NCBI RefSeq assembly: GCF_000381085.1
Contig: NZ_KB905899.1
Location: 1,178,001 to 1,242,000, forward strand
Reading direction: 5' to 3'
Length of the DNA: 64,000 bases
DNA from: Thiomicrorhabdus arctica DSM 13458
Lineage (GTDB): Bacteria > Pseudomonadota > Gammaproteobacteria > Thiomicrospirales > Thiomicrospiraceae
This document shows, in pieces, positions 1 through 64,000 of this stretch; within the stretch, counting starts at the first letter, position 1, and each line of letters starts with the position of its first letter. The notes below the pieces were generated by a model. It saw nothing but the letters and a program-made list of their open reading frames with translations, was not told the DNA's origin and did no database searches. A program made the position numbers and the translations under genes.

Positions 1-293
1 ACATTATTGTGAAGACTTGCCATTTTTAGAGCATCTCTAATGGCCATTTTACGCGCAAAGGAGTCATCAACTCCATTTGTGCTGGCAACTCCTTTCACAT
101 CCACACACATATTATCATTGGATGGAGCAGTGGTGGATAACGGTTGCACAGGTTGGGGTGATACGTCAGCAATGGATGGTGTTTCTACGCAGCTAGATTC
201 GCTCTGAATACAGAAAAGATCTGTCAGGCCTGCCTGGCTATTTAAACTTAGCATCACCAGCAGTAAGCCGAACATTTGTTGAAAACCTGACAT
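1..293 (-). CDS. FlgT-like flagellar assembly protein, N-terminal part (runs off the window)
   Basis: A minus-strand reading frame opens with ATG at 293-291 and stays open to the window edge, giving about 97 residues. The start MSGFQQMFGLLLVMLSLNSQAG looks like a signal peptide. After a Ser/Thr/Pro-rich linker comes VKGVASTNGVDDSFARKMAI and then RDALKMASL. This resembles the N-terminal fold of FlgT (a 'G-x-A ... A-R-x-x-A-I-x-D-A-L-x-x-A-S' pattern), an H-ring protein around the basal body of marine gammaproteobacteria. Its place beside cheV, flgA and flgP supports a flagellar role. The C-terminus lies outside the window, so the family call is tentative. Confidence 0.6.
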   Translation of the reverse strand, partial: MSGFQQMFGLLLVMLSLNSQAGLTDLFCIQSESSCVETPSIADVSPQPVQPLSTTAPSNDNMCVDVKGVASTNGVDDSFARKMAIRDALKMASLHNN

Positions 294-346
294 CAAGACA
301 ATCCCTATTATTTATTGAAAACACCCTTAAAGAGCTATAAAATAGA

Positions 347-1312
347 TCATACAACCAATGCAGATTCTACTTCTTCAATTCTGGCCACAATGGTTTCTGC
401 GAGTTCATCAGAGTGCCATTTTGATAAGAACACATTAGCACCAACTTTTTCAGTCAACGTATCATTAAAACCGCCACTCAATGAAGAGTTTAAAATGACA
501 TACAGATCTTTTAGACGATCATCTTTACGGATGCTTGTGGTTAAGGTGTAGCCATCCATTTCTGGCATTTCGATATCAGAAATAACCATTAATACGCGAT
601 TACTAACTTTATCGGCAATGCCTTTATCTGCCTCATCTGCCCACTTGGTCAAAAAGTCCAAAGCTAACTTACCATTATTCACAATTTTATTGCTAATGCC
701 CATCCTATCTAAAACGCCTTTTAATTGGTTTCTTGCGACAACCGAATCGTCTGCGCCCAACACAAAATAATCGTGACCGTTGGTGACCGCCTTATGCTTT
801 GAAATATACTCTTCAGACAACTCTGTCGAAGTACCAGAGACCTCTACCAATACTTTTTCAACATCGACAATTTCAACGATTTGATTTTGTGCACGCGTTA
901 TTCCAGTTAAATAGTTAACACCCATTAAAGAGGCAGGTGGAGCAAGAATATCTTCCCAGCGTAAATGTACAATGCGGTCTACATCCTCTACCAAGAAGCC
1001 TTGCACGGAACTATTAAACTCCGTCACAATCGTTAAACTTTTTGAGTAGTTTTCAGGCGCAATCTCCTCAAGATCCAATGCTTTGGCTAAATCAATCATA
1101 GGCATCGTCTGTCCACGAATATCAGCCACACCCACAATTCTTGAATCCGACTTTGGCACTGGAGAGATCGCTGGTGTACGAATGACTTCACGTACTTTAA
1201 ACACATTTATCCCAAACAGTTGCTTACCTTTAATAGTAAACAGCAGCAACTCCATACGATTCATTCCTGCTAAGGATGTTCTTTGGTCAACCCCGGTTAG
1301 AAAGCTAGACAT
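347..1312 (-). CDS. cheV: CheV: CheW-like coupling protein with receiver domain
   Basis: This 321-residue protein couples chemoreceptors to the CheA kinase in the cytoplasm and carries its own phosphorylatable receiver. Residues about 20-165 are CheW-like (MELLLFTIKGKQLFGINVFK; IRGQTMPMIDLAKAL). Residues about 183-315 form a receiver with D189, phospho-acceptor D246 in ISDIEMPEMDG, T/S in NSSLSG and K298 in FLSKW. The length matches the family. A Shine-Dalgarno-like TAAGGTGG precedes the ATG. It is divergent from flgA, as in Vibrio and Pseudomonas, where cheV sits near the flg genes. cheA and cheD are far away at 56-58 kb. Confidence 0.95.
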   Translation of the reverse strand: MSSFLTGVDQRTSLAGMNRMELLLFTIKGKQLFGINVFKVREVIRTPAISPVPKSDSRIVGVADIRGQTMPMIDLAKALDLEEIAPENYSKSLTIVTEFNSSVQGFLVEDVDRIVHLRWEDILAPPASLMGVNYLTGITRAQNQIVEIVDVEKVLVEVSGTSTELSEEYISKHKAVTNGHDYFVLGADDSVVARNQLKGVLDRMGISNKIVNNGKLALDFLTKWADEADKGIADKVSNRVLMVISDIEMPEMDGYTLTTSIRKDDRLKDLYVILNSSLSGGFNDTLTEKVGANVFLSKWHSDELAETIVARIEEVESALVV

Positions 1313-1511
1313 CTTAACGCCACCTTACTCATTGTTTGTTTAATCATCTGTTGTGTTTTCTTATTCATTTATTGAAATTGTTTAAATCACTTTATTTGGT
1401 TGACGGTTCTTATGATAAAGCCATCACTACAGTGTAATACACTGCAACAATAAACTGACTTAATTTAAAGTGACCTTTAAAAGCCATTTCAACTCATGTT
1501 AGTATTAGCGT

Positions 1512-2228
1512 ATGAATTATCCCATTCCAAAAATAATAACGCTACTGCTAAGTGCTTGTATGACCTTGAATATTCAAGCCCAAGAGCCTCCTGCCTCAAC
1601 CAGTCATCAATCGTTGGATGAGATTCATAACCTTGTGTCTGAGGATATAAAGCAAAAAATTGGCCAACAAATTTTTGAGCCTACAATTAAACTCAGAAAA
1701 TTAAGCTCAACTTTAGAATTACCTCAATGCCAACAACCGCTTGAACTCAATGATAGAAGCCCTGATGAAACGATTGGACGAATGACCTATAGCGTAAGTT
1801 GCCATCAACCTAACTGGCGAGTTTTTGTACCGGCTGTCGTTGACGGCAAACAAGCGGTAATAATGACCACTCAAGGAATTCTAAAGCAGGCCGTTATAAA
1901 GAGCGAAGATCTGAAACGAGTTCTCTTGCCTTATAAGCAAGTACGAAGAGGCAGTGTTATTAACTTAGACACCGCAATCGGCATGAGGACAAAAAAATCG
2001 ATCAGTGCCAATAGCATCCTTAGAATAAAAGATTTACAACCCCCCTATTGGGTTTTTAAAAAGCAACAAGTTACCTTGATTACGAAGGTTGGCAGTATTC
2101 AAGTGAAAACCAAAGGCATCGCTTTGCAAAACGCCGTTGAACAACAACAAGTCCCTGTCAGAAACAGTAATTCTGATAGAGTCGTAAAAGGCATAGTTAT
2201 TGCTCCAAACACGGTATACATTCCATAA
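1512..2228 (+). CDS. flgA: FlgA: flagellar P-ring assembly chaperone
   Basis: This 238-residue periplasmic protein helps FlgI polymerise into the P-ring. A signal peptide covers residues 1-24 (ends NIQAQ). The central part has the FlgA cysteines (CQQPLELN, SVSCHQPNWRVFVP). The C-terminal half is a SAF domain (IKSEDLKRVLLPYKQVRRG, then GIALQNAVEQQQVPVRN and KGIVIAPNTVYIP). Length and domain order fit the family. flgM and flgN follow on the same strand, the standard gammaproteobacterial order. No strong ribosome-binding site precedes the ATG at 1512. Confidence 0.93.
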   Translation: MNYPIPKIITLLLSACMTLNIQAQEPPASTSHQSLDEIHNLVSEDIKQKIGQQIFEPTIKLRKLSSTLELPQCQQPLELNDRSPDETIGRMTYSVSCHQPNWRVFVPAVVDGKQAVIMTTQGILKQAVIKSEDLKRVLLPYKQVRRGSVINLDTAIGMRTKKSISANSILRIKDLQPPYWVFKKQQVTLITKVGSIQVKTKGIALQNAVEQQQVPVRNSNSDRVVKGIVIAPNTVYIP

Positions 2229-2313
2229 AAAGTGTTAAAGGGTTCAGCTAAACAATTCAAAAGTCCCTGTAAGCAAAAAATTGAATTTTCTTTCGAAAAA
2301 ATGTTTTTTTTAC

Positions 2314-2339
2314 TAAAGCTTTCTTAAAACTGCCGATAT
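2314..2339 (+). promoter_or_regulatory. Probable sigma-28 (FliA) promoter for flgM-flgN
   Basis: TAAAGCTT at 2314-2321 is followed, 10 bases later, by GCCGATAT at 2332-2339. This is very close to the FliA consensus (TAAAGTTT, about 11 bases, GCCGATAA). It lies 61 bp before the flgM start. Class-3 transcription of the anti-sigma-28 gene by sigma-28 itself is established in enterics and Vibrio. Confidence 0.8.
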
Positions 2340-2400
2340 AAAAAGTAGAAACCAAAAACAATGCTGTTAAAATGACAGCGAAAAGGTGTGAGGCCATAAG

Positions 2401-2709
2401 ATGGATATTAAAAATTTAAACAGCGGTGTACCACAGACCCGCTCAAACGAGTCGGTTAAAAACCCAAGCCAAGCGCCAACTAAAAACAGTTCTGCGCCTG
2501 CATCTCAACCCAACACTGATAAAGTCACTCTTACCCAAGCATTTTCTCAAGTAAGTAATCTTGAACAAAAGGCATTGAGTTCAAATATTGATAATTCTAC
2601 GCGTATCGCTGAACTTAAAAGTGCGATTGAAGATGGCTCTTACCAGGTGGATGCCGAACGTATTGCGGATAAACTGATGCAGACCGAAGCTTTATTCGCC
2701 CGACTTTAA
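2401..2709 (+). CDS. flgM: FlgM: anti-sigma-28 factor
   Basis: This 102-residue protein binds and inhibits sigma-28 until the hook is complete, then is exported. The N-terminal half is Ser/Asn/Pro-rich and looks disordered. The C-terminal half has the FlgM helices (DKVTLTQAFSQVSNLE; then RIAELKSAIEDGSYQVDAER, followed by IADKLMQTE). 'I-x-x-L-K-x-A-I-x-x-G-x-Y-x-V-x-x-x-x-I-A-x-x-L' is the family signature. A good Shine-Dalgarno (AGGTGTGAGG) precedes the ATG. It is followed by flgN 41 bp downstream. Confidence 0.95.
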   Translation: MDIKNLNSGVPQTRSNESVKNPSQAPTKNSSAPASQPNTDKVTLTQAFSQVSNLEQKALSSNIDNSTRIAELKSAIEDGSYQVDAERIADKLMQTEALFARL

Positions 2710-2750
2710 GCAAGTGTAACGACTACGACTAATGGGCATTAAAGTAAATT

Positions 2751-3242
2751 ATGATTCAAACAGATAACATTCAAAACAAACAGCAACTAACCTCACTGGT
2801 TGCTGAGTTAATACGTCTGTTTGAAAGGTTTTACATCTCCCTGCAAACGGAGTCAGAAGCCTTAAAGAAAAATAATTCGGAACAGCTGATTCTAACCTCG
2901 GCAACGAAGCAAGAACAACTAGAAGAAATTGCAACAATGACGGCCGCGCTAGAGTTAAGCCTTAAAGCCAGTAAATTGACACTTAGCAATCTATTCGAAT
3001 TAAACACGCCTACAAGGCTCCCCAAATCACTCCAAGAAGCAGGCCAAAAATTGGTCGCTATTTCGGATCAATGTCAAGACTTAAACCAAGCGAACGGCAT
3101 GACAATACAAATATTGAGCAATATTAATAATCATGCTCTTAATTTGATCTCAGGAAAGGCTCAACCTAACATACAACTTTACGGCTCTAGCGGCACCACA
3201 ACCACTGCATTGAAGGCCAAAACTTCTCTTGGCAAGGCTTAG
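2751..3242 (+). CDS. flgN: FlgN: flagellar export chaperone for hook-filament junction proteins
   Basis: This 163-residue, mostly helical cytoplasmic protein has the family's heptad pattern (LVAELIRLFERFYISLQTES; LKKNNSEQLILTSATKQEQL). It also has a C-terminal segment of the type 'L-x-x-C-x-x-x-N-x-x-N-G' (DQCQDLNQANGMTIQIL). FlgN chaperones FlgK and FlgL. The family is divergent, and the position directly after flgM is the main support. It probably shares the sigma-28 transcript. Confidence 0.85.
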   Translation: MIQTDNIQNKQQLTSLVAELIRLFERFYISLQTESEALKKNNSEQLILTSATKQEQLEEIATMTAALELSLKASKLTLSNLFELNTPTRLPKSLQEAGQKLVAISDQCQDLNQANGMTIQILSNINNHALNLISGKAQPNIQLYGSSGTTTTALKAKTSLGKA

Positions 3243-3472
3243 AAAACGATTCCCCACCTCTTCTTACTCATCAGCACAGTACACACACGCTTGTTTTCAT
3301 TCCATTGTAATAGAAATTGGCGTATTTTCTGCTTACCCTTTACCAACTCATTTTATAAAAAAATGAAGAGTATTTGATACGCTAAGGCGTTTTATACTAC
3401 ACTAGATTAATAAGTACTTTATATTAGTAACACTTACCTAAAAATACACTCAAGCTACCAGAGAGAAGACAA

Positions 3473-4060
3473 ATGCGAAAAGATAAACGCTCCTTTTACC
3501 GAATTGATGTCATGATGCCATGTAGTTATCGCATTCTGTCACACGAAGAAGCCTTGCTAACCGCTCTTCCCGTGTCGGCTGATGCTAAGTATATTGAAGA
3601 GTATTTCATGGAAAATTTAGCGCAACTTGACCTGCAAATTAATGAGGTTATCTCCCAAATCAATCAAAAAAGTTCTTTGGTCGCGACAGCTCTTACAGCC
3701 ATGAACAGTAAAATTAATTTTGTCTTGCAGACGATTGATGAGAAACAACTGACCCGAGCAATCCCACAAAAACTTGTTAACTTAAGCGGCAGCGGTATTG
3801 CGATTGATATTGAAGAAGACGTTCTTATCTCAGATAAAATTGATCTCCTCATCAAACCCCTTGAGAATGAATCGCCCATTTTAGTGCGTTGTGACATTGT
3901 TAAGATTACGCCTTTAAATGACAATTCAGAAGGCTCAACGATTGCGCTCAATTACCAAAACTTAAGTGAAGATGACCGCCGTAAATTAGTTTACTTTATT
4001 CAGGCTAAAGAAATCGAATCTGCTCAAAAGGAACGTCATAATAAAACACATACTCGTTAA
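3473..4060 (+). CDS. PilZ-domain protein, possible c-di-GMP effector
   Basis: This 195-residue cytoplasmic protein opens with RKDKRSFYRIDVMMPCSYRI, an arrangement of basic residues like the RxxxR element of PilZ domains. About 90 residues later comes LVNLSGSGIAI, matching (D/N)-x-S-x-x-G. A helical insert separates the two (about residues 35-95, including QINEVISQINQKSSLVATAL). Many flagellated gammaproteobacteria carry a PilZ protein near flg genes that ties swimming to c-di-GMP. No ligand data are implied. A GAGAGAAG ribosome-binding site precedes the ATG. It has its own 230-bp upstream gap, so it may not be part of the flgMN transcript. Confidence 0.8.
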   Translation: MRKDKRSFYRIDVMMPCSYRILSHEEALLTALPVSADAKYIEEYFMENLAQLDLQINEVISQINQKSSLVATALTAMNSKINFVLQTIDEKQLTRAIPQKLVNLSGSGIAIDIEEDVLISDKIDLLIKPLENESPILVRCDIVKITPLNDNSEGSTIALNYQNLSEDDRRKLVYFIQAKEIESAQKERHNKTHTR

Positions 4061-4100
4061 CTTTTTTGAGGCTCAACTGAACCGAAAAATAGACATCCAA

Positions 4101-4131
4101 TAAAAAACCCGGTAAATTCCCGGGCTTTTTA
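4101..4131. terminator. Bidirectional rho-independent terminator
   Basis: AAAACCCGG, a short loop and CCGGG with a one-base bulge, then CTTTTT. It sits between the PilZ gene (plus) and the minus-strand run ending at 4170. A-runs and T-runs on opposite sides would let it serve both directions. Confidence 0.75.
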
Positions 4132-4169
4132 TTGGAGTAAAGACATAATAATGATGACGACATCATCAA

Positions 4170-4460
4170 CTAAGGAAAGGCATAACGCTTATCCGCTCTT
4201 TGGCTCTTACGCTCTACACCTTCCTCGCCTTTTAATAACTTATCGACTTTCTTTTCAATCACCTTCACTTTAGCTAAACTTTTATCGATCTTAGAATCTT
4301 GTGCACGGCGCAGATATTCTGATTGTTTAATTTTGCTATCTTGTTTAGCGACCTTGCTCTCCAGCACTCGTACACGCGTACTGATGCTTGCCGCATCTGC
4401 AACTCCCTGCCAAACAAACAGACTTAAAAACAGGGGGATTAATACTCTATAACGAACCAT
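4170..4460 (-). CDS. Secreted coiled-coil protein of unknown function in the flgP cluster
   Basis: I chose the ATG at 4460, behind CGGAGAGG, rather than an upstream start that lacks a ribosome-binding site. The product has about 96 residues. A signal peptide (MVRYRVLIPLFLSLFVWQG, then VADAA) is followed by a lysine-rich coiled coil (RVRVLESKVAKQDSKIKQ; VKVIEKKVDKLLKGEE). It is the last gene of a minus-strand run with flgP. I do not recognise a family. A periplasmic accessory of the flagellar envelope rings is a guess from position only. Confidence 0.65.
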   Translation of the reverse strand: MVRYRVLIPLFLSLFVWQGVADAASISTRVRVLESKVAKQDSKIKQSEYLRRAQDSKIDKSLAKVKVIEKKVDKLLKGEEGVERKSQRADKRYAFP

Positions 4461-4526
4461 ATAAAACCTCTCCGAATTACTACTGGGACTTAAGCCCAAC
4501 ACCAAGTATCCACACGAGAATCAAGA

Positions 4527-5072
4527 CTAATAAGAAGTAATTGTATAAGCTGCTTCAGGCTCTACCGCTCTGGCTTTATTAGAGCTATAGACAAACGTGT
4601 CTTCAAAGAAACGTTTATCAACATAAACTTCTAATACGGTTTCGTAGTTATTATCAGCCATTGGCGTCACACTTACCATTCTAGCACCACGAACGACGGC
4701 ATTGACACGCGCTCTAAAACTATCGTTTTTCGCCGTCAGCGTCGAAACGGCAGTATTACTGTCAATTTTAATACCATATAGTTGCTCAGCAAGCGCACGG
4801 TAAGCATCTAATTTTGAAGCACGAATGGCCATTAATCGACGTTGTCCCGCCGTGTAAGCGCCAAAGGTACTTTCGGCACCATAACCAATTCCAGAGATTT
4901 TCATCAGTTCAGGCTTTTGTCCCACGACTGCTCTAGTCGAAGCTTGATGTGTCACCACTTCAGGTGCCATAGTCGCTGTTTTGTTTTCTGAACAACAAGG
5001 CTGGCTTTGAACACAACCACCTAGTGTAAGCGTCGTCGCGAGACTTGCCATTAGAACAGTTTGCTTTTTCAT
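4527..5072 (-). CDS. flgP: FlgP-like outer-membrane lipoprotein (LPP20 family)
   Basis: The start at 5072 (MKKQTVLMASLATTLTL) gives a 181-residue precursor with lipobox L-G-G-C and lipidated C20. The body has the LPP20/FlgP pattern GIGYGAESTF, then GQRRLMAIRASKLDAYRALA, EQLYGIKID, VRGARMVSV and YETVLEVYVDKRFF. In Vibrio and Campylobacter FlgP forms an outer-membrane disk or ring around the flagellar motor. The adjacent cheV, flgA and flgT-like genes agree with that. Family assignment is good; the specific flagellar role is inferred from context. Confidence 0.8.
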   Translation of the reverse strand: MKKQTVLMASLATTLTLGGCVQSQPCCSENKTATMAPEVVTHQASTRAVVGQKPELMKISGIGYGAESTFGAYTAGQRRLMAIRASKLDAYRALAEQLYGIKIDSNTAVSTLTAKNDSFRARVNAVVRGARMVSVTPMADNNYETVLEVYVDKRFFEDTFVYSSNKARAVEPEAAYTITSY

Positions 5073-5127
5073 TGCCTTATACTCCATTATTTACTCAAAT
5101 ATTTATTTTAGAATTTTGTGAACTTAC

Positions 5128-5376
5128 TTAGTAAGAACATCGATTAACACTGTTTTTACATCGCAAATCTTTGACATAATAAACAGAGTCAACCTGATGC
5201 TTTTTATCTATTTGTTTTGTGGAATAGTAATCGGGTACTGAATACTGAGTACCCGAGAACCAGTGCCAATCACTCTCTTCTGCTGACGTATTAGGAGTGT
5301 CACTAATCGAATTAAGCGAAGAACACCCCACAAAGAAACTACAACAGACAATCAACATTAAATTTTTGGCCATCAT
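5128..5376 (-). CDS. Small lipoprotein of unknown function in the flgP cluster
   Basis: The ATG at 5376 follows AGGG by eight bases. The upstream in-frame TTG has no such support. The ~82-residue precursor MMAKNLMLIVCCSFFVGCSS carries a clear lipobox (F-V-G-C). The mature part is polar, aromatic-rich and ends with two cysteines (LRCKNSVNRCSY). It lies 55 bp before flgP and 52 bp after the preceding gene, so it is probably cotranscribed. It is shorter than FlgO, and I do not assign it to that family. Confidence 0.65.
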   Translation of the reverse strand: MMAKNLMLIVCCSFFVGCSSLNSISDTPNTSAEESDWHWFSGTQYSVPDYYSTKQIDKKHQVDSVYYVKDLRCKNSVNRCSY

Positions 5377-5428
5377 AATGCGCGCCCTATTCTGTAATAT
5401 TCGTGGCAAGTCACTCAACGCTTAGACT

Positions 5429-6523
5429 CTATGGATAGGAATCTTTAACCGATTGATCATAAAACATTCCATCAGGCGCTGTATATTGATAAGGATTAGC
5501 ATCTTTAACGGCCTTCTCCTTCTTAGCTTTTTCTACCTTTTCAACTTCCGCTAACTGCTCCATCACGATTTGTTTTTCAACCATTTTTACGCTTTTTAGT
5601 AATACCTGATATTGTTTCTGAATGCTCTTAACTCGGCTATTAACTTCATCAATTCTGCGCTGTGCTTTTATCATTTTGGCGTTCACTGCTGTAACTTTTA
5701 ATAAGACCGCAGGGTCTACTTGAGTCGATATGACGGTAGCCACGTGCGTATCAGCCCCTGGGGTAGTGGCAGCATTAGTCATTTTGGAAATTGTTCCGGG
5801 GTCATTTGCGACAACGCTACTTCTGCCTAGACCCAGTGGATCAAGTATTTCTGTTTTAGGAGTGGCCACTTTGGTCGAAACAGCCGTTGCCAAATCCGTG
5901 ACTAACTGTTCTAGCTGAAAATTAAGTGCATCTAATTTTTTCTCAAGCAATTGAACAGACTTAGTATTTTCTGACAAGGATGCGACACCTTGTTCAGAAT
6001 TCACCTTAATCGATTCAATCAGGGTAATTGTTTCATCATCAACACCTGCCGAAGAAGCGGCTAAAGCACTCCAGACACCAATACCGATTCCAGTTAACAC
6101 AAGAACGATCAACGTAGAGCTGAAAATAATGATCAGTTTTTTTATTGAATCCATATCTTTTGCCGCCATTTGAGGGTGTTGTTTGGTTTGTGCCGTAGCA
6201 CGTTTAGAAAGAACGTCATCTTTATCGGCTATATCATCCACACTAGCCCGTTCAACATAGGGTTCCGTACTTGACTCTGTTTTTGAGACGGGTGGCGAAT
6301 CCATTGATCCTTCTGCTTCGTCCAATGCATCAAGCAAGCCATCCGCATCATCCAGACCATCTTCTAAAGGAGCTTCATCTATTTCGGTTGCCGCATCAAC
6401 AGGCACATCCTCGGTTAAATTATCTGCAGAATCATCAACAGCAGCTTCTAACTCTGCTTCATCGAGCAAAGCATCAATACTGTCTAAATCATTTGGATCA
6501 AATGCATCATCAGAGGTCGCCAC
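5429..6523 (-). CDS. Acidic single-pass membrane protein with long coiled coil, unknown function
   Basis: This 364-residue protein starts with GTG behind AAGGA. Residues 1-115 are strongly acidic (DDAFDPNDLDSIDALLDEAE). Residues about 128-152 form one transmembrane helix (KLIIIFSSTLIVLVLTGIGI). The rest is coiled coil and linker, ending in a Lys/Glu-rich stretch and a Tyr-rich tail. It heads the minus-strand run with flgP. The acidic cytoplasmic tail plus periplasmic coiled coil suggests a linker across the inner membrane, but I recognise no family. Confidence 0.7.
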   Translation of the reverse strand: MATSDDAFDPNDLDSIDALLDEAELEAAVDDSADNLTEDVPVDAATEIDEAPLEDGLDDADGLLDALDEAEGSMDSPPVSKTESSTEPYVERASVDDIADKDDVLSKRATAQTKQHPQMAAKDMDSIKKLIIIFSSTLIVLVLTGIGIGVWSALAASSAGVDDETITLIESIKVNSEQGVASLSENTKSVQLLEKKLDALNFQLEQLVTDLATAVSTKVATPKTEILDPLGLGRSSVVANDPGTISKMTNAATTPGADTHVATVISTQVDPAVLLKVTAVNAKMIKAQRRIDEVNSRVKSIQKQYQVLLKSVKMVEKQIVMEQLAEVEKVEKAKKEKAVKDANPYQYTAPDGMFYDQSVKDSYP

Positions 6524-6624
6524 GCTTAATTTCCTTAATAATATGCCACAACGTGTCCTAAAAGAGTTCAGACGACATTGAATGTTATTTGTTTTACAAG
6601 ACTGACGCTACCGTCCCTGAAGGA

Positions 6625-8145
6625 TTATTTAGTGAATGTTTCTGAAAATTCAGTGACACGCTCTAAAACACCTTGATCTACCCAGTAAATAACCGGCAAC
6701 AAATGAAATTGTCCTGTCATATTTGAGGAAACGGCCCCAAATTCGGTATTTATATGCAAATTCTGACCATCAGAAATGGCTGAATTTTTAACAATTTCAA
6801 TTGCTACTTGACCCAAAGCATAAAACGGGCCATTTATATCTTCCTGCTGGGTATTTGATTTTATGAAAGCAAGCTCCGCTTGAGTATAAACAGGCAAAAT
6901 TGCATAGGTTTGCTGCCAGGAGGCAAGATTCTTACGAAGAGAATCTAGAGTGGGTGTTTGATTTGGATACCAGATATGGGTAATTTGGTTTAATTGGTAA
7001 AAATCCAAGATAGGACCTACTTGGATCGCTTTATTTTGGGGTATAAAACTCACTACAGCTTCAATATCACGCCTAGGTCTTGGAGTGAATTCGAACGTGC
7101 TCTCAGTGACTCTTTGCAACCATCGGTAGCGCTCTTCTGAGCGATTGATGTTCATTGCAGCTTCAATAGACTGTCCAACCGTTTTCTCTATGGTTTGATG
7201 TTGATATTGCCCTCTTGAATTTAAAGATGACCAGGCCTGGTAGAATTCAGCTTCGAGCTTTTTAGCGGATTCACTAGAGTCTGTTAACGCAAGTACATTA
7301 TTAAACTGGTTATTTTCTAAAATAGAAAGTATCTGACCCAACCCTTTTGATTTACTTGGAGAGAAAGCACGTTCGTATCCAACAAGAGCATTCATCGAGT
7401 TAAAGTAAAAGGTTGGAATACCCGTCTTAAGTCCTTGCCACTGCTGTGCAGTCTGTTTTTGCAGCGGACCAAAGATGAAGTCAGGATCATAGTATTTAAC
7501 GATCTCCCACAATTCAAACACCGTCTTATATATAGCCGTATCAAATACCGCTAAGGAGCCCTGAAAAGAATTGGCTTCCAAGCCACTTTTCAAACCTGAA
7601 AGAACCTTATTACCGGCTTGCGCATAGGGCCCTGTGAGAGGTAGTAAAATCACTATAATCGACTTATCTGAAATATCAGGGAACCTTAAGGGTTCCATAG
7701 AGCTGACATACAAAGAAGAGTTCAACGCATTAGCGGATGAATTAGAGGGGGTTTGAGAAGACCGTTTAGCCATCGTCAAGTAGAGCTTCAGGACAGCTAG
7801 ACGCTTTTGAAAAACGGGCAATACAACCATACGATTAAGTTGATTAATATAAATTCTAACCTGATTTATATCACTATTTTTTTGAGCCAACTCAGCTCGC
7901 AGAAGAATAATTTCTTGATCAATCCTCTCAACCTGGTTTTCTAAATAATTATTTTGGGTTGTTTTTTTGCCTGATGTTAAGGGGTTTGCAGGCCAATCCC
8001 CTTGTGCTATTAACTGATTATCGATGGGTTTTGAAGACTCCATAGACACTAAGTCTTGCCATGCTGTTGTTTGAGAGGCAAAGCTTGCCATAGGCAAAAT
8101 ACTGCCGATCAATATGACTCCTCTTACCCATTGCATTACCCTCAT
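6625..8145 (-). CDS. LpoA/LppC-like penicillin-binding-protein activator
   Basis: This 506-residue secreted protein has an N-terminal helical part (about 50-130) and a periplasmic-binding-protein-like fold. The latter begins VILLPLTGPYAQAGNKVLSG and continues FIFGPLQKQTAQQW and IPTFYFN, as in LpoA/LppC, which stimulates PBP1A transpeptidation. The signal peptide ends near MASFASQ, and no lipobox cysteine is visible, unlike E. coli LpoA. The start may be the ATG at 8145 or the one at 8136 (behind GAGGGTA). pepN lies 27 bp upstream. One copy of the dispersed ACCAGGCCTGGT palindrome falls inside it at 7230-7241, read as Gln-Ala-Trp. Confidence 0.75.
   Translation of the reverse strand: MRVMQWVRGVILIGSILPMASFASQTTAWQDLVSMESSKPIDNQLIAQGDWPANPLTSGKKTTQNNYLENQVERIDQEIILLRAELAQKNSDINQVRIYINQLNRMVVLPVFQKRLAVLKLYLTMAKRSSQTPSNSSANALNSSLYVSSMEPLRFPDISDKSIIVILLPLTGPYAQAGNKVLSGLKSGLEANSFQGSLAVFDTAIYKTVFELWEIVKYYDPDFIFGPLQKQTAQQWQGLKTGIPTFYFNSMNALVGYERAFSPSKSKGLGQILSILENNQFNNVLALTDSSESAKKLEAEFYQAWSSLNSRGQYQHQTIEKTVGQSIEAAMNINRSEERYRWLQRVTESTFEFTPRPRRDIEAVVSFIPQNKAIQVGPILDFYQLNQITHIWYPNQTPTLDSLRKNLASWQQTYAILPVYTQAELAFIKSNTQQEDINGPFYALGQVAIEIVKNSAISDGQNLHINTEFGAVSSNMTGQFHLLPVIYWVDQGVLERVTEFSETFTK
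7229..7241. repeat. Dispersed palindrome, copy 1 (inside the LpoA-like gene)
   Basis: GACCAGGCCTGGT on the plus strand. The gene reads it on the minus strand as Tyr-Gln-Ala-Trp-Ser. It is one of eight near-identical copies in the window. Confidence 0.85.
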
Positions 8146-8172
8146 ACCTTTATGAGCCCGAAGCCATGCAAC

Positions 8173-10824
8173 TCATCCTTGCAACGCGGATTGACCGAGT
8201 GACTTAGAAACAATTTCATAAACATCTTTTGAAAGGGTTGAACTCGCCAAGATTAGAGTAAGCGCTGAATGCATTTTCTTTCTTCTTGATTCATCATAAC
8301 GTTGCCAATGGGTAAACGGCGCGACAATTCTTGCTGCCACTTGAGGATTTAATTTATCCAATTGAATGATTTGCTCTGCTAAAAACTGATAGCCTAACCC
8401 ATCCTTTCGATGAAATCCTAATACATTTACTCGGCCAAAGACACCCAGAACACTTCTAACCCGGTTGGGATTAGTAAGTGTAAAATCGGCATGTTTTACC
8501 AATTCCTGCACATGTTCAAAAGCATGAATATGATGTGAAGCGGCTTGTAAGGTAAACCATTTATCCAGCACTAAGCTATCATTTTTCCAATGTTGGTAAA
8601 AGTGCTCTAAGCAACTTACTCTGTCGGCATGACTTGAATGAGAGATTGTCTCAAGTGCAGCTAATACATCGGTCATATTCTCCTGCTGATAATATTGCTC
8701 TTTACCCAATACAAACTGCTGTGGCAACAGCATTAGATAACGTAAACAAGCATTTTTTAACTTACGCGATGCTATGTCATCTTTATGATAGCGGTAAGCG
8801 CCACCAGACTGATTCAAACGCTTATAAACTGCCAATAAATCCGCTTCAAAATGCTCTGCTAAAGCGGTTCTTAACCACTTGTGCGCATGGTACACCGCAT
8901 CCACATTAATCTCTTCAAATTGCTCACCAATATACGTTATATCTGGCAGAGTAATTGTCAATGAGATCAATCCAGCATCCGCTGAATGATCTTGCAATAT
9001 GCCTGAAAAGGCTTGCTTCATAGCTGAAGAAAGCACTAGTTTCTGACCTTTTTCATAGCACTCTATATTGACTTTCAATGCCTTTAAGGCGAGAACCTGG
9101 AAAGACTCCCAACGTACAAAACTGTCTGAATCGGTTGAAGCCAATAAACTTAACTCAGAATCACTATAGTCATATTCAAGATGGACCGGTGCAGAAAAAC
9201 CTCTTAAAAGTGAAGGGATCGGTTTTGCCACAATTGAAGTGAACGTAAATGTCTCAGTTTGCTGAGTCAAACGCAGCACCGCCTCTTTTCCTTCACCCAT
9301 AATTTTAGTCGCGCTATCAACATCAGGAATGAGTTCTAATAACTCACCTTGCTCTGAAATAAGCGCAATTTTAATGGGTATCAGAAGTGGCTTAAAATCC
9401 TCAATGGCTCCTTCGAGATATTGATGACACTTAATTTGAAAAGTCTGTGATAACGCATCGTATAACGTTTCAACTTTTAAAGTCGGCGTTCCCGCTTGTA
9501 CGTACCAAGCATGCATTTGTGATAGATCGACACCATTAGCATCTGCCATTGCATTTCTGAAATCAACAACCGTTACAGCCTGTCCATCATGTCTTAAGAA
9601 ATATAAATCCATCCCTTTGCGAAAGCCAACTTCACCTAACAGTGTATGGTACAAACGAACAACCTCTGCACCCTTCTCATATACCGTTACCGTATAAAAG
9701 TTATTCATTTCAATATACGATTGCGGCTGAATCGGATGCGCCATTGGTCCAGCATCTTCTGGGAACTGATTACTTCTTAAACGTTTCACATCTTCGATTC
9801 GTTTCACCGCTGGTGACAACATATCAGCCGTGAACTCTTGATCTCTGAAAACAGTCAATCCCTCCTTTAATGTCAACTGAAACCAGTCCCTACAAGTCAC
9901 TCGGTTTCCAGTCCAGTTATGGAAATACTCATGTCCGATAACGGCTTCAATCCCTTCATAATCAACATCAGTTGCCGTATCCGGTTTGGCTAATACAAAC
10001 TTGGAGTTAAAAACATTTAAACCCTTGTTTTCCATCGCGCCCATATTAAAGTCATCAACAGCAACAATCATATAAATATCTAAATCGTAAATTAATCCAA
10101 AACGAGCCTCATCCCATAACATCGATTTTTTCAGAGATTCCATGGCATGTTCACACTTATCTAAGTTTCTTTCTTCAACATAAATTTTTAGGGCGACAGA
10201 GCGTTTTTCTGCGGTGATAAATTGATCTTCAACACACTCTAAATTACCTGCAACTAGCGCAAATAAATAGCAAGGTTTCTTATAAGGATCTTGCCAGACA
10301 GCATAATGTCGATTGCCATCAATATCCCCTGATTCAATTAGATTCCCATTGGATAATAGCACTGCATTATCAGCTTTATCTGCAACAATCTTGGTGGTAA
10401 ACAACGTTAAAACATCCGGACGATCAAAAAAGTAAGTAATCTTTCGAAAACCTTCTGCTTCACACTGTGTACAGTAATTACCACTTGTACGATACAAACC
10501 TTCTAAAGCTGTATTCTTTTCAGGCGAGATGATTGTTTTAATAATCAATTCAAACTCACTTAAGCCTGTCATTATCGTCAAACTTTCGGCATCAACAACA
10601 CATTGTTCAATGACTTCTTGCCCATTCAATAATACCGATACTAGCTCCAACTCTTCGCCCGCTAAAACCAGATCTTCATTCGTAGACACACGCTGTATTT
10701 GCATCGTGTTAATAACCTGAGTTTTGGTTGGGTGCAAGTCAAACTCGAGCAACACTGAGCGTATTTCAAATTGCGGTGCTTGATAATCTTTTAAATAATG
10801 AACAATAGGAGATTCAGAGGTCAT
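8173..10824 (-). CDS. pepN: Aminopeptidase N (M1 family zinc metallopeptidase)
   Basis: This 883-residue cytoplasmic enzyme removes N-terminal residues from peptides. It has the M1 exopeptidase motif GAMENKGLNVF, the zinc site HEYFHNW with the second glutamate in LKEGLTVFRDQEF, and the conserved NFYTVTVYEKGAEV. Length and C-terminal helical domain fit the PepN (alanyl aminopeptidase) subfamily, about 870-885 residues. Start ATG at 10824. It probably shares a transcript with the LpoA-like gene 27 bp downstream. Confidence 0.96.
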   Translation of the reverse strand: MTSESPIVHYLKDYQAPQFEIRSVLLEFDLHPTKTQVINTMQIQRVSTNEDLVLAGEELELVSVLLNGQEVIEQCVVDAESLTIMTGLSEFELIIKTIISPEKNTALEGLYRTSGNYCTQCEAEGFRKITYFFDRPDVLTLFTTKIVADKADNAVLLSNGNLIESGDIDGNRHYAVWQDPYKKPCYLFALVAGNLECVEDQFITAEKRSVALKIYVEERNLDKCEHAMESLKKSMLWDEARFGLIYDLDIYMIVAVDDFNMGAMENKGLNVFNSKFVLAKPDTATDVDYEGIEAVIGHEYFHNWTGNRVTCRDWFQLTLKEGLTVFRDQEFTADMLSPAVKRIEDVKRLRSNQFPEDAGPMAHPIQPQSYIEMNNFYTVTVYEKGAEVVRLYHTLLGEVGFRKGMDLYFLRHDGQAVTVVDFRNAMADANGVDLSQMHAWYVQAGTPTLKVETLYDALSQTFQIKCHQYLEGAIEDFKPLLIPIKIALISEQGELLELIPDVDSATKIMGEGKEAVLRLTQQTETFTFTSIVAKPIPSLLRGFSAPVHLEYDYSDSELSLLASTDSDSFVRWESFQVLALKALKVNIECYEKGQKLVLSSAMKQAFSGILQDHSADAGLISLTITLPDITYIGEQFEEINVDAVYHAHKWLRTALAEHFEADLLAVYKRLNQSGGAYRYHKDDIASRKLKNACLRYLMLLPQQFVLGKEQYYQQENMTDVLAALETISHSSHADRVSCLEHFYQHWKNDSLVLDKWFTLQAASHHIHAFEHVQELVKHADFTLTNPNRVRSVLGVFGRVNVLGFHRKDGLGYQFLAEQIIQLDKLNPQVAARIVAPFTHWQRYDESRRKKMHSALTLILASSTLSKDVYEIVSKSLGQSALQG

Positions 10825-10854
10825 GAAAAGCCTTCTTTTAGGAATGTAACAAAC

Positions 10855-10890
10855 AAAAAAGCCTTTCTATCTGAATGATAAAAAGGCTTT
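10855..10890 (-). terminator. Rho-independent terminator downstream of pal
   Basis: AAAGCCTTT and AAAGGCTTT arms with a ~14-base loop. Read on the minus strand the stem ends in GGCTTTTTTG. It sits between the end of pal (10925) and the start of pepN (10824). Confidence 0.75.
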
Positions 10891-10924
10891 AACAAAGATA
10901 GCGATTACTCTCGCAAAACTTTAG

Positions 10925-11455
10925 TTAATATGAAAACTCAGCACGACGATTTTTAGTCCAAGCTGATTCATTATGCGCCTCATCGATAGGACTGTCTTCA
11001 CCATAACTTACGACAGTAATACGCGCAGGACTAACGCCTTCAGCTATTAAAGCATTTTTAACAGCTTGTGCACGACGCTCACCTAATGCAAGGTTATATT
11101 CGCGACTACCACGCTCGTCAGTATGACCTTTAACGCTGACAGATACAGATCCGTCTAACGCCATATAGTCGGCATTGCCTTTAATAATTTGATAGTCTTC
11201 TGATTTAACATCAGAACGATCAAAATCAAAATGAACGACCTTACCTTGAATACTCGCTAATAACTCCGCTTTTTGTGTTTCTAAAGCCTGTGCAGCGGCA
11301 AGTTGAATTGCAGCAACATCTTGTTCAACATGATCTGCAGCCACCTGAGTAGCTTCTGCATCAGCTTCCACCGTTTTTGGCGCTGAACTACACCCTACTA
11401 ATGTTAATCCCAAAAGACCTACCAAAAATAATTGTTTAACGTTTTGAATAGACAT
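10925..11455 (-). CDS. pal: Pal: peptidoglycan-associated outer-membrane lipoprotein
   Basis: This 176-residue protein has a lipobox L-V-G-C (C22), a short coiled linker, and an OmpA-like peptidoglycan-binding domain. The domain shows VHFDFDRSDVKSED, VKGHTDERGSREYNLALGER, ITVVSYGEDSP and WTKNRRAEFSY. These include the diaminopimelate-binding Asp and Arg positions of the family. Pal links outer membrane to cell wall in the Tol-Pal system. No tolA, tolB, tolQ, tolR or cpoB lies nearby, and it appears to be transcribed alone with its own terminator. A second, general OmpA-like lipoprotein cannot be excluded. Confidence 0.85.
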   Translation of the reverse strand: MSIQNVKQLFLVGLLGLTLVGCSSAPKTVEADAEATQVAADHVEQDVAAIQLAAAQALETQKAELLASIQGKVVHFDFDRSDVKSEDYQIIKGNADYMALDGSVSVSVKGHTDERGSREYNLALGERRAQAVKNALIAEGVSPARITVVSYGEDSPIDEAHNESAWTKNRRAEFSY

Positions 11456-11768
11456 GTTTTTTCTACCTTAATTTATATGAATTTATACACTGCTAATATA
11501 CCTGAAATGAGATAAAAGAAAAGTGCTTTAGACTTCTAAAGTTTATTTAGGCAGTCATTTTTAAAAATAATTCGATTATTGCATCATGAAGCGAATAAAT
11601 GTGTTGAAAAAACTAACGACTAATGAATACCTGGGTTAATGAGCCATATTCGTGAACGAATGAGACGCTTAAGGTGATCTATCTCTATCCGCAATTTAAG
11701 TTAGACATACCGAGGGATAAATTGATTGAAACCGATCTGAGGTTCCAATAACCTTCACACCTGAACCT
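11456..11768. other. Intergenic stretch between pal and fnr
   Basis: I see no gene. The pal-proximal end has an AAGG ribosome-binding site and a possible -10 (TGTATAAAT on the minus strand). Next to the fnr stop there is an inverted repeat AGGTTC...GAACCT (11740-11768) without a T-run, which may end the fnr message. Confidence 0.5.
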
Positions 11769-12494
11769 TTAGCTGCAAATAGCGAAACCAGCTAAACCTT
11801 GAAGTACTGTTTTATTATGAATGATCAGCTCCTTCTTTTTCCAAGTTACTATGTGATCAGCATGTAATTTGGCTAAAATTCGTGAAACTGTTTCGGGTGT
11901 TAACCCCAGATACAATGCCACATCACGATGTAGGATACCTAACCGGAATTCATCAGAAGCATACCCCCTGCCGGCATAACGCTCAATCATATGCCAAATA
12001 AATTTCGCGACTCTTTGATCTGCATTGCGTCTTGTCAATAGTTCGGAATGCAGTCGACACTCATTGACTTCTTTACTCATCGCTGAAAAAAACTTGTGAT
12101 TGAGATCTGGAACCTGCGTACCTAAATAGCACAGTTGAGCATATGGAAAATGGCAGACGCTTACTGTATCAATCGCAATGGCATTAAATGCATGTACTTC
12201 AGATTGTAATGCGTCAATACCGATCATATCACCGGGAAGGTAAAAACCATGAATAATCTCCTCGCCGATATCAGAGAACGAATAGAGTTTGACGACACCT
12301 GCCCTAATCACGTACAAAGCTGTGAACTTGTCACCTACCATAAAAAGATGTTGGTTCTTCTTCAAGGGCGCTTTACGCTCTACGATTGTATCCAAACGAT
12401 CAATATCTTCTTTGGTTAATCCAGTCGAAAAACATACCTTTTGCAGGCCACAATTTTGACAATTGGCACTGAACCCAGCTTTCAACTCACTCAT
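11769..12494 (-). CDS. fnr: FNR-type oxygen-sensing transcription regulator
   Basis: I chose the ATG at 12494 (MSELKAGFSANCQNC), giving 241 residues. An in-frame ATG seven codons upstream is less likely. The N-terminal cluster is C12-x2-C15-x5-C21, with a fourth cysteine C114 (VSVCHFPY), as in the oxygen-labile [4Fe-4S] FNR. A CRP-type cyclic-nucleotide-binding fold follows (FMVGDKFTALYVIRAGVVKL). The helix-turn-helix has LYLGLTPETVSRILAKLH, whose E-x-x-S-R matches FNR recognition of TTGAT-N4-ATCAA. It controls microaerobic or anaerobic genes. I found no clear FNR box in the adjacent gap. Confidence 0.9.
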   Translation of the reverse strand: MSELKAGFSANCQNCGLQKVCFSTGLTKEDIDRLDTIVERKAPLKKNQHLFMVGDKFTALYVIRAGVVKLYSFSDIGEEIIHGFYLPGDMIGIDALQSEVHAFNAIAIDTVSVCHFPYAQLCYLGTQVPDLNHKFFSAMSKEVNECRLHSELLTRRNADQRVAKFIWHMIERYAGRGYASDEFRLGILHRDVALYLGLTPETVSRILAKLHADHIVTWKKKELIIHNKTVLQGLAGFAICS

Positions 12495-13070
12495 AATCCA
12501 ACCTATAAACCACAAAAATCATCTTTTTTAGTTTTTTTGTTTTTAGTAGAAGAAGGGATTGTAGCGTACTTACCAAGTTTGGCCTACCTATCTGTAGAGT
12601 AATTTTAATGACGCCTTGTTGAATCAAAAAAATCAACCTCTCATAGAGCGACTTGATAAACCAATTGTACTTAAAATATTTGTAAAATTCTATTTGATTA
12701 ATTTTTAAGCAACTTAATATTTATTGGCTATTTTAAAGAACTTAAGCGCCTTTTTATCTATTTACACACAAAGTTATCCACAGCTTTTGTGGAAAAGACA
12801 TTGATATTTTTATATAGGGGCATAAAACAATCAACACTCCTACTAATAACACAGTTTCAACAAGTTATATCAATAACATAAAGCTATTAATAGATTTTAA
12901 AATTAAAATTAGACAAAATTATGTCAAGCCTTTTTTTGGATTATTCACTTTTTATTTCAGAATAGCCAAATTCATCAAAACTCACTGCCTATGGTAAAAT
13001 TATCACTTATTTAACATTTTATAAAATAAGCACATTAAACTATCATCTCAGTATTTACAAAAGGCTTCAT
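12495..13070. other. Long AT-rich gap between fnr and the kinase-Rieske gene
   Basis: This region separates two divergent genes and holds no convincing reading frame. It contains oligo-A/T tracts (12520-12545, 12925-12950) and one perfect DnaA-box-like nonamer TTATCCACA at 12774-12782. An AAAGG ribosome-binding site precedes 13071. The length suggests complex regulation or binding of nucleoid proteins, but no defined operator is visible. Confidence 0.5.
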
Positions 13071-14270
13071 ATGGCAAAGATTCTAGGTATCGGCAACGCT
13101 GTTTTAGACATAATTCACACGGTTCCACATTATCCTCATGAAGATGAAGAGATCCGTGCATTTAAAAAATCCATCACCTCGGGTGGTAATGTCAATAACT
13201 CTTTATATGTATTAAATCAACTGGGTCACAATACGGCTATTTGCTCAACAGTCGCAGCAGACAGTGAAGCCAAACTGCTCTTGGCAGATTTAAAAAAGCG
13301 AAATATCAGTACTGCTTATGTTCAAAAATTTATTCAAGGGTGCACACCCAGCTCATCTGTAACGCTCAATGCACAAAGTGGCCATCGCAGTATTGTGCAT
13401 TACCGTGACTTACCTGAAGTAACCTTTGATTATTTTGCCAAAATAGAAATTGAAGAGTACGACTGGTTACATTTTGAAGGGCGTAATTTAGGTAACTTGC
13501 CCGGCATGCTAAATATTGCTAAGACCTTTTTGACTAACCAACCGATCTCATTAGAAGTAGAAAAGCCACGCGACGGTATTGAAGCTATGATTCCACTTGC
13601 CAACCTCGTTATCTTTTCACATCATTATGCCCAAGCGAAAGGCTTTAATGATGGCCATGCCTTGCTGTCTGAAATACAGAAAATAACAACTCACTCAAAC
13701 CTCGTCTGCACATGGGGTGATCAAGGCGTCTGGTACGCTTCTCCAAATGGAGAGGTACATCATATTCTAGCCGAAGCCGTTAACCCCGTTGTAGATACCT
13801 TAGGGGCTGGTGACACCTTTAATGCAGGATTGATTCACTCTCTTATAGAAGGCCATTCATTAACCGAATCGGTCAATCGTGCGAATAAACTGGCCGCACA
13901 AAAATGCCGGCAGTATGGTTTGGATAACCTCATGGAAGTTAAACATGCCGATAAACCATTAGCCAACATTAAGCAATTGAGTAATGCCAAAACTCTAACA
14001 GTTAATTCGGGAACACGATCGGTTATTCTGATTAAGCACGGAGACTCTGTAAAAGCCTACCTCAATAACTGTCCACATCAAAATGTACCTCTGAATGAGG
14101 CCTATAAGATTGATGTAAATCCTTTTGAAAAGACAATGAAATGCTCAGTACATGACGCCTTCTTCAATATTGAAGATGGCCTTTGTATTGAAGGACCTTG
14201 TTGGAATGAAGCACTAGAAACCATTGATATTCACATCGACGACAAGGGTAATATTTTTCTGGGTAGCTGA
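13071..14270 (+). CDS. Ketohexokinase-like PfkB kinase fused to a C-terminal Rieske [2Fe-2S] domain
   Basis: This protein has 399 residues. Residues 1-290 are a PfkB/ribokinase-family sugar kinase with clear likeness to ketohexokinase: GNAVLDIIHTVPHYPHEDEE, ITSGGNVNNSLYVLNQLG, HFEGRN, SLEVEKPRD, and the anion hole with catalytic base DTLGAGDTF (D242 to D248 region). Residues about 308-397 are a Rieske-type ferredoxin domain: C334-P-H336 and C358-S-V-H361 (C-x-H, 21 residues, C-x2-H), then F-N-I-E-D-G and EGPCW. All four [2Fe-2S] ligands are present. The junction is in one continuous frame with no frameshift sign. The substrate is unknown; fructose or another ketose is a guess from the kinase half. 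It faces fnr across a long gap. Confidence 0.85.
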   Translation: MAKILGIGNAVLDIIHTVPHYPHEDEEIRAFKKSITSGGNVNNSLYVLNQLGHNTAICSTVAADSEAKLLLADLKKRNISTAYVQKFIQGCTPSSSVTLNAQSGHRSIVHYRDLPEVTFDYFAKIEIEEYDWLHFEGRNLGNLPGMLNIAKTFLTNQPISLEVEKPRDGIEAMIPLANLVIFSHHYAQAKGFNDGHALLSEIQKITTHSNLVCTWGDQGVWYASPNGEVHHILAEAVNPVVDTLGAGDTFNAGLIHSLIEGHSLTESVNRANKLAAQKCRQYGLDNLMEVKHADKPLANIKQLSNAKTLTVNSGTRSVILIKHGDSVKAYLNNCPHQNVPLNEAYKIDVNPFEKTMKCSVHDAFFNIEDGLCIEGPCWNEALETIDIHIDDKGNIFLGS

Positions 14271-14321
14271 TTTTGCGAATTTGACTTGAATTGGATAGAA
14301 ATAATCATAGATAAATATAAA

Positions 14322-14339
14322 CTGACCAGGCCTGGTCAG
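14322..14339. repeat. Dispersed palindrome, copy 2 (intergenic, perfect 18 bp)
   Basis: CTGACCAGGCCTGGTCAG is perfectly self-complementary. It lies between the convergent kinase-Rieske gene and rlmB. It has no flanking T-run, so it is not a typical rho-independent terminator. Confidence 0.85.
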
Positions 14340-14402
14340 CTTATAACATTAGCTTCTTAAGCGTTAATAAATCCTTCAAAAAAGCAGATAACCACTGATT
14401 AC

Positions 14403-15152
14403 TTATTTTATAATTTTACTGGCTATATGACGCTGTCGATAAGCTTCATAAACAGTTACGCCAGTGGCTACCGATACATTCAAGCTTTCTACAACACCCA
14501 CCATTGGAATCGCTGCGAGGTAATCACAAGACTCTTTAGTTAAACGTCTTAAGCCTGTGCCTTCTGTGCCCATCACGATCCCAATCGAGCCCGTAAAATC
14601 TTGATCATAAATGGTCTGCTCTGTATCACCATCTAAACCAACCATCCATACACCGGCTTGCTGCATCTCTTTAATGGTGCGCGTTAAATTGGACACGACG
14701 ATCAATTTAACATTGTCTGCCGCACCTGAGGCGACTTTACGCACCGTTGGATTCATGCCCACTGAGTTATGTTTAGGAATAATAACGGCATCGACACCAA
14801 CAGCATCTGCTGTACGCAAAACCGCACCTAAATTATGCGGATCTTGCACTTCATCTAAAAAGATAAACAACGGATTAGTGGTCTTCTCAATCAACGCAAC
14901 CAAGTCTGCTTCATTTAAATCAGGCTGCTTTGCAACTAACGCCATGACTCCCTGATGATTGCCATCAATCTTATTGAAAGCCGATTTAGTCACGTACTCA
15001 GGTGACAGACCTAAACTAATGGCATAATCATATAAAGATTGCTGACGATTATTCAAACGGCCTTTAATGAAAGACAAGGTATAAACCAATTGTGGAGCTT
15101 GCTTTACAAACTTTTCGACTGCATGTAGTCCGTAAATGACTTCTTGTTTCAC
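14403..15152 (-). CDS. rlmB: 23S rRNA (guanosine-2'-O)-methyltransferase RlmB
   Basis: This 249-residue SpoU-class methyltransferase modifies G2251 of 23S rRNA. It has the N-terminal substrate-binding part (VIYGLHAVEKFVKQAP) and the SPOUT motifs FLDEVQDPHNLGAVLRTADA, IVMGTEGTGLRRL and SLNVSVATGVTVYEAYRQR. Its ATG overlaps the rnr stop as ATGA, so the two genes are translationally linked. The rnr-rlmB pair is conserved in gammaproteobacteria. Confidence 0.95.
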   Translation of the reverse strand: MKQEVIYGLHAVEKFVKQAPQLVYTLSFIKGRLNNRQQSLYDYAISLGLSPEYVTKSAFNKIDGNHQGVMALVAKQPDLNEADLVALIEKTTNPLFIFLDEVQDPHNLGAVLRTADAVGVDAVIIPKHNSVGMNPTVRKVASGAADNVKLIVVSNLTRTIKEMQQAGVWMVGLDGDTEQTIYDQDFTGSIGIVMGTEGTGLRRLTKESCDYLAAIPMVGVVESLNVSVATGVTVYEAYRQRHIASKIIK

Positions 15153-17494
15153 GATGATTCTTGCCCTTTTGCAGCGGGCTTTTTACCTTTACGGTAATAA
15201 CGCTTTTTGCGCGGACGCTTCTGCTCATCTCCTGCTTCAATTGAAGCATCGTTTTCATCAATACTTGAATCGTCTTGTGTTGCCTCATCGGCATTCAGCT
15301 CGGTAGAACCACCAGAGATAAAACGTAAATCCACTTTACGATCGTCTAACTTAACCTGCGCAACCTGAACACGGATGCGATCACCTAAACGATACACTTT
15401 ACCAGTACGCTCACCTTTTAGACAATGGCGTGCATTATCATAATGGAAGTAATCTTCACCCAACTCAGTAATATGGACTAAGCCTTCAACGTATAACGGC
15501 TCTAATTCCACAAACAGACCAAAGTTCGTAGCGGCTGTCACAACAGCATCATATTCTTCACCCAAACGGTGAGATAAGAACTCACATTTCAGGAAAGTAA
15601 CCGCATCACGTGTAGCTTCATCCGCTCTTCTTTCAGTATCCGAACAGTGCTGGCCCAACTCAGCCATTTTCGCCTCATCATATGCAAAGCCTTCAGCACC
15701 CGTTTTCTTCCACGCATGCTGAATTGCACGATGAACCAATAGATCAGGATAACGACGAATAGGTGAAGTAAAGTGCGTGTAGTGCTCGTAGTTCAGACCA
15801 AAGTGACCCTTGTTATCAGGATGATAGACAGCTTGATTCATGCTTCTTAACATGACCGTCTGTACTAAATGCTCATGTGGCTCACCAGCAACCTTCGCCA
15901 TGACCGCAGCATAATCATGTGCTGTTGGCTCATCGCCACCTTCAAGTGTCAAACTAAAATCGCCTAAGAAGGTTCTTACATTCTTTAAACGTTCTTCCAG
16001 TGGCTTTTCATGAACACGATACACAATTGGAATCTTGTGCCACTTCAGGTAACGCGCGGTTGCCACGTTTGCCATCAACATACACTCTTCAATCAGCTTA
16101 TGCGCATCATTACGAGTCACCGGAACGATCTCTTTAATCTTACGATCATCATCAAAGACGATACGCGTTTCAGTCGTATTAAATTCTAAAGCGCCACGCT
16201 CTTCACGCGCTTTTTGTAGAACCTGGTAAAGTTCATACAAATCTTCTAAGTTCGTTAACTGATCAGAGAATTCTTCGCGATACTCGCTCTTTTTATTCGT
16301 CAAGATATCGTTAACTTGGTTATACGTTAAACGCGCTTTAGAGTTCATAACCGCTTCATAATACTGACTACGTTCTAGCTTACCGTCCTCGGTGATTGCT
16401 AAATCCGCTACCATACAGAGACGATCAACATGTGGGTTTAATGAGCACAAACCATCGGACAATTTAGAAGGCAACATCGGTACAACACGCTGAGGGAAGT
16501 AAACCGAGTTACCGCGCTTAATCGCCTCTTTATCGAGCTCTGTGCCTGGCTTCACATAATGCGAAACATCCGCAATCGCAACTACTAAACGCCAACCATT
16601 CTTACGACGTTTGGCAAATACCGCATCATCGAAGTCTTTAGTATCTGCACCATCAATTGTCACTAACTGCATAGAACGAAGATCTTTACGACCTTCCATT
16701 TCCGCTTCGGTGACTTCATCCGGAATCTCAGCTAACTCTGCGAGCAACTCCTCAGACCACTCATTTGGAATACCGTAGGCATGAATCGCAGATTCAATTT
16801 CCATACCGGCGGCCATATAGTCTCCGACCACTTCAATAATCTTACCAATCGGCCCTGAACGAGTCGTAGGTTGATGCAAAATCTCAACTAATACGACCTG
16901 TTCTTCATCCGCCTCCAACAAACCATCTTTAGGAATAAAGATGTCTTGTGTTAAACGATTGTTGTTTGGACGGACCCACGACAGGCCGTTCTCATGATTC
17001 AGACGCCCTAAAACCTGCTGAGTATTGTGTTCGACAATTTCAACAACAGCGCCTTCTTTACGACCACGTCTATCCTCACCCACGACCGATGCGATAATAA
17101 TGTCACCGTGCAGGACTTTTTGCATCTCTTTTTCAGATAAGAAAAGGTCCTTGCCAGCTTCTTCAGGGACAAGAAATCCATAACCATCTGGATGCCCTAA
17201 AACACGTCCTTTAATGAGATCCATTTTTTCAAGCAATCCAAAAGCGCCGCGGCGGTTACGGATCAATTGACCATCGCGAACCATTGCTTTAAGGCGTCGT
17301 GACATAGCTTCGTAACGTTCTTCATCGTCTTCATCAACCTCTAGCGCTTTGGCTACTTGATAAAGTCTTAGAGGCTTTTGTGCTTCTTCTAGCGCCTCAA
17401 TTATAAATTCACGACTTGGGATTGGATTATCATATTTGTCAGCTTCACGCTGAGCATGTGGGTCTTGTTGACCGGGTGCGTTTTCTGTAGTCAC
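15149..17494 (-). CDS. rnr: Ribonuclease R
   Basis: This 3'-to-5' exoribonuclease degrades structured RNA. It shows an N-terminal winged-helix part (REFIIEALEEAQKPLRLYQV), cold-shock domains (GRVLGHPDGYGFLVPE), the RNB catalytic core (TIDGADTKDFDDAVFAKR; YFPQRVVPMLPSKLSDGLCS), a C-terminal S1 domain and a basic tail (RPRKKRYYRKGKKP). I prefer the GTG at 17494, because the protein then begins close to DPHAQREADKY, which aligns with the E. coli N-terminus. A GTG 14 codons upstream (17536) is also open. It overlaps rlmB by four bases. Confidence 0.94.
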   Translation of the reverse strand: MTTENAPGQQDPHAQREADKYDNPIPSREFIIEALEEAQKPLRLYQVAKALEVDEDDEERYEAMSRRLKAMVRDGQLIRNRRGAFGLLEKMDLIKGRVLGHPDGYGFLVPEEAGKDLFLSEKEMQKVLHGDIIIASVVGEDRRGRKEGAVVEIVEHNTQQVLGRLNHENGLSWVRPNNNRLTQDIFIPKDGLLEADEEQVVLVEILHQPTTRSGPIGKIIEVVGDYMAAGMEIESAIHAYGIPNEWSEELLAELAEIPDEVTEAEMEGRKDLRSMQLVTIDGADTKDFDDAVFAKRRKNGWRLVVAIADVSHYVKPGTELDKEAIKRGNSVYFPQRVVPMLPSKLSDGLCSLNPHVDRLCMVADLAITEDGKLERSQYYEAVMNSKARLTYNQVNDILTNKKSEYREEFSDQLTNLEDLYELYQVLQKAREERGALEFNTTETRIVFDDDRKIKEIVPVTRNDAHKLIEECMLMANVATARYLKWHKIPIVYRVHEKPLEERLKNVRTFLGDFSLTLEGGDEPTAHDYAAVMAKVAGEPHEHLVQTVMLRSMNQAVYHPDNKGHFGLNYEHYTHFTSPIRRYPDLLVHRAIQHAWKKTGAEGFAYDEAKMAELGQHCSDTERRADEATRDAVTFLKCEFLSHRLGEEYDAVVTAATNFGLFVELEPLYVEGLVHITELGEDYFHYDNARHCLKGERTGKVYRLGDRIRVQVAQVKLDDRKVDLRFISGGSTELNADEATQDDSSIDENDASIEAGDEQKRPRKKRYYRKGKKPAAKGQESS

Positions 17495-17536
17495 TCTATT
17501 CCATCTAACATTGAAAACGCCCTCTTCATTTATCAC

Positions 17537-18052
17537 TCATCTCTATTCCATAGGGTGATAATTAGGGCGTTATATTAAAAACAGCGCATATTATAACAAA
17601 TAGTTCGCGGACTTAGGGTATTACTGTCAACTCTAGAGAAATCCCCCTCTCTTTTTACGAATACAACGCCTTAAACCGCTGATTTAATGGTCGACCAAAT
17701 CGTCTTATCTTTGATATTTTTCAAGAACAGTACTTTTATTGAGTAAACATTGGCATATCACTCTTAACGTTTTTGCATCCATTACCTCATTGTAAATTTT
17801 CTTATTTTATTCATTCAGGCCCTAACGGTTTAAAGGCGCCACTCTAGCTTTTCAGTTGAGATAATCAAAAAGAAGAATGTGGATTTGAGCATCAATAAAT
17901 CGAAGTTAGATAACATGCAACACATACGTTAAAATAGGTATACGCAAAAACACACAGTTAACTATATTGCTTCTAGCCCTAAATATTTTGTATTTTATTC
18001 AGCTCTAAACTCATCTAAAATAGAAGGCCTCTGAATCCATAATGGATATGTT
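17537..18052. other. Intergenic stretch between divergent rnr and mltF
   Basis: Apart from the rnr -10 candidate I see no gene, RNA or strong repeat here. It contains a small inverted repeat around 17684-17697 (TTAATGGTCGACCAAA) and several AT-rich stretches near mltF. Confidence 0.4.
17590..17599 (-). promoter_or_regulatory. Possible extended -10 promoter for rnr-rlmB
   Basis: On the minus strand the sequence reads TTTGTTATAAT, a TG-x-TATAAT-like extended -10. It lies about 100 bases before the rnr start. No good -35 is visible. Confidence 0.45.
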
Positions 18053-19567
18053 TTGCGCCCTATTAATTACCTTAAAGCACTCTCAATAACGCTCCTCTTT
18101 GTTAGCTTTGCTTTAACTACATCCCAAGCCAAAACAGAGGCCTTCGAGAGTTCGAATTTGATTCAGAACTCCATGAAAGGAAGAATAAATGATGTTTTTA
18201 TTGGTGACTTGGCTGAAATTCGAAAGCGCAGAATATTAAGAGTACTTGTCAGTTACAACCGAACCAACTTTTTTCACACTATTAAAGGCCAACGCGGCCT
18301 AGAAAATGATTTAGTTCAAGCTTATATCAAATACTTGAATCGAGGACCTCGTAAAGAGCGCTACCAAACTCATGCGGTCTTTCTGGCCCGGCCTTTTAAT
18401 AAATTATTCTCAGAACTTAAAGCAGGAAAAGGCGACATTATTGCCTCAGGCTTGACCATCACTCCAGAGCGACAAGCCGCCGTCGACTTTACGATACCCT
18501 ATATCAGAAACATACAGGAAATTTTAGTCTCAAATAAGCATCTAGCGACCGTTCAGCGACTAGAAGACCTCTCTGAAAAACAAATTATCGTAGTCGCTAA
18601 CAGTAGCTATGTCATCCATCTTGAACAAGCGAACCAAGCCCTCGGACTACTAGGCTTACCGGGCATTGAAATTATTCAGGCCGACCCAGCTCTAGAAGCC
18701 GAAGATCTGCTTGAGATGGTTAATGCAGGCCTATTCGAATACACGGTTGTCGACAATCATATTGCAGAAATTTACCAACGAAAATTTTCAGACTTAAAAG
18801 TCTATGAAGATTTTATCTTTTATTTTGGCGGGAAAATAGCCTGGGCGATCAACCACAACCAACCAAAGCTTAAACGTTCTTTAAACGACTTTCTTTATAA
18901 AAATGCTATTCCAGGTCGATTATTGGGCAATATTATTTACAAAAAATACTTTAAAAATGCTTTTTGGATCGAAAAACCACTCTCTTTAACAGCACTAAAT
19001 ACCACTCCATGCTTGCAATATTATTTTGAGAAGTACGCTGAATTCTATGATTTTGATTGGTTTTTAATTGCCTCTCAAGCGTATCAGGAATCGAGATTTA
19101 AACAGAATATTAAAAGTCCCGCTGGCGCTTACGGCATTATGCAAATAAAATATTCCACGGCGAGTTCAAAGGCTGTCAATATTCCAAATATAAAAAATTT
19201 AGAAGATAATATTCATGCAGGCGTTAAGTATCTTGCCTTTATCAGAGACTTCTATTTTTCAACACCAGACTACACCCCTGAAGATCGGATTAATTTCTCT
19301 TTAGCGGCTTACAATGCTGGCCCAGGACGTATTCGCAGACTGCAAAGAGATGCCCTAGCCCGCGGACTTGATCCGTATAAATGGTTTTATAATGTTGAAA
19401 TATTGGCCCGCCAATTTATTGGCCATGAAACCGTTAATTATGTCACCAAAATTCAGAAAACCATGATCGGAGTACGATCATCATTTGAACTTTCTAAAAA
19501 CAAACGACGAATTAAAAATGAGCATTTTGATACTCTTGAAGAGTATGGATTATATGAAAGAAACTGA
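18053..19567 (+). CDS. mltF: MltF-type membrane-bound lytic murein transglycosylase
   Basis: This 504-residue protein joins a solute-binding-protein-3 fold (about 55-290; RRILRVLVSYNRTNFFH, LTITPERQAAVDFTIPYI) to a lysozyme-like SLT domain (about 325-470). Catalytic Glu is E346 in SQAYQESRF, followed by SPAGAYGIMQI, NIHAGVKYL and SLAAYNAGPGRI. It cleaves peptidoglycan glycan strands in the periplasm. The only in-frame start that keeps the hydrophobic signal (YLKALSITLLFVSFALTTSQ) is TTG at 18053. Two nearby ATGs are out of frame. A start error or upstream frameshift is therefore possible. Confidence 0.9.
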   Translation: MRPINYLKALSITLLFVSFALTTSQAKTEAFESSNLIQNSMKGRINDVFIGDLAEIRKRRILRVLVSYNRTNFFHTIKGQRGLENDLVQAYIKYLNRGPRKERYQTHAVFLARPFNKLFSELKAGKGDIIASGLTITPERQAAVDFTIPYIRNIQEILVSNKHLATVQRLEDLSEKQIIVVANSSYVIHLEQANQALGLLGLPGIEIIQADPALEAEDLLEMVNAGLFEYTVVDNHIAEIYQRKFSDLKVYEDFIFYFGGKIAWAINHNQPKLKRSLNDFLYKNAIPGRLLGNIIYKKYFKNAFWIEKPLSLTALNTTPCLQYYFEKYAEFYDFDWFLIASQAYQESRFKQNIKSPAGAYGIMQIKYSTASSKAVNIPNIKNLEDNIHAGVKYLAFIRDFYFSTPDYTPEDRINFSLAAYNAGPGRIRRLQRDALARGLDPYKWFYNVEILARQFIGHETVNYVTKIQKTMIGVRSSFELSKNKRRIKNEHFDTLEEYGLYERN

Positions 19568-19716
19568 AGAAACTGAAAGTTTGAAAGAACAACCACAAGT
19601 GCCAATGCACCACGATCATTAATACAACGCACACCCCTAACGAAAACCATATCGCTATAACTCACTTAGGGGTCTAAAAAAGATGGGATAAAATTTTCTG
19701 ATTCGTAAAAAGCTTT

Positions 19717-21156
19717 TTAAGGGCGATATACTCGTATATTTTTAAAACCCGCATCAATTAAGTACTGGGCATGCAACTGACTCATAACCCCCTTATCACA
19801 ATACAACACATAATCTCCTGACGGATCTAAATCCTTAAAATAACGATTCAACTCATAAAATGGAACGGCTAAAACACCTGCAACCTCCAAAGCAGACGCT
19901 GCGACCTCATCTTCACGACGAATATCAATAACGATCATTCCTGGCTTAAGTAATTTAACGACCTCAACGGCTTCTGTTTGATTTACATCATCAATAATGG
20001 AATCGACAGGAATGGATTTAGCTTGCTCAAGCGCAGCATCCAGCACCGTATAATCGAAACGAGCCGCCTCTTTCTCTATCCTTTTAAAAGAGCCATTAAT
20101 CACGGGGTTTTGGGAAATAACACCACAGTATTCAGGCATATTTTCAGCGAAATGGCGCGTTCCAATTTGGTTTGCAATCGAAATAATTTCAGGTTTATTC
20201 ATTGTGGCCAAAGGGCGTAAAACCAACTTAGTGGTGGCTTGATCAATCACAGCCAAGTTACGCAAAGTCTGACTACTCACTTGCGCGACACTCTCTCCTG
20301 TCACGATGGCATCAATTCCCATTTCATCTGCGATCTTTTCTGAAGCCATTAACATTAAACGTTTCAGAGTGATTCCCATATAGCTCTCATGGGTTGAGCG
20401 AAAAATTTCAGCAACGACATCCTCGAAAGGGACGGTTATAAATTTAACCCTATGCGAAGCACCAAACTGCCCCCATAAGTATAAAGCAACCTGTTTCACC
20501 CCAATTTCATGTGCAGCACCGCCTAACTTAAAAAATATAAAATGGGTTTTAAGGCCGCGTTTCATTGTCAAATAACTAGCAACAGTCGAATCAAATCCAC
20601 CTGACATCAAAGAAAGCAACTCGCCTTGTGTCCCCATCGGAAAACCACCCAAGCCTACTTTACGTTGAGTAATCACATTTAATGTTTTTTGATGCAGTTC
20701 AAATTCAATCTTAACGTCAGGATGATGTAAATCCACACCTGTCGGGTTGCCATGCTCATAAAGGTAACTACCGACAAAACGTTCCATCTCAAAAGAAGAT
20801 GTTTCATGTGTCCCTGTTCGCTTAGCTCTCACTACAAACGTTTTACCCTCAATGCTCGATAAAGCATGCTCAGCCACCTTTTGAGCGATGAGCGGCAACT
20901 CTTCACCCGTCTCGTATTGAACGACTTCCAAAAACTGCTCAACACCAGGCGTTTGACTGAGTATTTTTCTAACGGCATCATTAAAAGCATCATCGGCTTG
21001 CACCTCAATCTTATCCCAAAAGCGTTTTACAACGATTTGTGTATCAATGCGGTGCAGTAAAGTGCGTAAATTATCATTAAGCTGGCTAATCATCTTCTTT
21101 TTAACCGGCGCGCCTTTAATCATAATCTCGGGAAATAACTTAACGATAAATCTCAT
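19717..21156 (-). CDS. thiI: ThiI: tRNA 4-thiouridine synthase / thiamine thiazole sulfurtransferase
   Basis: This 479-residue protein has an N-terminal THUMP domain, a PP-loop ATPase with SGGFDSTVASY, and a C-terminal rhodanese domain with the persulfide cysteine in YVLYCDKG (about C453). The presence of the rhodanese domain marks the gammaproteobacterial two-function form. It transfers sulfur to U8 of tRNA and to ThiS. Start ATG 21156. It is convergent with mltF. Confidence 0.96.
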   Translation of the reverse strand: MRFIVKLFPEIMIKGAPVKKKMISQLNDNLRTLLHRIDTQIVVKRFWDKIEVQADDAFNDAVRKILSQTPGVEQFLEVVQYETGEELPLIAQKVAEHALSSIEGKTFVVRAKRTGTHETSSFEMERFVGSYLYEHGNPTGVDLHHPDVKIEFELHQKTLNVITQRKVGLGGFPMGTQGELLSLMSGGFDSTVASYLTMKRGLKTHFIFFKLGGAAHEIGVKQVALYLWGQFGASHRVKFITVPFEDVVAEIFRSTHESYMGITLKRLMLMASEKIADEMGIDAIVTGESVAQVSSQTLRNLAVIDQATTKLVLRPLATMNKPEIISIANQIGTRHFAENMPEYCGVISQNPVINGSFKRIEKEAARFDYTVLDAALEQAKSIPVDSIIDDVNQTEAVEVVKLLKPGMIVIDIRREDEVAASALEVAGVLAVPFYELNRYFKDLDPSGDYVLYCDKGVMSQLHAQYLIDAGFKNIRVYRP

Positions 21157-21741
21157 TCAATACTCTTTTCACTAATTTGTTTATATAATTAGAGTTCACT
21201 CTTGAACTCATTTAAAATTTACCCCTTAATCATCGCCGGGGCGGTAGGTATCTTAACGATTTTTCATTCGAGATATCCTGACCTCAATAACGTCATATCA
21301 CAGGTAAAGATACTGTTACAATCTTTCATTCCACAAACCTCACCAAAACTAGAAAATTCCGTGACAAGACTTGATTCGATATATTAGATCTCATCTGGTA
21401 TGCCATCTCTCACGACGGCTTGAAATCTAGTTACAAATACTTCTCGAACAAGACGCTTAAATCTAGATACCCGAAAAACCAACTCACCCTGTTCTATTAA
21501 TGACTTACGTCACCCATTAATTAAGAGCGACTTTCGACCTTCAATAAGTCAAAAGTAAGAGTATTGTACACGGCTTCCTGATTGCTTAAAACCATCCTCT
21601 CAGGACAAGAAACCAGACTTATTAAATACGCGTGAACAATCGTTCTAAAAATATTTGAATTGATAAAAACGCTTAGAGCATGTTAAAATTCGTAAATCCG
21701 TTTAACATTTATTTAAATTTAATACAGCAGAGAGACTCTCG
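21157..21741. other. Intergenic stretch between thiI and fbp
   Basis: This 585-bp gap has no gene I trust. A 61-codon frame (21202-21387, TTG start, one hydrophobic segment) lacks a ribosome-binding site. Near fbp there is a plausible promoter, annotated separately. Confidence 0.45.
21660..21689 (+). promoter_or_regulatory. Possible sigma-70 promoter of fbp
   Basis: TTGATA (21660-21665), 18-bp spacer, TAAAAT (21684-21689), 52 bp before the fbp ATG. It is a reasonable match with slightly long spacing. Confidence 0.5.
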
Positions 21742-22716
21742 ATGAAAAGATTAGATCAAGTATTAGCAAGTGATGGTACATCAGCAGAATTAGAGCTTGT
21801 TATCAAAGACGTTATGGTTGCATGTAAGGATATTGCATACAAGCTAAGCCAAGGTGAACTAGCCGGTATCTTAGGCGCGACTGAAGATGAAAACATCCAG
21901 GGTGAAACTCAGAAGATGTTGGACGTTATCTCTAACGATCTTTTAAAAGATATCCTTTGTGCTAACCCGTTTGTTAAAGGTGTTGGTTCAGAAGAAGAAG
22001 ATTTCACTATTGCAGGTCATGCTGATGGTAAGTTCCTAGTGACCTTCGATCCATTAGACGGTTCTTCAAATATCGACGTTAACCTTTCTGTTGGTACTAT
22101 CTTCTCTATCTTAGAAGCCCCTGCTGACAACCGTACTGGCGACGATCAAGAAGTTTTCCTACAAGAAGGTCGTAAGCAAGTTGCTGCAGGTTACGTTCTT
22201 TACGGGCCATCTTCTTTATTAGTCATGACAACAGGTAAAGGCGTTAACTTATTTACCCTAGACACGAACATCGGTGAGTTCGTATTAACGAAGCCAATGT
22301 TGCAAATTCCGGAAGATACGGCTGAATTCGCTATCAACATGTCTAACCAACGTTTCTGGGAGCCGGAAATGAAGCAGTATATTGATGACTGCCTAAAAGG
22401 TGAAGAAGGTTGTTTAGGCAAGCGTTATAATATGCGCTGGGTCGCTTCTATGGTCGCTGAAGTTCACCGTATCCTTATTCGTGGTGGTATATTCATGTAC
22501 CCGTATGACAGCCGTGACCCATCAAAAGCGGGTAAGCTTCGCCTAATGTACGAAGGTAACCCTATGTCTATGATCGTTGAACAAGCCGGTGGCGCTTCTT
22601 CTACAGGTCGTATGGATATTATGGACGTTGAACCTAAAGGTATTCACGACCGTGTTCCAGTCGTACTTGGATCTAAAAATGAAGTTGCTAAAGTTATTGC
22701 TTACCACACAAAGTAA
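21742..22716 (+). CDS. fbp: Class I fructose-1,6-bisphosphatase
   Basis: This 324-residue enzyme hydrolyses fructose-1,6-bisphosphate in gluconeogenesis and the Calvin cycle. Class I motifs are present: VKGVGSEEED, the metal/substrate loop TFDPLDGSSNIDVNLSVGTI, and GGIFMYPYD with KLRLMYEGNPMSMIVEQAGG. An AGAGAGA ribosome-binding site precedes the ATG. It is followed by its own terminator and then by ppa. The pairing with ppa and ppc suggests a carbon-metabolism neighbourhood in an autotroph. A sedoheptulose-bisphosphatase activity is possible but not visible. Confidence 0.96.
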   Translation: MKRLDQVLASDGTSAELELVIKDVMVACKDIAYKLSQGELAGILGATEDENIQGETQKMLDVISNDLLKDILCANPFVKGVGSEEEDFTIAGHADGKFLVTFDPLDGSSNIDVNLSVGTIFSILEAPADNRTGDDQEVFLQEGRKQVAAGYVLYGPSSLLVMTTGKGVNLFTLDTNIGEFVLTKPMLQIPEDTAEFAINMSNQRFWEPEMKQYIDDCLKGEEGCLGKRYNMRWVASMVAEVHRILIRGGIFMYPYDSRDPSKAGKLRLMYEGNPMSMIVEQAGGASSTGRMDIMDVEPKGIHDRVPVVLGSKNEVAKVIAYHTK

Positions 22717-22742
22717 GACCTCAGCCACATTGAGTTAAAAAG

Positions 22743-22766
22743 CACCCGCTATTGCGGGTGTTTTGC
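22743..22766 (+). terminator. Rho-independent terminator of fbp
   Basis: CACCCGC, loop TATT, GCGGGTG, then TTTTGCTTTT. It lies just after the fbp stop and before ppa. Confidence 0.85.
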
Positions 22767-22800
22767 TTTTAAACAAATATTACTGAAAAAGGAATTAACC

Positions 22801-23331
22801 ATGGGTTATTCTGCTGTTCCAGCGGGTAAAGACTTACCAAACGACATCAATGTTATCATTGAAATTTCTGCATTTGCCGCGCCAATTAAATATGAGGTCG
22901 ATAAAGAGACTGACTTAGTATGGGTAGATCGCCTTCAAGGTGCGACTATGTCCTACCCTGCTAACTACGGTTACATTAATGACACCCTGTCTGATGATGG
23001 TGATCCGGTAGATGTTTTAGTTGTCACCCCTCACCCTTTAATGGTTGGTTCGGTTATTCGCTGTCGTCCAATCGGCATCTTTAAGATGACTGATGACGGT
23101 GGAGAAGATGCGAAGGTAATTGCCGTTCCTGTTGATAAATTAACCCCTATCTATTCTAAAATAAAAAAAGTTGAAGATATTCCACTCCTGAAAGAGCAAG
23201 TAGAGCACTTTTTCAGCCATTACAAAGATATTGAGCCCGGTAAATGGGTTAAAGTGGAAGGCTGGGGAGATATTGATGATGCACGCCAAGAAATTGTAAA
23301 TGGTGCCAAAGCTTATCAAGAAACTAAATAA
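22801..23331 (+). CDS. ppa: Soluble inorganic pyrophosphatase (family I)
   Basis: This 176-residue enzyme hydrolyses pyrophosphate. It shows [28 protein letters not shown], and the metal-binding signature [11 protein letters not shown], then [10 protein letters not shown] near the end. The length fits the prokaryotic hexameric form. AAGGA lies seven bases before the ATG. It sits between terminators, so it may be a separate transcript or partial read-through from fbp. Confidence 0.96.
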
Positions 23332-23390
23332 ACGACTTGAACCTAAACTAAGCACTCACTAAGCACTAACAGAAATATACATTTTCTTTT

Positions 23391-23413
23391 AAGCCCCTTC
23401 TAGGGGCTTTTTG
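23391..23413 (+). terminator. Rho-independent terminator of ppa
   Basis: AAGCCCC, loop TTCTA, GGGGCTT, then a T-run (GGGGCTTTTT). It is 60 bp after the ppa stop. Confidence 0.88.
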
Positions 23414-23481
23414 ACATCCCAATACCACCCCTCCTTAAAGCCCTCCATAGATTCCACATTTCACAATCAATTAGAATTTCC

Positions 23482-23490
23482 TGGTATAAT
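23482..23490 (+). promoter_or_regulatory. Extended -10 promoter of ppc
   Basis: TGGTATAAT (23482-23490) matches the TG-N-TATAAT extended -10. It lies 36 bp before the chosen ppc start. The -35 region is weak. Confidence 0.6.
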
Positions 23491-23525
23491 GCGCTACTAA
23501 TTTTCAGATGATTCAGAGAGTAAAG

Positions 23526-26315
23526 ATGGCTACAGAAATTCGTGATAAGCAACTAAGAGCGCGCGTTAAGTTACTTGGTAATGTTCTTGGAAAAGTAATT
23601 GAGTCTCAAGAAGGCTCCGCCACTTATAATGCTGTAGAGAAACTACGTAAGGGCTACTTAAAGCTTCAAAAAGAAGAGAATCCTGCACTTCAAGCTGAGC
23701 TAACTGATTTTATCGAAGCACAATCGGCCGAAGAACTGTCGCCGATCATCCGAGCTTTCAACCTTTACTTCAGCCTAGTCAACCTTGCTGAAGAAGAGCA
23801 CCAATACCATGAGAGACAAGGTCAGTTAAAATCAGACGGTCCTTTATGGACAGGCTCTGTTCTTAACACTATTGGCGAATTTAAAGAGCAAGGCATGGAT
23901 GCACAGCAGGTACAAACCCTGTTAAATAAACTGCACTACATTCCAGTTTTCACCGCCCATCCGACAGAATCAAAACGTCGTTCAGTCATGGATAATTTAA
24001 GAAGAATATTCTTAGATATTAGTGCGTTGAATGAAGCCGACACTTACAACAACGAATATGTGAAAGAATCAATCTATCAACAACTGGAATCTCAAGTACA
24101 AGTCCTTTGGCAAACCGATGAAGTTCGTCGTAAAAAGCCGACGGTTGAAGATGAAATTAGAAACGGTATCTACTATTTCCGTAAATCTTTATTTGATGCC
24201 GTCCCTGAAGTTTATCGTTATATGGAACGAGCACTTGCCAAGCATTACCCGGGTGACAAAATTGAAACGCCTGATTTTCTAACCTTTGGCTCTTGGATTG
24301 GTGGCGATCGTGATGGCAATCCATTCGTTACTCACGACACGACGGTTCATGCACTTTTGCTTCAATCGCGTGCGGTCATTTATGAATATCAAAAGCGTGT
24401 TTTTGATTTAAGCTCAAAACTAACACACTCTCGTTTTATCAGCGATATTTCCCAAGATGTCATCAACCGCTCAACCATTGTTGATACGGATTTAATCGAT
24501 CAAGTCTTTAGAAAACGTCCTGAACGATTCAAGGATGAACCTTACCGCCGTTTACTCTATTTGATGCATGGAAAACTACAAAAGAATCTTAATTATTTAG
24601 AAGGCCGTATCAATGGCGAGCATAGTGTTAAGAGTCGCTTTGCCTATGAATGTGAAACAGACTTCTTGGAAGACCTTGAACTGATCTACGATTCACTTTG
24701 TGGGCATGGTGATGAAAATGTTGCGAAAGCAGAGCTGCAAGATTTAATTCGTCTCGTTAAAACCTTTGGTTTCTACTTAATGCGATTAGATATCCGTCAG
24801 GAATCAAACGTGCATTCTGATGCCGTTTCAGATCTACTTTCTCACCTGGGCGTTGACTACAATAGCCTAGGCGAAAAAGAGAAACTTGATTTATTGGCAA
24901 GCCACGTTGCTTCAGCCACCATTATTGATATCCAGCACCTTGATCTACATGATATGACGAAAGAAGTGCTCGCCGTTTTTAAAGTCGTGCGTGAAATGCG
25001 CAAAGAGATCAGCGCAAAAGCCTTTAACAATTACGTCATCTCGATGACACATGAAGCAAGTCACATCATGGAAGTATTGTTCCTTGCTCATCAAACTGGC
25101 CTTGCAGGCTTTAATGCTGGCAAACCTTACTGTGAAATTCAGATAGCGCCTTTATTTGAAACCATTGAAGATTTAGAGCATATCGTCCCAGTCACTCAAG
25201 CATTATTTGAAAACGCGACCTATAAAGCCCTATTGCAAGCATCCGGCAATCAGCAAGAAATCATGTTAGGTTATTCCGATTCCGCTAAGGATGGAGGCAA
25301 CTTGTCTTCCGCTTGGAGTCTTTATCAAGCCCAGCAACAAATTATGGCTTTAGCAGACACACATCAAGTTGACTGTCGTTTGTTCCATGGTCGAGGTGGA
25401 ACAGTTGGCCGTGGTGGTGGACCGACTCACTTCGCTATCTTGTCGCAGCCAACGGGCACGGTGCGTGGATCTATCAAATTTACAGAGCAAGGTGAAGTGC
25501 TATCTTATAAATACAGCAACTCAGAAACCGCAATGTATGAACTGTCACTCGGGGTTACTGGACTCATGAAAGCCAGTACAAGTTTAGTTAAAGCCCATGA
25601 TAAAGATAAACCTGCCTACCTATCCACTATGCAAACTTTAGCCAAAGACGGTGAAGCTTGTTTCAGAGAATTAACTGACGACACCAAAGGATTCTTCAAT
25701 TTCTTTTATGAAGCGACCCCTGTCACTGAAATTGGCTTATTAAATATAGGTTCACGTCCATCGCACCGTAAAAAAGGCAACCTGTCCAAATCTTCCATCC
25801 GCGCCATACCATGGGTTTTCGGCTGGGCTCAAGCACGTTTAACCTTCCCAGCATGGCAAGGAACTGGATACGCCCTTGATAAATGGATAAAACAGCATGG
25901 CGATGCAGAATTAATCGAAATGTACAAAAACTGGCCATTCTTTAGATCTTTAATGAATAATATCCAGATGGCTTTATTCAAAACTGATTTAAAAATTGGG
26001 GCTCAATACAGTCTATTAGGTCAAGATCAAAAGATTGCGCAGACTGTGTATAAACTAATTTCTGATGAACATAGCCGTTCTGTACAGCGCATTTTAGAAA
26101 TCAGTGGCAACCCAAGCTTAATGGCTGATACCCCGGTCATCGCACTATCGTTAAAACGTCGTAATCCCTACCTGGTACCTTTGAACAATATTCAAATTGC
26201 ACTTTTGAGACGTTACAAATCGGATAAAGTGTCGGATGAAGAGAAAGAGATTTGGCTACCTGAGCTGTTAAATAGTATCAATGCTATTGCCGCAGGCATG
26301 CGCAATACTGGTTAA
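23526..26315 (+). CDS. ppc: Phosphoenolpyruvate carboxylase
   Basis: This enzyme carboxylates PEP to oxaloacetate for anaplerosis. I chose the ATG at 23526, behind AGAGAG, not the upstream ATG at 23508; this gives about 929 residues. Motifs are the catalytic-His stretch VFTAHPTESKRRSVMDN, FGSWIGGDRDGNP, MLGYSDSAKDGG, and the glycine loop FHGRGGTVGRGGGPTH. The C-terminus ends MRNTG, with the family's terminal glycine. In autotrophs with an incomplete TCA cycle it supplies C4 units. Its own promoter and terminator suggest a monocistronic message. Confidence 0.97.
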   Translation: MATEIRDKQLRARVKLLGNVLGKVIESQEGSATYNAVEKLRKGYLKLQKEENPALQAELTDFIEAQSAEELSPIIRAFNLYFSLVNLAEEEHQYHERQGQLKSDGPLWTGSVLNTIGEFKEQGMDAQQVQTLLNKLHYIPVFTAHPTESKRRSVMDNLRRIFLDISALNEADTYNNEYVKESIYQQLESQVQVLWQTDEVRRKKPTVEDEIRNGIYYFRKSLFDAVPEVYRYMERALAKHYPGDKIETPDFLTFGSWIGGDRDGNPFVTHDTTVHALLLQSRAVIYEYQKRVFDLSSKLTHSRFISDISQDVINRSTIVDTDLIDQVFRKRPERFKDEPYRRLLYLMHGKLQKNLNYLEGRINGEHSVKSRFAYECETDFLEDLELIYDSLCGHGDENVAKAELQDLIRLVKTFGFYLMRLDIRQESNVHSDAVSDLLSHLGVDYNSLGEKEKLDLLASHVASATIIDIQHLDLHDMTKEVLAVFKVVREMRKEISAKAFNNYVISMTHEASHIMEVLFLAHQTGLAGFNAGKPYCEIQIAPLFETIEDLEHIVPVTQALFENATYKALLQASGNQQEIMLGYSDSAKDGGNLSSAWSLYQAQQQIMALADTHQVDCRLFHGRGGTVGRGGGPTHFAILSQPTGTVRGSIKFTEQGEVLSYKYSNSETAMYELSLGVTGLMKASTSLVKAHDKDKPAYLSTMQTLAKDGEACFRELTDDTKGFFNFFYEATPVTEIGLLNIGSRPSHRKKGNLSKSSIRAIPWVFGWAQARLTFPAWQGTGYALDKWIKQHGDAELIEMYKNWPFFRSLMNNIQMALFKTDLKIGAQYSLLGQDQKIAQTVYKLISDEHSRSVQRILEISGNPSLMADTPVIALSLKRRNPYLVPLNNIQIALLRRYKSDKVSDEEKEIWLPELLNSINAIAAGMRNTG

Positions 26316-26342
26316 AAAAGCCATTATGCCAGTACACATCTA

Positions 26343-26368
26343 AACCCGCTTCTTAGCGGGTTTTTTAT
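26343..26368 (+). terminator. Rho-independent terminator of ppc
   Basis: AACCCGC, loop TTCTTA, GCGGGTT followed by TTTT. It lies 28 bp after the ppc stop. Confidence 0.88.
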
Positions 26369-26636
26369 ACCCTAACCACCCCATTTATTCAAGCTCTTCC
26401 GCCCAAAGACGACCTAGCCTGATCGCGTTAAGAGTTTAAAATAACTACACACAACTCTTTAATTTTTGGGTAGAATTTAAAGAAGAATATGTAGAGAACT
26501 CTTCTTCACATTAGATATTTTGCAAAATAACAGTATAATACGCAGCTAACTTAGAACTTCGTAGTTGACGAGTGGCCACAACAGCCTGTTCAACATTGTA
26601 ATGGTAATTCCGTTCAGACGAACCCAAGAGAATATT
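26369..26636 (+). promoter_or_regulatory. panD upstream region with candidate -10
   Basis: Between ppc and panD I see no gene. TATAAT at 26534-26539 is the best -10, about 100 bp before the panD ATG. A TTAGAT lies 17 bases upstream as a weak -35. An open frame starting with TTG at 26565 runs into panD but has no homology to the family. Confidence 0.45.
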
Positions 26637-27026
26637 ATGCAAGTTACGTTATTAAAATCAAAACTACACCGTGTAACCACGACCCATGCTGAACTGGATT
26701 ATGAAGGTTCCTGCGCGATCGACGGTCACCTTCTCGATATTGCGGGTATCCGCGAATATGAACAGATTCAAATTTATAACATTACCAATGGTGAGCGCTT
26801 TACGACCTATGCGATTCGTGCAGAAGATAACAGTGGGATTATTTCAGTAAATGGCGCGGCGGCACACAAAGCCAAGCCTCAAGACTTGCTAATTATTGCA
26901 ACTTTTGCATCCATGAACGAAGCTGAAGCTGATGTGTTTAAACCAAAACTTGTTTATTTTGACACCAAAAATCGTATTACACATACTTGTAACACCATCC
27001 CGACACAAATGAAAGAGGCCAGTTAA
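26637..27026 (+). CDS. panD: Aspartate 1-decarboxylase (proenzyme)
   Basis: This 129-residue pyruvoyl enzyme makes beta-alanine from aspartate for pantothenate synthesis. Self-cleavage would occur between G24 and S25 in YEGSCAID. Family features include [23 protein letters not shown] and [12 protein letters not shown]. The start at 26637 gives the usual length and N-terminus. The gene is on the opposite strand from panC and panB and converges on panC. Confidence 0.96.
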
Positions 27027-27040
27027 CAACCTCTTCATGA

Positions 27041-27070
27041 TGCGTTAATGCGGAACATGACATTAACGCA
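27041..27070. terminator. Hairpin between convergent panD and panC
   Basis: TGCGTTAATG, 10-base loop, CATTAACGCA is a perfect 10-bp inverted repeat. There is no T-run, so intrinsic termination is uncertain. Confidence 0.45.
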
Positions 27071-27197
27071 ACACCCGCTTAGCCTTCCTTAATATTTAAA
27101 TTTTTCTGACAAAAACGATCGTCCACTTTTGTCCATCCCGACTTCTTTATATCCCACTACGGGGACTGAGTTAAAGTTGCTCTAAGTTCAGATACGC

Positions 27198-28046
27198 TTA
27201 ATTTAGCAAAATATTATCTAATAATCGGGTACGTCCTAAGGATGCGACCGCTAAAATAATAAATTTTGATTGGTTCGAAGTCGAATCTAATAAGGTTTGC
27301 GGATCACATATTTGTAGGTAATCGACGGCATCAAATCCCTCTAATAAAAGACGCTGAGTGGCGACTTTCGTTAAAGCTTTAAAATCTCGGTTGCCCGACC
27401 TTAAGGCTGCGGCAATATCTAATAATGCCGCATTTAATTTTGGCGCGACAGCGTGTTGTTCTGCACTCAGATATTGATTACGAGAGCTCAATGCTAAACC
27501 CTTTTCCGTTCTGGAAATAGGTGCCATCACAATAGAGACAGGGATTGCCAGCTCATCAACCATTGTCTGGATAACTCGTAGCTGCTGATAGTCTTTTTGA
27601 CCAAAGACGGCCAAGTCAGGTTGAACCATATTAAACAGCTTCATCACCACAGTAGAAACCCCATCAAAGTGACCTGGGCGGCGTTCACCCTCAAGTAAGC
27701 TTGTAAGACGATGTGGAACGGATACGACGGTTTGTAAAATTCCAAACGGATACATTTGCTCAACCGATGGAACAAAAATGGCATCGGTATTGATGGAACT
27801 TAATTGTTGCTGATCGGTTTGAAAGGTACGTGGATAACGGTCAAAATCTTCACCAGGACCGAACTGTGTAGGATTCACAAAAATGCTGACTACGACCTTA
27901 TCACACTGCGCTTGCAATAAAGATACTAAACTTAAATGCCCTGCATGCAGATTTCCCATCGTGGGTACAAGACCAACCTTGAGACCCTGCATTTTCCAGA
28001 TTGAAACTTGCTCTCTTAACTCAGAGGTACTTTCAAAAATATGCAT
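27198..28046 (-). CDS. panC: Pantothenate synthetase
   Basis: This 282-residue enzyme condenses pantoate with beta-alanine using ATP. It has GLVPTMGNLHAGHLSLV (the HIGH-like site), VVVSIFVNPTQFGPGEDFDRYPR, GERRPGHFDGVSTVVMKLFN, VFGQKDYQQL and LALSSRNQYLS. It follows panB with a 6-bp gap in the order pcnB-folK-panB-panC. The displaced panD supplies its beta-alanine. Confidence 0.96.
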   Translation of the reverse strand: MHIFESTSELREQVSIWKMQGLKVGLVPTMGNLHAGHLSLVSLLQAQCDKVVVSIFVNPTQFGPGEDFDRYPRTFQTDQQQLSSINTDAIFVPSVEQMYPFGILQTVVSVPHRLTSLLEGERRPGHFDGVSTVVMKLFNMVQPDLAVFGQKDYQQLRVIQTMVDELAIPVSIVMAPISRTEKGLALSSRNQYLSAEQHAVAPKLNAALLDIAAALRSGNRDFKALTKVATQRLLLEGFDAVDYLQICDPQTLLDSTSNQSKFIILAVASLGRTRLLDNILLN

Positions 28047-28052
28047 GTTAAA

Positions 28053-28844
28053 TCACCCAACTTCGTGACAAGGCGCAGGGAAATGCCCTGACTTAACGTC
28101 TGCAACATAACTTTGCAGAGCACTTTGTATTGAGTCTGACTGCGCCAAAAAGTTTTTAGAAAACTTTGGAGCCTTACCGACCGTCACCCCTAAAATATCA
28201 TGCAAAACTAACACCTGCCCGCTGGTGCCAGAACCAGAACCGATACCGATAACCGGAATAGAAAGCTTATGAGTAATCTTTTTTGCCAACGATGAAGGCA
28301 CACACTCTAATACCAACATTTCAGCGCCTGCGGCTTGTAAGGCTAAAGCATCTGCCAATAGAACTGCCGCGGAAGCTTCATCACGTCCTTGCACCTTGTA
28401 TCCATGCTTCTCCACAGATTGAGGCAATAAGCCAAGATGGCCACACACAGGAATACCCAGCTGTGACAAAGCCGAAACCATCGGCAGGATACGTTGCCCA
28501 CCCTCCAGCTTGACCATATTTGCGCCCCCTTCTTTCATCAGGCGAGCAGCAGTCTCTAAGCCTTTATCAAGTGTGGAATCCGACATAAAAGGCATATCAG
28601 CAATACACCAGGCCTGGTCATTGCCTCTTTGCACCATTTTCGTGTGATAAACCATATCGTCTACAGTCACCCGTAATGTTGTCGTATGCCCCTGTACCAC
28701 CATACCTAATGAATCACCCACCAAAATCATATCGACTCCTGCCTGGCCAATCCAATAAGCATATGCGGCATCATAGGCGGTTAAACAGGTGATGATATCA
28801 CCGGCTTGTACCATTTTTTTTATTTGAGAGAGCGATTTACGCAT
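28053..28844 (-). CDS. panB: Ketopantoate hydroxymethyltransferase
   Basis: This 263-residue enzyme makes ketopantoate from 2-ketoisovalerate and methylene-tetrahydrofolate. It has [57 protein letters not shown] and [21 protein letters not shown]. The palindrome copy at 28607-28618 lies inside and is read as Gln-Ala-Trp. The length matches the family. Confidence 0.96.
28607..28620. repeat. Dispersed palindrome, copy 3 (inside panB)
   Basis: ACCAGGCCTGGTCA. On the minus strand panB reads it as Asp-Gln-Ala-Trp, within [12 protein letters not shown]. Confidence 0.85.
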
Positions 28845-28917
28845 GGAAAACTACCTAATAAAGAGCTGATAATAAGCTGTAGGGATAAAAATTGCTGGGT
28901 GCATTGGCATCTTAGAG

Positions 28918-29397
28918 CTAATCTAAGGGCTTAAGGTAAGATGTTTCTAAGTTTGAAATCAACGTTTCAACACAACCTAAACCAGGAATAGTCTGGCCGG
29001 GTGATATTTCAGCCAAAGGAATCAAGACAAAATCTCGCAAAGCGATCTCGGCATGCGGAATGGTTAAATCGGCTGTTCTAATAATCTCATCGGCATACAA
29101 AAGAATATCTAAATCAATCAAGCGTTCACCCCAATGGCGTTTTTTTATTCGCCCCTGCTCAATTTCTATTTTTTGTAAAGCAGACAGCAGCGCTTGAGGT
29201 GATAATTGAGTTTCAACATGACAAACGGCATTAATAAAATCCGGTTGATCATTAGGCCCTAAGGGTTTTGAGCCATAAAACTGAGAACAACCCACTAAGG
29301 TTGTGTCTGGCAAGGCTTCTATCTGAGCGACTGCACTTTGTAATTGGAAAAATGGATTTTCAAGATTACTTCCCAAACCGAGGTAGACACTGGCCAT
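28918..29397 (-). CDS. folK: HPPK: 6-hydroxymethyl-dihydropterin pyrophosphokinase
   Basis: This 159-residue folate-pathway kinase transfers pyrophosphate from ATP to the pterin. It has VYLGLGSNLENP, YGSKPLGPNDQPDFINAV, and the signature GRIKKRHWGERLIDLDILLY with the metal-binding Asp pair, then IPHAEIALRDFVLIPLAEI. It sits between pcnB (18 bp upstream) and panB (73 bp downstream), as in E. coli. Confidence 0.95.
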   Translation of the reverse strand: MASVYLGLGSNLENPFFQLQSAVAQIEALPDTTLVGCSQFYGSKPLGPNDQPDFINAVCHVETQLSPQALLSALQKIEIEQGRIKKRHWGERLIDLDILLYADEIIRTADLTIPHAEIALRDFVLIPLAEISPGQTIPGLGCVETLISNLETSYLKPLD

Positions 29398-29415
29398 GTT
29401 AAGTCCGTTTGCTTA

Positions 29416-30858
29416 TTATTCATTTGTTTGAGAACGATTCGTCTGGCTACGTTTGCGGTAGAAGTTACGATTCTTGCGAGGTTTTTTTGAACGTTCAGGC
29501 CTTTCAACGGCATTCGCAAAAGCAACCTGCTCCACTGCGTCTTTCTCTTGATACAACGTCCACCAATCAAAAACTTCTTGCAACTCAGTTTCGCCTGCTG
29601 CAACACGAATTCCCATAAAATCATACGCGGCTCTAAAACGTGGATGCTCTCTTAATTTCTGCGCACGATCACCTTGACGATTTGGCAAGCGATATTGATA
29701 ACTCCAAATCTCTCTAATTTGCGCCGTAAAACGTTTTGGTATAGCTGTACATTTAATCTGTTGTTCAATAACATCATTCGCAGCCGCGAACAGTGCATCT
29801 TGGTGATGCATACCGGAGTCTAAATGTTCGTTCTTACGTTGTAACATCGGCTCCCAAAGAAGGGCTGCAAACAAGAATGATGGGTTCACCGTTTTACCTT
29901 GACGAATACGACTATCCGTACTCTTAAGGGCTTCGATAACTAACATTCTGGGAAAGCCATCTTGCTCTTCACTTAATATTTGATCCGTCAATGGAAACAG
30001 ATGCTCAAACATATGATAATGGCGAAGCTTTTCAAAAACCTGAACCGCAACACCACTATGGAAGAGTTTTAGGACCTCTTCAAACATTCTGGCATGTGAG
30101 ACATCTCGTAACAATGATGCCATTTTAACCATCGGTGCTTCAGTATACTTTTCAATTTTAAAACCCAGTTTCGCGGCAAAACGAACCGCTCGAATCATTC
30201 TGACAGGATCTTCGCGATAACGGGTTTCAGGATCGCCAATTAAACGCATCTGTCCGGCATCAATATCATCCAAACCACCGGTATAATCAACAATCGTAAA
30301 ATCTTTAATATTATAGTAGAGTGCATTGACGGTAAAATCTCGGCGCCAAGCATCTTCTTCCATCGTGCCATAAACATTATCACGCACTAAACGTCCTGCG
30401 TCGTCCACTTCACGAGCGGCTCCGGAAAACTTTCCATTACGTCCAAATCTGTCCTTTCGTTCAGTACTGCCCTGGCCTTCGCCTTGTCCACGGAACGTTG
30501 CAACTTCAATCACCAATCGTCCAAAACGGACATGTGCCAATCTAAAGCGACGACCAATTAACTGACAACGTTGTTTAAAAACCTGCTTAACTTCATCTGG
30601 CTCCGCGTCCGTCACAATATCGAAATCTTTTGGTTCAAGGCCGAGCAATAGATCGCGAACACAACCACCGACCAAATGTGCATCATGGCCAGAACGTTTA
30701 AAACCATATAAAACATCCAAGGCGGCTTTGTCTAAATCGCTTCTTGAAATATTGTGTTCATCACGGGTTAATATTAATGGCTCATCACCATAAACAGGTA
30801 CGGTAGGCTTTTTAGGAGGGATGAAATAAGAGGTGATTTTACGAATAATTCGTCGCAT
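29416..30858 (-). CDS. pcnB: Poly(A) polymerase I
   Basis: This 480-residue nucleotidyltransferase adds 3' poly(A) tails that promote RNA decay. The catalytic head is HLVGGCVRDLLLGLEPKDFD with the GG and DxD positions. It is followed by RRDFTVNALYYN, the RNA-binding RYREDPVRMIRAVRFAAKLG, and a basic C-terminal tail (KKPRKNRNFYRKRSQ). It is longer than tRNA CCA transferases, and the basic tail and folK neighbour favour pcnB. Confidence 0.93.
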   Translation of the reverse strand: MRRIIRKITSYFIPPKKPTVPVYGDEPLILTRDEHNISRSDLDKAALDVLYGFKRSGHDAHLVGGCVRDLLLGLEPKDFDIVTDAEPDEVKQVFKQRCQLIGRRFRLAHVRFGRLVIEVATFRGQGEGQGSTERKDRFGRNGKFSGAAREVDDAGRLVRDNVYGTMEEDAWRRDFTVNALYYNIKDFTIVDYTGGLDDIDAGQMRLIGDPETRYREDPVRMIRAVRFAAKLGFKIEKYTEAPMVKMASLLRDVSHARMFEEVLKLFHSGVAVQVFEKLRHYHMFEHLFPLTDQILSEEQDGFPRMLVIEALKSTDSRIRQGKTVNPSFLFAALLWEPMLQRKNEHLDSGMHHQDALFAAANDVIEQQIKCTAIPKRFTAQIREIWSYQYRLPNRQGDRAQKLREHPRFRAAYDFMGIRVAAGETELQEVFDWWTLYQEKDAVEQVAFANAVERPERSKKPRKNRNFYRKRSQTNRSQTNE

Positions 30859-31103
30859 AGAGTATGTTCAGTTTTTTTATCATGAATTAACCTACCATTT
30901 TAGCGATTTTTGCTCAGAGTTCAACGCATTACCCAAGTTTTACACCGATTGTTGGTTACTCACAACAATAAGACTCAAAGAGTAGCCTGATTACTTCACA
31001 AAACGTAGTTGAGTTTCGTTAAAATGAAAATCGTAGGATGCACTCAAACAATCCATCCCAACATGAAAAACCTAATACCCTCTTTTATTCATTAGACAGG
31101 TTA

Positions 31104-31565
31104 ATGATTTTGTCTCAAAATACTCAGTTTAAACATCCGTTACTCTCGTATACCTTGGTAACCCTACAATTCTCTTTAATGGCAGGGTTAATATGGGTGC
31201 TGCCATGGAACATTGCTTGGCAAGCTCTGCCACTTCAACTGTTGGCCATTGCTATAGGACTTTGGGCTCTGAAAACCATGCATATTGGCAATTTTAACAT
31301 TGTGCCTGACCCTCAACAGCGGATGAAACTTGTAACAACAGGTCCTTATCAATATGTCCGCCATCCAATGTATTTATCGATCCTATTGCTTTTCTTTCCA
31401 TGGGTTTTGCTTCACGCAAGTATTATTAGCCTATTTGCTTTAGGATCACTGATATTAACCCTGCTGTTCAAGCTGCATTATGAGGAACGTTTATTAGTCG
31501 AATGTTTAGCAGACTATTCACTTTATCAAAACAAAACCAAAAAACTCATTCCATTTATCTACTAA
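31104..31565 (+). CDS. Isoprenylcysteine methyltransferase-family membrane protein
   Basis: I prefer the ATG at 31104 (behind ACAGGTTA), giving about 153 residues. An in-frame ATG at 31038 would add 22 polar residues. Four hydrophobic helices are visible (LVTLQFSLMAGLIWVLPW; LLAIAIGLWAL; LSILLLFFPWVLL; IISLFALGSLILTLLF). The motif LVTTGPYQYVRHPMYLS and the acidic YEERLL near the end match the ICMT/PEMT-like integral membrane methyltransferases. The substrate is unknown. Confidence 0.7.
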   Translation: MILSQNTQFKHPLLSYTLVTLQFSLMAGLIWVLPWNIAWQALPLQLLAIAIGLWALKTMHIGNFNIVPDPQQRMKLVTTGPYQYVRHPMYLSILLLFFPWVLLHASIISLFALGSLILTLLFKLHYEERLLVECLADYSLYQNKTKKLIPFIY

Positions 31566-31686
31566 CCCCTCTGAATGGTTTAGGCCAACTTATTTTCATC
31601 TCTCGCTTAAAACGCTTCTCTCTAGTTATTCCTAGCAGAAAGTGCGAAAATAGCGACCATCTTAAATACATCTAAAAGAATTCAAT

Positions 31687-32697
31687 ATGAGTAAATTAAA
31701 ACCTACGTTATTCAGTGGCATCCAACCATCTGGCGACCTTATGCTGGGCAACTACATCGGTTCAATCAAAAACTGGGTGACTATGCAGGATGACTACAAC
31801 TGCCTTTTCTCTTTGGTTAATATGCACGCCATCACGGTTGAGCAAGATCCAAAGGAGTTAATGAAACGTAGTCTAGATTTTGTCGCACTTTATTTAGCCG
31901 CAGGTATTGACCCAAATAAGAGCACTGTTTTCATTCAATCGCATGTGCCTGAGCATTCAGAACTGGCGTGGATCTTAAATTGTTCAACCTATATGGGTGA
32001 ACTGAACCGCATGACCCAGTTTAAAGACAAGTCTCAAAAGCATTCGCAAAACATCAATGTGGGCTTGTATGACTACCCGGTACTCATGGCAGCAGACATT
32101 CTGCTTTATCAGACCGAGATGGTGCCAGTTGGCGCAGATCAAAAACAACATTTAGAGCTGACTCGTGATTTAGCGACCCGTTATAACAACCGTTTTGAAA
32201 AAGAACTCTTTAAAATTCCAGAGCCATTTATTGCACCTGCCACTTCGGGCGGTCGCATTATGAGCTTACAGGACCCTCTTTCTAAGATGTCCAAATCCGA
32301 TGAAAATAAAGGCAACTTTATCGGCTTATTAGATGATCCAAAAACCATTCTAAAAAAATTCAAGAAGGCGACCACTGATTCAGGGTCTGAGATTCATTAC
32401 GATCTAGAAAATAAACCAGGCGTATCTAACTTATTGACGATTTATTCGGTGATCAGCGGTTTACCGATTGATGAAGTCGTTAAACACTTTGAAGGCAAGA
32501 TGTATGGTCACCTTAAGGTTGAGCTAGGTGAACTGGTGGTGGATTACCTATCACCGATGCAAACGCGCTATTATGAAATTCGTCAGGATGAAACTGCGCT
32601 AAAAGCCATTCTAAAACAAGGTGCCGAGACCGCACGTCAACAAGCTCAGAAAACCTTAAAATCAGTCCATGAAAGCATTGGATTCGTACTACCATAG
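31687..32697 (+). CDS. trpS: Tryptophanyl-tRNA synthetase
   Basis: This 336-residue class I synthetase has the HIGH-like [66 protein letters not shown], and the KMSKS loop [10 protein letters not shown]. The length is standard. It is monocistronic; a 9-bp hairpin (32737-32757) lies at its 3' side. Confidence 0.97.
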
Positions 32698-32736
32698 TCG
32701 ATTAACCTGCCTGCTTTGAACTTAGTTAGCCACTGC

Positions 32737-32757
32737 CTTGAGGATTAAATCCTCAAG
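32737..32757. terminator. Hairpin between trpS and the GGDEF gene
   Basis: CTTGAGGAT, loop TAA, ATCCTCAAG. It is a perfect 9-bp stem that overlaps the last codons of the convergent GGDEF frame. No T-run is visible, so it is a weak terminator candidate. Confidence 0.5.
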
Positions 32758-33976
32758 CGACAATGACTCTATTACGTCCTTCTCTTTTTGCCTGATAGAG
32801 TGCGTCATCCGCACGCTTCAATAATCCATCCATTAAATCCTTCTCATGTGCTTGCGTCAAACCCAAACTCACCGTGACTTTATTTTGTCCTTCATACTCC
32901 ATACTTGCGATGGCCTGACGTATATTTTCGGCCACTTGCAAAACCGACTCGAGACCATCAGGACAGATAACCAAAAACTCTTCTCCTCCCCAACGTCCCA
33001 CAGCACAACCTTCTGGCACGACTTCATTAATTTTAGTGGCAACCGATTTAAGAACACTGTCTCCTACAGCGTGACCATGCTCATCATTAATTATTTTGAA
33101 GAAATCTATATCAATAAACACCACCGAAAAAACTTCTTGGGTATGTTGGAGGCGTAACAATTGAGAAGTCAGCACCTCGCTGATACCTAAACGGTTAAAT
33201 ACTCCCGTTAAACCATCCTCGCGAGAAACCTGCTTAAGATATTTATTCTTTTCAAGCAATTTTTCTTGTGTCAATTTTAGAGCAGCTGTTCTCACATTAA
33301 CACGGCCCTCCAAATCTTGATTAGAGGACTCTAACTCATTGGCCAAAATCTGAATTCGTCGTCCAACAAATACTGCAACACCAATACTCACTAGAATTAC
33401 AACTACTGAGATGGTTGCAACGTTAAAGACCAAATCGCTCAATAACTTATCCTCCTGGTTGAGCTTATGCTTAAAGATAGCTTCTTGCGCATCCGCATAC
33501 CAAGTAACCTGCTTTTGAAATGCCCCTGACAAGGGAAACACTACCTTTTGCATAAGCTCTATCGCCACATCATTTTGTCCATCAACAAGCAATGTCAGCG
33601 CCTCCTCCGTGCCTGCCGAGACCTTCCTAGTAATCGCATTCAACCCCTCCAGCTAAGTGAAATCAGTTTCATTCATTATTGTTTCAAATTCAGCACGATT
33701 TTGATTATAGGTGCGTGCATAAAGATAGCTAAGCATAATAATCTCATCACGATCAAAAACATCTTCCGTGAGAATAGCTTGCTGAACATGCAACGTATAG
33801 CTACGGCCAGATAGTTGCATTTTTAGAATTGAATTCTGTTTTTTATACTGTTGACTCAGCGCAGAATTGAAGGTTTCAGAAGACTCTTTGGTCATTTCAA
33901 AAGTAGTATACGCAGCCAATGACACTAAAAGTATAATCAAGCTAAAACCGAGTAAAAGTTGGCGTTTTATATTCAT
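32753..33976 (-). pseudogene. Membrane GGDEF diguanylate cyclase, interrupted by an in-frame TAG
   Basis: The frame from 33976 encodes MNIKRQLLLGFSLIILLVSL and a periplasmic helical sensor, then meets TAG at 33655-33653 after 107 residues. The same frame continues without shift (LEGLNAITRKVSAG...) through a second membrane helix (ATISVVVILVSIGVAVF), a HAMP/coiled-coil linker and a GGDEF domain (DGLTGVFNRLGI, FIDIDFFKIINDEHGHAVGD, GRWGGEEF). Together it would be a 407-codon protein with a four-helix-bundle sensor. The I-site RxxD is absent (PEGC). It is a nonsense mutation, read-through, or sequencing error. The catalytic half alone could start at TTG 33643. Confidence 0.75.
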
Positions 33977-34057
33977 AGTGTGGTGTGACTTCTACCAGAA
34001 ATAGAGAACAGTCATATTACCTACAAGTCATCAAAAATCAAACATAGTACCACTCGC

Positions 34058-34186
34058 TTATACCCTTTTATTTAACAAGGCCATTAAAGCAGGGATTAAA
34101 TCTTCATCGATAACTCTCCATCCATAATAATTGGCTATTGTGTACTGCCAGACTTCAACTCCTTTGCCCTCACATTCACATAACCT
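34058..34186 (-). pseudogene. Possible remnant reading frame, unrecognised
   Basis: A minus-strand frame of 42 codons reads EGKGVEVWQYTIANYYGWRV, then IDEDLIPALMALLNKRV and a TAA at 34060-34058. It has a protein-like composition but no start codon. A TAG at 34189-34187 separates it from another open stretch upstream (KFILTLIMLVSVMRSFKV). It may be the tail of a decayed gene. The rest of 33977-34300 shows nothing clear. Confidence 0.25.
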
Positions 34187-34312
34187 CTAGTCAATCATGG
34201 ATACCTTAAACGACCTCATCACACTGACTAGCATGATCAACGTCAGGATAAACTTACATACATCCAAGACCCCAAAAAATCACTCATAACGCTCTATATT
34301 TTAGGCAATAAA

Positions 34313-34345
34313 AAACCCCGCTTAATCAAAGATTAAACGGGGTTT
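34313..34345 (-). terminator. Terminator after tRNA-Arg copy A
   Basis: AAACCCCG...CGGGGTTT arms with a short AAA loop and one mismatch at 34321. Read on the minus strand the stem ends in GGGGTTTTTTATTG. Confidence 0.8.
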
Positions 34346-34351
34346 AGAATA

Positions 34352-34428
34352 TGGTGCGCCCGAAGGGAGTCGAACCCCTAACCGCTCGGTTCGTAGCCGA
34401 GTACTCTATCCAGTTGAGCTACGGGCGC
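34352..34428 (-). tRNA. tRNA-Arg (anticodon ACG), copy A
   Basis: On the minus strand the 77-nt sequence starts GCGCCCGTAGCTCAACTGGA and ends in encoded CCA. The acceptor stem is GCGCCCG/CGGGCGC. The anticodon arm CTCGG-CTACGAA-CCGAG places ACG (read as ICG) at 34-36. The T-arm is GGGGTTCGACTCCC. It is identical to copy B. Its -10 (TATAAT, 34445-34450) is kept, but the -35 is poor. Confidence 0.97.
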
Positions 34429-34536
34429 GTTATCGTGTGGCCGTATTATATAGTCTTTAAAGTAAGATTGTAGGCTAAATCTACAATTTAACTTAAATAC
34501 ATTTTTTCATTTTATTGCTTAACATCAAGCAATAAA

Positions 34537-34569
34537 AAACCCCGTTTAATCAAAGATTAAACGGGGTTT
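34537..34569 (-). terminator. Terminator after tRNA-Arg copy B
   Basis: Perfect 15-bp arms AAACCCCGTTTAATC and GATTAAACGGGGTTT with a 3-base loop, then a T-run on the minus strand. Confidence 0.88.
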
Positions 34570-34575
34570 AGAATA

Positions 34576-34652
34576 TGGTGCGCCCGAAGGGAGTCGAACC
34601 CCTAACCGCTCGGTTCGTAGCCGAGTACTCTATCCAGTTGAGCTACGGGCGC
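34576..34652 (-). tRNA. tRNA-Arg (anticodon ACG), copy B
   Basis: It is identical in the tRNA body to copy A, 224 bp away, with the same terminator and a homologous promoter segment. The encoded 3' CCA is at 34576-34578. tRNA-Ser followed by tRNA-Arg(ACG) copies resembles the E. coli serV-argV cluster downstream of recA-alaS. Confidence 0.97.
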
Positions 34653-34667
34653 ATTATAGTGTGGCGT

Positions 34668-34695
34668 ATTATATAGACCCTTAAAGGATTGTCAA
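34668..34695 (-). promoter_or_regulatory. Strong sigma-70 promoter of tRNA-Arg copy B
   Basis: TTGACA (34695-34690), 16-bp spacer, TATAAT (34673-34668) on the minus strand, 15 bases before the mature tRNA 5' end. Confidence 0.85.
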
Positions 34696-34725
34696 TAACA
34701 TTTAACACGGTAAAAATCTAACAAA

Positions 34726-34817
34726 TGGTGGAGACGGAGAGATTCGAACTCTCGATAGGATTTAAAGCCTATACTCCCTTAGCAGGGGAGCGCCTTCAGC
34801 CGCTCGGCCACGTCTCC
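34726..34817 (-). tRNA. tRNA-Ser (anticodon GCT)
   Basis: A 92-nt class II tRNA on the minus strand, beginning GGAGACGTGGCCGAGCGGCT and ending with encoded CCA. The anticodon arm CTCCC-CTGCTAA-GGGAG gives GCT. The long variable arm (TATAGGC...GCCTAT-like pairing) is typical of serine tRNAs. The T-arm is GAGAGTTCGAATCTCTC. Confidence 0.97.
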
Positions 34818-34830
34818 TAAGTTAGGCGCG

Positions 34831-34860
34831 TATAATACAAGTTAATTGCGAGGTTGTAAA
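34831..34860 (-). promoter_or_regulatory. Sigma-70 promoter of tRNA-Ser
   Basis: TTTACA (34860-34855), 17-bp spacer, TATTAT (34837-34832) on the minus strand. A GCGCGCC-like GC-rich discriminator follows, as expected for stringently controlled stable RNA. Confidence 0.8.
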
Positions 34861-35103
34861 CCGCCAGGACGGACTTTTTATCAAATAAAATGAATGTTTT
34901 GATAAACCCATCTACTTAACTGTATTTTCTCTCAAAAAACACGCTTTGCAGGCCCTTAACTGTAACACTCAGCAATCAACGTATAGACTTATGACAAACT
35001 TAGAGAGTCCTGCCTGTCTTATAACTTTGCTTCATTTTACAGTAGACTGTTAGCGAATGACTCACTTCTACCCACAGAAGAAACTTGCTTATTTTAAAGA
35101 CAA
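34861..35103. other. Gap between tRNA-Ser and lysC
   Basis: No gene found on either strand. csrA, which often lies here downstream of alaS/lysC in gammaproteobacteria, is absent. I looked for its conserved N-terminus in all minus-strand frames and saw none. Confidence 0.5.
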
Positions 35104-35130
35104 AAAAACCCGCGAAATAGCGGGCTTTTG
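35104..35130 (-). terminator. Rho-independent terminator of lysC
   Basis: AAACCCGC, loop GAAATA, GCGGGCTTTT. On the minus strand the stem ends in GCGGGTTTTTTTG, 35 bp after the lysC stop. Confidence 0.88.
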
Positions 35131-35165
35131 CAAGCTGAAACTCGGATGAATGGATTATGATAAAT

Positions 35166-36392
35166 TTACTTATCTAACTCAAATGCTTCATGTAACGACT
35201 GCACGGCGATCTCCAGGTAAGCCTCATCAATGACCACAGAGATTTTAATTTCTGTGGTACCAATCATCTGAATATTGATCTCATTATCTGCTAAGGTCTT
35301 GAACATCGTACTGGCAATGCCAGCATGAGATTTCATACCGACACCCACCATAGAAATTTTAACAATAGAGTCATCCATTGTGACCTCTCGTGCTCCTAAA
35401 TGGTTGGCCGTTTTTTGCAAAATCTCTAATGCAGATTCTGCATCAAGACGACTCATCGTGAAGGTAAAGTCTGTGGTACCGTCTCTTCCCTGGTTTTGAA
35501 TAATCATGTCGATTTCGATATTGGCATCGGCAATTGGTCCTAAAATTTGATACGCGACACCTGGTTTATCTGGTACACCTAAAATCATTAATTTAGCTTC
35601 ATCGCGACTAAATGCAATCCCTGAGATTAGCGGTTGTTCCATCTCGTTATCCTTAAAATTTTCTTCAGAGGTAATCAACGTTCCACCGCCATCTTTTAAT
35701 GAGGATAAAACACGTAACGGTACTTTGTATTTACTGGCAAATTCAACGGAACGAATCTGCAATACTTTGGCGCCTAAACTGGCCAACTCAAGCATTTCAT
35801 CATAGGTGATTTTATCAAGACGCTTCGCTTCAGGAACCACCCGTGGATCCGTTGTATAAACACCGTCCACATCTGTGTAAATCTGGCATTCATCGGCATT
35901 TAAAGCCGCGGCTATGGCTACTGCAGTCGTATCTGAGCCACCACGCCCTAAGGTCGTGATATCGCCGTCAATCGTCACGCCTTGAAAACCTGCGACTACC
36001 ACGACTTTGCCTAATGCCAATTGCTCAAGCATTTTTTGGCCGTCGATCTTCTCAATACGCGCTTTGGAATAAGCGTCATCGGTAATGATTGGTACTTGCC
36101 AACCTGTATAAGAGACTGCTGGACAATCCCTTTGCTGCAGCGCCATACTGAGTAAAGCGATCGTAACCTGCTCCCCGGTGGTTAACAGAACATCCATTTC
36201 ACGCTTACAGGGACGCGTTTGCATCTCTTTTGCCATCATTGTCAGACGATTCGTCTCACCACTCATTGCAGACAAAACCACCACGACCTGATGACCATCC
36301 TCAACAAACTGTGCAACCTTCTTGGCTACATTTTGGATACGCTCAACATTGCCAACTGAGGTTCCACCATACTTTTGAACTATTAATGCCAT
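35166..36392 (-). CDS. lysC: Aspartate kinase
   Basis: This 408-residue enzyme phosphorylates aspartate, the first step towards Lys, Thr, Met and diaminopimelate. It has VQKYGGTSVGNVERI, the FQGVTIDGDITTLGRGGSD loop, YTDVDGVYTTDPR, and two C-terminal ACT domains for feedback control (LGVPDKPGVAYQILGPIADA; IVKISMVGVGMKSHAG). The size and the ACT pair match the monofunctional Pseudomonas-type enzyme. It lies 67 bp downstream of alaS. Confidence 0.96.
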   Translation of the reverse strand: MALIVQKYGGTSVGNVERIQNVAKKVAQFVEDGHQVVVVLSAMSGETNRLTMMAKEMQTRPCKREMDVLLTTGEQVTIALLSMALQQRDCPAVSYTGWQVPIITDDAYSKARIEKIDGQKMLEQLALGKVVVVAGFQGVTIDGDITTLGRGGSDTTAVAIAAALNADECQIYTDVDGVYTTDPRVVPEAKRLDKITYDEMLELASLGAKVLQIRSVEFASKYKVPLRVLSSLKDGGGTLITSEENFKDNEMEQPLISGIAFSRDEAKLMILGVPDKPGVAYQILGPIADANIEIDMIIQNQGRDGTTDFTFTMSRLDAESALEILQKTANHLGAREVTMDDSIVKISMVGVGMKSHAGIASTMFKTLADNEINIQMIGTTEIKISVVIDEAYLEIAVQSLHEAFELDK

Positions 36393-36459
36393 ACGAGGTT
36401 TACTTTTCTTAAAATTAATTTACCGCCCGCCTTATGGTTATTCAATAAGACGATACGGA

Positions 36460-39051
36460 TTACTTCGATTCGACCCAAGACTGAACCGAGGCTAATGCTT
36501 CTGCTAACTGACTTGGGTTATTGCCACCCGCTTGCGCTAAATCAGGCCGACCACCGCCTTTTCCGCCGACTTGAAGCGCAACATAATTTACCAATTCACC
36601 GGCTTTATACTGCTTAGTCAGTGATTTACTCACCCCCGCCACAATACTCACTTTGTCACCATCCACGGCAGACAATACAATAATCGCTGGGTCTAACTTG
36701 TCTTTTAGACTGTCCATGGTGTCCCGCAAAACGGTGCTATCAGCACCTTCCATCTTGGCAGCTAAGACATTAATATCGCCAAACTTGACAACTTGATTGG
36801 CAATATCATCTCCCTGAGAAGCAGCGAGTTTTGACTGTAGCTGCTTAAGTTCCTTCTCTAAAGCCTTATAGTCACCCATCACTTGCGTGATTTTCGTTTC
36901 GACTTGGTTTTTATCTGCTTTAATGGTTTCTGCTACAAATGCCAAACTATCCTCTTCTGCATAGATTGCATCCCACGCAGCATCGCCAGTGATGGCTTCA
37001 ATACGACGTACACCTGAAGCGATTCCATTCTCAGAAACGATCCGGAAAGGCCCGATATCTCCGGCTGAATTGACATGCGTACCGCCACAAAGCTCCACCG
37101 AAAAATCGCCCATATCAATCACACGAACCACATCACCATACTTTTCACCAAATAATGCCATAGCCCCCTTAGATCTCGCCGATTCGATGTCCATCTCGTT
37201 CATACCAACGGCTGCATTCCCCATTACATTCTGGTTAACGAGTCTTTCAACTTGACGTAACTGCTCGTCAGAAATGGGTTCAAAATGCGAGAAGTCAAAA
37301 CGTAGACGATCCGCAGTAACCTGAGAACCTTTTTGTCCAACATGCGTTCCTAAAACCGAGCGCAAAGCGGCATGCAATAAATGTGTTGCTGAATGGTTAC
37401 GCTCACAAGCGCGACGATCTGCACTGTTAATTTTTGCGGTAATGACTTGATCAACTGTCATCGTCCCAGCTGAAACGACACCGACATGCAGAAACAACTT
37501 ACCTTGTTTCTGGGTATCATTTACATGAAAACTATTCATACCCTCGGTCAAGCTACCGCTGTCGCCAGCCTGTCCACCAGACTCAGCATAGAAAGGCGTA
37601 CGTCCTAATAACACGATGGCTTCAGACCCTTCGGTGACCGACTGTACCGATTTGCCATCCACAAAGAGGCCTAAAACCTTAGCTTCTGCTTCATCTGAGG
37701 CGTATCCAATAAATTGGGTCTCCCCTTCAAATTGAATACGTACCGCTGTAGCCGCGCCAAAATTACTTGCAGAGCGCGCACGCTCTCTTTGTGCTTCCAT
37801 TGCAAATGTAAATCCAGCCTCATCCACCGTGAGGTTTTTTTCACGTGCGACATCGGCCGTTAAATCGAACGGAAAACCGTAAGTATCATAAAGCTTAAAT
37901 GCCACGTCGCCTGCGATGACCGTACCGTCCATCTGCGCAATTTGATCTTCTAATAACTTCATCCCGTTTTCAAGCGTCTCAGCAAAACGCTCTTCTTCTT
38001 GTTTCAGGACTCGCTCAACATTGCTTTGTTCCGCTTTCAGTTCAGGGTAAGCATCCCCCATTTGTTCCACTAAGGTCTTAACCAACGCGTAGAAGAATGG
38101 CTGTGTTTGCCCTAACTTATAACCATGACGAATAGCACGACGAATAATTCGACGTAACACATAACCACGACCTTCATTTGAAGGCATGACGCCATCAACA
38201 ATGGTAAAGGCACATGAACGGATATGATCAGAGATGACTCGTAGAGAGTTATTAGACAGATCACGCTCGCCTGTTAACTTTGCAGCACGCTTGACTAACG
38301 CTTGAAAGAGATCAATATCGTAGTTGTTATGCACACCTTGCATGACGGCTGCTAAGCGTTCAAGTCCCATACCCGTATCAACCGAAGGTTTTGGTAGAGG
38401 CGTTAGGGTTCCGTCTGCCGAACGATCGAACTGCATAAACACCAAGTTCCAAATCTCAATATAACGATCGCCATCTTCATCGGGTGTTCCTGGCGGACCT
38501 CCGGCAACATTCTGACCATGGTCAAAGAAAATCTCGGTACAAGGTCCACAAGGTCCTGTATCTCCCATTGACCAAAAGTTGTCCTTGGCGCCACAACGAG
38601 AAAAACGCTCTGGACTGACGTTCATTTCATTTAGCCAGATATCGGCCGTTTCATCATCTTCATCAAACACCGTTACCCAAAGTTTCTCTTCAGGCAGATT
38701 CAATTCTTGGGTTAAAAATTCCCAAGCGTATTGGATCGCTTCTTTTTTGAAGTAATCTCCAAAACTGAAATTGCCCAGCATTTCAAAAAAGGTGTGGTGA
38801 CGAGCGGTATAACCGACATTCTCTAAATCGTTATGTTTGCCACCGGCACGAATACAACGTTGTACACTGGTTGCTCGTGAGTATTCACGAGTTTCCTGAC
38901 CTAAAAAAGTCTCTTTAAACTGAACCATCCCGGCGTTGGTAAACAACAGGGTAGGATCGTTTGCAGGTACCACTGGACTGGAATGAACGGCGGTATGATG
39001 GCGCTTTACATAAAAATCTAGAAAAGCTTTTCTGAGTTCTGAACTCGTCAT
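36460..39051 (-). CDS. alaS: Alanyl-tRNA synthetase
   Basis: This 863-residue class II synthetase has an N-terminal catalytic core ([44 protein letters not shown]), an editing domain with zinc-binding [12 protein letters not shown] and VELCGGTHV, a coiled-coil and a C-Ala domain ([18 protein letters not shown]). It lies in the conserved order recA-recX-alaS-lysC. Start ATG 39051. Confidence 0.97.
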
Positions 39052-39160
39052 AATTGAAACAACCTTAAAAACGTTAATCTATTCTGTTTGAATAGCCAAC
39101 TCATGCTATTTAGGCAGAACTGACAATGCTGTATATTTATTGATTTGTGCGAAGTCTTGT

Positions 39161-39736
39161 TTAACGAAAAGCTTGCCAAATCACATGGGGCGCAAACCCT
39201 CTACTTTGTAAAAAGCGCATCCGTTTAGCTTGTTCGTTACGCGCTTCTGGTTTACACGTATCGCCGTATTTTTTAATTAGGACATCTTTGGCCAATTCAA
39301 GCCATTCAGACTCATCCCAATCTAAATACATTGTAATCAGATCATCTCGAGCAGACGCTTGCTGTAATTTCTGGCGTATCTTGATGGGACCATTGCCTTT
39401 GGCTGCCCAGTTACGCACCGCGTGTTCTATATAACGTTCATCACTTTGCCAATTGTGTTCTTGGCATTTTTTTAAAACGTCATCTACCAAGTTTTTTACC
39501 AGGCCTGGTCGTTCTTTACAAGTCGCTAAAAGTTCGGACGTTTCAGGAAACTTTGTCACCAATTTAGTCTTAAGTTCCTTAGCACCATGTTCACGCATGG
39601 CCAGCAGGTAGACGGCTCGCGATTCAATTTGTTTGGACAGAGCCTGAACTTCTGCAAAACCATCGTCGACCAGTAATGCACTTGAAGACGTTGGTTTAAC
39701 ACCTAAATCTTGCAAGAAATCTTCTGCTCTTTTCAC
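39161..39736 (-). CDS. recX: RecX: RecA regulator
   Basis: This 191-residue, mostly helical protein modulates RecA filaments. It contains three-helix repeats typical of RecX: YLLAMREHGAKELKTKLVTK, DERYIEHAVRNWAAKGNGPI and RMRFLQSRGFAPHVIWQAFR. It is somewhat longer than E. coli RecX. It lies 33 bp downstream of recA. Palindrome copy 4 falls inside and is read as Arg-Pro-Gly-Leu-Val. Confidence 0.92.
   Translation of the reverse strand: MKRAEDFLQDLGVKPTSSSALLVDDGFAEVQALSKQIESRAVYLLAMREHGAKELKTKLVTKFPETSELLATCKERPGLVKNLVDDVLKKCQEHNWQSDERYIEHAVRNWAAKGNGPIKIRQKLQQASARDDLITMYLDWDESEWLELAKDVLIKKYGDTCKPEARNEQAKRMRFLQSRGFAPHVIWQAFR
39498..39510. repeat. Dispersed palindrome, copy 4 (inside recX)
   Basis: ACCAGGCCTGGTC. 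The minus-strand gene reads CGA-CCA-GGC-CTG-GTA, Arg-Pro-Gly-Leu-Val. Confidence 0.85.
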
Positions 39737-39769
39737 AACAAACCTAGTGCCTTTTGCATATCTAAACGC

Positions 39770-40798
39770 TTATTCGGCGTCTACCGCTTTTTCAATCGCC
39801 GCACCTTTTTTAGGCATTAATGCCGTTTTGATTTTGTCCATCACCTCTTCTGCCACATCAGGGTTATCGATTAAGTATTGACGCACATTATCTTTACCTT
39901 GGCCGACTTTTTTACCTCCATAAGCATACCAAGAACCTGATTTTTCAATAAAGCCTTCTTGCACACCTAAGTCAATAATTTCACCTTCACGAGAAATCCC
40001 TTGACCATATAAAATATCAAACTGCACCTGCTTAAAGGGAGGCGCCACTTTGTTTTTAACGACCTTAACACGGGTTTCATTACCCAGAATTTCGTCACCC
40101 TTTTTAATCGCGCCAATGCGACGAATATCTAAACGCACCGAAGCGTAGAACTTAAGCGCATTACCGCCCGTTGTAGTTTCAGGATTACCAAACATGACAC
40201 CAATTTTCATACGAAGCTGGTTGATGAAGATAACCAAGGTATTAGTACGTTTAATGTTTGAAGTCAGTTTACGTAGCGCTTGAGACATCAAACGGGCTTG
40301 TAGACCCATATGAGAATCGCCCATATCGCCTTCAATTTCTGCTTTAGGGGTTAAGGCCGCAACCGAATCAACGACCACAACATCTACGGCACCTGAACGT
40401 ACTAATGAATCGGTAATTTCTAGAGCTTGCTCACCATTATCTGGTTGAGAAACTAAAAGGTTATCAATATCTACACCTAATTTTTCAGCATAACTTGGAT
40501 CTAATGCATGCTCGGCATCTATAAAAGCCGCCGTCCCACCCAATTTTTGCATTTCGGCAATAACATGTAATGTGAGGGTCGTTTTACCAGACGATTCAGG
40601 GCCGTAAATTTCAACAACACGCCCTTTTGGTAAGCCACCTATGCCTAATGCTAAATCTAAACCTAAAGAACCTGTTGAAACCGCTTCAATATCACGAGAG
40701 ACTGAGCTGTCCCCCATGCGCATAATCGAACCCTTACCAAATTGTTTCTCAATTTGACCTAAAGCAGCTGTTAAGGCCTTTTGCTTATTATCATTCAT
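39770..40798 (-). CDS. recA: RecA recombinase
   Basis: This 342-residue ATPase drives homologous recombination and LexA-type co-proteolysis. It has the Walker [42 protein letters not shown], and [20 protein letters not shown]. The length is typical. I see no CTG-N10-CAG SOS box in the upstream 440 bp, so its regulation is unclear. pncC lies upstream and recX downstream, the usual arrangement. Confidence 0.98.
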
Positions 40799-41240
40799 TT
40801 ATGCGTTTCCTTTTGTTTCTACAAATTCCAAAGCGACTGTCGCATTTGGAGGTAACTGTCTTTTACGGGTGGTTGTAATGCAGCCTATGATTAATGACCA
40901 GGATGCTAATCTATCTTAGTTTTTTGAATCTATTCAATACGTTGAGTGCGTTATTCGTTTATTAATATCCGAGCTGGCTTTAAAATGAAAACAAAACTTA
41001 ATCGCCACTCAACAAAAAACCCTTGTTCTATCAGTGACCACAACGTCTTTAAAGCTTAAAAAACGCCCTAAACTACCGATTAAAACAAAGGTTTATCTAA
41101 TTTTTTCTAATTTACAATCAGAAGCGAAATTATCCCATAATTTCCATTTAAATCCTAGAGACTCCGTGAATAATTAATCCCAGCTTTTGGGAGGATGATG
41201 CACCTCATCCGTTAGAGCGATGTCGATCAGCTTTATGACC
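40799..41240. other. Gap between pncC and recA
   Basis: No gene seen. Near pncC there are two adjacent small hairpins (CCCAGCTTTTGGG around 41180-41192 and GGATGA...TCATCC around 41192-41210), possibly the 3' end of the pncC transcript. I find no LexA box of the E. coli type upstream of recA. Confidence 0.45.
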
Positions 41241-41726
41241 TCAATGAGTTAACAATTTCATCACCCCCATCAAGGCCGCTTCCGTTGTTTGCTCACGTAC
41301 TCTTTGGCGATCACCTTCAAATAAAAATCGCTGCGAAACTACCTTTTCTTGACCCTGTACTGCCCAAGCTAACCAAACGGTTCCAACAGGTTTATCCTCA
41401 GACCCTCCACCTGGACCGGCAATCCCGCTACAGGCCACACTAACCTTAGCATGTGATTGCTGCAACGCACCCAATGCCATCTCTTCAACGCAGTCCTGAC
41501 TGATGGCACCTTTGTTCTGGATGGTAACCTCACTCACCCCCAGCATCTCTTTTTTGGATTCATAACTATAAGTGATATACGCTCGGTCAAACCAAGCACT
41601 GCTACCGGCAATTTCAGTTAATGCTTCAGCAATCATGCCGCCCGTACAAGACTCAGCGGTTACAATCATCGCGTCCTTATCTACTAAGGCTTGGCCCACC
41701 TGAGAAACTAGCATTGCAAACGACAT
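41241..41726 (-). CDS. pncC: PncC/CinA-C: nicotinamide-nucleotide amidase
   Basis: The ATG at 41726, preceded by GGAG, gives 161 residues. The protein is the stand-alone CinA C-terminal domain, which deamidates nicotinamide mononucleotide. It has [40 protein letters not shown] and [20 protein letters not shown] followed by GTVWLAW. It is divergent from mutS; the pncC-recA neighbourhood is conserved in gammaproteobacteria. Confidence 0.93.
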
Positions 41727-41844
41727 GAAAACCACTCCTTTTCATCGTGCGTTATTTAATATAAAGAGCCATTATTTGATATATAGGCGATTATGCCCTA
41801 GCATACTACTTTTCAAATCCAATGCAAAAACATTCAAGAAGACT

Positions 41845-44469
41845 ATGGCCATCAAAACCACTACGACTCCCTCCCCACATACCCCGATGATGCAACAATA
41901 TCTGGCGATTAAAGCCGCGCATCCAGACCATCTGTTGTTTTACCGTATGGGCGATTTCTACGAATTATTTCATGACGATGCCCGTGTGGCTTCTGAGCTG
42001 TTAGAGATCACCCTGACAGCACGAGGGAAAACCGGTGGCAATGCGATTCCAATGGCTGGTATTCCACATCATTCAGCGGATGGTTATTTATCCAAACTTG
42101 TAAAACTGGGCATGTCCGTTGCGATTTGCGAGCAAGTCGGTGACCCGGCAACAAGCAAAGGCCCTGTGGAACGCAAAGTCGTTCGAGTGATTACGCCAGG
42201 GACGTTGGTAGAAGAGGCTTTGTTAGAAGACAAATCTGAAAACCTTCTCGCGGCCATCTCTCAACAAGGTGATTTTTACGGATTGGCATATTTAGACGTT
42301 GCCAGCGGCCGATTTGAAACGGCCCAACTTGATTCTTTGACGCATTTAACGGCTGAAATAGAACGAATCAAGCCATCTGAGCTGCTTTTACCGGATGATG
42401 ATCTCTTGAGACAATCTCTGCCAGAGTCTATTTTAAAACGACCAGGCCTGGTCAGATATCCAAGCTGGCACTTTGAAACCATCAGTTGTCAAAAACGTCT
42501 AACCGATCATTTTGCGACCAAGGATTTAGTGGCCTTTGGCTGCAATAGCAAACCGGCCGCCATCAGTGCCGCCGGCAGTATTTTGCACTATGCACAGGCC
42601 ATGTTACAAAGAACCTTGCAACATATTCACAGCTTGCACACCTACTCAACCGATGACAGCTTAGTGCTCGATGCCATCAGTCGGCGTAACCTGGAAATTG
42701 ATACCAACTTAAGTGGTGGCAGCAGCAATACGCTGGCTGCTATTTTAGACCATACCGCGACTGCCATGGGTGGACGTCTACTCAAGCGCTGGTTAAATCA
42801 GCCACTACGTAACCAAGAGATTATCAACGGTCGTCTAGACGCCATCGAAATGATTATCCAACAACAATCGGATGACTCGTTTCGCCAGGAGCTCAAACAA
42901 ATAGGCGATTTGGAACGTATCTTAAGCCGCATCGCGTTACTGTCTGCCCGTCCTCGTGACTTGCTCCACCTAGGCCGCTCTTTAAACACCTTGCCGCAAC
43001 TGCAAGTGTTATTAGCCTCGCATCCCGTCACAAAACTGTCAGAACTTGCCAAAAAAATAAGTACCTTCCCTGAACTGGCTGAACTACTGAATCGAGCGAT
43101 AGTCGATAATCCACCGATGTTGATGCGTGATGGCGGGGTTATTGCCGCAGGGTATGATACGGAGTTGGACGAGCTGCGTAATCTCAAAAATGAGGCTGGC
43201 GGCTATCTGTTAGATTTAGAGCAGCGTGAACGTGAACGTACCGGCATCAATACCCTCAAAGTCGGTTACAACCGCGTGCATGGTTACTATATAGAGATCA
43301 GTAAACTGCACGTTAACCAAGTGCCAGCGGAATACATTCGCCGCCAAACCCTTAAAGGCCAAGAGCGTTATATTATTCCTGAACTTAAAACCTTTGAAGA
43401 CAAAGTATTGAGTGCCGGCGAAAAATCTCTGTCACGGGAAAAGTGGTTGTATCAACAGCTACTGGAAACCCTTAACAAACCCCTACAAGCTTTACAAAAC
43501 TGCGCCTCAGCTTTAGCAGAATTGGATGTGTTCGTCAACTTAGCCCAGCAAGCCACTGCTCTAAACCTGACTCGTCCAGTTTTAACCAATCAACCAGGCC
43601 TGGTCATTACCCAAGGTCGTCATTTGACAGTTGAAGCAGTCTCTAGCGAACCGTTTATTCCCAATGACACCATTTTTCATGTCGAGCGTCAGTTACAGAT
43701 TATTACTGGGCCAAATATGGGCGGTAAATCGACTTATATGCGTCAAACGGCTTTAATCACGCTTATGGCATTTATGGGCAGCTTTGTGCCCGCAGAGATG
43801 GCTGAAATCGGCCCAATTGATCGTATTTTCACCCGTATTGGCGCATCTGATGACTTAACATCTGGACGCTCTACCTTTATGGTGGAGATGACCGAGACTG
43901 CAAATATATTACATCATGCCACCGAACAATCGCTGATTTTAATGGATGAAGTCGGCCGTGGCACATCAACCTTTGATGGTCTGGCACTGGCGTGGGCAAT
44001 TGCCGAACATATGGCGCTAGAAACCAAAGGGCTCTGCCTTTTTGCCACCCACTACTTTGAATTGACGACCTTAGCCGATCAATTCTCGAATACAGTGAAT
44101 GTGCACTTAGATGCCATTGAGCACCAAGACAGCATTGTGTTTTTACATCAAGTTCAGGAAGGCCCTGCTTCACAGAGTTATGGTTTACAGGTAGCGGCGC
44201 TTGCGGGTGTGCCACAAACCGTGATTCAAAAGGCCAAGGAAGTTTTATATACTCTTGAAAATCAGAGTGTGCAAAATCCGAATTTATCGTCCAACCGCCT
44301 TCATGGCGTCACGCAAACCGCTGAACCCATCCAACAGTTTGATATGTTTGCCAGCATCGACCCTAAACAAGAAAAAATACACAGCCTGCTGAGTGAGATC
44401 GATCCAAATGAACTGACACCGCGTATGGCGTTAGATGCGATTTATCAACTTAAAGCACTGCAAAAATAG
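41845..44469 (+). CDS. mutS: MutS: DNA mismatch recognition ATPase
   Basis: The ATG at 41845 follows AAGAAG and gives about 874 residues; upstream codons in the same frame have no homology. It has the mismatch-reading loop [18 protein letters not shown] (Phe and Glu of the F-x-E motif), clamp/lever domains, the Walker [35 protein letters not shown] and FATHYFEL. Two palindrome copies lie inside (42440-42453 and 43593-43605), both read as Pro-Gly-Leu-Val. No mutL is nearby. Confidence 0.97.
42440..42453. repeat. Dispersed palindrome, copy 5 (inside mutS)
   Basis: GACCAGGCCTGGTC, a perfect 14-bp palindrome, read as Arg-Pro-Gly-Leu-Val. Confidence 0.9.
43593..43605. repeat. Dispersed palindrome, copy 6 (inside mutS)
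   Basis: ACCAGGCCTGGTC, read as Gln-Pro-Gly-Leu-Val just before the ATPase domain. Confidence 0.88.
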
Positions 44470-44515
44470 ATTCCGTAGCGGTCATCCGCGCCTAACTAAA
44501 AAAGAGATTCAATTT

Positions 44516-45382
44516 ATGTCACAAGCCATGATCGTTGACGTCACCGTCAATAATGTTCAAGAAATGGTCATTCAAAATTCAAGCCGACTTCCTGTCGTTA
44601 TTAACTTTTGGTCGCACTCAAATGAACAAAGCAAGTTGGCTAATACCATCTTAGAAAAACTCGCTACCGAGATGGCCGGTAAATTCATTTTAGCTAAAAT
44701 AAATTTTGATAAAGAACAAGCCATTATCGAAAAATTTGGTGTCACCTCAATGCCCTTCTATAAGGTCGTCAAAAATGGTGAAATCGCGACTGAAGGCTCT
44801 GGTTTATTAACGGAAGCCGCTTACCGCTCACTGCTAAATGCTAATATTACGGAAGAACCTTCGGAAGTATTGCGTAAGCAAGCGGCTTTAGCCTTTACAG
44901 AAGGACAGTATGATGAAACAGTGAGGCTCTTGGGTGAAGCCGCTAAAACCAATCCCAATAACTTTAAAATCCATTTGGATTTAGTGCAACTGTATCTCCA
45001 TACCGACCAACTGGAACAAGCGAAAGAACTTTTTTCAAAGCTGCCTGAAGAGGCACAAAAAGACAAGCAGGGGCAATATATAAATGGCATCTTATATTTC
45101 ACTGAAATCATATTAACTGCGCCCGAAGTCCCTGTCATTCAAGCTAATTTGGCAGAAAACCCAGCCGATTGCGATGCCTTATTTTACCTTGCTGCCTATC
45201 TAGTGCTCAATGGTAAATACGAGAATGCCTTGCAAACGCTGTTTAAGCTTTTCAATACCGACAGGAGTTATCAAGCAGGCACACCACAAAAAGCGATTAT
45301 TAAAGTCTTTGATATGCTCTCTGGTTCACAACCTGAATTAATCACAGCCTATCGTAGAAAATTTCAGAGCTTATTGTATTAA
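44516..45382 (+). CDS. cnoX: CnoX/YbbN-like thioredoxin-TPR chaperone
   Basis: The ATG at 44516 lies behind AAAGAG and gives 288 residues. An N-terminal thioredoxin fold (VVINFWSHSNEQSKLANTIL, FILAKINFDKEQAIIEKFGV) lacks the C-x-x-C, having S-H-S-N instead. A C-terminal TPR-like region follows (AALAFTEGQYDETVRLLGEA; ALFYLAAYLVLNGKYENALQ). This is the architecture of E. coli CnoX, a holdase that hands clients to GroEL and DnaK. It is followed by cytochrome b561, 59 bp on. Confidence 0.85.
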   Translation: MSQAMIVDVTVNNVQEMVIQNSSRLPVVINFWSHSNEQSKLANTILEKLATEMAGKFILAKINFDKEQAIIEKFGVTSMPFYKVVKNGEIATEGSGLLTEAAYRSLLNANITEEPSEVLRKQAALAFTEGQYDETVRLLGEAAKTNPNNFKIHLDLVQLYLHTDQLEQAKELFSKLPEEAQKDKQGQYINGILYFTEIILTAPEVPVIQANLAENPADCDALFYLAAYLVLNGKYENALQTLFKLFNTDRSYQAGTPQKAIIKVFDMLSGSQPELITAYRRKFQSLLY

Positions 45383-45441
45383 TCGGACTCAATTACACAC
45401 ACCGCATGACTTAATGAACTTAACACCCCCTGGACTTCAAT

Positions 45442-46023
45442 ATGTCTCTAAAAAACTCTGAACTGAATTACGGCATTGTTTCACGTGCTAACCATTGGCT
45501 ATCCGCCTTTATTTTTATCGCTTTACTCGCCGTCGGTCTCTATATGACAGGACTTGAAAAAGGCGAAGATAGACAAGCCCTTTATGCTTTACATAAATCA
45601 ATGGGCATCGCCATTTTTGGTTTAATGGTATTGCGTCTGATTTGGCTTAAATTCAGTCCTAATCCTGTGCAACTTTCCAAGAGCAAATTCGAACATATTC
45701 TCGCTCATTCGGTAAAAGGTCTTTTATATTTAGCCATGTTGGGCATGCCCATTTCGGGTTGGATTATGTCTAACTCAGGCGGACACGAAGTCGCCTTCTT
45801 TGATATGTTTGTGTTACCGACCATTATTGGTGAACATGAGACAACCCATGAGATTTCAGAGTTCATACACAGCACATTTGGCTTTTTGTTAATTGCCATT
45901 GTCTTGCTGCATATTGTAGGTGCCTTAAAACATCATTTTATTTATAAAGATGTGGCTTTGCTGCGGATGGTTGGCAAAAACAAAGCGACAGCCATGACAA
46001 AAAACGACATAGAAGAAAATTAA
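45442..46023 (+). CDS. Cytochrome b561-family membrane protein
   Basis: This 193-residue protein has four hydrophobic helices and the family's paired heme-ligand histidines: RANHWLSAFIFIALLAVGLY, LHKSMGIAIFGLMVLRLIWL, HSVKGLLYLAMLGMPISGW and IHSTFGFLLIAIVLLHIVGA. These proteins move electrons between quinol and other carriers at the cytoplasmic membrane; the partner is unknown. Its stop overlaps the next start (TAATG), suggesting translational coupling. Confidence 0.9.
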   Translation: MSLKNSELNYGIVSRANHWLSAFIFIALLAVGLYMTGLEKGEDRQALYALHKSMGIAIFGLMVLRLIWLKFSPNPVQLSKSKFEHILAHSVKGLLYLAMLGMPISGWIMSNSGGHEVAFFDMFVLPTIIGEHETTHEISEFIHSTFGFLLIAIVLLHIVGALKHHFIYKDVALLRMVGKNKATAMTKNDIEEN

Positions 46024-46877
46024 TGACGTCCTACTCAATGTCCTTAGCGGATTTAAAAAATGTACTTTGTTTAGGGATCGCAGGTAATTTTGCTGGCCAC
46101 TTGGAACAAGCCGGAGAAACCCATGATTTTGTGAATGTAAAAACAGCCGAGACGAAGGCCCCTAAAGGCTTGTTTCCATACTACATTCCCAATCAGCCTG
46201 GGATTATTGGCGGTTTCCCTCTGTCTTCCACGGAAATTCACTACCCCAAAAACTTAGATGATAATGCCCACCTGCAAGCAGAGCCTGAGGTTTGTATTCT
46301 ATTTGATATGGCCTACCAAGACGACCTGGTGATGGATTTGCAACCGAAAGCCTTTGCCGTTTTTAATGATTGCTCTATTCGTAAACCCGGCGCTAAAAAA
46401 ATCAGTGAAAAGAAAAACTGGGGGTCGGCGACCAAAGGTATTTCTGACAAATTCCTACCGTTGACGGGCTTTGAAATGGGGTGTGAATTAGACACCTTCC
46501 ATATCGCGTCCTTTCTAAAACGCGACGGACAAATATACGCCTATGGCCAAGACAGTTCGGTGCTCACTTACTCCTTTTTTCATAACCAGTTAAAAAACTG
46601 GATGATTGAGCAACTCAATGTTCAAGCCGACTTTGGCCCTTTAGAAAATTTACAACAGATTATTCAGGAGTGTGATTACCCAGCACAAATCATGGTGAGT
46701 CTCGGCGCAACAGCCTATACTGAATTTGGTGAAAGTGTCTTTCTCGAAGTCGGTGATGAACTCTTCTTTTATGCCTATGATGCTTCTTTAAACAGTGCCG
46801 ATGAGGTTTATCAACATATCACGGGTAAAACGAAACGTTTAATCAACAGCTCGATACTGCATCAAAAAATAACCTGA
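46023..46877 (+). CDS. Conserved DUF5718-like protein with FAH-like motifs
   Basis: This 284-residue soluble protein has CLGIAGNFAGHLEQAGETHD, IHYPKNLDDNAHLQAEPEVC and FAVFNDCSIRKPGAKK, a pattern I associate with DUF5718 and more distantly with the fumarylacetoacetate-hydrolase fold. The function is unknown. It is coupled to the b561 gene by a TAATG overlap and followed by a DUF1415 gene 43 bp on. Confidence 0.65.
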   Translation: MTSYSMSLADLKNVLCLGIAGNFAGHLEQAGETHDFVNVKTAETKAPKGLFPYYIPNQPGIIGGFPLSSTEIHYPKNLDDNAHLQAEPEVCILFDMAYQDDLVMDLQPKAFAVFNDCSIRKPGAKKISEKKNWGSATKGISDKFLPLTGFEMGCELDTFHIASFLKRDGQIYAYGQDSSVLTYSFFHNQLKNWMIEQLNVQADFGPLENLQQIIQECDYPAQIMVSLGATAYTEFGESVFLEVGDELFFYAYDASLNSADEVYQHITGKTKRLINSSILHQKIT

Positions 46878-46920
46878 CGCATAACCTACGTCTCTCACCC
46901 AAAAACTAACCGAGTAAATC

Positions 46921-47475
46921 ATGATGCCAAGCAATGAACAAATTTTAAAAAAAGTGAATCAATGGTTAGACAAGGTGGTGATAGGTTTAAACCTCTGTCC
47001 TTTCGCATCCCGTCCATATGAGCAAAAGCAAATTCGTTTTTTCATTTCACAATGCAATACCGATGCCTGCTTACTTGAAGAGCTGCAAAATGAATTAAAA
47101 TTATTGGCCGAAACCAATGCAGAAAAAATAGAAACGACCTTGCTGATCGTGCCTAATATGCTGCAAGATTTTTATGACTATAATGACTTTTTAGACTATG
47201 TGGATGGGCTAATTGCAGACAATGAATGGGAAGGAATCTTCCAAGTAGCCACCTTTCATCCAAACTATCAATTTGGTGGCACCCAGCCAGAAGATGCAGA
47301 AAACCTCACTAACCGTGCACCCTACCCGATTTTGCATCTGTTACGAGAAGCCAGCCTAGAAAAAGCGATTGAACACTATCCTAACCCTGAACGGATTCCA
47401 CAACATAATATTGAAACGGTGAGTAACCTGACTTTAGAACAGAAAGTGAGTTTATTTCCGCATCTATTTAAATGA
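46921..47475 (+). CDS. DUF1415 family protein
   Basis: This 184-residue protein has the family pattern VNQWLDKVVIGLNLCPFASR, TTLLIVPNMLQDFYDYNDFL, IFQVATFHPNYQFGGTQPED, and TNRAPYPILHLLREASLEKA with conserved Cys, His and Asn residues. It is a small conserved cytoplasmic protein of unknown function in Proteobacteria. Either the ATG at 46921 or the next codon could be the start. Confidence 0.85.
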   Translation: MMPSNEQILKKVNQWLDKVVIGLNLCPFASRPYEQKQIRFFISQCNTDACLLEELQNELKLLAETNAEKIETTLLIVPNMLQDFYDYNDFLDYVDGLIADNEWEGIFQVATFHPNYQFGGTQPEDAENLTNRAPYPILHLLREASLEKAIEHYPNPERIPQHNIETVSNLTLEQKVSLFPHLFK

Positions 47476-47488
47476 CTAGGCCTGGTCA
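47473..47488. repeat. Dispersed palindrome, copy 7 (intergenic, one mismatch)
   Basis: TGACTAGGCCTGGTCA, with T in place of C in the left arm. It overlaps the stop codon of the DUF1415 gene. Confidence 0.8.
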
Positions 47489-47535
47489 ATCCCTAAATGA
47501 CCAACGCTCTTTAAACGATGCTTCTATTTAGGGAT
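47488..47535. repeat. Inverted repeat AATCCCTAAAT...ATTTAGGGATT
   Basis: Perfect 11-bp arms at 47488-47498 and 47525-47535, 26 bases apart, between the convergent DUF1415 and EamA genes. It could act as a weak terminator. CCCTAAATGACCA here is also present beside palindrome copy 8. Confidence 0.6.
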
Positions 47536-47578
47536 TTATGTCCACAGAAAACCTTCTAGCACCTGCGCAACACGAACC

Positions 47579-48466
47579 TCATGCTGTTGCCGGGCGAGTA
47601 ATTAAATACCCACCCAGCAAAATCGGCAACACGGCTAATAATTGCCAAAAGCTCGGCACTTCATTTAATAACCAGTAAGCCAAGCCTAATGTTATCAAGG
47701 GTGAAACGGCATATATAGCACTCACTTTAGTGATCGAAAGTCGGTGTAAAGATTCCATCCATAAGATTTTTGACATGACAAAAATCATCAGACCCAAAAA
47801 CAATAACCAGGGCCATTGCGACTGGATCATTAACCAAGTCGGTGTGGCTTCAAAAATAGTAGCCATCCCATAGACTAAGGGAATGCCAATCAAGCTACGT
47901 GACCATAGAATATTGGTACTGTGGACTTTTTTTCTAGCCTGTTTTTGATAGAAGTTACCCAGCGGAACTATCATGGCCGCCAGCAAGACCAAGACATCTC
48001 CTAAATTAATTTTCCAAACTTCGCCCACTGGAAACAAAATAACAATAGCACCCAACCCCATTAAAATTGCGCCCAATAAATGCTGGCGATTCAGGTACTC
48101 TTCAGCTGATCTTTGAAAATAGAGATACGCAAATAACAGCTGTAAAAAGAGAATCAGTGCCACATGGCTAGCGGTAGTGTACTGCGCGCCCACAAATATC
48201 AACATATACGCCGTTGCCATCAAAAAACTGGTTTTAAGCAACGCCGGATAAGCAGAGATATCGCTAAACTGCTTGTACCGTCCTGTCCAGAATGCATGCA
48301 CACCTAATACCGTACCCGCAATAACCAAGCTATAGAACAAGGCATGAATTCCACCTACACTATGGGCTAAATAAAAAGTAGCTATCGGAAACCAAGCCTC
48401 TATAAAAGAAGCCGACAGGATATATATTTCCCCTTGTACTTGCCTATTTAATTTAAATAATTTCAC
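47579..48466 (-). CDS. EamA/DMT-family transporter
   Basis: This 295-residue membrane protein starts with GTG behind GGAG. About ten hydrophobic helices form two EamA-like halves (HVALILFLQLLFAYLYFQRS; LLGAILMGLGAIVILFP; ISKVSAIYAVSP-like YAVSPLITLGLAYWLLNE; LLAVLPILLGGYLI). DMT permeases export or import small metabolites; the substrate cannot be read from sequence. Confidence 0.85.
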   Translation of the reverse strand: MKLFKLNRQVQGEIYILSASFIEAWFPIATFYLAHSVGGIHALFYSLVIAGTVLGVHAFWTGRYKQFSDISAYPALLKTSFLMATAYMLIFVGAQYTTASHVALILFLQLLFAYLYFQRSAEEYLNRQHLLGAILMGLGAIVILFPVGEVWKINLGDVLVLLAAMIVPLGNFYQKQARKKVHSTNILWSRSLIGIPLVYGMATIFEATPTWLMIQSQWPWLLFLGLMIFVMSKILWMESLHRLSITKVSAIYAVSPLITLGLAYWLLNEVPSFWQLLAVLPILLGGYLITRPATA

Positions 48467-48581
48467 TGATCTCCATCTCTTTTTATAAATGCTATTTGAT
48501 AATCATCGTTATAGGCTAGTTTGTTATGATAAGGTTTCTAGCATCGATTGCCAGCGGCAAACCCCACTCAAGGAGAAGCAT

Positions 48582-49088
48582 ATGAAAATCTTAACAGTGT
48601 TTACTTTTAGTCTTGCCTGCTTAATGAGCTTTGCAAGCAGTGCTGAATCAACCGGTGCTTACCAAAATCCATTACCGATTGCCACAAACCTGAAAACCCT
48701 GGGCCAGCAAGCGCTCAAACAGAACATTCCCATTGCCATCTTATTTAGTGCGAAAGGTTTAAATTCGACTGAAAAACTCAAAGATTTGGCACTCTATCCT
48801 GCATTGCGATCAGGCAATCTGGACGGGCGCGTTTTATTTACCGAGATTGAGGTGAATGTGGATTCTAAAACCGTCGATTTTTATGGTGAACCTTTGGCGA
48901 ACAAGGAGTATAAAGCACTCTATAACTTAAGCAGCCTGCCCGTGGTTATTTTTGTCGATGGTGAAGGTGAAGAGATTACTGAACAGCTACTTTCCGGGGC
49001 GTATGACTACTATTACTTTTATCTTACACAATCCATTAACAATGCGCTTAAGGCGTTAAACAATCCAAACCTTATACCTGACTTATAA
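48582..49088 (+). CDS. Secreted thioredoxin-fold protein without CxxC
   Basis: The ATG at 48582, behind AAGGAG, gives 168 residues with a signal peptide (MKILTVFTFSLACLMSFAS). The mature part has a thioredoxin-like pattern (NIPIAILFSAKGL, then LYNLSSLPVVIFVDGEGEEI with the cis-Pro), but the redox cysteines are missing (S-A-K-G). A Tyr-rich YDYYYFYL follows. It resembles the SoxW/DsbE-like fold, but a redox role is not supported. It could be a periplasmic chaperone or a binding protein. Confidence 0.6.
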   Translation: MKILTVFTFSLACLMSFASSAESTGAYQNPLPIATNLKTLGQQALKQNIPIAILFSAKGLNSTEKLKDLALYPALRSGNLDGRVLFTEIEVNVDSKTVDFYGEPLANKEYKALYNLSSLPVVIFVDGEGEEITEQLLSGAYDYYYFYLTQSINNALKALNNPNLIPDL

Positions 49089-49175
49089 TATTGTTTAAGT
49101 CCTTTCTATGACTAACAACAGACTTTTATTTGTCTAAAAATCGTGTCATTAAAGGTCACAAGGCCTGATGACCTC

Positions 49176-49952
49176 TTACTTCTGCATATCCTGTAAAAAT
49201 GGAAACTGTTTACGTACCAGCTTAACCTCTAAAACCTCAATTTCGGTCACAACAACCTCATCTGTCGCTTTACCGTAAGAAAGCACTTCACCTAGGGGGT
49301 TAATCACCATCGAACCGCCAATATAATTTAAATCATTACCATCTCTGCCCACACGATTCACGCCGACGATAAAACATTGGTTTTCAATGGCACGCGCTGC
49401 AAGCAAGGTTTCCCAGTGAGATTGACGTGACTCAGGCCAATTGGCAATCACAAAAATAACTTCTGCCTCTCTAACGACTTTGCGGAACAGCTCTGGAAAA
49501 CGTAAGTCATAACAGATAAAAAGACTGCAGGTTACCCCATTAAGGTCAAAGAGACAGGATTGATTGCCAGGAAGATAAATCGCTTGCTCATTGGCATAAG
49601 AAAAGGGCATTTGCTTGATATAACGTGCACTTCTCTGCCCATAAGGATTGAATACCCAACCCGAGTTTCTGAAGAGAGTATCCTCTCCGTCCATCTCTGT
49701 CTCAGCGACTCCAGCAATGAGAAAAATGCCAAACTCTCCTGCGAGCATAGCCAAGTTGCTCAGCAATTCATCCGTCCTTGATGTGAACCGCTCAGGGTGC
49801 ATCGAGAAACCACTTTGATACAACTCTGGCAACACGGCAACATCCACCTTTTGCCCTTGCCCCATTATTTCGTTGAGCTGCGAACGTAAAGCGTCAACAT
49901 TTGAACTGCTGTCCTCCCAAACGCCGTTCCACTGTAAACTAGCAATTTTCAA
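49176..49952 (-). CDS. Nitrilase-superfamily omega-amidase-like hydrolase
   Basis: This 258-residue carbon-nitrogen hydrolase has the catalytic triad Glu in VLPELYQSGFSM, Lys in YIKQMPFSYA and Cys in LFICYDLRFPE. It is close to the YafV omega-amidase branch, which removes ammonia from alpha-ketoglutaramate in methionine salvage. The substrate is inferred from family likeness only. Confidence 0.88.
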   Translation of the reverse strand: MKIASLQWNGVWEDSSSNVDALRSQLNEIMGQGQKVDVAVLPELYQSGFSMHPERFTSRTDELLSNLAMLAGEFGIFLIAGVAETEMDGEDTLFRNSGWVFNPYGQRSARYIKQMPFSYANEQAIYLPGNQSCLFDLNGVTCSLFICYDLRFPELFRKVVREAEVIFVIANWPESRQSHWETLLAARAIENQCFIVGVNRVGRDGNDLNYIGGSMVINPLGEVLSYGKATDEVVVTEIEVLEVKLVRKQFPFLQDMQK

Positions 49953-50121
49953 TACAACCTCCCCCCTCTCTCTGCAGAGATAACGTTACGCTATTATGAC
50001 CTCTACACGCATGTACATTTGCACTCTAAAACACCGATACAACACGAATGTTATCATCATTTTACAAGTCATCAAGTCTAGCTTAATACCGAAACGGTTA
50101 AGCGTCAAAATTAGCGCACAA

Positions 50122-50156
50122 AAAAGCCCGCTAATCCATTCCAGACGAGCAGGCCG
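50122..50156 (-). terminator. Terminator downstream of ybiT
   Basis: On the minus strand GCCTGCT, a ~15-base loop and AGCGGGC (one wobble pair) precede TTTTTT. Confidence 0.7.
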
Positions 50157-50184
50157 TTTGAGTCTTACGTTTTGAGCTCTAAAT

Positions 50185-51789
50185 TTAAACTAAGGTCGTC
50201 AAATAAGACTCATAATCACCACGGAAATCAAGACTTGTCCCGTCCCCTTTCATGACCAGCAAACGAGAGGCTACTGAAGAGATGAACTCTCTGTCATGTG
50301 ATACAAATATAATCGTACCAGGATAATCCACCATCGCTTGGTTTAGAGACTCAATCGATTCCATATCCAAATGGTTAGTCGGCTCATCCATAATCAAAAT
50401 ATTTGGCTTTTGCAACATTAATTTACCAAACAACATACGCCCTTGCTCGCCCCCAGAAAGGACTTTGACGGACTTATCAATCTCTTTTTGTGAGAACAAC
50501 AAACGGCCTAAAACGGCGCGTAAAGCCTGCTCATCATCCCCTGGCTGTTTCCATTGGCTCATCCAATCAAACAAACTCATGTCTTCTTCAAAGTCATGAC
50601 CGTGGTCTTGACCGTAATAACCTATCTTAACGTTATCAGACCATTTGACGGTACCTGACGTTAAGTCTGTTTCGCCGTTCAAACATTTTAAGAAGGTGGT
50701 TTTACCGACACCGTTGGCACCGATTACCCCTAATTTTTCGCCGACTTCCAACATCAAGTTAAGGTCTTTAATCACCAGGTTATCTTCACCTTCGTTGTCA
50801 GAATAGACTTTACCAAGGCTGTCCACTTCTAGTGCTAAACGGAATAATTTTTTATCCTGTTCAAAACGGATAAAGGGATTCACTCGACTAGAAGCTTTGA
50901 CTTCAGAAAGTTCAATCTTATCAATTGCTTTAGCACGAGAACTCGCTTGCTTGGCTTTAGAGGCGTTTGCAGAAAAGCGACTTACAAAGGCTTTCAACTC
51001 ATTGATTTGTCCTTGTTTTTTGGCATTATCAGATAACAGTTGATCACGTACCATCGTTGAGGCTTCCATATACTGATCATAGTTACCAGGGTAGATACGC
51101 AACTCACCATAATCCAAATCGGCCATATGGGTACAAACACTGTTTAAAAAGTGTCGATCATGGGAAATAATGATCATCGTACTTTTACGTTCATTAAGAA
51201 TGTTTTCCAACCAAGTGATGGTGTTAATATCCAGGTTGTTGGTCGGCTCATCCAGCAATAATATATCAGGATTTGAAAACAGGGCTTGTGCTAATAACAC
51301 ACGTAACTTCCAACCTGGAGCGACTTCACTCATTGGTCCAAAATGTTGCTCCACTGGGATCTCAAGTCCCAACAATAACTCACCGGCACGGGATTCAGAG
51401 GTATAACCATCCATCTCACCAAACTGTACCTCTAAGTTTGCCACCAGCATACCTTCCGTTTCTGACATCGCTGGTAAGCTATAAATACGGTCACGTTCTT
51501 TTTTAACTTCCCATAATTCAGGCTGTCCCATAATGACGGTATCTACAACACTGTACTCTTCGTAAGCAAACTGATCCTGTTTTAGTTTACCGACGCGTTC
51601 ATTTTCATCCACACTTACGCTGCCCGAGGTCTGAACTAAATCGCCCCCTAAAATTTTCATAAAGGTCGACTTACCGCAACCGTTGGCACCGATTAAACCG
51701 TAACGTTTACCGCCACCGAACTTAACTGAGATATCTTCAAAAAGGGGTTTTTCACCAAACTGCATGGTGATATTAGCTGTTGAAATCAA
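50185..51789 (-). CDS. ybiT: YbiT-type ABC-F ATPase
   Basis: This 534-residue protein has two ABC domains: [19 protein letters not shown] with [12 protein letters not shown], then [19 protein letters not shown] with [12 protein letters not shown]. They are joined by a P-site tRNA interaction linker rich in lysine. The N-terminus [20 protein letters not shown] and [14 protein letters not shown] match E. coli YbiT rather than EttA or Uup. ABC-F proteins act at the ribosomal E site. It has no transmembrane part. Confidence 0.92.
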
Positions 51790-51917
51790 AAATTATTCCT
51801 ACTCTTTACTTGAAATGACGGCCTAAATTTGTCTACAAACCTGGCTGTCTAAAAATGGGGGGTTATTAATTGGCGCTATTGTGCCATAAATTAAGGGTAA
51901 ACGTTTGTTTTAAATGT

Positions 51918-51957
51918 AAAAAACCCTAAATGACCAGGCCTGGTCATTTAGGGTTTT
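51918..51957 (-). terminator. Terminator of htpG built around dispersed palindrome copy 8
   Basis: A perfect 38-bp inverted repeat (51920-51957) has AAAACCCTAAATGACCAGG as the left arm and its complement as the right arm, with no loop. TGACCAGGCCTGGTCA (51931-51946) is its centre. On the minus strand the stem ends in GGGTTTTTT (T-run 51923-51918). It lies about 50 bp after the htpG stop. Confidence 0.9.
51931..51946. repeat. Dispersed palindrome, copy 8 (centre of the htpG terminator)
   Basis: TGACCAGGCCTGGTCA, perfect 16-bp palindrome. Confidence 0.92.
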
Positions 51958-52008
51958 AGAAAAAAAATGATTTAATCGCTAAATTAAATCATCAATTTTA
52001 TCAACGAA

Positions 52009-53904
52009 TTAAATCACTTCACTGAGTAAAGCGTTCATACGTTTAATGAAGGCTGCTGGGTTTTCTAAAGAATCCCCTTCTGCTAGTTGGGCTTGCTCTA
52101 ACAAGAACAGAGACCACTCTTTAAGCTTAGCGTCATCTTTAATTGATTCTAACTTTTTAACTAAAGCATGATCTGGATTCAATTCCAAAACAGGCTTCTG
52201 CTTAGGCATTGCTTGCCCCATCTGTTCCATCATGCGTACCATATGGGCTGACATATCACCTTCGGCACTCACCACACAGGCGGGTGAATCCGTGAGACGA
52301 CTGGTCATGCGAACATCCGAAACAACATCCTCAATGACCGCTTTCACTTTATCCGTTAAAGCGTCGCGCGTTTTCTTCTCATCTTCAGACAGATCTTTTT
52401 CAGCTTCATCTGCAAACTCTTTTAGATCTGCAGAAGTAATCGATTTAAGCGATTTACCTTCAAAGTCCGTCAAGTGGGAGACTAACCACTCATCAATACG
52501 ATCTGACAACAACAAGACTTCGATGCCTTTTTTACGGAACATCTCCAGGTGCGGGCTACCTTTCGCCGCAGCATGAGTATCGGCCACAATATAGTAAATC
52601 GCTTCTTGATCTGGCTGCATTCGATCAACATATTGCGCGAATGAAACACGTTGTTCGGTAGTGCTTTCATCATATGTAGAGGCAAAACGCATTAACTGAG
52701 CAATCTTATCTTTATTGGCAAAATCTTCAACCAAACCTTCTTTCATGACTTGGCCAAACTCGTCCCAGAAGGTGTTGTAATCGGCTTGGTCTTCAGCCGA
52801 AGACAGCTTGCTTAACTCAGTCAAAATGCGTTTAACCGAAGCCCCACGAATCTTATCAACCACTTTATTGCTCTGTAAGATTTCGCGCGAGACATTCAAC
52901 GGTAAGTCCGCAGAATCAATGACCCCACGTACAAAACGTAAGTAGGTCGGCATTAATTGTTCAGCGTCATCCATAATAAAAACACGCTTAACATACAATT
53001 TTAAGCCATAACGACGATCACGTTCATATAGATCAAACGGTGCTTTTTTAGGAATATACAATAATGATGTATATTCCAATGTACCTTCAACTTTATTATG
53101 GATATGCGCTAGCGGCTCACCAAAATCATGAGTGATTGTTTGGTAGAAGTTGGTGTAATCTTCTTCACTTAGGTCTGATTTAGACTGGGTCCACAAAGCC
53201 GTTGCTTTATTGACCTGCTCAAATGTACCGGTCGGCTTTTGTGCTTTGGCCTCTTCATCCCACTCTGAACCCGCCATTTTAATTGGGAAACTAATATGGT
53301 CAGAGTAAGTGGTGATGATGTTCTTTAAACGCGCTTCTTCTAGAAACTCGCTCATATCTTTTTTAAGGTGGAGAACAATTTCTGTACCTTTAGTCGCCTT
53401 TTCAACGGTTTCTAAGGTAAATTCACCTTCACCTTGGGAGATCCATTTAGTCGCTTCAATCACGGGTGTGCCAGCTTTACGGGTCGTTAAGACCACCTCA
53501 TCAGCCACAATGAAAGATGAGTAGAAACCCACTCCGAATTGACCAATCAGGTGAGAGTCTTTCGCTTGATCACCGGTCATGTTTTCCAAGAATTTTTTAG
53601 TTCCAGAATTGGCAATGGTTCCGATGTTTGCAATGACTTCGTCACGGGTCATACCAATACCATTATCCGAAATGGTCAGTGTACCGCTCTCTTTATCAAA
53701 TTCGACCTGAATAAAAAGTTCTTCTTCCCCTTCGGTTAAAGCATCATTTGAGACCGCTTCAAAACGTAATTTATCCAAAGCATCGGAAGCATTGGAAACA
53801 AGCTCACGTAAAAATATTTCTTTGTTTGAATATAACGCATGAATCATTAATTTTAGAAGTTGATTCACTTCCGTCTGAAACGCGTGAGTTTCGGTTGTAC
53901 TCAT
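52009..53904 (-). CDS. htpG: HtpG: Hsp90 chaperone
   Basis: This 631-residue protein has the GHKL ATPase motifs [50 protein letters not shown] and GTEIVLHLK, plus the middle-domain catalytic Arg region ([11 protein letters not shown]). The length fits bacterial Hsp90. GGAG precedes the ATG. It is transcribed from a probable heat-shock promoter. Confidence 0.97.
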
Positions 53905-53952
53905 TGATAAATCTCCAAGTTAGGTTATTGAATGGATAGATGTGCCCATTTC

Positions 53953-53979
53953 ATAGGGTTAAAAAAGTTGTTATTCAAG
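53953..53979 (-). promoter_or_regulatory. Probable sigma-32 heat-shock promoter of htpG
   Basis: On the minus strand CTTGAA (53979-53974), 15-bp spacer, CCCTAT (53958-53953), close to CTTGAAA-N(11-15)-CCCCATnT. It lies 49 bp before the htpG ATG. Confidence 0.75.
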
Positions 53980-53990
53980 GCTTTTAAACA

Positions 53991-54021
53991 AAAAAAGCAC
54001 AGAATATTCTGTGCTTTTTGT
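53991..54021 (-). terminator. Terminator after the 54-kb periplasmic gene
   Basis: AGCACAGAATATTCTGTGCT is a perfect 20-bp palindrome flanked by A- and T-runs. On the minus strand it ends in GTGCTTTTTTT. Confidence 0.88.
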
Positions 54022-54051
54022 AGACCTACCATTCAGTATTTATAAAAAGGA

Positions 54052-54984
54052 TTAGAAATCGGATTCTACTTCAATTTTTTTATTATTCGCGACGGCTTTT
54101 AAAGCTTCTGTAATATTATCAGGTGCACCTGCAATACTCATAAAACTACCCTCCCCCATCATAGAAAGATGTGGCCAGTTAACTGCGATACGGAATTTAC
54201 CATTTAAGGCCATGACCTCGCCATCCACCACTAAAATTTCATATGGGAAATGGGCTGCGTGGGTCATTCCCTTTTTATCAATCGCTTCACTGATAAATTG
54301 ATCAGAGGCTTCTTTATACTTTAAAGCGACGCCAAAAACACTCATTTTTTTGCCCGGAATATCTATGCGATACACTTTAGAAGAATCTGCCATATGCGCT
54401 GTTAAACCCGCCTCAACGGATTTCAGTGCAGATTCATACGAATCAAACTCTGCCAATTCATCTTCATCGTCAAAATAAGGCATCATCATTTTATAGTGAT
54501 ATTCACGCAACTCTTTATCACTAATAGGCTCATCGGCACCGTACTCTTGTTGTGCGCCCAAAGCGGTCTTCATAGAAGACTGGATAGGTTGGATATCACC
54601 TTTCATCCGATAGACATTCCACATGTATCCAGGGTTAGTATAACTAATGTCAACATCTGTCCCCTTTTGAACCACGGCAATACGCTCCATTGCACCAAAG
54701 CCACCATTTTCAGACAGTCCAGCCATGGATTTCAGTGCAGAATTCGTCACGACAATCACCTGAGTATTAGAACTTGGTGAATAACTGCCAACAATATCAA
54801 AACCATTTGCTTTTAAGGATGTTTGAGTACTTTCTATGGCACTCTGTAAAGAAGCACCTACTTGAGTAGTACCTTGCATGAAGGGCATGTACTCTGCTGC
54901 CATAGATGCCATCGGCACGGTTAAAAGGGATGCACTCAATAACGAAGATTGAATGAGTTTCAGATTGAAAGACTTAAGTTGCAT
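54052..54984 (-). CDS. Secreted protein of unknown function
   Basis: This 310-residue protein has a signal peptide ending near ASMAAEY. The mature part is a mixed alpha/beta soluble domain (SAIESTQTSLKANGFDIVGS; TQVIVVTNSALKSMA), with acidic stretches (YFDDEDELAEFDSYES) and two halves that could be repeats of a DUF302-like fold. That likeness is weak, so I leave the function open. It appears monocistronic with its own terminator. Confidence 0.75.
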   Translation of the reverse strand: MQLKSFNLKLIQSSLLSASLLTVPMASMAAEYMPFMQGTTQVGASLQSAIESTQTSLKANGFDIVGSYSPSSNTQVIVVTNSALKSMAGLSENGGFGAMERIAVVQKGTDVDISYTNPGYMWNVYRMKGDIQPIQSSMKTALGAQQEYGADEPISDKELREYHYKMMMPYFDDEDELAEFDSYESALKSVEAGLTAHMADSSKVYRIDIPGKKMSVFGVALKYKEASDQFISEAIDKKGMTHAAHFPYEILVVDGEVMALNGKFRIAVNWPHLSMMGEGSFMSIAGAPDNITEALKAVANNKKIEVESDF

Positions 54985-55138
54985 ACATTACCTTTTTATT
55001 TAAGAAGTTGATGACCAATTCTTCGGCTTGCTCTATTGTCATAAATTTTACTAATTAATGAAACATGAATTATTTTATGACCGAATAAACTCTTTGCAAA
55101 ATAATGATATAGCGCTCTATGGGTAAATTTAATGCATA

Positions 55139-55163
55139 AAAAAACCCGCTTTAAACGGGTTTT
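55139..55163 (-). terminator. Terminator at the end of the cheD-cheA operon
   Basis: AAAACCCG, short loop, CGGGTTTT, with A/T runs outside. It lies about 30 bp after the stop of the 55194 gene. Confidence 0.85.
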
Positions 55164-55193
55164 AAAACAAGACTGTGTAAAAACAATCAAACT

Positions 55194-55763
55194 TTAAAAG
55201 AGCTCATCTTCATCCTCTAAGACTTCACCTTCATGCATTCTTTGCTTCATTCTCTGTTTCATAATAGAAATCGCTTCTTCTACAGGGGTATGCTGATCAA
55301 AAACGAGTTCAAACAACTCTTCTTCTTCCCGCATGGTTGTACCTTGACGAACGCTGGTTTTAAACGCTTTCCACTCAGCGGCATCTTTGACTCGCATCTC
55401 ATGAGAAACAATCTCTGCAAGACCTGATATTCCATGAGAGACATGCTCTAGACGCTGACTCAACTTATCATAAAATTGAAAGGCGATAATGGATTGATTC
55501 ATTTTAGATTCAAGTTCACTTGCTTCACTTTGTAATTCCGTTTGCAATGACTGCGCTGACTCTCCAGCCAAAGCGGCGATCTTCAGACTAAATGCCTGAA
55601 TCTTTTCAATGTGCCGTGACATATACGTAAATGAATCAATTAACGTATTGACCGAGTTATCCCCCTCTGTTATCGATAGATCTATTTGAGCCACAGATAA
55701 ATTTAAAATTAATATCGTTTGTTGAACTTCTTTTGAACCAAGTGAAAACTCTTCGCCTGTCAT
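55194..55763 (-). CDS. Small helical protein after cheA with a CheZ-like DxxxQ motif
   Basis: This 189-residue soluble protein is nearly all helical. Residues about 15-110 look like a long antiparallel bundle. The segment IIAFQFYDKLSQRLEHV contains D99-K-L-S-Q103, the spacing of the catalytic Asp and Gln of CheZ (D-L-T-G-Q in E. coli). The C-terminus is acidic and ends DEDELF. It follows cheA by 51 bp and precedes the operon terminator, where a CheY-P phosphatase could sit. Overall sequence is too distant to call it CheZ. It may instead be an unnamed chemotaxis accessory protein. Confidence 0.7.
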   Translation of the reverse strand: MTGEEFSLGSKEVQQTILILNLSVAQIDLSITEGDNSVNTLIDSFTYMSRHIEKIQAFSLKIAALAGESAQSLQTELQSEASELESKMNQSIIAFQFYDKLSQRLEHVSHGISGLAEIVSHEMRVKDAAEWKAFKTSVRQGTTMREEEELFELVFDQHTPVEEAISIMKQRMKQRMHEGEVLEDEDELF

Positions 55764-55814
55764 ACTGACCTCTAAAAAATAAAAACATAATCATTAAAAC
55801 AAACTGTTTGGATG

Positions 55815-57884
55815 CTATGCAGCATGTAATTTCGCACTGCCGCCTTTATGGCTGGTAACGGTTTCCATGACATCCAAAATAAGTGAGACGGTACCATCCC
55901 CTAAAATAGTCGCGCCCGCAATGCCATCAATTTTCATAAAGTTGCTTTCTAAACTTTTAATAACCACTTGCTGTTGACCAAGTAAATCGTCAACAAACAC
56001 GCCTGCACGCTGCCCACCAGATTCAATCACAACCAGCAAACCGTCTGCCAGATCTTCTTTGGCATCATACACACCTAACTTTTTATGCAAACGAATAACA
56101 GGAATATAGCTATCGCGTAATTTGTATAACTCCGTCTCTCCTGCGATGCCTTTAATTAAAGATTTATCGACTTGAATTGATTCAATAATAGAAACTAATG
56201 GGAAAACAAACGTCTGGCTGCCAACAGAACATAATTGACCGTCTAAGATGGCGAGCGTTAAGGGTAGTGTAATTGTAAAGACACTCCCTTCGCCGACAGT
56301 GGTTTTAACATCTACAGAGCCTCCGAGCCCTTTAATATTACGACGCACCACATCCATACCTACACCACGACCGGAGATATCACTCACGACGTCAGCCGTT
56401 GAGAAACCAGCATGGAAGATCAGATCGACGATTTCATCCCGGGTTAAGTTATGATCAGCTTCAATCACCCCTTTTTCAATAGCTTTCGCTTCAATTCTAT
56501 CAGGGTTAATGCCGGCACCATCATCGGTAATTTGAATCAGAATGCTTCCACCTTGGTGGAAAGCCGCCATTTTAACCGTGCCTATCTCAGGCTTGCCTGC
56601 TGCAATTCTTACTTCGGGCTGTTCAATACCATGATCAATCGAGTTACGTACAATATGTACGAGTGGATCAGTCAACTGTTCCAGCATGGTTTTATCAAGT
56701 TCCGTGCCTTCGCCTTCCATGACCAAATCAATTTGCTTACCGAGTTTTTGACTCACATCATGCACAATTCGAGGTAATCGGTTAAAAGCAAAACTGACCG
56801 GTAGCATACGGATATTCATCACACTTTCTTGAAGCTCTCGCGTATGGCGCTCTAAATGCATTAAGCCTTCTTTTAATTTTTCAACCCAGTCATTACCTTC
56901 ATCAGAGCCTTTTCCACCGTTTGCTTCTTCGGCGTACTCGCCAAATTGGCTTAACATTGATTGGGTAATAACGAGTTCGCCAACCAAGTTAACCATTTGA
57001 TCAATTTTGCTTAAATCTACGCGAATCGAACCTTCTTGCTTAGGTGCTTTTGCTGCCGGCTTTTCGTCTTTCTTAACCGTTGCAGGTGCTGCAGAGACGG
57101 TAGCAACAGGCTCTTTAGCTTGAGGAACAGGGGTAATTTCAGCAACCGGAGGCACGGAAATATCTACAGAGGTTGGTGCTATTATCGTGATTTCAGCTCC
57201 GTCACCGTCAATCCACTCAAAGACCTCTTTAATATCCTCTTCATTAACGGAATCACCAGTGAGTATCAAGTCCCACTTAAGGTACAATGATTCGGCATCA
57301 AACAGTGCTAATTCAGGTAAAGCACTGACATCCGTTTTAACAGAAAGCTTTCCGAGCGTTTCAAGTTCTCGAAAAATACGAATCGGCTCGTTTCCAGTCT
57401 GTAATAACTCTTTTTCTGGCACGATTTGAATTTGCCATTCACCACCACTCGCCTCAGCCGAGTCAACCAAGGGTATTTCAAGGTCTGCATCTGCGGACTC
57501 TCCACCCAATATGGCTTCCAATATTTGTTGAACAGAACTGGCTCGCTCATCATCAATAGGATCATGATTCTGCAGCTTAGAGAGCATGTCTCTCAAGACA
57601 TCCACGGCCGCTAACATTGCATCAATAGATTCTTGGGTCACCTCTCTTCGACCGTCACGCATCTCATCTAACAAGGTTTCTAGAACATGAGTAAAGCCTG
57701 CAATTTCACTGAATCCAAATGTGCCACTGCCACCTTTAATTGAGTGTGCAGCACGGAAAATTTCATTAATTTTCTCATTATCAGGCACGCCAGTAGGCAA
57801 ATCCAACAAGCCTGTCTCCATGACATCCAAACCTTCAAAGCTCTCTTCGAGGTAAGTTAAGCGAAAAGTTTCCATCATATCCAT
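55815..57884 (-). CDS. cheA: CheA: chemotaxis histidine kinase
   Basis: This 689-residue kinase has an HPt domain with H47 (FRAAHSIKGGSGTFGF), a linker/P2 region (about 160-270, proline/alanine-rich near 250-280), a dimerisation helix (SKIDQMVNLVGELVITQSML), an ATPase domain (VHIVRNSIDHGIE, ISGRGVGMDVVRRNIKGLGG) and a CheW-like P5 domain (LTLAILDGQLCSVGSQTFVF). It phosphorylates CheY and CheB in response to receptors. It lies between cheD (12 bp upstream) and the CheZ-like gene. Confidence 0.97.
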   Translation of the reverse strand: MDMMETFRLTYLEESFEGLDVMETGLLDLPTGVPDNEKINEIFRAAHSIKGGSGTFGFSEIAGFTHVLETLLDEMRDGRREVTQESIDAMLAAVDVLRDMLSKLQNHDPIDDERASSVQQILEAILGGESADADLEIPLVDSAEASGGEWQIQIVPEKELLQTGNEPIRIFRELETLGKLSVKTDVSALPELALFDAESLYLKWDLILTGDSVNEEDIKEVFEWIDGDGAEITIIAPTSVDISVPPVAEITPVPQAKEPVATVSAAPATVKKDEKPAAKAPKQEGSIRVDLSKIDQMVNLVGELVITQSMLSQFGEYAEEANGGKGSDEGNDWVEKLKEGLMHLERHTRELQESVMNIRMLPVSFAFNRLPRIVHDVSQKLGKQIDLVMEGEGTELDKTMLEQLTDPLVHIVRNSIDHGIEQPEVRIAAGKPEIGTVKMAAFHQGGSILIQITDDGAGINPDRIEAKAIEKGVIEADHNLTRDEIVDLIFHAGFSTADVVSDISGRGVGMDVVRRNIKGLGGSVDVKTTVGEGSVFTITLPLTLAILDGQLCSVGSQTFVFPLVSIIESIQVDKSLIKGIAGETELYKLRDSYIPVIRLHKKLGVYDAKEDLADGLLVVIESGGQRAGVFVDDLLGQQQVVIKSLESNFMKIDGIAGATILGDGTVSLILDVMETVTSHKGGSAKLHAA

Positions 57885-57896
57885 AGCGTTTATTCC

Positions 57897-58472
57897 TTAG
57901 AAAAGTTCTGCATCGCCTTCAACAGGCTTAGATTCAATATTTGTAATATAGCGACTTTCTTGATCAGCCAGCGACTGATTATGCATTGCATTCAACCGCC
58001 TAACTCGTACTCGACCACTCAAGGGGTAATACAACACCTTTCGTGGATAAATATCACCAATGTCTTGTGAGACTATTTTAAAGCCTTCTGTGTAGATGTA
58101 ATCAAATGCGAAGCCAATATTGTACCAACCAATATTTGTCATCGAACTCATGATGCGACCACCACCAAAAAGCTTAAATTCCAAACGCTCTCTTTTACCG
58201 CCGGAAGAGAGTATGGCATTGACCAAATTTTCCATGGCATAGTTACCATATCGATTTGCATCCGACAGTTCCGTTGGCCGAGTTGAATTTTTATCAACCG
58301 GCAACATAAAATGGTTCATTCCACCTATCCCTGCAATAGGGTCTCTGACACAAGCAGAGATGCAGGAACCTAAAACGGTCTCAATTCGCTCATTGTTGTG
58401 AGTGACGTAAAACTCACCCGGTAAAATTTTAATGGTTGTTATCCCTTCTGCAGGATCAACACTTTTTTGCAT
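57897..58472 (-). CDS. cheD: CheD: chemoreceptor glutamine deamidase
   Basis: This 191-residue protein has FYVTHNNERIETVLGSCISA with the nucleophile Cys, followed by CVRDPIAGIGGMNHFMLP with the catalytic His, then LEFKLFGGGRIM. CheD deamidates receptor glutamines and adjusts their sensitivity. The C-terminus VEGDAELF resembles the tail of the small protein after cheA. Operon order is cheD-cheA-(CheZ-like). Confidence 0.93.
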   Translation of the reverse strand: MQKSVDPAEGITTIKILPGEFYVTHNNERIETVLGSCISACVRDPIAGIGGMNHFMLPVDKNSTRPTELSDANRYGNYAMENLVNAILSSGGKRERLEFKLFGGGRIMSSMTNIGWYNIGFAFDYIYTEGFKIVSQDIGDIYPRKVLYYPLSGRVRVRRLNAMHNQSLADQESRYITNIESKPVEGDAELF

Positions 58473-58628
58473 ATTGGCTAACTTTCATCCTAAATTAATA
58501 GTGTATTTTCGAGGAGGAAACACACAAGATGTATGATTCAGCACTTTTTATGTCCCTTATACTCGCATTGTTTCCTACAACTGGCAAGGTTCAATTGCAT
58601 CATTTTTGTTTAGGCAACCTCTATAAAA

Positions 58629-59183
58629 TTACGAATTGATCAAGCGAGCCTTTAACTGTCGCTTAATTTCCTTATTAAATGCTCTACGCATTCTGAAAAA
58701 ATGACTTAATTGGGCACTGCACTCTGCTTGTAAAACACCTGCAACAATTTCGAGTTTGTGATTTAAATTTTCATTTGCGACCAGATTAAAGACAGAACCT
58801 GCGGCACCAGTTTTCAAATCAGGGGCCGCATAAACGACACGTGCGACCCTAGCATGAACCATCGCAGAGGCACACATTGGACAAGGCTCCAAAGTGACAT
58901 ATAAGGTACAGTCTATTAAACGATAGTTTTCGACTGCTTGACCTGCACTCTTTAATGCAATCATTTCGGCATGCGCCGTAGGATCATGATTTTGAATCGA
59001 CTGATTCCAACCTTCTGCTACCCAATCTCCGCCCAAAACAATGACGGCACCCACCGGTATTTCTCCTTGGGATTCAGCCTTCTCTGCCAGTCGATAAGCA
59101 TATTGCATCCAAAATAAGTCTTGCTCTTCCTGTGAAAGCCCGACGGGACAGAGTTGATCCGTTTTCAGAGTTTCTTTTGGCAT
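58629..59183 (-). CDS. tadA: tRNA-specific adenosine deaminase TadA
   Basis: This 184-residue zinc deaminase converts A34 to inosine in tRNA-Arg(ACG). The zinc/catalytic site is H71-A-E73 with C101 and C104 (VTLEPCPMCASAMVHARV), and the tail has basic KEIKRQLKARL. Its substrate, tRNA-Arg(ACG), is encoded twice at 34.4-34.7 kb. It may share a transcript with guaA or be separate; a terminator lies between them. Confidence 0.95.
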   Translation of the reverse strand: MPKETLKTDQLCPVGLSQEEQDLFWMQYAYRLAEKAESQGEIPVGAVIVLGGDWVAEGWNQSIQNHDPTAHAEMIALKSAGQAVENYRLIDCTLYVTLEPCPMCASAMVHARVARVVYAAPDLKTGAAGSVFNLVANENLNHKLEIVAGVLQAECSAQLSHFFRMRRAFNKEIKRQLKARLINS

Positions 59184-59227
59184 AATCCTTCTCTAAAATA
59201 GGGGGCATTTAAAACGCTTAATAAAAA

Positions 59228-59262
59228 TAAAAAAGGCCTTCAAAAAGAAAGCCCTTCAATTT
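59228..59262 (-). terminator. Terminator of guaA
   Basis: Arms AAAAGGCCTTC and GAAAGCCCTTC (imperfect), 5-base loop. On the minus strand the stem is followed by TTTTTTATTTTT. Confidence 0.65.
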
Positions 59263-59285
59263 AGAAATTTAATTTATTACTTAAC

Positions 59286-60866
59286 CTATTCCCACTCAAT
59301 CGTCGCGGGTGGCTTACTTGAAATATCGTAGACTACCCGTGAAATACGTGGGATTTCATTAATAATACGTCCGGACACATGTTCCAAAAACTCATAGGGC
59401 AAATGGGCCCAACGAGCGGTCATAAAGTCGATGGTTTCGACGGCACGCAGAGCCACCACATAATCATAACGTCTTGCATCCCCGACCACGCCAACGGATT
59501 TAACTGGCAAGAAGACAGTGAAGGCTTGTGATGTCTTATCGTATAACTCCCACTTAACCAACTCTTCAATATAGATATTATCCGCCAAACGTAAAATATC
59601 AGCATACTCTTTTTTAACCTCCCCCAAGATGCGCACGCCCAAACCAGGTCCAGGAAATGGATGACGATAGACCATGTTATACGGCAAACCTAAAGCAACC
59701 CCTAACTTACGTACCTCATCTTTGAATAGCTCACGCAACGGTTCAATTAACGACATGTCCATATCGTCAGGCAGACCACCCACATTGTGGTGAGATTTAA
59801 TGACTTTGGCTTTGCCCGTTTTAGAACCTGCGGATTCAATCACATCTGGATAAATAGTGCCTTGCGCCAACCATTTTACACCCTGTAACTTAGTGGATTC
59901 AGCATCAAATACCTCAATAAATTCATGGCCTATGATTTTGCGCTTTTTCTCTGGATCCGTTTCACCCGCTAAAGCCGCCATAAAACGTTCTTCAACATCC
60001 GCACGAATGACTCTAAGCCCCATATTTTCAGCAAACATGGCCATCACTTGATCACCTTCTTTATAACGCAACAAGCCGTGATCGACAAACACACACGTCA
60101 ACTGGTCGCCAATCGCTTTATGCAGTAAAGCCGCTACGACGGAAGAGTCAACCCCTCCTGAAAGACCTAACATAACTTGGTCTGAACCGACTAACTCACG
60201 TACTTTTTTGACACTGTCTTCAATGATGTTTTCAGTGGTCCACAACTTTTGACAACCACACAAGGTGATAACAAAACGCTCAAGCATTCGTAAGCCTTGC
60301 TTTGTATGCGTCACTTCAGGATGGAATTGAATACCATAAAAGTTTTTGTCTTCATTCGCCATGCCGGCAATTGGGCAACTCGGAGTGCTGGCCATCAATT
60401 TGAAACCATCTGGCATCGACTCCACACGATCTCCGTGAGACATCCACACGTCTAACATGCCATACCCTTCTGGCGTCACTTCATCTTCAATCTCACCTAA
60501 CAGCTTAGTATGACCGTGTGCACGTACTTGAGCATATCCATATTCATGTTCTGTCGAGCTAATGACTTTGCCACCTAACTGCTCGGCCATAGTTTGCATG
60601 CCGTAGCAGATACCCAAAACAGGCACGCCTAGCTGAAAGACAATGTCCGGCGCGACCGGAGAATCTTCACCTGTCACCGTTTCAGGCCCCCCTGAAAGAA
60701 TAATGCCTCGTGCTCCAAACGCTTCAACATCTTTGGCATCGATATCCCAAGGTTCTACTTCACAATAGACGCCAATTTCACGAATGCGGCGCGCAATTAA
60801 CTGCGTATACTGAGAGCCAAAGTCTAAAATAAGAATTCGATGATCATGAATGTTTGCTTGAGTCAT
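59286..60866 (-). CDS. guaA: GMP synthase (glutamine-hydrolysing)
   Basis: The ATG at 60866 gives 526 residues. An upstream TTG in frame (60878) adds four residues and is less likely. It has a class I glutamine amidotransferase ([16 protein letters not shown] with the Cys, FHPEVTHT with His/Glu), an ATP-pyrophosphatase ([16 protein letters not shown]) and the C-terminal dimerisation part ending TIEWE. It converts XMP to GMP, downstream of guaB. Confidence 0.97.
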
Positions 60867-60897
60867 AGTTTTTCCCAATTTGAAAAGTTTATAAAGA

Positions 60898-60932
60898 CAA
60901 AAAGCTTTTGTAGGTTGACCACAAAAGCCTTA
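60898..60932 (-). terminator. Terminator of guaB (guaB-guaA gap)
   Basis: GCTTTTGT, a ~9-base loop and ACAAAAGC form the stem, followed on the minus strand by TTTTTGTC. It may attenuate rather than fully stop read-through into guaA. Confidence 0.7.
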
Positions 60933-60969
60933 TTGATTTAAAGATTGATAAAGAAAGCTAATTTAACCA

Positions 60970-62430
60970 TTACATTCTATAGTTTGGGGCTTCCTTGGTA
61001 ATGGTTACATCATGCACATGGCTTTCAGCCATACCAGCCGAAGTTACTCTTACAAAGGAAGGCTTAGAGTTCATTGTTGGGATGTCCTTACAACCGGTAT
61101 ACCCCATACTCGAACGAATCCCGCCACATAATTGGTGAATAATCGGTGCTAAAGGCCCTTTATACGCGACACGTGCCTCAACACCCTCTGGCACGAGCTT
61201 GTCTTCTGCATTACTGGCTTGAAAATAACGATCACTTGAACCAGAAGGTTGTGCCATTGCACCCAAAGAACCCATACCTCGATACGACTTGTAAGCACGC
61301 CCTTGTAGATATTCGATTTCGCCAGGAGACTCTTCTGTTCCCGCAAACATGCTACCAATCATGCACGATGCCGCTCCAGCAACCAAGGCTTTGGCTACAT
61401 CGCCTGAAAAACGCAGTCCGCCATCAGCGATCACAGGCACGCCCGTTCCTTGCAGAGCTTTAGCCACATTTGAAATCGCAGAAATTTGGGGTACGCCCAC
61501 ACCCGCAACAATACGTGTGGTGCAGATTGAACCCGGTCCAATTCCAACTTTAACCCCATCTACACCCGCTTTAACCATATCCAAAGCAGCTTCAGCAGTG
61601 GCGATATTGCCGCCGATCACATCTACTTGAGGATAGTTCTGCTTAACCCAAGCGACACGATCCAATACCCCTTGAGAGTGACCATGTGCCGTATCAACGA
61701 TAATAACATCCACGCCAGCCGCAACGAGTGCTTCCACTCGATCTGCGGTTTCGGCTCCCGTTCCTACCGCAGCACCGACGCGCAAACTACCGCTGTCATC
61801 TTTACATGCATGTGGATGATCGGAGGACTTCATCATATCCGAAACGGTAATCATCCCTTTTAATTCAAAAGCATCATTGACCACTAAAACACGTTCAATA
61901 CGGTGCGCGTGCAATAGGTCCAGAACCACTTCACGCTTTTCTTTTTCTTTGACCGTGACTAACTTGTTTTTTGGCGTCATGATTTTTGCGACGGACTGCG
62001 TTAAATCCGTTACAAAACGAATATCACGAGTGGTTACGATGCCAACCAGTGCATCGCCATCCATAACAGGTGCGCTTGAAATACGATTCTTTTTAGTCAC
62101 TGAAACGACTTCTGCAACCGTATCCGTAACTTGCACAGTCACTGGATCTAAAATAACACCATGTTCGTATTTTTTAACCTTACTGACCACATCGGCTTGT
62201 TCTTCAACCGTCATATTTTTATGTACAATTCCAATTCCGCCTTCTTGAGCCATCGAAATCGCTAAACGTGCTTCAGTGACCGTATCCATTGCTGCAGATA
62301 GAAAAGGGATATTTAACGAAATATTACGGGTTAATTTTGTTTTTAAACAAACATCTTTTGGTAACACAGTTGAGTGCGCCGGAACCAATAAAACGTCATC
62401 AAACGTTAATGCATCTTGCAATATTCTCAT
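60970..62430 (-). CDS. guaB: IMP dehydrogenase
   Basis: This 486-residue enzyme oxidises IMP to XMP. It has the N-terminal [16 protein letters not shown], two CBS domains (about 95-205), the catalytic loop [19 protein letters not shown] with Cys, [20 protein letters not shown], and the flap [14 protein letters not shown] precedes the ATG. It is ordered guaB-guaA as in most Proteobacteria. Confidence 0.97.
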
Positions 62431-62758
62431 TTTTTCTACCTTCTATAATTCTTTATGGGTCGATCAATTATTTTTCTAGGTTATTTACAGATACTACAGG
62501 CAAAACCTTATAACCTTAAAATTCAACAAGTTATATAGCACAATCGCAGTAAATCCTTAAAAAAACAACGTGTTTTCTATCTAATGCCGTCTATTATAAA
62601 GATTGACACGACTGGGGTAAACTTAATAACGTAGTCTTCTAGGCGAAAACAGTAAAAAACTGTTCGTAATTAGCTTTCACTATCTGTCAATAGCCATTAC
62701 AATGGTTTGGCGAATAAAAATATAAAAGCGCGTTTTAGTTTAATTTGGAGGATGACTA
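62431..62758. other. Divergent gap between guaB and the SoxK-like gene
   Basis: No gene is seen. An operator-like inverted repeat AACAGT-AAAAA-ACTGTT lies at 62648-62664, about 95 bp before the SoxK-like start. A TGGAGGA ribosome-binding site is at 62746-62752. Confidence 0.5.
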
Positions 62759-63088
62759 ATGAAAAAATTATTAATGACTGCTGCACTGGTAGCAACTGTA
62801 TCTCTTGCTGGCTGTGCTGGCAATGAAGCCAAAGCTGATTCTTATGAGGACATTGTAGCAGCAGCCACAGCAACTCATGCTGATGCCGCAAAATCAGGTT
62901 ACACTTGGAAGCAAAAGAAAATGAAAAAGGGCTATGTAGACACTTACTTAGCTAAAGCTGAAGAAGCAAAAGCCAAAGGCGATGATGAAGGCGCTCTTAA
63001 AGCGGCTAAACAAGCTTTAAAAACGGCAAAAGCAGAAGTTGCTCAACGTGACTCCGCAAATGGACTAAAAGCGGGTTGGGAAAAATAA
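62759..63088 (+). CDS. Probable SoxXA-binding lipoprotein (SoxK/SAXB-like)
   Basis: This 109-residue precursor has a lipobox S-L-A-G-C (C19). The mature part is alanine/lysine-rich and helical with SGYTWKQKKMKKGYVDTYLA, a repeated A-x-x-A-x-x-x-G-D pattern, and KQALKTAKAEVAQ. I recall this pattern (Gly-Tyr/aromatic-Trp, then Ala-rich helices with GD) in SoxXA-binding protein SoxK, a partner of the thiosulfate-oxidising SoxXA cytochromes. No other sox gene is in the window. An unrelated small lipoprotein is the alternative. It has a strong ribosome-binding site and its own terminator. Confidence 0.6.
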   Translation: MKKLLMTAALVATVSLAGCAGNEAKADSYEDIVAAATATHADAAKSGYTWKQKKMKKGYVDTYLAKAEEAKAKGDDEGALKAAKQALKTAKAEVAQRDSANGLKAGWEK

Positions 63089-63110
63089 TCCAATTTTCTT
63101 TTATTAAAAA

Positions 63111-63134
63111 GACCGGCTTAGGCCGGTTTTTTTA
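63111..63134 (+). terminator. Terminator of the SoxK-like gene
   Basis: ACCGGC, loop TTAG, GCCGGT, then TTTTTT. It lies 23 bp after the stop. Confidence 0.9.
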
Positions 63135-63188
63135 TGTCTTTAAATCAAGTGCTGATATGACATTCAACTTTCATTGGAGCTCGACTTA

Positions 63189-63857
63189 CTAACGCTTTTT
63201 AATCTCAGTTTGATCTTGAAAACTACTCACCCATTGCGGTTTCAGCAAAATCACGACCAGCATAACCAGACTATTCAAAACCCCTTCAGGCACGGCGATT
63301 AATGGAATAAATGGCAGATAACTTTGTTTTAATACTTCCAAGCTATACGCCTCTGATATCCATAATACCCAAGCCCCGACCAAAAGCGAAGTCACTACCC
63401 CAATTGCAGCGGCTAAAAATGTATTAAATAACAGATAGACAAAAAAGTTTTTTTCTAAAAATCGGTTTGAAATTTCTAGCATCAGCGCAGTAATCATAAT
63501 CGGCAACACCCCCATCACTACGCCATTTAACCCGAATGAGAGCCACCCTAAATCCTCTCTAAAAGTGATCCCTACTAATATCAAGGACATCCCAAGCATG
63601 GCAAATTGCGGTGAAAACATTAATGTGAAAATGGTCATTAATAAGAAATGAAATGTCAGACCACCCCCCAAGCTGGCTGAAACCTGCCAGACGAAAAAGA
63701 TTATGGCTGCCACAGCCAATAAGACATGTTGCGCACTTTTATCCGTCTCAATTTTATGCCATGGTGCTGTCTTAAACGCCCAAAAAAGGCAGAACAAAAA
63801 CAACAACCAGCCGGCCACAATAAAAGACAGTGTAAGGGTATCTGCGAACAAATTCAT
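63189..63857 (-). CDS. CbiM-like (ECF permease family) membrane protein
   Basis: This 222-residue protein has about seven hydrophobic helices. GGLTFHFLLMTIFTLMF, LSFGLNGVVMGVLPIMITAL and VPEGVLNSLVMLVVILL match the CbiM-like permease pattern (conserved His in the first half, Gly-Asn-Gly and Pro-Glu-Gly). True CbiM starts with a metal-binding Met-His N-terminus, which is missing here. No ATPase or cbiQ gene is adjacent. It may be a stand-alone metal or vitamin permease of unknown substrate. Confidence 0.65.
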   Translation of the reverse strand: MNLFADTLTLSFIVAGWLLFLFCLFWAFKTAPWHKIETDKSAQHVLLAVAAIIFFVWQVSASLGGGLTFHFLLMTIFTLMFSPQFAMLGMSLILVGITFREDLGWLSFGLNGVVMGVLPIMITALMLEISNRFLEKNFFVYLLFNTFLAAAIGVVTSLLVGAWVLWISEAYSLEVLKQSYLPFIPLIAVPEGVLNSLVMLVVILLKPQWVSSFQDQTEIKKR

Positions 63858-64000
63858 TCTTCACCTTCTGTTTAAGTACACTCTTAATCACTTACTCGCA
63901 GATAACAATTCATCAAGTTCCACAAGGGAGCGTGTACAATACTTTCTTAACCAATTCACTAATTAATTATAAGCTCAAGACCTCATGAATGGATTAAAAA
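63858..64000. other. Right edge of the window
   Basis: No feature found in the last ~140 bases. A gene may start just beyond it. Confidence 0.3.

Follow-up and report, generated by a model that had tools for sequence, protein, structure and literature searches.

In Thiomicrorhabdus arctica DSM 13458, a ketohexokinase-like sugar kinase and a Rieske domain are encoded in one uninterrupted reading frame, situated in a 64,000-nucleotide stretch of the genome (here called the window; Table 1). The fusion is conserved throughout the family of this organism. It goes back to neighbouring genes, probably coupled in translation, that formed part of an older gammaproteobacterial operon and became one. 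The explanation that we favour, tentatively and at slightly less than even chances, is that the product would be a ketose kinase of the ketohexokinase (KHK) type carrying a Rieske domain whose cluster tunes the kinase or links it to a redox reaction within its pathway.

No paper on the pairing of such a kinase with a Rieske domain, on the recurring gene pair or on the Rieske subfamily with an additional cysteine pair was found in the part of the literature that was covered, and the combination is provisionally regarded as undescribed. Both domains belong to textbook families; it is their combination that seems to be new. A sugar kinase of the type known from animal fructose metabolism would here be tied to an iron-sulfur cluster, in bacteria living largely on CO2 and reduced sulfur. 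Since the two genes recur as neighbours across many gammaproteobacterial families and appear to have been fused more than once, they offer a well-defined lead, simple to test, towards a redox-linked sugar pathway or a redox-controlled kinase that has yet to be described.

Structure of the fusion gene

The initial annotation had described a single frame holding an intact PfkB kinase and a C-terminal Rieske domain with four cluster ligands, and both parts of this description proved correct. The PfkB profile (Pfam PF00294) matches residues 1-287 with 118 bits against a cut-off of 25.8 (E 5e-34), and the Rieske profile (PF00355) matches residues 296-379 with 41.8 bits against 20.3 (E 1e-10). The kinase motifs GGN and DTLGAGDTF (residues 242-250) are at the positions given, as are the ligands C334, H336, C358 and H361. 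An AlphaFold2 model of the full protein reached a pLDDT of 92 and a pTM of 0.74, the mutual placement of the domains being uncertain. Structural alignments of the full model span residues 1-291, and the Rieske half (residues 293-399) was searched as a separate model.

Table 1. Features of the fusion gene and its upstream neighbour (positions in the window)
Feature	Position	Strand	Remarks and basis
KHK-like kinase/Rieske fusion gene	13071..14270	+	single open frame, 399 codons
Ketohexokinase-like PfkB domain	13071..13931	+	residues 1-287; Pfam, phmmer against PDB, structural superposition
D13, counterpart of the fructose-contact residue Asp15 in human KHK	13107..13109	+	alignment to KHK
GGN (38-40) and N43, counterparts of KHK Gly41, Asn42 and Asn45	13182..13199	+	alignment
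GAGD (245-248), anion hole and catalytic base D248 (KHK Asp258)	13803..13814	+	alignment
Start of variable linker	13932..13955	+	residues 288-295; conservation profile
Rieske [2Fe-2S] domain	13956..14207	+	residues 296-379; Pfam, predicted fold
First ligand pair, C334-P-H336	14070..14078	+	invariant in alignment
Second ligand pair, C358-x2-H361	14142..14153	+	invariant in alignment
C372 and C377, additional cysteine pair of the DGxCxxGPC motif that marks the Rieske subfamily	14184..14201	+	invariant
FNR-type regulator gene, N-terminal C-x2-C-x5-C	11769..12515	-	divergent, upstream; neighbour kept in most of the family

Conservation within the family

The recurrence of the fusion in related genomes, which had been named as a check, was confirmed in 38 of the 38 family genomes searched (37 sampled genomes, including that of T. 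arctica, and one further genome, G331). Carriers belong to Thiomicrorhabdus, Hydrogenovibrio and Thiomicrospira, among others. In the sampled genomes, several of which consist of a single contig, the match runs along the protein, with identities mostly of 47-71%. Two frames are broken: one in a fragmented metagenome-assembled genome (G007, loci L004/L032) and one within a run of T (G019, locus L029), the latter probably due to a sequencing error. These two breaks are what could be cited for the view that an assembly or sequencing error had joined two genes. However, an intact fusion, matched over its full length in many independent genomes of the family, several of them in one contig, rules such an artefact out.

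Within the fused family, mean conservation is highest in the Rieske core (residues 331-378; 91%), lower in the kinase (75%) and lowest in the linker (56%), residues 288-315 being the least conserved part of the protein. All of the best-conserved 48-residue stretches fall on the Rieske core.

The kinase half

Membership in the PfkB family is evident from the profile match above the curated cut-off together with the GG motif and DTxGAGD (residues 242-248). Among PfkB kinases, ketohexokinase is the closest to this half by solved fold as well as by sequence, so that the designation as ketohexokinase-like in the initial annotation is well founded. In a phmmer search against PDB the best matches are all ketohexokinases, with E-values from about 1e-49 (3e-49) to 1e-46, followed by sulfofructose kinase at 2e-14. 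The model superposes on human KHK with 1.4 Å over 288 residues at 35% identity (Z 41); with other PfkB kinases, Z does not exceed 35. In human KHK, fructose is directly contacted by Asp15, Gly41, Asn42, Asn45 and Asp258 (PMC2651755). All five residues are kept in the fusion protein, as D13, G39, N40, N43 and D248. Across the 91 kinases compared, D13, G39, N40 and D248 are found in every sequence and N43 in 90, with or without a Rieske partner. Because these contact residues are kept, activity as a ketose C1-kinase is likely.

Animal ketohexokinases (human 2hqq and 6ul7) thus resemble the kinase half in the fold over 288 residues, the five fructose contacts and the GAGD anion hole, but they end where the linker begins and have no Rieske domain. 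Sulfofructose kinase YihV and the ribokinases share the fold (Z about 31-35) and the PfkB motifs; they differ by an identity of only 16-25%, by Z values below that of KHK and, again, by the lack of a Rieske domain. The genome of T. arctica further encodes one class II aldolase and two additional PfkB proteins.

The Rieske half

The assignment to the Rieske family (PF00355) is based on the profile match above the cut-off, the C-x-H and C-x2-H ligands and a predicted Rieske fold. Loss of the ligands in relatives would have spoken against the domain, but C334, H336, C358 and H361 do not vary across the aligned family, and a [2Fe-2S] cluster is accordingly predicted from the ligand pattern. Two further cysteines that the initial annotation had not mentioned, C372 and C377, are equally invariant and lie in the motif DGxCxxGPC. 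With the exception of one copy truncated by a contig end, every fused or adjacent partner listed has the four ligands and the two extra cysteines, and the ligand pairs are 21 residues apart in most copies. Rieske proteins with DGxCxxGPC also occur as stand-alone proteins of about 110-130 residues. By these sequence features the Rieske half is a member of a subfamily without a name, defined by the ligands and DGxCxxGPC, which gains its first candidate partner in the kinase.

The PDB entries matched by the separate model of this half (pLDDT 92), at about 20% identity, are ferredoxins of the Rieske type and soluble Rieske proteins. Aromatic-dioxygenase ferredoxins (1fqt, 3gce) and T4moC have the C-x-H...C-x2-H pattern and the fold (TM about 0.8) in common with it. 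In contrast to them, the domain described here has 21 residues between the ligand pairs and the DGxCxxGPC cysteine pair, is fused to a kinase and occurs in a genome without a ring-hydroxylating oxygenase. Rieske proteins of the bc1/b6f complexes and the small subunit of arsenite oxidase also share ligands and fold, whereas the domain of the fusion has neither membrane anchor nor signal and its extra cysteines are placed elsewhere. The loop cysteines of the bc1/b6f Rieske proteins are of the CTHLGC/CPCHGS type, which is absent from the Rieske domain of the fusion.

Two named functions were rejected by their profile scores. As a dioxygenase ferredoxin subunit (HcaC, AndAb and others) the domain scores 26 bits, far below the NCBIfam equivalog cut-off of 150, and as the nitrite reductase small subunit NirD it scores 19.1 bits against 74.65 for TIGR02378; NirB is encoded elsewhere in the same genome. 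No match to the alpha subunit of ring-hydroxylating oxygenases (PF00848) was detected in this genome, which is 99.95% complete, and therefore the Rieske half is probably not an oxygenase ferredoxin here. Only one other Rieske protein is encoded in the genome, in a frame of 209 codons that is, judged by its size, probably of the bc1 type.

From gene pair to fusion

Relatives outside the family do encode the two halves as separate genes, as the initial annotation had considered in its suggested refutation. The assembly error that was to follow from this did not: where both genes occur, they mostly adjoin on one strand and often overlap by 4 nt, and the separate genes therefore reflect the origin of the fusion and do not refute it. 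In a survey of 369 gammaproteobacterial genomes, the KHK-like kinase was found in 102 and the Rieske subfamily in 142. Both genes are present in 59 genomes, compared with about 39 expected for independent occurrence when the relatedness of the genomes is ignored. They adjoin in 39 of these 59 (39 of the 102 genomes with the kinase), always on the same strand and in 38 of 39 cases with the Rieske gene downstream. The 4-nt overlap in many adjoining pairs suggests translational coupling. Each gene also occurs without the other: a Rieske gene of this subfamily is missing from 43 of the 102 genomes with the kinase, and the kinase is missing from 83 genomes with the Rieske gene. The adjacency is kept across many families. 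Over the adjacent pairs, kinase and Rieske distances correlate with r 0.60, a value reached in none of 2000 permutations, the species tree being uncontrolled; this is as expected for long co-inheritance. A sample of the phylum yielded only 2 of 398 genomes, but as the genomes in the listed part of this sample all belong to the same class, it has little bearing on the spread beyond Gammaproteobacteria.

The single-frame form is also found outside the family of T. arctica: G181 and G090 have it, as do three genomes of family f158. On the kinase tree the fusions lie in separate parts, and the fused state requires four changes, at least two of which are forced by well-supported branches; the tree thus favours repeated fusion. 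With a smaller set of sequences an AU test did not reject a single origin (p 0.215). The fusion probably happened two to four times, and the linkers of the fused lineages vary in length and sequence.

Fused proteins beyond the family are encoded at L094-L097 (G181, G397, G303 and G193). In those of family f158 (L095-L097) the first glycine of GAGD is replaced by alanine, giving AAGD, and FEGRN by FEARA; kinase activity may be altered in these proteins.

Possible functions of the fusion protein

The evidence supports a functional tie between kinase and Rieske protein, which is reflected in the conserved adjacency, the overlapping genes, the repeated fusion and the full conservation of the ligands. 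A redox-sensing or redox-coupled module is the leading reading, albeit a guess. The kinase half would phosphorylate a ketose at C1, the Rieske half would hold a [2Fe-2S] cluster, and the redox or assembly state of this cluster would either tune the output of the kinase or link this output to a redox reaction within its pathway. In human KHK, Cys289 packs on the base of ATP (PMC2651755). Its counterpart in the alignment is C279, some ten residues ahead of the linker. By analogy with KHK, the Rieske tether would thus depart from the kinase near the nucleotide site, and it is physically plausible that the redox state influences the binding of ATP or the closing of the lid. That the state of the cluster, together with the conserved cysteine pair, switches sugar phosphorylation in a redox- or iron-gated ketohexokinase is the boldest reading and rather unlikely. 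If true, it would give the Rieske domain a regulatory role outside electron-transfer chains that was recruited repeatedly in gammaproteobacteria.

A partnership specific to this kinase is weakened by the occurrence of each half alone and by the kinase sequences themselves. None of the alignment columns separates Rieske-linked from Rieske-free kinases beyond chance (top value 0.254; 95% permutation limit, 0.266; 91 kinases), and hence nothing in the kinase points to a docking surface co-adapted to the Rieske protein. The lack of co-adapted positions also fits a Rieske domain that serves as electron carrier for another enzyme, tethered through a shared operon or pathway, with a kinase that works independently of the state of the cluster. 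We consider this possible and nearly as likely as a control of the kinase by its cluster. It agrees with the frequent occurrence of the Rieske gene without the kinase in a similar neighbourhood, and with the fold, which is the one known from ferredoxins and soluble subunits of the Rieske type. It suffers from the lack of an evident acceptor: PF00848 is missing from the genome, the 209-codon protein is the single other Rieske protein, and none of the genes that recur next to the pair in the inspected clusters encodes an oxygenase. Improbable, in our view, is a near-neutral fusion, in which the loss of a stop codon between two overlapping genes put their unrelated activities on one chain. Pairs with a 4-nt overlap or a gap of a few bases fuse easily, and a linker that differs between the fused lineages and is the least conserved part of the protein would suit such an event. 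However, the fusion persists in an entire family and is probably of repeated origin, and a near-neutral event leaves unexplained why the separate genes stay together in so many families.

Genomic neighbourhood

In the family of T. arctica the fusion gene stands alone between the divergent FNR-type regulator gene and the convergent rlmB-rnr genes. Control by the divergent fnr-like gene was rejected, as no FNR-box-like site with up to two mismatches occurs in 12516-13070. This gap is AT-rich and about 550 nt long (about 530-600 nt in several relatives), and it contains no Rfam family and no tRNA. Between the fusion gene and rlmB a 13-bp inverted repeat at 14316-14345 is probably a terminator.

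Elsewhere, the pair and the lone Rieske gene share neighbours: a large protein with cNMP-binding, rhodanese and FGE-sulfatase domains, a SnoaL-like protein, and a BASS or ABC-2 transporter. The neighbours point to no named pathway. The large protein (L092:2332-7164 and similar) has about 1500 residues, with two cyclic-nucleotide-binding domains, a rhodanese domain, a long coiled coil and a C-terminal FGE-sulfatase domain, and its gene immediately precedes many of the genes for the kinase or the Rieske protein. Where the kinase gene stands without a Rieske partner, the gene before it more often codes for a zinc-ribbon-like membrane protein and the gene after it for a pentapeptide-repeat protein. 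At L049, L106, L109, L116, L124, L128 and L129 the Rieske-free kinase gene often directly precedes the pentapeptide-repeat gene, often with an overlap of 1-4 nt, and at most of these loci a gene for the zinc-ribbon-like membrane protein lies before or near the kinase.
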